DNA of 32,670 nt from Alphaproteobacteria bacterium (GTDB lineage Bacteria > Pseudomonadota > Alphaproteobacteria > Sphingomonadales > Emcibacteraceae): assembly GCA_024280095.1 (NCBI GenBank), contig JAJRQU010000221.1, positions 1 to 32,670 of the forward strand, given 5' to 3'. The first letter of the stretch is position 1, and every line of letters starts with the position of its first letter. The position numbers and the translations under genes were made by a program. This document shows, piece by piece, positions 1-32,670 of the stretch. The notes beneath the pieces were generated by a model. The model saw nothing but the letters and a program-made list of their open reading frames with translations, was not told where the DNA came from and did not search any database.

Positions 1-301
1 GAAAGGCCCTATCATATTTATCAACCAAACTCACTTTTCTCTCCTTTCCAAGCACGGGAGGCTATGGCGTTTTCACCATAACCCGGCAGAATAATTCAGT
101 CTGCGGCCAGCGCACCATGTCCAGAAGAGGGCTTAGGAAACCCGGAAAAGGATTTAGGAAACGAAGGCTTCGGAGTGGAGCCAAGGAAAGTCATTTCCTA
201 GCTCAACACTTATGATTATACATATAGGGAAAAAAAAATCTACTGTTGATATATGTCAAAAATGCATTTTTTTATTTGTGGATATTCATTACTTATATTC
301 A
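1..301. other. Left-edge non-coding region with several small hairpins
   Basis: No convincing gene is present. The one frame open across most of the stretch (3 to about 215) gives a basic, low-complexity translation that resembles no family I know. Several complementary segments follow one another: CGGG (55-58) with CCCG (82-85) enclosing TATGG (63-67) with CCATA (76-80); GCAGA (86-90) with TCTGC (100-104); GGG (129-131) with CCC (141-143); GGCT (166-169) with AGCC (179-182); and AGGAAA (184-189) with TTTCCT (194-199). This could be a structured RNA, the leader of a gene off the left edge, or chance. I recognise no riboswitch or RNA family. Positions 10-22 also carry a copy of the operator core found before iorA. 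Confidence 0.3.
10..22. promoter_or_regulatory. Third copy of the iorA operator core
   Basis: The 13-mer TATCATATTTATC is identical to 16035-16047, inside the right arm of the inverted repeat upstream of iorA. By simple counting, a 13-base match between two chosen sites in a window of this size is unlikely by chance, though the AT-rich composition weakens that. It may mark a second target of the same regulator, for a gene to the left of the window. Confidence 0.4.
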
Positions 302-313
302 TTACTTATATTC
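282..313. repeat. 13-bp tandem repeat over the regulator stop codon
   Basis: Bases 282-313 repeat with a period of exactly 13 (about 2.5 copies; unit ATTCATTACTTAT in one phase). The repeat covers the stop codon (302-304, read on the minus strand) of the NIT-Crp/Fnr gene. Slippage here would change only the last few residues. Confidence 0.7.
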
Positions 314-1888
314 TGGTCCAACTTCCTGGTCGCAATCGGGATTAGGGCATTCGGGCGTGTTATGTTTTGAACAGACTGCCGCAAGGTCATGGTCGCAAAA
401 ACCGCAAAGTGCGCTGATTTTAGGAAGAATCACAGAATTCTTATTTATTTCAAAACCATTTTCCTTGAATTTTTTTAACGTGCGGGAAAATGTTTCCGGT
501 TTCATATCGAGATAGGAGGCAATGAGCGACTTATCATAGGGCAGTTCAATAAGATCCGGCACTTTCCCTTGATCCAACAACAGTTTCAGCAAAAACCATC
601 CGACGCGTTCCGCTGCGGGTTTCAGGCGGATATTCTCGAATTCCTGAATTAAGCTATGGGAATGTTTGGAGATGCCGTCCAATACCCTGAGCGCGAGTTC
701 GTTATGCAGCTTTATTTTTTCACGAATAATGGGCGCGGGAAAAGTTAAGATAACAGATTCTTTGACCACTTGCGCGCTGACCGGGTAATTGGCATTCAGG
801 AAAACAGCCGATTCGGCGACCATATCGCCGCTGGACAGCATTTGCAAAACAGTTTCATGGCCGCTTGAGGTGCCCTTGAAGAGTTTCACCCAACCGCTCA
901 GGACGATGTGAAGCCGGCTGGAAACCTCGCCCTCCAGAAACAGAAGGTTACCCTTTTTATATGTCCGAACCTGCGCATGTTGTAATAGGTCAGACAGGAT
1001 ATTTTCTGGCAAATTGATAAAGAAGGGCATTTCTTCGATAAAGGCTCTTTGCTGCGCATTGATGCCTTCGGCAGCGCGCGTGACATTGATTTGGGTTGCC
1101 TGCGAAGGTATAATTTCTGGCACGTTATTTTTCGGAAGTGTTTTAATTAACTTCTCTTCTACCTTTTTCATCAGGTTCATTTGCTCTGAGGTCATTGCGA
1201 ACCAATATTCTGGAGCAAGTTTAGAGACGGAAACTTTATTTCCCTTTTTCAAATCATCATGAACTTCAGAAAGTTCGCGCACGGCCGCGCCCTTCATAAG
1301 GGAGTTATATATTTCTTTTTGCTGGTCATTGGCCATGGCAAAAAAAGTGCGTTTAAAACTATCTTGCTCGGAAATAAGAAACCGAAAACGGTCAAGAAAT
1401 TCCCGATTGTCAAAGGATTGTGTGACCAGGCCACGGACGCCAAGCGCCCTTTCCCGGCCATATTTTTCTTTAAGTTGTAAAAAATATGAATAGGCACTGA
1501 CTTTTGCGGAATCATTTTCCTTATTAAATAAAGCCATAAGAACCATAATGTCCATTAGGGGACTGATGACGTTATGGCTGTAGCCACTGATGATCTCTGT
1601 CGGCGTGAATTCAAGATTGAGTATTTTGTTTCTACGGGATTTAACGGTTTCGGAATTATCGAGCACAGTTTCCATCTTTTGGAGAAGCTCTCTATCGAAG
1701 GTCTCGTCTTTATACCATTTCTTTAATTCCAGGCGAATATTCTCAAAGGCCGCTTGACTTCTGTCAAATACCGCAAGCATTTCTTTTTTAAAAAGCTGTC
1801 CGTGGCTGCTGACAAAAAACACAGCGCATCCCCGTTCTGCCTGCATTTCATGCAGGGCGCTGCCAAGATAAAGAAGAGTTTTATTCAT
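302..1888 (-). CDS. NIT-domain Crp/Fnr fusion regulator, likely nitrate-responsive
   Basis: A 528-residue protein about twice the usual Crp/Fnr length. Residues 1 to about 245 match the NIT nitrate/nitrite-sensing domain, with the typical early QAERG motif and helical character. NIT domains usually sit in membrane receptors, but no membrane segment is visible here. Residues about 285-400 form a cyclic-nucleotide-binding-like beta-roll and about 420-485 a Crp-type helix-turn-helix. The recognition helix carries PETFSR (E465, S468, R469), the ExxSR pattern FNR uses to read TTGAT half-sites. The tail holds five cysteines (C495, C498, C506, C514, C519), spaced like an iron-sulfur or metal site; the Bacillus subtilis Fnr cluster is likewise C-terminal. 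It is divergent from narK1, so control of the nar genes is inferred. The domain calls are firm; the ligands are not proven. Confidence 0.85.
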   Translation of the reverse strand: MNKTLLYLGSALHEMQAERGCAVFFVSSHGQLFKKEMLAVFDRSQAAFENIRLELKKWYKDETFDRELLQKMETVLDNSETVKSRRNKILNLEFTPTEIISGYSHNVISPLMDIMVLMALFNKENDSAKVSAYSYFLQLKEKYGRERALGVRGLVTQSFDNREFLDRFRFLISEQDSFKRTFFAMANDQQKEIYNSLMKGAAVRELSEVHDDLKKGNKVSVSKLAPEYWFAMTSEQMNLMKKVEEKLIKTLPKNNVPEIIPSQATQINVTRAAEGINAQQRAFIEEMPFFINLPENILSDLLQHAQVRTYKKGNLLFLEGEVSSRLHIVLSGWVKLFKGTSSGHETVLQMLSSGDMVAESAVFLNANYPVSAQVVKESVILTFPAPIIREKIKLHNELALRVLDGISKHSHSLIQEFENIRLKPAAERVGWFLLKLLLDQGKVPDLIELPYDKSLIASYLDMKPETFSRTLKKFKENGFEINKNSVILPKISALCGFCDHDLAAVCSKHNTPECPNPDCDQEVGPEYK

Positions 1889-1945
1889 ATTTTTTGCATT
1901 AACCGTTTATATACCCGCAGCAATGTTAAAGCAGTTTTATAAGCG

Positions 1946-1963
1946 GCACAAGTTTTCTTGTGC
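1946..1963. promoter_or_regulatory. 18-bp perfect palindrome in the regulator-narK1 gap
   Basis: GCACAAGTTTTCTTGTGC is a 7-bp perfect inverted repeat around TTTT. It lies 58-75 bp upstream of the NIT-Crp/Fnr start and about 50 bp from the FNR-type box. No T-run follows in either direction, so an operator is more likely than a terminator. It does not resemble the TTGAT box, so it may bind a different protein. The binding protein is unknown. Confidence 0.4.
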
Positions 1964-2011
1964 TTAAAATATTGACATGCCCATAGAGGGCTTTCTGTAA
2001 AACATCAATAA

Positions 2012-2053
2012 TTGATCAAAGTCAAATCATAGGCCGCCGCCTTTTCCTAATGT
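2012..2053 (+). promoter_or_regulatory. FNR-type class II promoter of narK1
   Basis: TTGATCAAAGTCAA (2012-2025) matches the FNR consensus TTGAT-N4-ATCAA at 9 of 10 defined bases. Its centre (2018.5) is exactly 41.5 bp before position 2060. A -10-like element, TAATGT, sits at 2048-2053, where a start at 2060 would need it. This is the normal layout of an FNR-activated class II promoter with no need for a -35 element. The activator may be the adjacent NIT-Crp/Fnr protein or another FNR. Confidence 0.7.
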
Positions 2054-2103
2054 GCAGCATAAGGGAATTTAATAAATGTAATTTTTGTTAAAAGGATGTG
2101 GTT

Positions 2104-3426
2104 ATGCATATTGCAAATGTAACCGGGGGAGAACAAAAACAGGCTTTGACGGCAAGTACGCTGGCTTTTACGGTTTGTTTTGCGGTTTGGACAATTTTCT
2201 CCATCATTGGTTTGAAAATCAAAATGCAGTTGGGCCTTACGGACACAGAATTTGGCATTTTGGTGGCAACCCCCATATTAACCGGCTCATTAAGCCGGAT
2301 TTTTTTGGGGGTATGGGCGGATCAATATGGCGGGCGTGTTATTTATACCTTTCAGATGATCGTGACGGCTCTGGCGGCCTTTCTTTTGACTAAAGTTACA
2401 ACCTACCCGATGTTTCTTGTGGCGGCGCTTGGTGTTGGCCTTGCCGGCGGTAGTTTTGCGGTGGGAATTTCTTATGTATCCACATGGTACCCCAAAGAAC
2501 GTCAAGGCACAGCGCTTGGCATTTTTGGTATGGGTAATGTCGGTTCGGCAGTCACCACTTTTGGGGCGCCTTTTCTGCTCATTCTTATGGATGGACAATG
2601 GCAGGGGGTGGCGCAAATTTATTCTGTTGTTCTGTTGATCACAGCCATATTGTTTTACGTTTGTACCAAAGATGATCCCGCGCTTCGTGATCGCCGTGAG
2701 AAAGGCATCCGCCACGCGACATTTTTTGAGCAAATGGCCCCCCTGAAGAATATGCAGGTATGGCGTTTCTCGCTCTATTATTTCTTTGTTTTCGGGGCAT
2801 TCGTGGCTTTGGCCCTTTGGTTGCCGCATTATTATATTGGGGCTTACGGCCTTGACATTAAAACAGCCGGCATGTTGACCGCGGCCTATGCGCTTCCGGG
2901 CAGTGTGTTTCGGGCCTTGGGGGGATGGTTGTCAGATAAGATAGGCGCCAGAAGAGTGATGTATTGGACCTTCAGCGTTTGCGTTGCCTGCACATTCATT
3001 TTGTCATATCCCGCGACGGATTATACCGTGGCGGGCATTGATGGCCCCATAAGTTTTAATATTACTATTCCCCTCGGGCTGTTTGTGTTTTTAACCATTG
3101 TGCTTGGTTTCTTTATGTCTCTGGGCAAGGCGGCGGTTTATAAGCATATTCCGGTTTATTATCCGGGCCATGTGGGGTCTGTTGGTGGTGTTGTTGGCAT
3201 GATTGGCGGATTGGGCGGATTTTTTCTGCCGATTACTTTTGGCGTTATGAATGACTTGATCGGGGTTTGGACAAGCTGTTTCATGCTGCTCACCATTTTG
3301 ATCGGCATTGCCTTGATCTGGATGCATTTTGCCATTGTCCGTATGGATCGCCGGGATATGCCAGGGCTAAAAGGCCCGCGCTATTTACCGGAGCTGGATG
3401 GCATTAATAATGAGAAACAAGCCTGA
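2104..3426 (+). CDS. narK1: Nitrate/nitrite transporter, NarK1 type
   Basis: A 440-residue, 12-helix major facilitator protein of the nitrate/nitrite porter family in the inner membrane. Both family signatures are visible: GIFGMGNVGSAVT in the first half and the glycine-rich VGSVGGVVGMIGGLGG in the second. The short cytoplasmic N-terminus and sequence type fit NarK1, usually taken as a proton-linked nitrate importer. I chose ATG 2104 because AAGGA (2092-2096) is well spaced for it; the in-frame GTG at 2098 overlaps that site too closely. It is the first gene of the nar operon, followed by narK2 after a hairpin. Direction of transport is family knowledge. Confidence 0.9.
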   Translation: MHIANVTGGEQKQALTASTLAFTVCFAVWTIFSIIGLKIKMQLGLTDTEFGILVATPILTGSLSRIFLGVWADQYGGRVIYTFQMIVTALAAFLLTKVTTYPMFLVAALGVGLAGGSFAVGISYVSTWYPKERQGTALGIFGMGNVGSAVTTFGAPFLLILMDGQWQGVAQIYSVVLLITAILFYVCTKDDPALRDRREKGIRHATFFEQMAPLKNMQVWRFSLYYFFVFGAFVALALWLPHYYIGAYGLDIKTAGMLTAAYALPGSVFRALGGWLSDKIGARRVMYWTFSVCVACTFILSYPATDYTVAGIDGPISFNITIPLGLFVFLTIVLGFFMSLGKAAVYKHIPVYYPGHVGSVGGVVGMIGGLGGFFLPITFGVMNDLIGVWTSCFMLLTILIGIALIWMHFAIVRMDRRDMPGLKGPRYLPELDGINNEKQA

Positions 3427-3442
3427 GTGTTGAGGAAGCAGT

Positions 3443-3465
3443 GGGTGAGGGCGCGCCCCTCACCC
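3443..3465 (+). terminator. GC-rich hairpin between narK1 and narK2
   Basis: GGGTGAGGG (3443-3451) pairs perfectly with CCCTCACCC (3457-3465) around CGCGC. A T-rich but interrupted tract follows. With narK2 only 79 bp after narK1 and no obvious promoter between, it is better read as a partial terminator or an mRNA processing/stability hairpin than as the end of the operon. Confidence 0.6.
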
Positions 3466-3505
3466 TTCTGTTGTTGATTTAAATATTAGATTTAAGGATA
3501 GGAAT

Positions 3506-5122
3506 ATGGCGAAAGATATCAGCGGATGGAATCCCGAAGATCCTGACCAATGGGAAAAAACGGGAAAAGCGATAGCCACGAGAAATTTATGGATTTCCAT
3601 ACCCAGTCTTTTATGTGGATTTGCGGTTTGGTTATATTGGGGCATCATTACGGTTCAGATGCTTAATCTGGGTTTTCCCATTGCCAAGGGGGAACTTTTT
3701 ACCCTGATGGCCATTGCGGGCTTGACCGGAGCCACCCTTAGAATTCCCAGCACCTTTTTTATTCGAATTGCCGGCGGGCGGAATACGGTCTTCTTTACCA
3801 CGGCATTATTGATGATACCGGCCATTGGCACCGGATTTGCCTTGCAGGATATCAATACGCCCCTATGGCAGTTTCAGCTATTGGCCTTTTTATCTGGTTT
3901 GGGCGGCGGTAATTTTGCCTCTTCCATGTCCAATATCAGCTTTTTCTTTCCGAAAAAAATTCAAGGATACTCTCTTGGCATGAATGCCGGACTGGGTAAC
4001 TTTGGGGTAACAACCATGCAAATTCTGGTGCCATTATTTATGACGTTTGGTATTTTTGGCGGTGCGCCAATGGAGTTGGTGAATACCAGTGGTACGTTGA
4101 TAGGTAAAATTCCGGCTGGTACGGAAACTTACATTCACAACGCAGGTTTTGTATGGTTGTTATTCCTTGTTCCCCTGGCCTTTGCCGGCTGGTTTGGCAT
4201 GAATAATATTACGGATGAACATGTGTCGCCCGATGTCGGTAATCCCATGAGTGTTTTTGTGAAGATTTCCTTCATGTTGTTCTTGGGTTTTGTGGCGGCG
4301 GCTTGCGGTCTGTGGCTTATGTTGCCTGAAACAACATCGGGGTTTCCCACATCTGGTTTTGGATTAAGCAAATGGCTGGTGCTGCCTATGGTGATTATTC
4401 TGACGGTATTCTTGTTGAAGATGATTCCGGGCCAAATCGGTGGTAATTTGAAACGCCAATATAAGATTTTCAATAACAAACATACATGGGCGATGACCGT
4501 GATTTATACCATGACTTTTGGATCATTCATTGGTTTCGCGGCGGCCTTTGGTTTGGCCATTAAAGTGATATTCGGGTATCAGCATATCATGGTGGACGGA
4601 ATTATGACCCATAATATTGTTAACCACAATGGCCCAAGTGCTTTGATGTTTGCCTGGACCGGGCCTTTTATCGGGGCGTTGATCCGTCCCTTTGGCGGCA
4701 TGCTGTCGGACAAGTTTGGCGGCGCCCGGGTGACCCAATATATCTCTATTGTTATGGTGGTCTGTGCCTTGGGTGTGGCGTATTTTATGCAGCAGGCCTA
4801 TGCCTCTGCGACGCCGGAACAGTATTTTATACCTTTCCTGACCTTGTTCCTCATTCTTTTTGCCGCAACAGGGATTGGCAACGGGTCGACTTTTCGCACC
4901 ATTGCCATGGTTTTTGATAAAGAACAGGCGGGCCCTGTGCTGGGCTGGACTTCCGCTGTGGCGGCTTACGGCGCGTTTATCATCCCAAAAGTTCTGGGCG
5001 AAGAGATCAAGTCAGCAACGCCTGAATATGCCCTTTATGGTTTTGCCATATTCTATTGCATTTGCATCGTTATCAACTGGTGGTTTTACTTGCGCCCCGG
5101 CGCTTATGTGAAAAACCCTTAA
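3506..5122 (+). CDS. narK2: Nitrate/nitrite antiporter, NarK2 type
   Basis: A 538-residue major facilitator protein of the same porter family as the gene before it, but a different subtype. It has a longer charged N-terminus (about 25 residues before the first membrane segment) and an enlarged central region near residues 190-320. Signature stretches include GLGGGNFASSMSNISFFFP and GMNAGLGNFGVTT. NarK2 proteins typically exchange nitrate for nitrite during respiration. Tandem narK1-narK2 genes ahead of narG, sometimes fused as in Paracoccus, are common in denitrifying proteobacteria; here they are separate. ATG 3506 follows a purine-rich AAGGATAGG. The exact exchange mode is inferred. Confidence 0.9.
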   Translation: MAKDISGWNPEDPDQWEKTGKAIATRNLWISIPSLLCGFAVWLYWGIITVQMLNLGFPIAKGELFTLMAIAGLTGATLRIPSTFFIRIAGGRNTVFFTTALLMIPAIGTGFALQDINTPLWQFQLLAFLSGLGGGNFASSMSNISFFFPKKIQGYSLGMNAGLGNFGVTTMQILVPLFMTFGIFGGAPMELVNTSGTLIGKIPAGTETYIHNAGFVWLLFLVPLAFAGWFGMNNITDEHVSPDVGNPMSVFVKISFMLFLGFVAAACGLWLMLPETTSGFPTSGFGLSKWLVLPMVIILTVFLLKMIPGQIGGNLKRQYKIFNNKHTWAMTVIYTMTFGSFIGFAAAFGLAIKVIFGYQHIMVDGIMTHNIVNHNGPSALMFAWTGPFIGALIRPFGGMLSDKFGGARVTQYISIVMVVCALGVAYFMQQAYASATPEQYFIPFLTLFLILFAATGIGNGSTFRTIAMVFDKEQAGPVLGWTSAVAAYGAFIIPKVLGEEIKSATPEYALYGFAIFYCICIVINWWFYLRPGAYVKNP

Positions 5123-5153
5123 AACAACCAAGAATCTTAAGTGAGAAATTATT

Positions 5154-8100
5154 ATGAGCCATTTTCTAGATAAATTAACCTTCTTTACAAGAAAACGTCC
5201 TGAGGTATTTTCAGACGGCCACGGCATTACCACAGAAGAAGACCGTGGATGGGAACGCACATACCGGGGACGTTGGGCGCATGATAAGGTCGTGCGGTCT
5301 ACGCACGGCGTAAACTGCACAGGATCATGCAGTTGGAAAATTTATGTCAAAGGGGGTTTGGTCACTTGGGAAACCCAGCAAACGGATTATCCCCGTACCC
5401 GCCCTGACTTGCCTAATCATGAGCCGCGTGGCTGCGCAAGGGGGGCGAGCTATAGCTGGTATTTATATAGTTCGGCGCGGGTGAAATATCCCATGATCAG
5501 AAGCCGCTTGCTGAAGCTGTGGCGGGCGGCAAAAGATGTGGCTCATGATCCGGTTATTGCCTGGGCAAATATTGTTGAGGATCAGGAGAAAGCCAAAAGT
5601 TATAAGCAAATACGCGGCCTTGGCGGCATGGTTCGGGCCTCGTGGGACGAGGTGAATGAGATTGTTGCAGCGGCCAATATCTATACCGCCAAGACTTATG
5701 GCCCAGACCGGATCATTGGCTTTTCGCCCATTCCGGCCATGTCCATGGTTTCTTATGCGGCGGGATCACGCTATCTATCCCTTATCGGCGGTACCAGCAT
5801 GAGTTTTTATGACTGGTATTGTGATTTGCCGCCTGCCTCACCGCAGGTTTGGGGGGAGCAAACCGATGTGCCGGAAAGCGCCGACTGGTATAATTCCTCT
5901 TATATTATGGCTTGGGGATCCAATGTGCCTCAGACCCGTACGCCGGATGCCCATTTCTTTACCGAAGTGCGCTATAAAGGCACCAAAACCGTGGCCGTCA
6001 CACCGGATTACAGCGAGGTCGCCAAACTAAGCGATATATGGCTTAATCCCCGTCAGGGAACGGACGCGGCGATGGCGATGGCGATGGGGCATGTGATCCT
6101 GAGCGAATATCATGTGAATGCGCAAAGCGAATATTTTGACGATTACACGCGGCTTTATTCTGATATGCCGTTTCTGGTGCAGATTGACAGTCAGGACGGG
6201 GTTTATGTGGCGGGCCGCACATTACGGGCTTCTGATTTTGAAGATAATCTGGGTCAGGAAAATAATCCGGAATGGAAATCGGCCGTGATTGACGCCAATA
6301 CCAATGAAGTGGTGATTCCAAACGGTACCATTGGTTCCCGCTGGGGCGAAGATGGCAATTGGAATCTTGAATCCAAGGACCTGCAGAATGATCATGAAAT
6401 CTGGCCCCAGAAATCATTGGTGAAAAACCATGACGAGGTCTTGTCCGTGGGATTTCCCTATTTTGGCAATCTGAAAAATGATCAACCAATCTTTAAAGCC
6501 ACGGATCATGACAGTGTTTTATTTCATAATATTCCGGTTCGGAAAATTAAAACCCGTGACGGCGATAAATATGTTGCCACGGTATTTGATTTGATGATTG
6601 CCAATTATGGGGTGGATAACGGTCTGGGCGGTGATAACACGGCGAAAAGTTATGATGAGGATAAACCCTATACCCCGGCATGGCAGGAGAAAATAACCGG
6701 CGTATCCCGAGAAAAGGTGATCAAGGTTGCCCGCGAATTTGCGGAAAATGCCGATAAAACACGCGGACGATCCATGATCATCATCGGGGCGGCCATGAAC
6801 CATTGGTATCACATGGATATGAATTATCGCGGGGTGATCAATATGCTGGTTATGTGCGGCTGCGTTGGTAAATCCGGCGGCGGCTGGGCGCATTATGTGG
6901 GACAGGAAAAATTGCGCCCGCAAACCGGTTGGGCGCCTCTGGCCTTTGCCCTTGACTGGCATCGCCCGCCGCGTCAGATGAATTCAACTTCTTTCTTCTA
7001 TAGCCACTCAAACCAATGGCGATATGAGAAGTTGGGCGTGGATGAAATATTGTCCCCCCTTGCGGATAAGAAGAAATGGCAGGATTATTCCCTGATTGAC
7101 TGTAATGTGCGTTCTGAAAGAATGGGCTGGCTGCCTTCCGCGCCGCAGTTGGAGGAAAATCCTCTGGAGATCACCAAAAAAGCCAAAGCTGCGGGCAAGC
7201 CGACCGCAGAATATATTGCGGGCCGCTTGAAAGACGGCTCTTTAAAAATGTCGTGCGAGGATCCGGATAATCCGAAGAACTTCCCGCGTAATATGTTCAT
7301 TTGGCGGTCTAATATTCTGGGGTCCAGCGGCAAGGGCCATGAATATATGCTGAAACATCTTCTGGGCACCCAGAATGGTGTCATGAGCGAAGATATTGGA
7401 CAGTTGGGCATACAAAAACCAAGCGAAGTCGTCTGGCATGACACCGCGCCGGAAGGCAAGCTTGACCTTGTGGTAACCCTGGATTTTCGTATGTCAACGA
7501 CCTGCCTCTATTCTGACATCGTACTGCCCTCTGCCACATGGTATGAGAAGAACGACCTGAATACGTCGGACATGCATCCCTTCATTCACCCCCTGAGCCG
7601 CGCTGTAGACCCCGCATGGGAAAGCCGCAGCGATTGGGATATCTATAAAGGTCTGGCGGAGAAATTCTCGGAACTCTGCCCCGGACATCTGGGTGAAGAA
7701 ACCGATGTGGTTGCCGTGCCGATCCTCCATGACACGCCCGGTGAATTAGGACAGGGACTGGATGTGAAGGAATGGAACAAAGGCGAAATTGAGGCCATTC
7801 CCGGCAAAACCATGCCGTCTTATATTGAGGTGGTGCGGAATTATCCGGATACCTATAAAAAATTCACCGCCCTTGGGCCGCTTATGACCAAAGTCGGTAA
7901 CGGCGGGAAAGGCATCGCGTGGAATACGGAGCCTGAATATAAATTCCTTGGGGAATTGAACAGGGTTGTTCTTGATGAAGGTGTTTCAAAAGGGATGCCT
8001 TGCATAGAAACGGATATTGATGCCACAGAGGTTATTTTATCTCTGGCCCCTGAAACCAATGGTCAGGTGGCCGTGAAGGCATGGGCCGCGCTGGAAAAAA

Positions 8101-8924
8101 TCACCGGCCGTAAGCATCAGCATTTGGCTTTGCCCAAAGCGGACGAGAAAATTCGCTTTCGGGATGTTCAGGCCCAGCCCCGCAAGATTATCTCTTCGCC
8201 CACATGGTCAGGGATTGAAGATGAACATGTGAGCTACAACGCGGGCTATACCAATGTTCATGAGTTGATCCCCTGGCGCACCCTGACCGGGCGGCAGCAA
8301 TTCTATCAGGATCATAGCTGGATGCGTGATTTTGGGGAGGGATTCTGCGTCTATAAACCGCCGATTAATACCAAGACAACAAAACCGGTTGAGACCTTAA
8401 AGGGTAATGGTAATCCCCAGATTGCCCTGAACTGGATCACGCCGCATCAGAAATGGGGCATCCACAGCACCTATTCAGAAAATCTGTTGATGCAGACATT
8501 GTCGCGGGGCGGCCCTATCGTCTGGCTCAGTGAGGTTGATGCCCGGAAAATCGGGGTTGAGGATAATGACTGGATCGAGCTTTATAATGTGAATGGTGCC
8601 ATCGCCTGCCGCGCTGTTGTTTCGCAGCGGGTCAATGAGGGCATGTGCATGATGTATCACGCTCAGGAGAAAATCATCAATACCCCCGGCGCAGAAACGA
8701 CCGGCAAGCGGGGCGGTATTCATAATTCGGTGACCCGCGCCGTGGTCAAGCCGACCCATATGATTGGGGGCTATGCTCAATTATCTTACGGGTTTAATTA
8801 TTACGGCACGGTGGGGTCAAACCGCGATGAATTCGTCATTTGCCGCAAAATGGATAAAGTGGATTGGATGGACGAGCCGGCGGACGGTGTCTCTGGCAAC
8901 CTTGATCATGAGGAGTTAGTATAA
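5154..8924 (+). CDS. narG: Respiratory nitrate reductase alpha subunit NarG
   Basis: A 1256-residue catalytic subunit carrying molybdo-bis(MGD), which reduces nitrate to nitrite on the cytoplasmic face of the membrane. The N-terminal FS0 iron-sulfur site is complete: H51, C55, C59 and C94, the first of these being the histidine ligand typical of NarG. The molybdenum ligand aspartate is D224, in WYCDLPP. Long stretches are nearly identical to what I recall of Escherichia coli NarG, and the length is normal (about 1250). No twin-arginine signal is seen, as expected for membrane-bound Nar. It lies 31 bp after narK2 with only a weak ribosome site, and its stop overlaps the narH start by one base. 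Confidence 0.97.
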   Translation: MSHFLDKLTFFTRKRPEVFSDGHGITTEEDRGWERTYRGRWAHDKVVRSTHGVNCTGSCSWKIYVKGGLVTWETQQTDYPRTRPDLPNHEPRGCARGASYSWYLYSSARVKYPMIRSRLLKLWRAAKDVAHDPVIAWANIVEDQEKAKSYKQIRGLGGMVRASWDEVNEIVAAANIYTAKTYGPDRIIGFSPIPAMSMVSYAAGSRYLSLIGGTSMSFYDWYCDLPPASPQVWGEQTDVPESADWYNSSYIMAWGSNVPQTRTPDAHFFTEVRYKGTKTVAVTPDYSEVAKLSDIWLNPRQGTDAAMAMAMGHVILSEYHVNAQSEYFDDYTRLYSDMPFLVQIDSQDGVYVAGRTLRASDFEDNLGQENNPEWKSAVIDANTNEVVIPNGTIGSRWGEDGNWNLESKDLQNDHEIWPQKSLVKNHDEVLSVGFPYFGNLKNDQPIFKATDHDSVLFHNIPVRKIKTRDGDKYVATVFDLMIANYGVDNGLGGDNTAKSYDEDKPYTPAWQEKITGVSREKVIKVAREFAENADKTRGRSMIIIGAAMNHWYHMDMNYRGVINMLVMCGCVGKSGGGWAHYVGQEKLRPQTGWAPLAFALDWHRPPRQMNSTSFFYSHSNQWRYEKLGVDEILSPLADKKKWQDYSLIDCNVRSERMGWLPSAPQLEENPLEITKKAKAAGKPTAEYIAGRLKDGSLKMSCEDPDNPKNFPRNMFIWRSNILGSSGKGHEYMLKHLLGTQNGVMSEDIGQLGIQKPSEVVWHDTAPEGKLDLVVTLDFRMSTTCLYSDIVLPSATWYEKNDLNTSDMHPFIHPLSRAVDPAWESRSDWDIYKGLAEKFSELCPGHLGEETDVVAVPILHDTPGELGQGLDVKEWNKGEIEAIPGKTMPSYIEVVRNYPDTYKKFTALGPLMTKVGNGGKGIAWNTEPEYKFLGELNRVVLDEGVSKGMPCIETDIDATEVILSLAPETNGQVAVKAWAALEKITGRKHQHLALPKADEKIRFRDVQAQPRKIISSPTWSGIEDEHVSYNAGYTNVHELIPWRTLTGRQQFYQDHSWMRDFGEGFCVYKPPINTKTTKPVETLKGNGNPQIALNWITPHQKWGIHSTYSENLLMQTLSRGGPIVWLSEVDARKIGVEDNDWIELYNVNGAIACRAVVSQRVNEGMCMMYHAQEKIINTPGAETTGKRGGIHNSVTRAVVKPTHMIGGYAQLSYGFNYYGTVGSNRDEFVICRKMDKVDWMDEPADGVSGNLDHEELV

Positions 8925-10474
8925 TGAAAATTCGTGCTCAGATTGGCATGGTCCTGAATTTGGACAAATGCATAGGGTGTCACACCTGTTCGGTAACCTG
9001 TAAAAATGTATGGACATCTCGCGCGGGTGTTGAATATGCGTGGTTTAATAATGTTGAATCCAAACCGGGCGTTGGCTATCCCCGGGATTGGGAAAACCAG
9101 AATAAATGGAACGGCGGCTGGATGCGCCTTGGCAATGGAAAGCTTAAGCCCAAGATCGGCGGAAAATTCAGGGTTCTGGCAAAATTATTCGCCAATCCTG
9201 ATTTGCCGGAAATTGATGATTATTATGAGCCTTTCACCTTTGAATATGACCGGCTTCAGAAATCACCAGAGGTTAAAACGCCGCCCACAGCCCGTCCGCA
9301 TTCCGCCATTACCGGCGATGTGATGGATAAGCTGGAATGGGGCCCTAATTGGGAAGAAATTCTGGGCGGTGAATTTTCCAAACGGTCAAAGGATTATAAT
9401 TTTGGCCAGATGGAAAAAGAAATATACGGCGAGTTTGAAAATACATTCATGATGTATTTGCCGCGCCTGTGTGAACATTGCCTGAATCCGACCTGTGCGG
9501 CGGCCTGTCCCAGCGGCGCCATATATAAACGCGAAGAAGATGGTATCGTGCTGATCGATCAGGATAAATGCCGGGGCTGGCGCATGTGTGTCAGCGGCTG
9601 TCCTTACAAGAAAATCTATTTCAACTGGGACAGCGGAAAATCTGAAAAATGTACATTCTGCTATCCGCGCATTGAGGCCGGAGATCCGACGGTTTGTTCC
9701 GAAACCTGCGTTGGCCGCATTCGTTATCTTGGCGTGATGCTCTATGATGCGGATCGTATATCAGAGGCCGCGAGCGCCGAGGATGTGGAAGACCTATATC
9801 AATCTCAATGTGATATTTTCTTAGACCCCCATGATCCTGAAGTCATTGCTCAGGCCAAAAAAGACGGCGTGCCGGATAGCTGGCTTGCGGCGGCGAAAAA
9901 CTCGCCGGTTTATAAAATGGCGATGGACTGGAAGGTTGCCTTCCCGCTTCATCCGGAATATCGCACGCTGCCCATGGTTTGGTATATTCCGCCATTGTCG
10001 CCCATTCAGTCCGTCATGGAGGACGGCAGACTGGAAAAAAGCGGTGTCATCCCCGATGTTCAGGATCTTCGTATTCCTGTGAAATATCTGGCCAATATGC
10101 TGACGGCGGGTAAGGAGGAACCTGTGGTTCATGCCTTGGAAAGAATGCTGGCAATGCGGGCCTTCATGCGCGAGAAAACGGTCGAAGGGGTTACTGATCT
10201 GGCCATATTGGAACGGGTTGGTTTGAATGAGAAAACGCTGGATGATATGTACCGGATAATGGCGCTTGCCAATTACGAAGACCGCTATGTCATTCCCAGC
10301 AATCACCGGGAATATGCCGGGGAGACACCCTTTGACAATGATATTGCTTTCGAGCAACGCAGCTCTTGCGGTTTTACCTTTGGCAATGATTGCGGCGGGG
10401 GCGGGGAGACCCGAAAAAACCTGTTTGGCAATTCAACCCATAAAAATACCATGAGCGGAAAAGTGAGGAGTTAA
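8924..10474 (+). CDS. narH: Respiratory nitrate reductase beta subunit NarH
   Basis: A 516-residue electron-transfer subunit that carries four Fe-S clusters between NarI hemes and NarG. The first ferredoxin-like motif, CIGCHTCSVTCKNVW, is near residues 18-30. CEHCLNPTCAAACPSGAIY and CRGWRMCVSGCPYKK follow in the middle; tryptophan replaces a cysteine in the latter, which gives NarH its [3Fe-4S] cluster. CTFCYPRIEAGDPTVCSETC completes the set. The length is normal. The ATG overlaps the last base of the narG stop, implying coupled translation. The C-terminal region has extra cysteines, including CGFTFGNDCGGGG. Confidence 0.97.
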   Translation: MKIRAQIGMVLNLDKCIGCHTCSVTCKNVWTSRAGVEYAWFNNVESKPGVGYPRDWENQNKWNGGWMRLGNGKLKPKIGGKFRVLAKLFANPDLPEIDDYYEPFTFEYDRLQKSPEVKTPPTARPHSAITGDVMDKLEWGPNWEEILGGEFSKRSKDYNFGQMEKEIYGEFENTFMMYLPRLCEHCLNPTCAAACPSGAIYKREEDGIVLIDQDKCRGWRMCVSGCPYKKIYFNWDSGKSEKCTFCYPRIEAGDPTVCSETCVGRIRYLGVMLYDADRISEAASAEDVEDLYQSQCDIFLDPHDPEVIAQAKKDGVPDSWLAAAKNSPVYKMAMDWKVAFPLHPEYRTLPMVWYIPPLSPIQSVMEDGRLEKSGVIPDVQDLRIPVKYLANMLTAGKEEPVVHALERMLAMRAFMREKTVEGVTDLAILERVGLNEKTLDDMYRIMALANYEDRYVIPSNHREYAGETPFDNDIAFEQRSSCGFTFGNDCGGGGETRKNLFGNSTHKNTMSGKVRS

Positions 10475-10477
10475 GCG

Positions 10478-11185
10478 ATGAAAACCTTTAAAATTTTAGG
10501 GTTGCTGCTGTCATATCCTAAGGAAGATTTAATAGAGCATCTGGATGATTTGGGGCAAGTGATCGTGGCTGAACGCCTCCTGCCTGCCCGGCAGATCAAA
10601 AAAATTGTAAAATTTATCGAGGACATGAAAACGCAGGATATTTATGTGCTTCAGGAAAATTATGTCGAGTTATTCGATCGGGGGCGGGCTCATTGTCTGC
10701 AATTGTTTGAACATATCCACGGCGAAAGCCGCGACCGGGGGCAGGCCATGGTTAATCTGGCCGAAGCCTACGGGGAAAAAGGATTATATGTATCGGCAGG
10801 GGAGCTACCGGATTATCTGCCATTATTTCTGGAATATCTTTCCTTATGTTCTGCCAAGGAGGCTCTTGAAATGCTGGGCGATCCCATCAATGTCATTGCC
10901 ACCATCGGGGTGAAATTGAAAAAACGAAAATCATCTTATGCGGTAATTTTCGAGGCCCTGGAATCCCTGTCAAAAGTTAAGCCTGATGCCGATATGATTG
11001 CGCTTGTCCGGTTAGAGCCTCTCGTGGAAATGAGCCATGATGACATTGATGCAGAGTGGGAAGAGGCCAATGCCTTTGACAATAGTGATGTGGACGGGGC
11101 GGATTGCGGCAGCTGTGATATTTTCCCGAATGCGACAGAAGAGATTAAAAAATTCAATGATAAAAACATGAATGGAGGTCAGTAA
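10478..11185 (+). CDS. narJ: Nitrate reductase molybdenum cofactor assembly chaperone NarJ
   Basis: A 235-residue all-helical chaperone of the NarJ/TorD family. It binds apo-NarG and allows molybdenum-cofactor and FS0 insertion before the complex docks on NarI. The sequence contains the family-typical LPDYLPLFLEYLSL segment around residues 110-125 and an early LSYP motif. The C-terminal tail is acidic, with GADCGSCDIFPN. It starts 3 bp after narH and ends 1 bp before narI. It is not a subunit of the final enzyme. Confidence 0.95.
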   Translation: MKTFKILGLLLSYPKEDLIEHLDDLGQVIVAERLLPARQIKKIVKFIEDMKTQDIYVLQENYVELFDRGRAHCLQLFEHIHGESRDRGQAMVNLAEAYGEKGLYVSAGELPDYLPLFLEYLSLCSAKEALEMLGDPINVIATIGVKLKKRKSSYAVIFEALESLSKVKPDADMIALVRLEPLVEMSHDDIDAEWEEANAFDNSDVDGADCGSCDIFPNATEEIKKFNDKNMNGGQ

Positions 11186-11186
11186 T

Positions 11187-11888
11187 ATGCCAGAAACAAC
11201 ATCATTTCTTCATCATCTGGCCTTTGGCATCTATCCCTATATTGCCGTGTTGGTGATGGTTTTGGGGTCGATCCTGCGTTATGATCGTGATCAATATAGC
11301 TGGAAGGCAAATTCCAGCCAGCTTCTGCGATCAAAGGGCATGAGGCTCGGCAGTAATTTATTCCATATTGGTATTATCCTGCTGTTTTTTACCCATCTTG
11401 TCGGGCTTTTGATGCCTGAATCTGTCTATCATCTGTTTATGACGACCGAGGCCAAGCAAATGATGGCCATGATCGGCGGCGGTATTCTGGGCGGAATATG
11501 TTTTATCGGCCTGACGATTTTGATCGTGCGGCGTATGACCGACAAGCGCATTCGTGCCACCAGCAAAACGTCTGACCTGCTGCTGTTATGGATGCTGTAT
11601 ATCCAGCTGATTCTGGGTTTGATATCCATATATTATTCCGCGCAGCATCTGGATGGCTCCTCTATGGTGGCCTTGGGGAACTGGGCGCAGCATATCGTGA
11701 CGTTCCGCAGCGGAGCCGCCGATTTTATTATCCATGAGCCATGGGTTTTCAAGGCACATCTATTGCTAGGGCTGACCATATTTCTGGTCTTTCCTTTCAC
11801 CCGCCTTGTGCATATGTTAAGCGTGCCGGTGAAATATATTTTCCGGACGGGCTATCAGATTGTCCGTAAACGTGGCCGAGGATATTGA
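11187..11888 (+). CDS. narI: Respiratory nitrate reductase gamma subunit NarI (cytochrome b)
   Basis: A 233-residue inner-membrane diheme cytochrome b that oxidises quinol and passes electrons to NarH. Five membrane segments are evident. The heme ligands are in the expected places: H60 and H70 in FHIGIILLFFTH, and H191 and H209 in KAHLLLGLTIFLVFPFTRLVH. I chose ATG 11187 because GGAGG lies about 9 bases ahead; upstream in-frame codons overlap narJ. Ubiquinol is the likely donor, which links it to the ubiTUV genes just downstream. Confidence 0.95.
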   Translation: MPETTSFLHHLAFGIYPYIAVLVMVLGSILRYDRDQYSWKANSSQLLRSKGMRLGSNLFHIGIILLFFTHLVGLLMPESVYHLFMTTEAKQMMAMIGGGILGGICFIGLTILIVRRMTDKRIRATSKTSDLLLLWMLYIQLILGLISIYYSAQHLDGSSMVALGNWAQHIVTFRSGAADFIIHEPWVFKAHLLLGLTIFLVFPFTRLVHMLSVPVKYIFRTGYQIVRKRGRGY

Positions 11889-11913
11889 GCCAAGGATATT
11901 GAAAGGAATATTA

Positions 11914-12363
11914 ATGCCGGTATTTGTCAATAATTGTGAAATCTCTGACGAGGAAGTTCACGCAGAAATGATCAATCATCCCGCACCCGACGTGGATGCG
12001 GCGCGGCTTGAGGCCGCCCGCGCGCTGGTGGTTCGGCAATTGCTGCTTGAGGATGCGGCCGAGCGGGAGCTTATCAGCTTTAAAGATATCTCAGGCCTGG
12101 AAGAAGAACAGGGTGAGGCCGTCATAATCCGGCTTTTGGATGAGGTCATCACCACGCCAGAAGCGGATTCTGAAACCTGCGCGCGCTTTTATGAACAGCA
12201 TAAGGCCAGTTTTCTGGATAAAAAGACGGATAAAATTCTGGCCTATGAATTGGTTGAACCGCATATCTCACAATATCTGGAAGACAGAGCCTATCACGCC
12301 GCCTTCCACGCCTATCTTGATGTTTTGATGTCAAAAGCCAAGATTGTTGGTCTCGCAGCATAA
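11914..12363 (+). CDS. NifM/parvulin-like protein lacking the isomerase domain
   Basis: A 149-residue soluble protein. In many nar operons the gene after narI encodes a NifM-like peptidyl-prolyl isomerase of roughly 280-300 residues. This protein resembles the flanks of that family: an N-terminal helical segment with VDAARLEAARALVVRQLLLEDA, the TCARFYEQHKASF helix that normally leads into the parvulin domain, and the C-terminal ISQYLEDRAYHAAFHAYLDVL helix. About 90 residues expected between the last two are missing; only a short linker joins them. The frame is open throughout, so this is a clean internal loss, not a frameshift. It may act as a pure chaperone for the reductase. ATG 11914 follows AAAGGA. 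The function is inferred. Confidence 0.65.
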   Translation: MPVFVNNCEISDEEVHAEMINHPAPDVDAARLEAARALVVRQLLLEDAAERELISFKDISGLEEEQGEAVIIRLLDEVITTPEADSETCARFYEQHKASFLDKKTDKILAYELVEPHISQYLEDRAYHAAFHAYLDVLMSKAKIVGLAA

Positions 12364-12384
12364 ACATACCAAAGAAGCTATATT

Positions 12385-12414
12385 AAAAGGGAGGCAGAAG
12401 CCTCCCTTTTTTTT
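12385..12414 (+). terminator. Strong intrinsic terminator of the nar operon
   Basis: AAAAGGGAGGC (12385-12395), loop AGAA, then GCCTCCCTTTT (12400-12410) and further Ts: a perfect GC-rich stem with a T-run. It lies 21 bp after the last nar-operon stop. The A-rich left flank becomes a T-run on the other strand, so it could also stop transcription from the convergent carbonic anhydrase gene. Confidence 0.92.
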
Positions 12415-12431
12415 GTGGATATATGGGTTAT

Positions 12432-13094
12432 TTATGTCAATTCTTTGAATTCTTCTGACGTTTCGTTATATTCCAGCAAACGACCTTCGCCGATGTCATA
12501 ATGCCAAGCATGGATTTTAAGGCGATCCTGCGTCATGGCTTCTTTAACCCAAGGGAATGTGACAAGATTTTTGAGGGATATCAGGCTCGCGCGTTGTTCG
12601 CATATTTTTGCGCGGCTTTCGATGTCGGCAGCGGCTTTTTCCTGATCTGTGAAGACGGCGGCATCATCAACAATCTGCATCCAGGGCCGGATGAAGCTGT
12701 AATGTTTGGCCGGCTCGGGATTTTCTGGTTTTGGATTATCGTGATCTGCCATAAGTGCGCGAATGCCGCCGCAACCGCTATGGCCCATAATGACGATATG
12801 TTCGACTTTCAAATGAATAACGGCAAATTCAATGGCGGCACTGGTGCTGTGATGGGTATTGCCGCTTTCATGGTAAGGCGGCACCAGATTGGCCACATTA
12901 TTCACCACAAAAATATCGCCCAGACTGGCTCTGGTGATGATTGCCGGATTAACGCGGCTGTCACTACAGGCGATGATCATGACTTTGGGGCTTTGGCCTT
13001 CTTTGGCTTCACTGAGCCAAGCGGAATTTTCCTGTGATAGATATTGGCTCCGGAAGGCTTTATACCCTTCAAGGAGCTTTGCGTAAGATGCCAT
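12432..13094 (-). CDS. Beta-class carbonic anhydrase
   Basis: A 220-residue cytoplasmic zinc enzyme that interconverts carbon dioxide and bicarbonate. The zinc ligands C43, H105 and C108 are present, in IACSDSR and GHSGCGG, together with the catalytic D45-R47 dyad. The length is typical. It converges on the nar operon and lies 35 bp downstream of ubiV on the same strand, so it may be co-transcribed with ubiTUV. A role in supplying bicarbonate or handling carbon dioxide from 2-oxoacid decarboxylation is conjecture. Confidence 0.93.
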   Translation of the reverse strand: MASYAKLLEGYKAFRSQYLSQENSAWLSEAKEGQSPKVMIIACSDSRVNPAIITRASLGDIFVVNNVANLVPPYHESGNTHHSTSAAIEFAVIHLKVEHIVIMGHSGCGGIRALMADHDNPKPENPEPAKHYSFIRPWMQIVDDAAVFTDQEKAAADIESRAKICEQRASLISLKNLVTFPWVKEAMTQDRLKIHAWHYDIGEGRLLEYNETSEEFKELT

Positions 13095-13129
13095 AATTTG
13101 AGAAATCCTATAATAAATTTTGTGTAAAT

Positions 13130-14026
13130 CTAAATGCTGATTTGTTTCAAGCCAGCAACATTATGATAATAGCCATTGGAAAAGCAGGGCGCAATCATTT
13201 CCGCTTCAAGCAGATCGTTTACTTGGTCGATGGCGATTTTTTCATCAAGGAAATCCCGGGTTAACTGGCTGATTTTCACCATATTCACATCATGGGGCGA
13301 CAGGCGAAAATTTTGGATGCCCATGGCGCAAAGCTCCGGCAATTCCGCCATAAGATTACAATAGCTATAAGACAGGGTCTGCAAGCCATTAATGGCCAGA
13401 AATCGCTGGCCATCCATGGTATCCACGGTCAAACCATTCGGATCTTTTGCGCAAACATATTGACAGCCATCTTTATGGATTTTATGGGCGCGGGCATGAT
13501 AACAACGGGCGGAAATGGCCAAGGGCAGACGCCCAAAAGTCTGCACTTCCAATTCTGCTTTAGCAACCTTGGCAAGGGCGCGAAGTGAGGCTGCGGGCAG
13601 CTCCGGCGGCAGAGAAATCCTTATTGCCCCGTGATCCTCGTAATATTTTAAGCTCGCTTCATTATAGATATTGATGAAAGGGCCGATAGCATGATCCTGA
13701 TCTTGCAACAGGCTTACCGCAGACAGGTCGTTCCCCTCAATCAAATAATCTTTTGCCATGGCGGTGATGTCCCGCGTTGCTGTCATATCCCGGTCATCCA
13801 GAACCAGCATCAGGCTGGATAAAATCACCTTCTTCCCGGCTCTTTCCAGTCGATCTATCACCTCGGGCAGATAATTTTTTCCGGCCATTCTTTTGCCGCA
13901 GACCACTTCGCCCAGATATACATGGTCGATCGGCGCTTCATCGGCGATGGCAAAATAAAAATCGCGGATTTTATCATCTTCCCAATGAAATAATAAGGGG
14001 CCAAGGGAGAGTTTGCCAAATTTCAT
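13130..14026 (-). CDS. ubiV: Oxygen-independent ubiquinone biosynthesis protein UbiV
   Basis: A U32-family protein of 298 residues that works with UbiU to hydroxylate the ubiquinone ring without oxygen. The four Fe-S ligands match the Escherichia coli pattern: C43 (VVCGKR), then C175, C188 and C192 with the spacing C-x12-C-x3-C. The start opens MKFGKLSLGP, close to the E. coli MKYSLGP. I chose ATG 14026, which overlaps the ubiU stop as TGATG; an upstream ATG at 14035 is also possible. It is last in ubiT-ubiU-ubiV. It was long annotated as a collagenase-like peptidase, but no protease residues are evident. Confidence 0.92.
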   Translation of the reverse strand: MKFGKLSLGPLLFHWEDDKIRDFYFAIADEAPIDHVYLGEVVCGKRMAGKNYLPEVIDRLERAGKKVILSSLMLVLDDRDMTATRDITAMAKDYLIEGNDLSAVSLLQDQDHAIGPFINIYNEASLKYYEDHGAIRISLPPELPAASLRALAKVAKAELEVQTFGRLPLAISARCYHARAHKIHKDGCQYVCAKDPNGLTVDTMDGQRFLAINGLQTLSYSYCNLMAELPELCAMGIQNFRLSPHDVNMVKISQLTRDFLDEKIAIDQVNDLLEAEMIAPCFSNGYYHNVAGLKQISI

Positions 14027-15009
14027 CACATCCATTTTCTATTATAGGCTCCTGTTGTATTTTGCCCGCCTTCGGACAGGTTATCCATGTCTATGATCAG
14101 CCTTTCGCCGCGCATCGCGGCATCAATGGCTTTGCGGAAATTTGCCGTCACTTGGCGCACATAAGCCTTGCTGCGCTGTCGGCCCTCAATTTTCAAGGCG
14201 CTGACGCCGGCTTCCATCAATTCCGGTAATATGCGGGTGACATTCAGGCTGGTGGGTTCTTCAAACAGGTAACCGGTTTCCTCATTGGCCGTAAAACGCC
14301 CCTTGCACAGGGTGGGGTATCCGGCTTGCTCGCGGGGGCCAAACTTATTGATGGTAAAATCCGCCAGATTTGTTTTGAGATCCTGACCCTGATGGATATA
14401 TGTCACATGGCTGGCGGGGGAACATACGCCGTTCATATTCGGAGATTTTCCCGTGATATAGGATGACAGGCTGCACCGGCCTTCTGCCATGGGACACATG
14501 CCGCCAAAGGCAAAAACTTCTGTTTCTATGTCAATTTTCTGATTAATGTCCTGAATTTCCGGCAGGGTAAGAACGCGGGGCAGAACAACGCGCCGAATGC
14601 CGAATTCCCTGACATAATGATTGATGGCCGCGGCATTGGACGCGGATGCCTGCACAGATAAGTGCAATCTCAGATCAGGATGGGTTCGCGCCGCATAATC
14701 AAGCAAACCAATATCGGCCAATATAATGGCATCAACATTTAATTTTGCCGCATTATCCACGGCATTGATCCACGGCTGGCCGCGCCCGGCAGCAGCATAA
14801 GTATTGACGGCCAACAGGACTTTTGCGCCTTTTGCATGGGCATAATCCAAACCCTCGGCCAGTTCATCAACGGAAAAATTCAAGCCCGGGAAATTGCGGG
14901 CATTGGTTTCATCGCGAAAGCCCAAATATACCGCATCCGCGCCTTCATCCACAGCAACGCGCAGGGCCGCAGGGGTGCCCGCCGGGCATATAAGCTCTAA
15001 TTTTGTCAT
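14026..15009 (-). CDS. ubiU: Oxygen-independent ubiquinone biosynthesis protein UbiU
   Basis: A 327-residue U32-family protein, partner of UbiV in the anaerobic hydroxylation steps of ubiquinone synthesis. The Fe-S cysteines C172, C179, C196 and C235 sit in MCPMAEGRC, NGVCSP and TLCKGR. They are offset by a constant three residues from the E. coli positions I recall (169, 176, 193, 232). The N-terminus LELICPAGTPAALRVAVDEGADAVYLG is a classic U32 start. It overlaps ubiT by 4 bases. Prephenate has been proposed as the oxygen donor in the studied system. Confidence 0.93.
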   Translation of the reverse strand: MTKLELICPAGTPAALRVAVDEGADAVYLGFRDETNARNFPGLNFSVDELAEGLDYAHAKGAKVLLAVNTYAAAGRGQPWINAVDNAAKLNVDAIILADIGLLDYAARTHPDLRLHLSVQASASNAAAINHYVREFGIRRVVLPRVLTLPEIQDINQKIDIETEVFAFGGMCPMAEGRCSLSSYITGKSPNMNGVCSPASHVTYIHQGQDLKTNLADFTINKFGPREQAGYPTLCKGRFTANEETGYLFEEPTSLNVTRILPELMEAGVSALKIEGRQRSKAYVRQVTANFRKAIDAAMRGERLIIDMDNLSEGGQNTTGAYNRKWM

Positions 15010-15704
15010 ATCTTTGTTTTCCGGCTCAGGCTTTGCAGGCGGTTTTGGGTTTTGGTCAGCATCTTGTCCAGATGATCCAATCTGTTTCGGAGGTTTTGAT
15101 TGTCATATTCCAGCCCCTCGCAACGTTTTGACAGGGGAAGGGTTATGGCCTGGCCGATTAAGCCCATATTGCGCGACAGGTTTTGATACAGACGCTCGCC
15201 AACATTTAAGACGGCCTTTGCCGGCCCTGCCAACAGGCCAAAGGAGGCAATGATTTCTGCCCGAAGATCAATATCGTCGCTGTCGACAGCATTGCGCAGG
15301 GTCAATAAGGCCGCCGTATCGCCTTCTATTGTCAAATGGCGGGAGAAAAATAAGGCATCGCCGTCCAGCTTTCCGTCCATCATATCCATAAGCGATAAAA
15401 GTGGCCCGCAGATTGTCACATCTGCAAGACCCATAAATTCATCCTCAATTTGGCAGGACATATGATTTTTTTGAATGGTCAGGCGAAAGTCATGGGGAAA
15501 ATCCGTTGGCCGGATGAGAAATGTCGTGCCCGCGATCTGTTCAAGCCGGGCAAGAATAGCGGGATGGTTTTTCTGAATGTGATCTGCGGTATATTGAAGC
15601 CATCGATTGAGCGGCGCTCTGGGCAATGGTTTGATCATCAAGCCCGCCATTAACAGGGGCGAGAACGCGTCATTTGCGTTATGATTATCTGGCTCAAGGG
15701 ACAT
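15006..15704 (-). CDS. ubiT: SCP2-domain ubiquinone biosynthesis accessory factor UbiT
   Basis: A 232-residue protein with an SCP2 lipid-binding domain, which holds isoprenoid quinone intermediates during anaerobic ubiquinone synthesis (the anaerobic counterpart of UbiJ). The SCP2 core covers about residues 30-130, with the typical TFLIRPTDFPHDFRLTI and LADVTICGPLLSLMDMMDG segments. The C-terminus ends in a likely coiled coil (LEYDNQNLRNRLDHLDKML). The frame extends to a TTG at 15719, but ATG 15704 gives a normal start. It is first in ubiTUV, directly behind an FNR-type promoter. Confidence 0.85.
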   Translation of the reverse strand: MSLEPDNHNANDAFSPLLMAGLMIKPLPRAPLNRWLQYTADHIQKNHPAILARLEQIAGTTFLIRPTDFPHDFRLTIQKNHMSCQIEDEFMGLADVTICGPLLSLMDMMDGKLDGDALFFSRHLTIEGDTAALLTLRNAVDSDDIDLRAEIIASFGLLAGPAKAVLNVGERLYQNLSRNMGLIGQAITLPLSKRCEGLEYDNQNLRNRLDHLDKMLTKTQNRLQSLSRKTKI

Positions 15705-15737
15705 ATTCAGCTTTTTCAAATTGTTGTTTTTCGGGCA

Positions 15738-15779
15738 TGTATAACCTGTTTATTAAGTAAGCCGATTGATTCATGTCAA
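15738..15779 (-). promoter_or_regulatory. FNR-type class II promoter of ubiTUV
   Basis: TTGATTCATGTCAA (15766-15779 as read on the plus strand) is a TTGAT-N4-GTCAA box, 9 of 10 to the FNR consensus and with the same variant base as the narK1 box. On the minus strand a start at 15731 would place the box centre at -41.5. The -10 position (15738-15743) then reads TATACA. The layout matches the narK1 promoter. Confidence 0.72.
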
Positions 15780-15985
15780 GGAAGCTTATGGATAATTGGT
15801 TGTTTTTATTGGTCTTTTAGACATTAAATATTTTTTTTGATATTTTTGCAGATCAAATTTCCCATACTGAAAAACATCGACATTGCAATTAGTTAACCGA
15901 GCGTTCGAGGAATTTTCTTTCTCCAATAGGTTTAATAAGACATTTTCTTTCATAAAACTGCGCGTTTTAAACGTTTTATCCTTGC
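15780..15985. other. AT-rich intergenic region between ubiT and iorA
   Basis: No gene is visible. It contains a 22-bp dyad, TTTGAT (15836-15841) and ATCAAA (15852-15857), whose 10-base gap is too wide for an FNR site. It also has a 10-mer direct repeat, ATTTTCTTTC, at 15912-15921 and 15942-15951, exactly 30 bp apart (about three helical turns). Both could be protein sites serving iorA. No clear sigma-70 hexamer pair for iorA could be fixed. Confidence 0.35.
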
Positions 15986-16054
15986 GATTACTGATAAATA
16001 TGATACATTTTATTTAAATTTAAGAAAATTAATGTATCATATTTATCGGTAATC
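15986..16054. promoter_or_regulatory. 24-bp inverted repeat upstream of iorA
   Basis: The left arm (15986-16009) and right arm (16031-16054) are reverse complements at 23 of 24 positions, separated by a 21-bp AT-rich spacer. Arm centres are 45 bp apart. Each arm contains GATAAATATGATACATT on one strand or the other. The right arm ends 24 bp before the iorA start and just before its ribosome site. Two operator copies bound by one regulator is the simplest reading. A long RNA hairpin blocking or ending the transcript is possible if transcription starts further upstream. Confidence 0.7.
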
Positions 16055-16078
16055 ATTGACTGTGAACAGGAGAAGACG

Positions 16079-17929
16079 ATGAGTTCGAAGGCTGAACAAG
16101 TTTCCGTAGCGGCAATTAAAACAGGCATAACGCATCAGATGACGGGCAATGAAGCCATGGCCCGCGGGGCATGGGAAGCCGGCATCAAAGTCGCCTCGGC
16201 CTATCCCGGAACGCCAAGCACGGAAATTATGGAAAATATGAGTCATTATCCGGCAGGTGATATTAAAGCCCAATGGGCAACCAATGAAAAGGTCGGCCTT
16301 GATGTGGCTATTGGCGGCTCCTTTGCCGGGGTGCGGTCCCTGACCATGATGAAGCATGTGGGCCTGAATGTGGCGTCCGATGCTTTGATGTCACAGTCGT
16401 ATATCGGCGCGCACGGCGGTTTGGTGCTGATTGTGTGTGATGACCCGGGCATTCACAGTTCCCAGAATGAACAGGATAGCCGAATTTTCGGTCAATTTGC
16501 GCAGGTTCCCGTGCTTGAGCCTTGTGATGCACAGGAAGCGCTGGATTTTACAAAAATAGCTTTTGATATTAGCGAGCGATTTGACACGCCGGTGATTGTG
16601 CGCAGCACAACCCGAATTTGCCATACGCGAAGCCCCGTGCTGGTGAGCCCGCGCGTGGTGCCAAAAGACCTTGGGTTCAAGTCGGATGTTGTTAAGAATG
16701 TGATGGTGCCGGGCCACGCCCGCGCCCGCCATCCTTTTGTTATTGCGCGGCTCGCGCGGTTGGCAGAGGAACTGGAAACTTCAGACCTGAACCGAATTGA
16801 AATGGGGCCATCAGATGTTGGTATCATTACCGCCAGCATGAGTTATGTCTATGTGAAGGAAAATCTGCCGGATACCAGCGTTTTACAGCTTGGTTTGAGT
16901 TTTCCGCTGCCGAAAAAACTGATTGAGGATTTTTGCGCCAAACATGACCGTATTATCGTGGTTGAGGAATTGGAGCCGGTGATAGAAAATCAGATGAAAG
17001 CATGGGGTCTGAAAGTAGAAGGCAAGGAGTTTTTCCCGCGCCTTGGCGAATTTTCGCCGGAACTTGTGCGGGCTAGCTTTGAACAGGCCGGGCTGCTTGA
17101 GCCAGAAGAAAATACGGTGATACCGGCCTTTGAACCTTTGATCCGTCCGCCTGTTCTCTGCGCCGGATGCCCACATGCCATGAGCTATACCGCCATACGC
17201 AGCCTTGATGTCTGGGTGGCAGGTGATATTGGTTGTTATACGTTGGCCGTGGGCGATCCGCTGACGGCGATTGATACCACAGTGGCCATGGGATCCAGCA
17301 TTGGCAATGCGGTCGGTATGTATTTGGCCGGATTATCAGATAAGCCCATTGTGGCGACCCTTGGCGACAGCACTTTCCTCCATTCCGGAATTCCGCCCTT
17401 GATTGATGCGGTTTATAATGACGCCAATATTACGGTGATTCTGCTGGATAACCATATTACCGCCATGACCGGCGGTCAGGAAAACCCAAGTACGGGCAAA
17501 ACATTGCGCGGCGACCAAACCCATAAGCTGGATTTCGAAGAGATGATCCGGGCCTGCGGCGTTGAATGGATTGAACGGGTGGATTCATATGATGCCGGTT
17601 CCATGATGCAAACCATGCGCGAAGCCATTGCGTACCGCGGGGTATCCGTTTTAATAGCGGATCGGCCCTGCGTCCTTGATCCGGTGAAGATCAAAGGCCC
17701 GACAATGACCGTGAGTAGTAAGGATTGCAACGCCTGTCAGGGCTGTATGAATTTGGGCTGCCCCGCCCTGATCTGGAGTGATGAATGGTTCGAAGGTCGC
17801 CATATTGTCAAAATTGACCCGGCCGCCTGCATAGGCTGCTCCATGTGCGCGCAATTCTGCCCAACCGGTGCCATTCAACCGACCGTAAATTCAAAAGGCG
17901 AGAAAATCGCGCCTTGTGGAGGAGCATGA
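16079..17929 (+). CDS. iorA: Indolepyruvate ferredoxin oxidoreductase, alpha subunit
   Basis: A 616-residue subunit that oxidatively decarboxylates aryl-pyruvates (indolepyruvate, phenylpyruvate, hydroxyphenylpyruvate) to aryl-acetyl-CoA with ferredoxin as acceptor. The N-terminal pyrimidine/TPP domain starts with GNEAMARGAWEAGIKVASAYPGTPSTEI. The TPP-binding domain lies near residues 360-550 and includes CAGCPHA and GDSTFLHSG. The C-terminus carries two [4Fe-4S] motifs, CNACQGCMNLGC and CIGCSMCAQFCP. The architecture and length are normal for IorA. ATG 16079 follows AGGAG. It leads a six-gene operon and overlaps iorB by ATGA. Confidence 0.93.
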   Translation: MSSKAEQVSVAAIKTGITHQMTGNEAMARGAWEAGIKVASAYPGTPSTEIMENMSHYPAGDIKAQWATNEKVGLDVAIGGSFAGVRSLTMMKHVGLNVASDALMSQSYIGAHGGLVLIVCDDPGIHSSQNEQDSRIFGQFAQVPVLEPCDAQEALDFTKIAFDISERFDTPVIVRSTTRICHTRSPVLVSPRVVPKDLGFKSDVVKNVMVPGHARARHPFVIARLARLAEELETSDLNRIEMGPSDVGIITASMSYVYVKENLPDTSVLQLGLSFPLPKKLIEDFCAKHDRIIVVEELEPVIENQMKAWGLKVEGKEFFPRLGEFSPELVRASFEQAGLLEPEENTVIPAFEPLIRPPVLCAGCPHAMSYTAIRSLDVWVAGDIGCYTLAVGDPLTAIDTTVAMGSSIGNAVGMYLAGLSDKPIVATLGDSTFLHSGIPPLIDAVYNDANITVILLDNHITAMTGGQENPSTGKTLRGDQTHKLDFEEMIRACGVEWIERVDSYDAGSMMQTMREAIAYRGVSVLIADRPCVLDPVKIKGPTMTVSSKDCNACQGCMNLGCPALIWSDEWFEGRHIVKIDPAACIGCSMCAQFCPTGAIQPTVNSKGEKIAPCGGA

Positions 17930-18927
17930 TCATGGCCAAAGCAAAGAAAAATAAATCATCCCGCAAGGTGGATCTTGCGAACCGCATGCCGTTAAAGTTA
18001 AACCCGGGAAGACTGGATCCGGAGACATCGGACGAAGCGATTAATGTTTTGATCGTTGGTGTTGGGGGACAGGGCGTCATTATGGTGTCAAAGGTATTGG
18101 CGCAAATTTGCCAAAATCTGGGGCTTCAGGTGAAACAGAGTGAGGTTCACGGCATGGCAAAACGCGGCGGTGTGGTGTTCAGCCACGTGCGTTTTGGCAA
18201 AACCGTCTGGTCACCCACCATTCCCATGGGCAAGGCCGATGTCTTGATTGCCCTTGAATGGGCAGAGGGATTGCGATGGATGAATTATTTGCGGCCTGCT
18301 ACCGGAATTTTCATAACGGACACCAAACGTATCGTCCCGCCCTTTGCCTGCCGCTCGCGCATTTTGGGCGCAGATATTGGCTATTCAAAGAATACGCCGG
18401 ATGATGTTATCGGAAAAGTGGCTGAGGCTTTTGCCATCGATGCCACGGATATGGCCGCAAAGGCCGGCAATGAACTGGCCGCCAATACGCTTCTTCTGGG
18501 GGCCTTATCGACCACCTTGACCTTTTCAAATGAGGTCTGGAGAGAGGTCATCGCCCAGATGGTGCCGCCCAAAACCATAGAGGTCAATCTTAAGGTATTT
18601 GATCAGGGGCAGAAATGGATCGAAGGCTCCCGCAAAGGCGAGCCGGTAGAAGGATCGGCCTTTGTTCCGCTTGTGCAGCCGGAAGAATATCCTATGCGCA
18701 CCACGCTTTCCATAACCGAAGAATGGTGTAAAGGCTGTGATATCTGTATCAAAATGTGCCCGGAGCGTTGCTTAACCTTGAATAAGGATCAGGTGGTGGA
18801 ACTTGCTGACCCAGAAAAATGTACGGGTTGCCACATATGTGAATGGCTCTGCCCGGATTTTGCCATTTCTCTTAATCCCGCCCTAAATCCCCCCTCTAAT
18901 CCTAAAGTTCAGGAGGCCGTAGCATGA
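17926..18927 (+). CDS. iorB: IorB-type gamma subunit fused to a two-cluster ferredoxin
   Basis: A 333-residue protein. Residues about 35-225 are a 2-oxoacid:acceptor oxidoreductase gamma domain, with the glycine-rich IVGVGGQGVIMVSKVLAQ and the HGMAKRGGVV motif typical of IorB. Residues about 265-320 are a dicluster ferredoxin: CKGCDICIKMCPERC and CTGCHICEWLCPDF. Usual bacterial IorB is about 200 residues and lacks this ferredoxin. korABC next door lacks a delta (ferredoxin) subunit, so this domain may serve both enzymes. ATG 17926 overlaps the iorA stop as ATGA behind GGAGGAG. The basic N-terminal 20 residues are unassigned. Confidence 0.85.
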   Translation: MIMAKAKKNKSSRKVDLANRMPLKLNPGRLDPETSDEAINVLIVGVGGQGVIMVSKVLAQICQNLGLQVKQSEVHGMAKRGGVVFSHVRFGKTVWSPTIPMGKADVLIALEWAEGLRWMNYLRPATGIFITDTKRIVPPFACRSRILGADIGYSKNTPDDVIGKVAEAFAIDATDMAAKAGNELAANTLLLGALSTTLTFSNEVWREVIAQMVPPKTIEVNLKVFDQGQKWIEGSRKGEPVEGSAFVPLVQPEEYPMRTTLSITEEWCKGCDICIKMCPERCLTLNKDQVVELADPEKCTGCHICEWLCPDFAISLNPALNPPSNPKVQEAVA

Positions 18928-20096
18928 CCGGACAAGCTTCACAAAATACACTTAATAGTCAGGATGCCATAAATATTCAGGGCAATCACGCCTGCGCCCT
19001 TGGGGCGGTTGCCGCAGGATGCCGCTTTTATGCCGGTTATCCGATCACGCCGTCTTCGGAAGTGGCCGAGCGATTGGCTTCGGCATTACCCGAAGTTGGC
19101 GGTGTCTTCATACAGATGGAAGATGAGATCGCCTCAATCGCCGCGACACTTGGTGCGAGCATGGGCGGCGTTAAAGCCATGACCGCCACCAGTGGGCCGG
19201 GTTTCTCGTTGAAACAGGAAAATCTGGGTTATGGCATGGGCGCGCAGATTCCCTGTGTCGTCGTTAATGTCATGCGCGGCGGCCCGTCAACGGGCATGCC
19301 GACCCGCCCTTCTCAAGGGGATTTGATGCAGGCCCGTTGGGGCACCCACGGTGATCATCCGGTGATTGCGCTGACCCCGGGTTCTGTGGAGGAAATCTAT
19401 ACTCAAACGGCCCGTGCCTTTGCCCTGTCGGAACAATTGCGCATTCCGGTATTGGTTCTGTTCGATGAAAGTCTGGGGCATCTTGTGGAAACGATCTGTT
19501 TGCCGGATGTGACAGAATATGAAAATACAGTGCGTAAATGGGCCAGCGGCAAACCCGAGGATTATCAGCCTTACCGTCCTGATGCGGACGGCGTTGCGCC
19601 CATGGCGCGGCCCGGAGATGGTTACCGGGTTCATACCACAGGCTTGACCGTGAGTGAAAGTGGCTTCCCAACGCAAAAATCTATTGAGGTAGATCGCGCC
19701 ATGAAACGTTTATTTAACAAGATGGAGATTAACAAGGATTTGATCGAGAGTTTTGAAGATGTTGAATGTGAGGATGCAGATGTGGTGATTGTTGCCTTGG
19801 GAATTGTCGGGCGCGCGGCCCGTAAGGCCGTGCGGGAACTTCGTGCCGAGGGGCTTAAAGTTGGTCTTTTCAGGCCAATTACCCTATGGCCTTTCCCGAC
19901 GGAGACATTTCGCAAGCTGACTAAAAAGACCAAAAACTTTGTGGTTGCGGAAATGAACAGCGGTCAGATGATACTGGAAATCGGGGCTGCGAAACAAGGA
20001 AAACAAACAGTTTCCGGCCTGAACCGTTATGACGGGGATCCTATATCTCCGTCTCAAATCATCAATGCCGTTAAGGAGGTTCTTGATCATGAATAA
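18924..20096 (+). CDS. korA: 2-oxoacid:ferredoxin oxidoreductase, alpha subunit
   Basis: A 390-residue subunit of a KorA/VorA/PorA-type enzyme, which pairs with KorB to form the TPP active site. YAGYPITPSSEVAE, MEDEIASIAATLGASMGG, TATSGPGFSL and GPSTGMPTRPSQGDL are family hallmarks. The gamma domain is not fused at the N-terminus, consistent with the separate korC below. Substrate cannot be read from sequence: 2-oxoglutarate, branched-chain and aryl 2-oxoacids are all possible. It starts with an ATGA overlap on the gene before and shares 8 bases with korB. Confidence 0.88.
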   Translation: MTGQASQNTLNSQDAINIQGNHACALGAVAAGCRFYAGYPITPSSEVAERLASALPEVGGVFIQMEDEIASIAATLGASMGGVKAMTATSGPGFSLKQENLGYGMGAQIPCVVVNVMRGGPSTGMPTRPSQGDLMQARWGTHGDHPVIALTPGSVEEIYTQTARAFALSEQLRIPVLVLFDESLGHLVETICLPDVTEYENTVRKWASGKPEDYQPYRPDADGVAPMARPGDGYRVHTTGLTVSESGFPTQKSIEVDRAMKRLFNKMEINKDLIESFEDVECEDADVVIVALGIVGRAARKAVRELRAEGLKVGLFRPITLWPFPTETFRKLTKKTKNFVVAEMNSGQMILEIGAAKQGKQTVSGLNRYDGDPISPSQIINAVKEVLDHE

Positions 20097-20997
20097 GCAT
20101 GTTATCCCCCAGGCTGAAGAGCCGCTAAAACAGAATAATCACCAGGATAATCACCTGGAGAATATTAGAGATTTCGAAATTCAGGATTATCTGCGCCTTG
20201 ATTTATTCCCCCATTTTATGTGCCCGGGATGTGGCCATGGAATTGCCCTCAGGGCGCTTCTTTGGGCGATTCATATTCAGGGCATAGACAAGAATAAACT
20301 GGCGATCGTCAGCGGCATTGGTTGCTCTGGGCGGGTTGGTACCTATATTGACGCCAATACCTATCATACCACTCATGGCCGGCCTCTGGCCTTTGCCACC
20401 GGTTTGAAAATGGCGCGGCCTGATTTGCATGTGGTGGTCATCACCGGTGACGGGGATTGTCTGGCCATTGGCGGCAATCATTTGATCCACGCCGCGCGGC
20501 GCAATCTGGACATCACCTGTATTATGCTGAATAACGAAATTTACGGCATGACGGGGGGCCAAGTATCGCCGACCACGCCCCATGACCGTTTCACCACGAC
20601 CACACCAGCCGGTAATATAGAACCTGTTTTTGATGCCAGCCGTCTGGCCGAGGCCGCCGGGGCCGGATTTGTAGGCCGCGAGGTGACGATACATGTGCCG
20701 CGCCTCAGAGATTTGATTTCTGAAGGACTGGACTATAAAGGGTTTTCTTTCATTGAGGTTATGTCAGACTGTACGGAAATCAATGGCCGGAAAAATGATC
20801 TGGGGTCATCATCGGAAATGGTACTGGGCCAGACAAGAAACATGCGTCCTAATGAATATGACAATAATGTGGTTGATCATCCCTTCCGCCCCAATAGCCT
20901 GAATACGGGCGTTTTTGTGAAATCAGATCGGCCGGAATATGGCGCAAGTTACCGTGATATGGTTGATGGTATACAAAAAAAACAGAAAGGTCATTGA
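20089..20997 (+). CDS. korB: 2-oxoacid:ferredoxin oxidoreductase, beta subunit
   Basis: A 302-residue TPP-binding subunit. MCPGCGHG (about residues 44-51) and GIGCSGR supply the cysteines for the active-site-proximal Fe-S cluster. GDGDCLAIGGNH and the downstream NNEIYGMTGGQ form the TPP/magnesium motif. It begins at ATG 20089, behind AAGGAGG and within the end of korA; a longer frame upstream overlaps korA and is unlikely. It is the partner of the flanking korA and korC. Confidence 0.9.
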   Translation: MNKHVIPQAEEPLKQNNHQDNHLENIRDFEIQDYLRLDLFPHFMCPGCGHGIALRALLWAIHIQGIDKNKLAIVSGIGCSGRVGTYIDANTYHTTHGRPLAFATGLKMARPDLHVVVITGDGDCLAIGGNHLIHAARRNLDITCIMLNNEIYGMTGGQVSPTTPHDRFTTTTPAGNIEPVFDASRLAEAAGAGFVGREVTIHVPRLRDLISEGLDYKGFSFIEVMSDCTEINGRKNDLGSSSEMVLGQTRNMRPNEYDNNVVDHPFRPNSLNTGVFVKSDRPEYGASYRDMVDGIQKKQKGH

Positions 20998-20999
20998 GG

Positions 21000-21542
21000 A
21001 TGAAAAATCTTGAAATGCGGTTTAGCGGTGCAGGGGGTCAAGGACTTCAGCTCTGTGCAAAAATATTCTCCAGCGCATTGACGGGGGAAGGGTATCATGT
21101 ATCCATGTCGCAAAGTTATGAGCCGACGTCACGCGGCGGTTTAAGCCGGGCCGATATTGTGGCCAGTGCCGGAACGCCGGATTACCCGCTGACCACTGAT
21201 CTGGATACACTATTGATATTGGATCAGGCCGCTGCGGAGGCATCAGAAGGCCTCATTCGGGACGATGCCTTGGTTATTATCGACCCGAGGCGCACGAAAA
21301 AACCGCCAAAGGGAAAATTTAAGGTCATTGAATTACCGTTAAGCGCCACGGCCATTGCCTTGGGGTCTGAGCGGATAACCAATGTGGTGGCAACCGGCGT
21401 TATCGCAGAATTATCAGAGGATATTGATCTGGAAATTATTGAGAACGCTTTGCGGTCGATATCACCAAAGAAATTCTTAACGTTGAATATGGATGCTTTG
21501 CGCGCGGGCGTTGACCTTGCAAGAGGGGCAAAAGCGGCTTAA
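21000..21542 (+). CDS. korC: 2-oxoacid:ferredoxin oxidoreductase, gamma subunit
   Basis: A 180-residue gamma subunit with GAGGQGLQLCAKIFSSAL at the N-terminus and SYEPTSRGGLSRADIV in the middle, both typical. It completes the KorABC complex. ATG 21000 is preceded by AAAGG; an in-frame TTG at 20994 overlaps the korB stop. There are thus two gamma-type proteins in one operon, this one and the ferredoxin-fused IorB, which implies two distinct complexes. Confidence 0.88.
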   Translation: MKNLEMRFSGAGGQGLQLCAKIFSSALTGEGYHVSMSQSYEPTSRGGLSRADIVASAGTPDYPLTTDLDTLLILDQAAAEASEGLIRDDALVIIDPRRTKKPPKGKFKVIELPLSATAIALGSERITNVVATGVIAELSEDIDLEIIENALRSISPKKFLTLNMDALRAGVDLARGAKAA

Positions 21543-21585
21543 AATAAAAAACTTAAAACTTAAAAAAACAGGGAAAAATAATATA

Positions 21586-22890
21586 ATGACGATGTTTGCA
21601 GGGATTAACGGATTTGAATATGCCAGCCGGGATGACATTGAGGCTGTTCAATTAGAGCGCATGAAATGGTCGCTCAAGCATGCCTATGACAATGTGCCTT
21701 TTTATCGAAAGGCTTTTGATGAAAAGGGGGTCCACCCAGACGACCTTCACGCGCTGGGTGATTTGGCAAAATTTCCTTTCACGGTAAAAAAAGACCTAAG
21801 AGATAATTATCCCTTTGGTCTTTTTGCTGTTCCAACAGAAAAAATTTCCCGCATTCATGCCTCAAGCGGCACAACGGGAAAGCCCACTGTTGTCGGTTAT
21901 ACCGAGCAGGATATAGATGTCTGGTCAGAAGTGATCGCCCGCTGTATTCGCGTGGCGGGCGGGCGGGCCGGTGATATGGTTCATGTGGCTTTTGGCTATG
22001 GGTTGTTTACCGGCGGGCTTGGTGCCCATTACGGGGCAGAGCGCGCGGGCTGTACGGTGGTGCCGGCCTCTGGCGGCGCAACGGCGGCACAGATCCAGAT
22101 CATTATGGATTTCAAACCGCGAATCATTATGGTAACGCCGTCTTATATGTTGTCGCTGGCCGATGCTTTTGACAAGGCGGGGATTGACCCCCGTTCGACA
22201 TCCCTTGAAATTTCCATGCATGGGGCAGAGCCCTGGACCGAAGAAATGCGCCGTGAGATCGAGCAGCGTTTTGATGTGAAGGCTATTGATATTTATGGCC
22301 TTTCCGAAGTGATGGGGCCGGGCGTTGGCTCTGAGTTTGGGGAAAGTCAGGATGGCCTGACTATTTGGGAAGATTTATTTTATCCGGAAATAATCGATCC
22401 GGAAACCGGCGAACTTATGCCCGACGGCGAAGAAGGTGAATTGGTCTTTACCTCACTTTGTAAAGAAGCTTTTCCAATCATACGGTACCGGACTCGTGAT
22501 TTGACAAGGCTCCTGCCGGGGTCTTTATCCAAAATGCGCCGCATGGCGCGGATTTTTGGCCGTACAGATGATATGATGATCATTCGCGGCGTCAATATAT
22601 TTCCGACCCAGATCGAAGAGATTATTTGCCGGGACGAACGGCTTACCCCCCATTATTTCTGCGAAATTCGCCGGCCAAAAGTCATGGATGAACTGACGGT
22701 TGTTGCGGAAGCCAAGCAGGCGTTTTCAGATGATCATAACAGAGCTCATATTGCAGAAGAACTAAAGAAGAGCATTAAAAACCTTTGCGGCGTGAGTGTG
22801 AAAGCAGATGTTCGGGAGCCGGGCGGAATTCCGCGTTCCGCAGGCAAAGCCCAGCGCGTCTTTGATTTTCGGAATTTGGCAGATAAATAA
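21586..22890 (+). CDS. paaK: Phenylacetate-CoA ligase
   Basis: A 434-residue adenylate-forming ligase that activates phenylacetate, or a related aryl-acetate, with CoA and ATP. The N-terminal LKHAYDNVPFYRKAFDEKGV is typical of PaaK. The AMP motif ASSGTTGKPTVVGYT lies near residues 88-102. YGLSEVMGPGV and the hinge region GRTDDMMIIRGVNIFPTQIEE follow. The length is normal. The 43-bp A-rich gap after korC holds no terminator, so it probably belongs to the operon. Alongside IorAB it can salvage free aryl-acetate. No paaABCDE ring epoxidase is in view, which suits an anaerobic route, though it may be elsewhere. Confidence 0.88.
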   Translation: MTMFAGINGFEYASRDDIEAVQLERMKWSLKHAYDNVPFYRKAFDEKGVHPDDLHALGDLAKFPFTVKKDLRDNYPFGLFAVPTEKISRIHASSGTTGKPTVVGYTEQDIDVWSEVIARCIRVAGGRAGDMVHVAFGYGLFTGGLGAHYGAERAGCTVVPASGGATAAQIQIIMDFKPRIIMVTPSYMLSLADAFDKAGIDPRSTSLEISMHGAEPWTEEMRREIEQRFDVKAIDIYGLSEVMGPGVGSEFGESQDGLTIWEDLFYPEIIDPETGELMPDGEEGELVFTSLCKEAFPIIRYRTRDLTRLLPGSLSKMRRMARIFGRTDDMMIIRGVNIFPTQIEEIICRDERLTPHYFCEIRRPKVMDELTVVAEAKQAFSDDHNRAHIAEELKKSIKNLCGVSVKADVREPGGIPRSAGKAQRVFDFRNLADK

Positions 22891-22898
22891 ATCTTAGG

Positions 22899-23669
22899 TC
22901 ATTGCCGCGCATTAATATTTTCTATAATCGCCTTGACAGTCTGGCGTTGCCCCCCCAAGGGCGGGGCCTTGTGAAAGGAAAATTCAGGATATTTTTTTGC
23001 GGCAATGTCTGTCTCAGCATGTATATCAGACAGCAGACGTCCTGAAAACAGGAGATATGGCAGGATGATCACATGCTTGTAATGTGAACTTGCCGCCTGC
23101 GTGAGGGCCGTGCTGAGGCGCGGGACGGCTCCAGAATTATAACAATATTGGCTATCCCCCAAGTCAAGCCTTTCATGTAATTTTTGGCAGAGGTTAATGG
23201 TCTGATCGGTAATATGGCGGTCTTTTGATCCGCGTCCGACAAGGAGCAATTTACAGTCTTCTGCCCGGCCCTTTGGCATGACGGATATGACGGCATTTGC
23301 GGCGGCCTCAATAACGGCTGGGGAAAGCCCCAGAAATGAGCCATAATGAAGTCTCACATCTGGATGGTGTTCGACAAATTCTGATATAATTTCTGGAATA
23401 TCGCGGGTGGTGTGGCCCGCGTTATAAAGGGTGACGGGCTGCAGGATGATGTCGCGAATGCCCTGATCATAGAATGCCTGAAGACCATCCTGGATGCCGG
23501 GGGCGTTAAATTCCAGAAAAGCAACCCTGACCGGTTGATCTGGTAATTTCCGCCGGATATTTTCCGCCAGATCATGGAATTCTTTGGCGGCCTTTGGATT
23601 TCGGCTGCCATGCCCGCATAACAAGACGGCGGGGGCCGAAATCTTGACAGGTGATAAAGGGCCAGTCAT
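22899..23669 (-). CDS. CbiX/SirB-type sirohydrochlorin chelatase
   Basis: A 256-residue protein with two tandem CbiX halves (about residues 10-120 and 140-250), the long form of the family. The first half has LLCGHGSRNP and PVTLYNAGHTTRDIP, with the metal-binding histidines. The second repeat, LLVGRGSKD, lacks the matching histidine. The family inserts cobalt, nickel or iron into sirohydrochlorin for cobalamin, F430 or siroheme. The tetrapyrrole target here is unknown; siroheme or heme d1 would fit nitrate metabolism. It converges on paaK (8 bp) and follows the dehydrogenase by 10 bp. Confidence 0.85.
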   Translation of the reverse strand: MTGPLSPVKISAPAVLLCGHGSRNPKAAKEFHDLAENIRRKLPDQPVRVAFLEFNAPGIQDGLQAFYDQGIRDIILQPVTLYNAGHTTRDIPEIISEFVEHHPDVRLHYGSFLGLSPAVIEAAANAVISVMPKGRAEDCKLLLVGRGSKDRHITDQTINLCQKLHERLDLGDSQYCYNSGAVPRLSTALTQAASSHYKHVIILPYLLFSGRLLSDIHAETDIAAKKYPEFSFHKAPPLGGQRQTVKAIIENINARQ

Positions 23670-23679
23670 ATTCTATACC

Positions 23680-25188
23680 CTATTCATCGGCGTCAAATTT
23701 AATGCCCTGTGCCAGCGGTAACTCAGTTGAATAATTCAGCGTACTGGTCATACGCCGCATATAGGCTTTCCAACTGTCAGACCCGCTTTCGCGCCCGCCG
23801 CCGGTTTCTTTCTCGCCGCCAAAAGCCCCGCCGATTTCAGCGCCGCTGGTGCCAATATTGACATTGGCAATGCCGCAATCACTGCCTGCTTCACAGGTGA
23901 AAGTCTCAGCCTCCAAAACATCACGGGTGAAAATCGCCGATGACAGGCCTTGGGGCACGTCATTCTGGCGCTGAATGGCCTCTGTCAGATCAGTATATTT
24001 GAAAATATAAAGGATCGGCGCAAAAGTTTCTTCCTGCACATTATCCCCATCGCCGGACATTTCCACGATGGCTGGATTAACATAATAGGCCTCGGGAAAG
24101 TCAGCTTCCATGATCCGCTCGCCGCCAATGATTTCTCCGCCATTTGATTTTGCCAGATTGAGGGCCGCCGTCATATTGTCATAGGCTTGTTGATCAATCA
24201 ACGGGCCAACCAGCGTTTTGGGATCAAGGGGATCACCAATGGATAATCCCTGATATGATTTTTTCAGACGCGACACCAGCCTGTCATAAATATCCACATG
24301 GACAAACACCCGCCGGGTCGAGGTGCAGCGTTGCCCGCAGGTACCAACCGCGCCAAACAAGATGCCTTGAAAGGCCAGATCAAGATCGGCGGAAGGGGCA
24401 ACAATGATGGCATTATTACCGCCAAGTTCAAGAATGCTACGGCCAAAACGGGCCGCGACTTTTGGCCCGACAATGCGGCCCATGGCGGTGCTGCCCGTGG
24501 CGCTGATAACGGGAATGCGCTTGTCTTCGACCATAAGTTCCCCGATGTCCTTCTCGCCGATTAGAATTTGGCTCAGACCGTCCGGCGCATCTTCGCCAAA
24601 ACGCTTGCAGGCTTCGTCAAATAATTTCTGGCAGGCAAGGGCTGTCAGCGGTGTTTTTTCCGATGGTTTCCAGAGGGTGCTGTCGCCGCAAACCAAGGCC
24701 AACGCTGCGTTCCAAGCCCAGACGGCCACGGGAAAGTTAAAGGCTGAAATAATGCCCACCGGCCCGATAGGCTGCCAATATTCACGCATTTTATGAAGCG
24801 GTCGCTCGGAGGCAATGGTCAAGCCATAAAGCTGACGGCTAATCCCCACGGCAAAATCACAAATGTCGATCATTTCCTGAACTTCGCCGAGGCCTTCCTG
24901 ATATATTTTTCCGCATTCCAGCGAAACCAGTGCGCCCAGGGCTTCTTTCTTTTCCCGCAGAATTTCCCCAAGCAGGCGGACCAATTCGCCGCGCCGAGGC
25001 CCCGGCACCATGCGCCAGTCCTTAAAAGCGGCCACAGAATCAGCAATTTTTTGCTCTACTGTTTTGGCCGTGTCGGTGCGAACCATACCAATCTGCGCGC
25101 CATCACGCGGACTATGAACGGCCAATGTGCCGCCGCTAAGGTCGTTGTCTGTCAGATTCAATTGGCTAAAGATTTCTTGAATATTCAT
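23680..25188 (-). CDS. ALDH7-type aldehyde dehydrogenase (probable aminoadipate semialdehyde dehydrogenase)
   Basis: A 502-residue NAD-dependent aldehyde dehydrogenase most like the antiquitin/ALDH7 group, which oxidises alpha-aminoadipate semialdehyde (piperideine-6-carboxylate) in lysine breakdown. The glutamate motif is ELGGNNAIIV and the catalytic cysteine is in GQRCTSTRR. FNFPVAVWAWNAALAL and the end segment IGGAFGGEKETGGGRESGSDSWKAYMRR support ALDH7. An Lrp/AsnC gene nearby and a shared 15-bp motif in both leaders fit amino-acid control. Another reading is oxidation of aldehydes from the amine dehydrogenase whose maturation genes lie 2 kb away. Substrate uncertain. Confidence 0.82.
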   Translation of the reverse strand: MNIQEIFSQLNLTDNDLSGGTLAVHSPRDGAQIGMVRTDTAKTVEQKIADSVAAFKDWRMVPGPRRGELVRLLGEILREKKEALGALVSLECGKIYQEGLGEVQEMIDICDFAVGISRQLYGLTIASERPLHKMREYWQPIGPVGIISAFNFPVAVWAWNAALALVCGDSTLWKPSEKTPLTALACQKLFDEACKRFGEDAPDGLSQILIGEKDIGELMVEDKRIPVISATGSTAMGRIVGPKVAARFGRSILELGGNNAIIVAPSADLDLAFQGILFGAVGTCGQRCTSTRRVFVHVDIYDRLVSRLKKSYQGLSIGDPLDPKTLVGPLIDQQAYDNMTAALNLAKSNGGEIIGGERIMEADFPEAYYVNPAIVEMSGDGDNVQEETFAPILYIFKYTDLTEAIQRQNDVPQGLSSAIFTRDVLEAETFTCEAGSDCGIANVNIGTSGAEIGGAFGGEKETGGGRESGSDSWKAYMRRMTSTLNYSTELPLAQGIKFDADE

Positions 25189-25232
25189 GAGCTTTCCTGT
25201 GATTGTCTCTTAATTTCTTCTTTAATTTGATT

Positions 25233-25260
25233 ATTTCTTCGAAAAATATACATTTGTCAA
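25233..25260 (-). promoter_or_regulatory. Aldehyde dehydrogenase promoter element with shared regulator motif
   Basis: On the minus strand a perfect -35 hexamer, TTGACA (25255-25260), is followed downstream by ATTTTTCGAAGAAAT (25233-25247), which also occurs with one difference in the leader of the Lrp/AsnC gene. The -10 is uncertain (AATAAT at 19-bp spacing). The motif overlaps where RNA polymerase would sit, suggesting repression or close control by that regulator. Confidence 0.5.
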
Positions 25261-25274
25261 CATAAATTGAACAA

Positions 25275-26570
25275 TTATAATCTAATAATAGACTTATGGT
25301 TATAATTTCTGGTTACTGCGACAGCAATGATAAAAAGAAAAACTGGAAATGGGGAATATAACGCACCGTCTACCAGAGCATTCAGGGTTGTTGAGAGAGC
25401 GAGACCATAGGCAATCAAAGGCATTATACTGATCTGATCCGGTGTGCGATAAAACGCCCAGCCCCTGGTCCAGAATATTGTGAGAATTCCGGCTAAAAAG
25501 GGCAGGCCCCCGATGAGGCCCCAAGCGAGCATGGCTTGAATAAGAATATTATGAGGTTGAGCAAATGTTCCGGAGGCAGATTGAATCACGGTTTTGGTTT
25601 GGCCCGCGCCGATTCCAAACCAGATATTCTCTTTCCAAATATTAATTGCTTCTACCCAAAAAAAGGTGCGTCCGGCGCTAAAGGCGGCAATGCTATCCAC
25701 CTCCGTGATTTTTGTCAGGAACCTGAAGATGCCATAAGATCCGTTGGGAACAGGCAGGAATATTGATGTTGCCGCCGCGAGAATCATAATGAAAAAGTTG
25801 ACTAACAGAATTCTTTTCCAGCCAGCGGGTTTGAAGAATATCAACAGGCTGCCAATGGCGGCGGCGGCGGCAATGCTTGACCCGCGCCCACCGCTCCAGA
25901 AAAGCATGACCCAGCAGATAAACAACATCAGAAAAACCAGGCTTGTGAGAAGCGTCGAAGATTTTTGAAATTTTTTGGTCAGGAGGGAAAGCCCCAGAAT
26001 AGTTGTGAGGCTGCCCAGAAAATAATCCAGATGCCGGACATTCTCAAAACCGGGTAATGACCAAATCCAGTCAAAGCCGGGGGCATCATAGGTTCCATAT
26101 AGTTTTAACCAGAAAAAGGGCAGAAAAACAACGGCAGAAAGCAGGATGGAAAATATGAGTAGGCGGCCCGCCTGGGGCTGGGTTTTTAAATAGCTGCTCA
26201 AGGCAACAAAAAAGAAAAAATGAATAAAAAATTGCGTCGTGACGATAATGCCGCCAGCTTTTAGGGGCATATTGGGAATATTGAATAGAGCGACGGCGGC
26301 CCAGATAAGAAAGCCGGTCCAAAGAATAGCCGGCAAGTGATTAATCGGGTAACCATGCCGCCATTTTGTGATCAGCATAATAAAAATAAAAAGAATTTCG
26401 ATGAAGCTAATCATGATATAAAATACAGGCTCCAGCAGGTTCCCCGTAAGAGGAGGATAGGTAAAAACCCTGATTGTCGGGATGAATATTATGGCAAGAA
26501 CAAGAAAACGGCCCGCTAAATGCAATTGTTGAAATCTTGCAAGTGAGACTATATCGTGAAATGAAGTCAT
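25275..26570 (-). CDS. O-antigen ligase (Wzy/WaaL)-like membrane protein
   Basis: A 431-residue polytopic membrane protein with about 10-12 hydrophobic segments. The central FWSGGRGSSIAAAAAIGSLLIF and the following large periplasmic loop, with GAGQTKTVIQSASGTFAQPHNILIQAMLAWGLIGGLPFL, match the Wzy_C (O-antigen ligase) family; the QPHN motif carries its conserved histidine. Members join sugar polymers to lipid or protein. No other polysaccharide gene is nearby, so its partner pathway is unknown. I chose ATG 26570 (after GGAAAC); upstream in-frame starts would overlap the regulator gene. It lies 49 bp after that gene. Confidence 0.72.
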   Translation of the reverse strand: MTSFHDIVSLARFQQLHLAGRFLVLAIIFIPTIRVFTYPPLTGNLLEPVFYIMISFIEILFIFIMLITKWRHGYPINHLPAILWTGFLIWAAVALFNIPNMPLKAGGIIVTTQFFIHFFFFVALSSYLKTQPQAGRLLIFSILLSAVVFLPFFWLKLYGTYDAPGFDWIWSLPGFENVRHLDYFLGSLTTILGLSLLTKKFQKSSTLLTSLVFLMLFICWVMLFWSGGRGSSIAAAAAIGSLLIFFKPAGWKRILLVNFFIMILAAATSIFLPVPNGSYGIFRFLTKITEVDSIAAFSAGRTFFWVEAINIWKENIWFGIGAGQTKTVIQSASGTFAQPHNILIQAMLAWGLIGGLPFLAGILTIFWTRGWAFYRTPDQISIMPLIAYGLALSTTLNALVDGALYSPFPVFLFIIAVAVTRNYNHKSIIRL

Positions 26571-26619
26571 GGTTGTTTCCAGACGTTTAAAGACAGGCAT
26601 AAATAAGAGGGTAACCTTG

Positions 26620-27054
26620 TTACAGCTTACGATCAAATTTTTCTGACAAGATGATGTGGCTTTCTGTTTTGATGATGCCGTCCATCATGGCAATCTCGGT
26701 GAGGACGCGGTCCATTTGTCGGTTGTCACGGGTTCTGACCAAGGTGATAAAGTCATAGAGACCGGCCACCGTTACAAGGCTGTCTATTTCTGCCATGGCC
26801 CGCATTTTTTCTTCTATTTCTTTGGCCTTTTTGGGATCACGGGTAATTAGAACATAGCAGCTTGAGTGGTTGTCAGCGTCAAAATCTTTTAATTTTACGG
26901 TATAGCTGTCGATGATCTTTTCTTCGAGGCGCGTCAGCATCATATGGACTGTAGACCTTGCTAAATTCAATTGCCGGCCCAATTCCGCCGCACTTAACCG
27001 GCTGTTCACTTTAAGCAGGTCCAAAAGCTTTTGTTCTTTTTTTTGCAACCTCAT
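26620..27054 (-). CDS. Lrp/AsnC-family transcriptional regulator
   Basis: A 144-residue regulator. Residues about 5-50 are the AsnC-type winged helix-turn-helix (LSAAELGRQLNLARSTVHMMLTRLEEKIID). Residues about 65-140 form the RAM ligand-binding domain, in which the glycine of VAGLYDFITLVRT is typical. Such proteins sense amino acids as dimers or octamers. It is divergent from the qhpG-like gene and heads the minus-strand group including the aldehyde dehydrogenase. Its promoter spacer contains a perfect dyad and its leader a motif shared with the dehydrogenase promoter. The ligand is unknown; lysine is a reasonable guess. Confidence 0.9.
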   Translation of the reverse strand: MRLQKKEQKLLDLLKVNSRLSAAELGRQLNLARSTVHMMLTRLEEKIIDSYTVKLKDFDADNHSSCYVLITRDPKKAKEIEEKMRAMAEIDSLVTVAGLYDFITLVRTRDNRQMDRVLTEIAMMDGIIKTESHIILSEKFDRKL

Positions 27055-27079
27055 TCATAGACTTTCGTGATATTTTTTG

Positions 27080-27094
27080 ATTTTTCGAACAAAT
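27080..27094. promoter_or_regulatory. 15-bp motif shared with the aldehyde dehydrogenase promoter
   Basis: ATTTTTCGAACAAAT lies in the leader of the Lrp/AsnC gene, 26 bp before its start. The dehydrogenase promoter (25233-25247, minus strand) has the same word with one base changed. The words centre on the palindrome TTCGAA with A/T arms, in keeping with Lrp-type sites. An adjacent 10-mer, ACAAATGTAT, is also shared but in swapped order. Confidence 0.5.
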
Positions 27095-27118
27095 GTATAA
27101 TGAAAATGACGATTGGTC

Positions 27119-27148
27119 ATAATAATAGGACAATATCCTATAGGTCAA
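27119..27148 (-). promoter_or_regulatory. Promoter of the Lrp/AsnC gene with operator dyad in the spacer
   Basis: On the minus strand TTGACC (27143-27148) is a 5/6 match to the -35 and TATTAT (27119-27124) a 5/6 match to the -10, with 18-bp spacing. The spacer is almost exactly filled by the perfect dyad ATAGGACAATATCCTAT (27125-27141). A protein bound there would block the promoter, so autorepression is likely. The dyad also lies about 40 bp above the divergent qhpG-like promoter. Confidence 0.6.
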
Positions 27149-27181
27149 TATATAATCATCATCACCTTGCTTTAATTAGGT

Positions 27182-27210
27182 CTGACATTACCCTAGAATG
27201 GTGTAATAAT
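27182..27210 (+). promoter_or_regulatory. Sigma-70-like promoter of the qhpG-like gene
   Basis: CTGACA (27182-27187) and AATAAT (27205-27210) are each 5/6 matches to the -35 and -10 with a 17-bp spacer. The predicted start near 27217 leaves a short leader that contains the strong ribosome site AGGGGAGGTGAAGG just before ATG 27235. Confidence 0.55.
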
Positions 27211-27234
27211 ATTTTTAATCAGGGGAGGTGAAGG

Positions 27235-28653
27235 ATGACGACGGTGGATAATGACAGGTCAATAGTGATTATGGGCGGCGGGCCGGCTGGTGTTTTTACC
27301 GCATGCGGCCTTGTTGATCTTGGCTACCCTGCGACGATCATCACCCGGCCCCGGCCTTTTCCCGCGTGGGAGGGCATCTCTGAACGGCCCCGCACCAGTT
27401 TGCAGCATTTTGGATTTAGGGCGGCGACGGCGAGCATTGGCCCCATGGTGACCCGCGCGGCCCATTGGAATGGCCAGTCTCAAGACCAGAACCGGGAATA
27501 TATCCTCAACCGCCAAACTTTCGATCAGGCTTTGTTACGGGATGCAAAAAACAAAGGCGTTCAGATCATTCATGGCCGTGTGGAGAAGGCCGTGCGCCAC
27601 GAAAGCGGTTGGGAAATTTCATATGTCACTTCAGATGCGCCGCCTCATCAAAAGGTCAAGATCAAGGCGGATTTTCTGGTAGACGCGCGGGGGCGTGAGA
27701 GTAAGCTTGCCAAAGTGGGTGATCGAGATATCGCAGAAGGTGATTCTACGTCCGGGCCAGCAACCTCTGCTCTGCTGAAATCTTATGAGGTTTCCCTTGA
27801 CCTTGACGCCATGACGTCGGTGGCGTCTTTCCCAAAGGGCTGGGCGTGGTTCCTTAGGGACGGCAAAGGGACGGCTATTCTTCAGATATTTATCAGCAGT
27901 GAAAAAGGTGAACTTCCCTCCAAAGCGGGGTTGGATCAATATTTCTCAGAATTGACCAACATATTGCCTGAGTCCGAAGCATGGCTGCGCGGGGCAACAG
28001 GCCAGACAAGCGGGGTTTCTGTTCGAACGGCGGCACCCAACAGGGCGGCCCCCGCAGGCGGGGATGATTTTCTGGTGGTGGGAGACGGCATGCTTGCCCT
28101 TGACCCTCTATCCGGTAACGGTATTTTTTATGCTATCGGCAGCGGACTTTCGGCGGTGCCCGTGATCAATAGTCTGCTTAAAAAGCCGGAAGATAAAGAT
28201 CTGGCCCTTCAATTTTATCAGGAGCGACTCGATAATGCTTTTAAAGCGGGCTGCCTTATGGGGCGGGAATTTTATGCCGCCGAGGAACGTTGGCCGGAGG
28301 AGGCATTTTGGAAGGCGCGCCGTCTTTGGCCGCGCGGCGAGGAGGTCTCTCATCCAGATCCCCATTCAGATATCCTGTCGCAGCCGGCTGAAATTTGCAA
28401 AAAACCTGTGGTTAAAGATGGCTTTGTCGCGCTCGAAGATGTCATAGTCACAGCGGATCATCCGCGCGGGGTCTGGAAAATTGACGGCATTCCTTTGGTA
28501 AAGCTTATGACATTTCTGGTGGCAGAGAAGACTGACAGTGAAACTGCGGCAACTTTCGGGGCCGAGGCGGCACAAGTGACTGCCGCGCGAAATTGGTTAT
28601 TATCCAGAAATATACTGCCAGAAACTCACCGAAAGCATAATAGGAAAACTTGA
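27235..28653 (+). CDS. qhpG: QhpG-like flavoprotein monooxygenase
   Basis: A 472-residue FAD-dependent protein of the tryptophan-halogenase/LodB/QhpG group. The dinucleotide fold is IVIMGGGPAGVFTACGL (residues about 10-26), and a second flavin motif, GDGMLALDPLSGNGI, lies near 283-297. QhpG dihydroxylates a tryptophan in the QHNDH gamma subunit QhpC on the way to cysteine tryptophylquinone (CTQ). The call rests on fold plus context, since ABC-exporter and subtilisin-like genes follow immediately. LodB, which matures CTQ lysine oxidases, is the main alternative, but LodAB systems do not carry those two genes. It is followed one base later by the exporter gene. Confidence 0.72.
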   Translation: MTTVDNDRSIVIMGGGPAGVFTACGLVDLGYPATIITRPRPFPAWEGISERPRTSLQHFGFRAATASIGPMVTRAAHWNGQSQDQNREYILNRQTFDQALLRDAKNKGVQIIHGRVEKAVRHESGWEISYVTSDAPPHQKVKIKADFLVDARGRESKLAKVGDRDIAEGDSTSGPATSALLKSYEVSLDLDAMTSVASFPKGWAWFLRDGKGTAILQIFISSEKGELPSKAGLDQYFSELTNILPESEAWLRGATGQTSGVSVRTAAPNRAAPAGGDDFLVVGDGMLALDPLSGNGIFYAIGSGLSAVPVINSLLKKPEDKDLALQFYQERLDNAFKAGCLMGREFYAAEERWPEEAFWKARRLWPRGEEVSHPDPHSDILSQPAEICKKPVVKDGFVALEDVIVTADHPRGVWKIDGIPLVKLMTFLVAEKTDSETAATFGAEAAQVTAARNWLLSRNILPETHRKHNRKT

Positions 28654-28654
28654 T

Positions 28655-30352
28655 TTGGATCAGACGGGAAAAAATAAAAGAAAGCGTCAAAATGCGCTGG
28701 CATGGGTGGGTAGATTTATCCGTCCCGAAGTCAAATCCATGAGCCTCGTCATGCTGCTCGCGGCCTGTATGACGGGTTTTGCGCTGGCCCAGCCTTATTT
28801 TACAAAAATATTGATTGATGACGGCTTGATGGCGGGCGATATGAATGTGGTGATTCGCTTTGCGGTGTTGATCGTCATCATGGCGATTATCGTTTTTGTC
28901 GTCAGCGGGTTTAACCGCTGGCTATATGTGGCTTTGTCGGGCCGTATTTTATTTCAGCTCAGGGAAGATGTTTATGCCCGCCTCATGAAATTATCGCCGG
29001 ATTTTTTTGGCCATTGGCGCACCGGTGATATTGTCTCGCGCCTTGACGGTGATGTGGCCGAGGTTCAACGGTTTGCCACCGACAGCCTTTTGGCGGCTGT
29101 CAATGGCACATTGGCCCTCATCGGCAGTCTGGCCATCATGTTGATGCTCAGCTGGCAATTGACCCTGATTGCTTTTGCCCTGTTGCCTTTGCAGGTTATA
29201 TTCCTGCGAAAAATGCGCCCCTTGGTGGAAAAGGGCAGTTTAACCTTACGGGAAAAATCATCAGACATTAGCAGCTTTTTCATTGAAACCCTGTCATCGG
29301 TTAAATTCATTCAATCCATGTCGGGGGCATCTGGTGAGCAGGCACGGCTGTCAAATCTAAACCGTTCTTATCTTGACGAATTGTTGAAATTACAGGTCAT
29401 CAACCATATGACCGGCGGCATCCCCGGGTTATTGACCAGCGCGGCCACCGCCGGTGTTTTTATCCTTGGCGGCTATTTTGTCACGCAAGGATCGGCGACC
29501 ATCGGCACGCTCATCGCCTTTTCCGCTTATATGGCGCGGGCGACAGGGCCGGTGCAGACGTTTCTTGGGCTTTATGTGGCCTATCAGCGCGCGATGGTCA
29601 GTCTGGTTCGGGTGCGGGAATTACGAAAACAAAGAATATTGATCCATGATCCTGAAAAGCCAATATTGATTAAAGGCAAAGTTCGCGGCGATATAAAGCT
29701 GGATCAGGTCAGCTTTTTTTATGACAAGGCACAGGCCCAAGGAGTGCGGGATATATCCCTGCATATCTCCCCCGGCGAGAAAATTCTCATCACTGGCCCG
29801 TCAGGTTCTGGAAAATCAACGCTGATTAATTTGCTGCACCGCCATTATGACCCCATTAGTGGGGGCATTATCATGGACGGCGTGCGGTATATTGATATGT
29901 CCCTGAAACAATTGCGCGGGATTATCGCGGTGGTGGATCAAAATACCATCCTGTTTCATGGCAGCGTCAAGGAAAATATCACCTATGGTATGCCAGAGGC
30001 CACGATGGATCAGGTGATCATCGCGGCCAAAGCATCGCGCATTGATGATTTTATTCAGAGCCTGCCCGAGGGCTATGATACCCATATCGGAGAGCGGGGC
30101 GCGCGCCTGAGCGGGGGGCAGAAACAGCGTATATCCATCGCCCGTGCCTTGTTGATGGATCCGCAGATATTGATCCTGGATGAGGCCACATCGGCCGTCG
30201 ATCAGGAAACCGAGGCGGAGTTTCAGGATATGCTCGATCAGTTTTTTGCAGACCGAACCCGTATTATCATCAGTCATCATGTGGGCGCGATCCATAATCT
30301 GGACAGAATTTTTTCTATGCAGAACGGTAAATTAACCGAGGTAACGCCATGA
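28655..30352 (+). CDS. qhpF: QhpF-like ABC exporter (fused membrane and ATPase domains)
   Basis: A 565-residue half-transporter. Six membrane helices cover about residues 28-310. The ATPase domain has Walker A GPSGSGKST (381-389), signature LSGGQKQR (485-492), Walker B ILILDE (505-510) and H-loop H541, all intact. The N-terminus is basic with no peptidase C39 domain, which fits leader removal by the separate protease encoded next. QhpF is needed for export of the modified QhpC subunit to the periplasm. TTG 28655 is the apparent start (AGGA nine bases ahead); an ATG 28 codons in would cut into the first helix. The stop overlaps the protease start as ATGA. Confidence 0.72.
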   Translation: MDQTGKNKRKRQNALAWVGRFIRPEVKSMSLVMLLAACMTGFALAQPYFTKILIDDGLMAGDMNVVIRFAVLIVIMAIIVFVVSGFNRWLYVALSGRILFQLREDVYARLMKLSPDFFGHWRTGDIVSRLDGDVAEVQRFATDSLLAAVNGTLALIGSLAIMLMLSWQLTLIAFALLPLQVIFLRKMRPLVEKGSLTLREKSSDISSFFIETLSSVKFIQSMSGASGEQARLSNLNRSYLDELLKLQVINHMTGGIPGLLTSAATAGVFILGGYFVTQGSATIGTLIAFSAYMARATGPVQTFLGLYVAYQRAMVSLVRVRELRKQRILIHDPEKPILIKGKVRGDIKLDQVSFFYDKAQAQGVRDISLHISPGEKILITGPSGSGKSTLINLLHRHYDPISGGIIMDGVRYIDMSLKQLRGIIAVVDQNTILFHGSVKENITYGMPEATMDQVIIAAKASRIDDFIQSLPEGYDTHIGERGARLSGGQKQRISIARALLMDPQILILDEATSAVDQETEAEFQDMLDQFFADRTRIIISHHVGAIHNLDRIFSMQNGKLTEVTP

Positions 30353-31041
30353 AGACAAGACCGATGAGTCTTGGCTTGGTGGATAGCGGGCTATCGGCAG
30401 GTCAGGAAAAACATGTGGTTGCGGGACGTGCTTTTTTGGCAAATACGACCGAACCAATGATGCCAGATACATTTGGGCATGGCACGGCGGTTTGTAACGT
30501 TATTCTGCATTATACGCCAAAGATCGCCCTGTATAATGCGCAGGTTTTTGATGGGCGCGGGGTCACAACGGCGGCATCGGTGGTCGCTGCCATTGACTGG
30601 CTTGTGCAGGAAAAGGTCTCTATGATCAATTTAAGTCTGGGCCTACGAGAGAACCGCGAAATATTGAAAGAAGCTTGCGCCAAGGCTGTGGCAGCGGGAA
30701 TTATTCTGATTGCGGCGGCTCCTGCGCAAGGCAAGGCGACTTACCCATCGGCCTATCCCGAAGTCATACGGGCGACAGGCGATGCCCGCTGCGGGGTGGG
30801 GGAAATATCTTTTCTTGATTCTGTTCAGGCCGATTTTGGGGGATGTGCGCGGGGTATTAGCCCGGGACTGGATCAGAAACCTTCAGATCAGGCGAGGCGG
30901 ATAGGGGGCTCAAGTATTGGCACCGCGCATGTTTCAGGTCAGGTCGCGGCTTATTTGCAGGCCGGCGGAAGGGTATCATCTGTTCGGGAATGGCTTGTCT
31001 CGCGGGCAGATTATCTTCATAATGAACGCAGAACAGAATAA
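30349..31041 (+). CDS. qhpE: QhpE-like small subtilisin-family protease
   Basis: A 230-residue S8-type serine protease, much shorter than secreted subtilisins and with no signal peptide or propeptide, so it should act in the cytoplasm. The triad is visible: D12 in GLVDSG, H44 in FGHGTAV and S189 in GGSSIGTAHVSG. QhpE removes the leader peptide of QhpC after thioether cross-linking. Its small size, missing signal and position directly after an exporter gene match that protein. A protease from another peptide-modification system, such as a PatA-like one, is less likely given the flavoprotein neighbour. Confidence 0.78.
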   Translation: MKTRPMSLGLVDSGLSAGQEKHVVAGRAFLANTTEPMMPDTFGHGTAVCNVILHYTPKIALYNAQVFDGRGVTTAASVVAAIDWLVQEKVSMINLSLGLRENREILKEACAKAVAAGIILIAAAPAQGKATYPSAYPEVIRATGDARCGVGEISFLDSVQADFGGCARGISPGLDQKPSDQARRIGGSSIGTAHVSGQVAAYLQAGGRVSSVREWLVSRADYLHNERRTE

Positions 31042-31056
31042 GATATATTGGACGCC

Positions 31057-31950
31057 ATGTCAGAAGAAAATTTTTCCATCGCAGGGTCAGAAGATTGGTT
31101 GACCAAGTTAAATAAAACCATCTGCAAGCTGGGACGGGCGGAATTTGAAGACCGTTTGTTTGATCTGGTCAATGCGGCTGTTGGCGTGGATCATTGCGCG
31201 GTTTTCATTAATAATAACGACGGGACAACGGCTCATCTTTTCACCAAAAGCAAGCTGGACGCGGATATTTGCAAGAGCCTCGCCAATGCCTACACAGAAG
31301 GGTTCCATGTTAAGGATCCCAAGCTTGCGCCGGCACGGAAAAATTTGAAAAAATCCAGTGATATAAGGCCGGATGATATAAAAATGACGCTGTTGCCCTA
31401 TATGCCGACCACGGCCTATGATCAGGACTATCAGGATCGTTTTTTTAAAAATACCGGACTGGTTGATAAGGTTTCAAGTCTGCTTCAGACCCGCCAATAT
31501 ACCATTTATTGCAGTTTCTATCGCCTAACGGACAGGGGCCGTTTTGCGCCGCGAGAATTTAACGATTTATCCCGTATTTTGCCCATATTGACCAACTTGA
31601 TTTTTAAACACTCCCGCTTGCTTGAGCTCAAAGAAAACAGTTCCGAGTTACCTGACCCAATCATAACCCCTGACCCAATCATAACCCAAGTGGCGCTGAG
31701 TCGTTCTCCCGATGCCATGACGCATTTGCTCGGGGCGAAAAACGAGATATTCGGCCAATTGACAACGCGGGAGCGAGAGGTCTGCATTCGGATTTTGCAA
31801 GGCTATAGTTCTGAGGCCATATCGCTTGATTTAAAAGTGGCGAAATCAACCATAAATACTTATCGCAAGCGGGCTTACGCGCGGCTTGGCATTTCTTCTC
31901 AGAATGAACTCTTCAGTCTGTGCCTTGAATTTATTTCCGTCGTCGGATAA
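31057..31950 (+). CDS. LuxR-type helix-turn-helix regulator
   Basis: A 297-residue regulator. The C-terminal LuxR helix-turn-helix covers about residues 225-290 (LTTREREVCIRILQGYSSEAISLDLKVAKSTINTYRKRAYARLGI). The N-terminal 190 residues look like a GAF-type sensing domain but lack clear acyl-homoserine-lactone residues; I do not know the ligand. A short proline-rich linker carries an exact six-residue repeat. The described qhp operon of Paracoccus uses an AraC-type regulator (QhpR), so this may be a different control scheme. ATG 31057 is preferred over the TTG at 31048. It follows the protease gene by 15 bp. Confidence 0.82.
   Translation: MSEENFSIAGSEDWLTKLNKTICKLGRAEFEDRLFDLVNAAVGVDHCAVFINNNDGTTAHLFTKSKLDADICKSLANAYTEGFHVKDPKLAPARKNLKKSSDIRPDDIKMTLLPYMPTTAYDQDYQDRFFKNTGLVDKVSSLLQTRQYTIYCSFYRLTDRGRFAPREFNDLSRILPILTNLIFKHSRLLELKENSSELPDPIITPDPIITQVALSRSPDAMTHLLGAKNEIFGQLTTREREVCIRILQGYSSEAISLDLKVAKSTINTYRKRAYARLGISSQNELFSLCLEFISVVG
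31651..31686 (+). repeat. Exact 18-bp tandem duplication inside the LuxR-type gene
   Basis: CCTGACCCAATCATAACC occurs twice back to back (31651-31668, 31669-31686) and encodes PDPIIT twice. It keeps the frame and lies in the linker between the sensing and DNA-binding domains. The lack of any difference between copies suggests a recent event. Confidence 0.95.
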
Positions 31951-31979
31951 CCTTCTCCTCGCAAATCTGCTATACTAGG

Positions 31980-32001
31980 CTGTCCCCATTTATGTGGACA
32001 G
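31980..32001 (+). terminator. Hairpin after the LuxR-type gene
   Basis: CTGTCC (31980-31985) pairs with GGACAG (31996-32001), with extra inner CAT/ATG pairing. An AT-rich but not pure T tract follows. It could be a weak terminator of the qhp-like operon or a leader hairpin of the next gene. Confidence 0.4.
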
Positions 32002-32080
32002 ACAGTTATTTATTTAACATCTATAACAGTATCAAATGAAATCACAAAAACATCACAGCCATAATCAGGGAAAATGAAAT

Positions 32081-32670
32081 ATGACCGACAAGAAATTTGC
32101 CTCTCAGGCCGACATGGAAGAAAAGAAAATCTCTTTTACCAAATTATCCGAGCATGCCTATGCCTTCACCGCAGAAGGTGACCCGAATACGGGAGTCATC
32201 ATTGGCGATGATTGTGTCATGGTTCTGGACACGCAGGCAACGCCTGTAATGGCCCAATTGGTTATTGAAGAAATTCGCAAAGTGACTGATAAACCAATTA
32301 AATATGTTGTGCTGACCCATTATCATGCGGTGCGTGTTTTGGGGGCCAGCGGCTATAGCCCGGAACATATAATTTGCAGCATGGATACGCGGGATTTGAT
32401 CGTAGAGCGGGGCGAACAGGACTATAAATCAGAATATGAACGTTTTCCGCGTCTGTTTGATGCCATTGAAAGCGTCCCCGGCCTCACATGGCCGACCCAG
32501 ACTTTCAAGGGGGAAATGACCATCTGGCTCGGCAGTGTCGAGGTGCAGTTGAAACAGGTCGGACGCGGTCATACCAAGGGCGATACCATCGCGTGGCTGC
32601 CCGATGACAAGGTTCTGTTCAGCGGCGATCTGGTTGAATTTGGCGCGACGCCCTATACGGGGGATGCCTA
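32081..32670 (+). CDS. Metallo-beta-lactamase-fold hydrolase, cut by the window edge
   Basis: The first 196 residues of an MBL-fold protein, open to the right edge. The first metal motif is LTHYHAVRV (H80, H82): the usual aspartate and histidine of HxHxDH are replaced by V84 and R85. H164 (GRGHTKGDT) and D183 (FSGDLVEFG) are present. I recall a subfamily with the HYHAVRVLGAS sequence, so this is probably a conserved variant with one altered metal site rather than a broken gene. MBL-fold proteins occur near some quinoprotein systems, but a link here is inference. The ATG follows AGGG about seven bases ahead. No signal peptide is seen. Confidence 0.75.
   Translation, partial: MTDKKFASQADMEEKKISFTKLSEHAYAFTAEGDPNTGVIIGDDCVMVLDTQATPVMAQLVIEEIRKVTDKPIKYVVLTHYHAVRVLGASGYSPEHIICSMDTRDLIVERGEQDYKSEYERFPRLFDAIESVPGLTWPTQTFKGEMTIWLGSVEVQLKQVGRGHTKGDTIAWLPDDKVLFSGDLVEFGATPYTGDA

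Follow-up and report, generated by a model that had tools for sequence, protein, structure and literature searches.

A family of NIT–CRP/FNR fusion proteins with a cysteine tail, linked to respiratory nitrate reductase genes in alpha- and gammaproteobacteria

Organization of the locus

The window analysed here is the whole 32,670-nucleotide stretch of contig JAJRQU010000221.1 from an alphaproteobacterium of the Emcibacteraceae (assembly GCA_024280095.1). A regulator gene on the minus strand (302–1888; 528 amino acids, ATG start) is divergent from a plus-strand cluster that begins with two genes for MFS transporters (2098–3426 and 3506–5122) and continues with narG (5154–8924), narH (8924–10474), narJ (10478–11185) and narI (11172–11888). 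Both transporter genes are presumably narK, a name given on the basis of position. The narG product bears PF14710 and Molybdopterin domains and matches annotated nitrate reductase alpha subunits; narH, narJ and narI were recognized by PF14711, PF02613 and PF02665, respectively. The regulator gene thus stands divergent from narK, which is the position of NarR/FtrB genes. Between it and narK lies the FNR-type box TTGATCAAAGTCAA (2012–2025, no strand assigned), and about 60 bp before the regulator start there is a second dyad, ACAAG-N4-CTTGT (1948–1961, no strand assigned).

Adjoining narI, genes on the opposite strand (12432–15719) code for a beta-carbonic anhydrase, two proteins of the U32 family and one SCP2 protein; the U32 and SCP2 genes resemble ubiVUT, the genes for O2-independent ubiquinone. 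This naming rests in part on PMC7713065 (articles given by PMC number are cited here from excerpts of their text). U32-like ORFs of similar look were noticed by eye near nar in another locus (L199). A 167-amino-acid ORF after narI (11860–12363) had no Pfam match and resembles part of a protein of 262–275 amino acids that follows narI elsewhere and is annotated in Paracoccus as a peptidylprolyl isomerase; it may be a shortened form of that protein.

Domain architecture of the regulator

The first-pass annotation had described a soluble protein encoded at 302–1888, without naming a strand. The ORF is real and lies on the minus strand, and residues E465, S468 and R469 as well as cysteines 495, 498, 506, 514 and 519 occupy the positions it had given them. 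A chance ORF is ruled out by the conserved family to which the protein belongs, whose members, 94 to 31% identical, have the same architecture. No transmembrane-like stretch was found in the window protein (KD maximum 1.28), which supports its description as soluble and rules out a membrane receptor.

The N-terminal part is an all-helical NIT domain (amino acids 12–250; 1139–1855, minus strand), recognized by Pfam (PF08376, E 3.4e-34, 119.7 bits against a cut-off of 24.9), AlphaFold2 and Foldseek. A model of this part alone (amino acids 1–255) reached a pLDDT of 94 and had two matches under E 0.001 in the PDB, both of them chains of NasR (4akk; E 4.6e-7, TMq 0.78). The C-terminal half comprises a cNMP-binding domain, that is, the CRP/FNR sensor domain (PF00027, E 1e-17; amino acids 308–392; 713–967, minus strand), and a Crp-type helix-turn-helix with the ExxSR recognition motif (PF13545, E 1.8e-9; amino acids 427–495; 404–610, minus strand). 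Both matches exceed their cut-offs and place the protein in the CRP/FNR superfamily; the 50 structures among the matches listed for the whole model were all CRP/FNR proteins, the best being 3fx3. The protein ends in a cysteine tail (L494–C519; 332–409, minus strand).

The whole-protein AlphaFold2 model, built with 70 rows, had a mean pLDDT of 82; the blocks that cover the tail had values of 78 and 73. The halves are joined by a poorly predicted linker (amino acids 251–277; 1058–1138, minus strand; mean majority conservation 0.30), in which residues 255–274 fell under a pLDDT of 50. Since this linker is predicted to be disordered, no relay between the NIT and CRP halves is visible in the model.

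Distribution of the fusion and its linkage to nar genes

A search of 396 genomes of the order (E 1e-40 or better) yielded 41 matches, of which 39 were fusions and two (G412 and G429) covered the CRP half only; the set A1 omits these CRP-only matches and two sequences with undetermined residues (G486, G491). In a sample of the class (385 genomes) seven genomes matched, the fusions being those of the window's own genome and of G294. From the named collection, 373 stretches were taken by pattern; 260 of them encoded a relative, and the best 80 of the 260, corresponding to 79 loci, were kept. The NIT half was matched in 72 of these best 79 loci. Alignment A2 (n=70) contains 69 of the 72 NIT-bearing loci and the window; L119 was excluded for undetermined residues and L160 and L169 because contig ends truncate them, as were the seven loci without NIT. 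The NIT, cNMP and HTH models were all matched at E 0.001 in each of its 70 members.

Carriers of the fusion include, among alphaproteobacteria, Emcibacter, other Emcibacteraceae, Kordiimonas, Robiginitomaculum, Hyphomonadaceae and Asticcacaulis, and also gammaproteobacteria such as Exilibacterium and Alcanivoracaceae MAGs. No relative was found in viral contigs, and no location on plasmids reached 80% coverage of the query. One genome encodes two fusions (G440; L210 10058–11641 and 13152–14720), one divergent from narK and the other adjoining a hemN-like gene.

At least one nar-type gene was present in the fetched stretch at 65 of the 72 NIT-bearing loci among the best 79, and NarG or NarH at 57 of the 72; when only loci with at least 5 kb on both sides are counted, nar genes accompany 42 of 44. 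Seven NIT-bearing loci were devoid of nar: five had at most 3.3 kb upstream, and the remaining two, L132 and L177, had about 10 kb on both sides. L177 retains an intact nitrate motif, yet lies away from nar. At L135 the evidence for nar is a short NarK piece only. In L178 and L184 a solitary narI-like gene immediately precedes the fusion in the same orientation, the rest of nar being absent from the stretch.

Co-occurrence in the order points the same way. NarG (E 1e-200) was detected in 83 of the 396 genomes; all 39 fusion genomes possess it, and none of the 313 NarG-less genomes encodes a fusion (Fisher p 5e-31, with counts that are not independent, as the sequences are related). The fusion is absent from 44 of the 83 NarG-bearing genomes, many of them in family f2. 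What had been described from a single locus is hence more general: a nar-linked fusion family of alpha- and gammaproteobacteria.

The nitrate motif of the NIT domain

Two half-motifs were found in the NIT domain. The first, Q16-x-x-R19 (1832–1843, minus strand), is aligned with QxxR of NasR, and in the second, G144-x-x-R147 (1448–1459, minus strand), E146 and R147 align to E175 and R176 of NasR, which are predicted participants in its nitrate pocket (PMC7496416). According to PMC8199190, the two arginines of the G-x-x-R motif are retained in NasR and a glutamine stands in place of one glycine; the pattern seen here agrees with that statement. In A2, Q16 and R19 are each present in 70 of 70 members, and G144 and R147 in 69 of 70 each, the sole exception being L132.

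It could be argued that the NIT domain is degenerate, has lost nitrate binding and serves as a dimerisation aid only, as its mean majority conservation (0.46) is below that of the CRP half (0.58–0.70). Retention of both half-motifs in 69–70 of 70 proteins, down to 31% identity, makes this hardly credible, and the only aligned member with a broken half-motif is located away from nar. Taken together, the motif, the NasR fold, the nar linkage and the co-occurrence with NarG make it well supported that the protein is a putative nitrate sensor for nar.

The region between the regulator gene and narK

Box regions were defined as the 59 regions, the window included, in which a NarK1 match is divergent from the regulator gene. 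The form TTGATN4ATCAA, fixed beforehand, occurred at 9 or 10 of 10 letters in 44 of the 59, against 2.0 expected from shuffles. An exact TTGAY-N4-RTCAA, a form picked after these results had been seen, was present before narK in 53 of 54 regions (five regions longer than 600 bp were left out; shuffled mean 0.05), and 49 of the 54 had exactly one box. A consensus of TTGAc/t-N4-g/aTCAA is published for Fnr of Sphingopyxis granuli (PMC7713065). As the same box is thus described for that Fnr, and the window's own genome encodes an FNR, the box is not assignable to one regulator; it may be FNR's instead.

A palindrome scan of 44 less redundant regions with the box masked gave TTTTA-N8 in 6, ATTTT-N12 in 4 and ACAAG-N4 in 4 regions, the shuffle maximum being 2–4; apart from these two AT-rich palindromes and the ACAAG-N4 dyad, which is confined to the level of a genus, none in the 44 regions came up to the shuffle maximum. 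The perfect ACAAG-N4-CTTGT dyad, of 5-4-5 geometry, was found in 7 of the 59 regions, exclusively in close relatives. Its CRP-like geometry and its place ahead of the regulator gene would fit a repressor relieved by nitrate, or an autoregulator, for which 1948–1961 would be the protein's own operator. We consider this distinctly improbable, because the exact dyad is restricted to close relatives while the nar linkage spans two classes, and because proteins of the NarR and FtrB type at that position are described as activators (PMC7713065, PMC8139620).

The cysteine tail

Four of the five C-terminal cysteines that the first-pass annotation had singled out are indeed conserved, in the form CX2CX7CX7C: C495 in 69 of 70 members of A2, and C498, C506 and C514 in 70 of 70 each. 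The fifth, C519, occurs in only 28 of 70 and is lineage-specific, so that a set of five conserved cysteines was rejected. Nar genes are nevertheless present in the stretch of L131, which is without C495. D499 (69/70) is no more than a candidate ligand; apart from the four cysteines, 15 of 20 positions in 491–514 show conservation of 0.19–0.61, and the ExxSR residues E465, S468 and R469 are each present in 70 of 70.

It is plausible that the tail forms a low-oxygen-sensing Fe-S centre, with zinc as the alternative. In favour of oxygen sensing, the four cysteines show the conservation expected of ligands, and the first three, CX2CX7C, have the spacing of the N-terminal triad in the genome's own FNR. 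A Cys-x-x-Cys knuckle is also able to serve zinc; common zinc ribbons have two such knuckles. The spacing in the tail differs from that of Bacillus subtilis Fnr, which uses CX2CX4C plus Asp141 (PMC3520743), and this counts against oxygen sensing by the tail. The genome's own FNR, which offers oxygen sensing at the same kind of box, counts against the need for it.

Relatives without the NIT domain

The same tail is present in CRP proteins devoid of NIT. Among 16 NIT-less tail-bearing proteins, ten were accompanied by nar (L186 included, though it is 7 kb off), two by cbb3 oxidase genes (L200 and L188; the labels were checked for L188 and for COX1 of L200) and four by neither (L182, L202, L243, L257). 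Of tail-less CRP proteins, 5 of 23 were found with nar (the second copy in L201, L250, L254, L258 and L259). Presence of the tail was scored by pattern, which also admitted odd forms, namely L245, in which the second of the canonical cysteines is missing, and L188, whose cysteines are spaced differently and which does not belong to the tail clade. Existence of such NIT-less regulators indicates that the tail is independent of NIT. In three further loci (L264, L265, L256) CRP proteins have a different cysteine-rich C-terminus, and the stretch of L264 contains hemN-, ccoG- and ccoP-like genes.

A tree was built from 65 rows (30 of the 70 in A2, 15 NIT-less tail rows and 20 tail-less rows); L203, which stands as L132, the split L244, and L247, L248, L249, L253, L260, L261 and L262 were omitted. 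All tail rows except L188 group together, with a support of 93/96 that is below the starred limit. Within them, a NIT clade of 34 rows (97/94) stands beside a NIT-less clade of 10 rows (99/97), and in the latter nar was present in the fetched stretch for 9 of 10. NarR-type proteins form a separate clade (98/96). Four NIT-less rows (L182, L200, L202, L257) are nested inside the NIT clade and are most simply read as losses of NIT. All of them keep the tail, and none has nar in its stretch, compared with 42 of 44 for NIT-bearing loci.

A similar situation was met within the order. In G412 and G428 the homologue adjoins a carbonic anhydrase gene (by Pfam for G412), away from nar; that of G412 is without NIT, and that of G428, which is L132, keeps NIT with G144 changed to C and R147 to F. 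These genomes and G469 have another nar cluster (NarG 70–71%) with a divergent NIT-less tail-bearing regulator. Integrity of NIT thus tends to follow nar linkage, with counter-cases in L177 and in G469, whose intact fusion is on a contig other than that of its other nar cluster. A single ORF of 973–985 amino acids encodes both narK transporters in this alternative nar cluster (L206 11592–14525, L207 10153–13074, L208 3972–6929).

That the nested NIT-less rows, and L132 with its lost R147, keep the tail and lie away from nar fits the mechanism proposed below. The neighbours of the 16 NIT-less tail-bearing proteins (nar for ten, cbb3 oxidase genes for two), set against nar for 5 of 23 tail-less ones, favour low-oxygen sensing by the tail. 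An alternative explanation would be that the fusion responds to nitrate only and has a structural zinc tail, and that oxygen control is exerted by a separate FNR which shares the box or competes for it, as FnrP and NarR do in Paracoccus. It would be consistent with the CX2CX7C- and ETVSR-bearing FNR encoded in the same genome, with the zinc-holding ability of the knuckle, with the identical consensus of the Sphingopyxis Fnr box (PMC7713065) and with the co-regulation of Paracoccus nar by FnrP and NarR (PMC8139620, PMC4771820). However, the tail has a single CX2C knuckle; it accompanies nar in 9 of the 10 NIT-less sister rows and stands before cbb3 oxidase genes in the nested L200; and with one box in 49 of 54 regions, two regulators would have to share it. 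We regard a zinc tail as somewhat unlikely.

Proposed mechanism

We favour, as probable, a one-component cytoplasmic nitrate-responsive regulator of the divergent narK-narK-narGHJI, in which a metal centre in the tail adds a low-oxygen requirement. Nitrate (or nitrite) would bind between Q16-x-x-R19 and G144-x-x-R147, as in NasR, and this would release or re-orient the CRP/FNR half. The freed half would then activate narK from the TTGAY-N4-RTCAA box by means of the ExxSR recognition helix. The four-cysteine tail beside the helix-turn-helix would hold a metal centre, more likely an Fe-S cluster labile to oxygen or NO than zinc, and full activity would require both nitrate and low oxygen. Such a single-protein gate for nar expression was proposed in the first-pass annotation; its nitrate and nar half is backed by the sequence comparisons given above, and its low-oxygen half is only plausible.

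It is unlikely, in our opinion, that the tail instead senses NO or general redox stress, turning nar off as NO accumulates, while NIT reports nitrate. FnrP, which is an Fe-S protein, is reactive towards NO, and most of the NO formed during nitrate respiration is said to come from nitrate reductase (PMC4771820), which would suit such a role; sequences, however, do not separate NO from O2 sensing.

A more far-reaching form of the favoured reading is offered only tentatively. The protein would be a true two-input gate, with a NasR-type receptor and an oxygen-labile Fe-S cluster on one DNA reader acting at a single narK box, and would take over the joint role of FNR and NarXL, or of FnrP and NarR, in several lineages of alpha- and gammaproteobacteria; NIT would have joined an older tail-bearing nar regulator and been lost again once the gene had moved away from nar. 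Should the tail be a redox centre, a single protein would detect the coincidence of nitrate and anoxia, which could also serve biosensor design. The natural NIT-less relatives are ready-made controls. The family bears on nitrate sensing for respiration in alphaproteobacteria without NarXL.

Comparison with known systems

No mention of a NIT–CRP/FNR fusion was found in the titles and abstract starts listed by searches of open-licence papers, which is weak evidence of absence, and it is absent from the excerpts of PMC7496416, PMC8199190, PMC8139620, PMC12937710, PMC12531629 and PMC9603854. The closest analogue of its sensory half is NasR, the NIT-ANTAR antiterminator of Klebsiella oxytoca (4akk), with which it shares the soluble one-component build, the fold and both half-motifs. 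The output of NasR is an RNA-binding ANTAR domain, whereas that of the window protein is a CRP/FNR DNA-binding half with a cysteine tail; NasR serves nitrate assimilation (PMC7496416), and the window protein sits at respiratory nar. For NasR, the proposal is that nitrate binding relieves an autoinhibition of its RNA-binding half (PMC7496416).

The DNA-binding half has several counterparts. The FNR of the same genome (L190, FnrN-like by spacing; best NCBIfam match FnrL, 179.7 bits, below the cut-off of 300) has an ExxSR helix (ETVSR) and a CX2CX7C triad, but its cysteines are N-terminal and it is without NIT. The window protein is not a canonical FNR/FnrN, as the N-terminal cluster and sensor-domain cysteines are missing and C21 is the sole cysteine outside the tail. 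Fnr of B. subtilis resembles it in the C-terminal cysteine cluster and regulates narGHJI (PMC8139620); since CX2CX4C, taken from the published description of the Bacillus protein, does not occur in the CX2CX7CX7C tail, membership in the Bacillus type was rejected as well. If the gate is real, joint sensing of nitrate and oxygen for nar would be shared with NreA/NreB of staphylococci (PMC8139620), in which a GAF nitrate receptor and an Fe-S histidine kinase are separate proteins with a two-component output, unlike the single protein described here. A NarX-type PilJ domain in the 85%-complete assembly of the window's genome reached only 20.8 bits, below the cut-off of 26.6.

By position, the nearest relatives are NarR and FtrB of Paracoccus and Sphingopyxis, CRP/FNR proteins likewise divergent from narK-narGHJI. 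FtrB of S. granuli is similar to NarR and divergent from narU (PMC7713065), and a response to nitrate or nitrite is reported for NarR-type regulators (PMC8139620, PMC4771820). The mechanism of NarR is called unknown, and an Fe-S cluster is stated for it, in PMC9409073; it is said to be without such a cluster in PMC8139620. The two NarR/FtrB examples fetched have neither NIT nor a cysteine tail and are 28% identical to the CRP half. Membership in this group was rejected, the window protein scoring 114.9 bits against the cut-off of 211 of the NarR/FtrB equivalog NF006901; the protein that occupies this position in Paracoccus alcaliphilus reached 321.9 bits. The fusion family thus occupies the place of NarR as its analogue, with an explicit and testable putative nitrate receptor.
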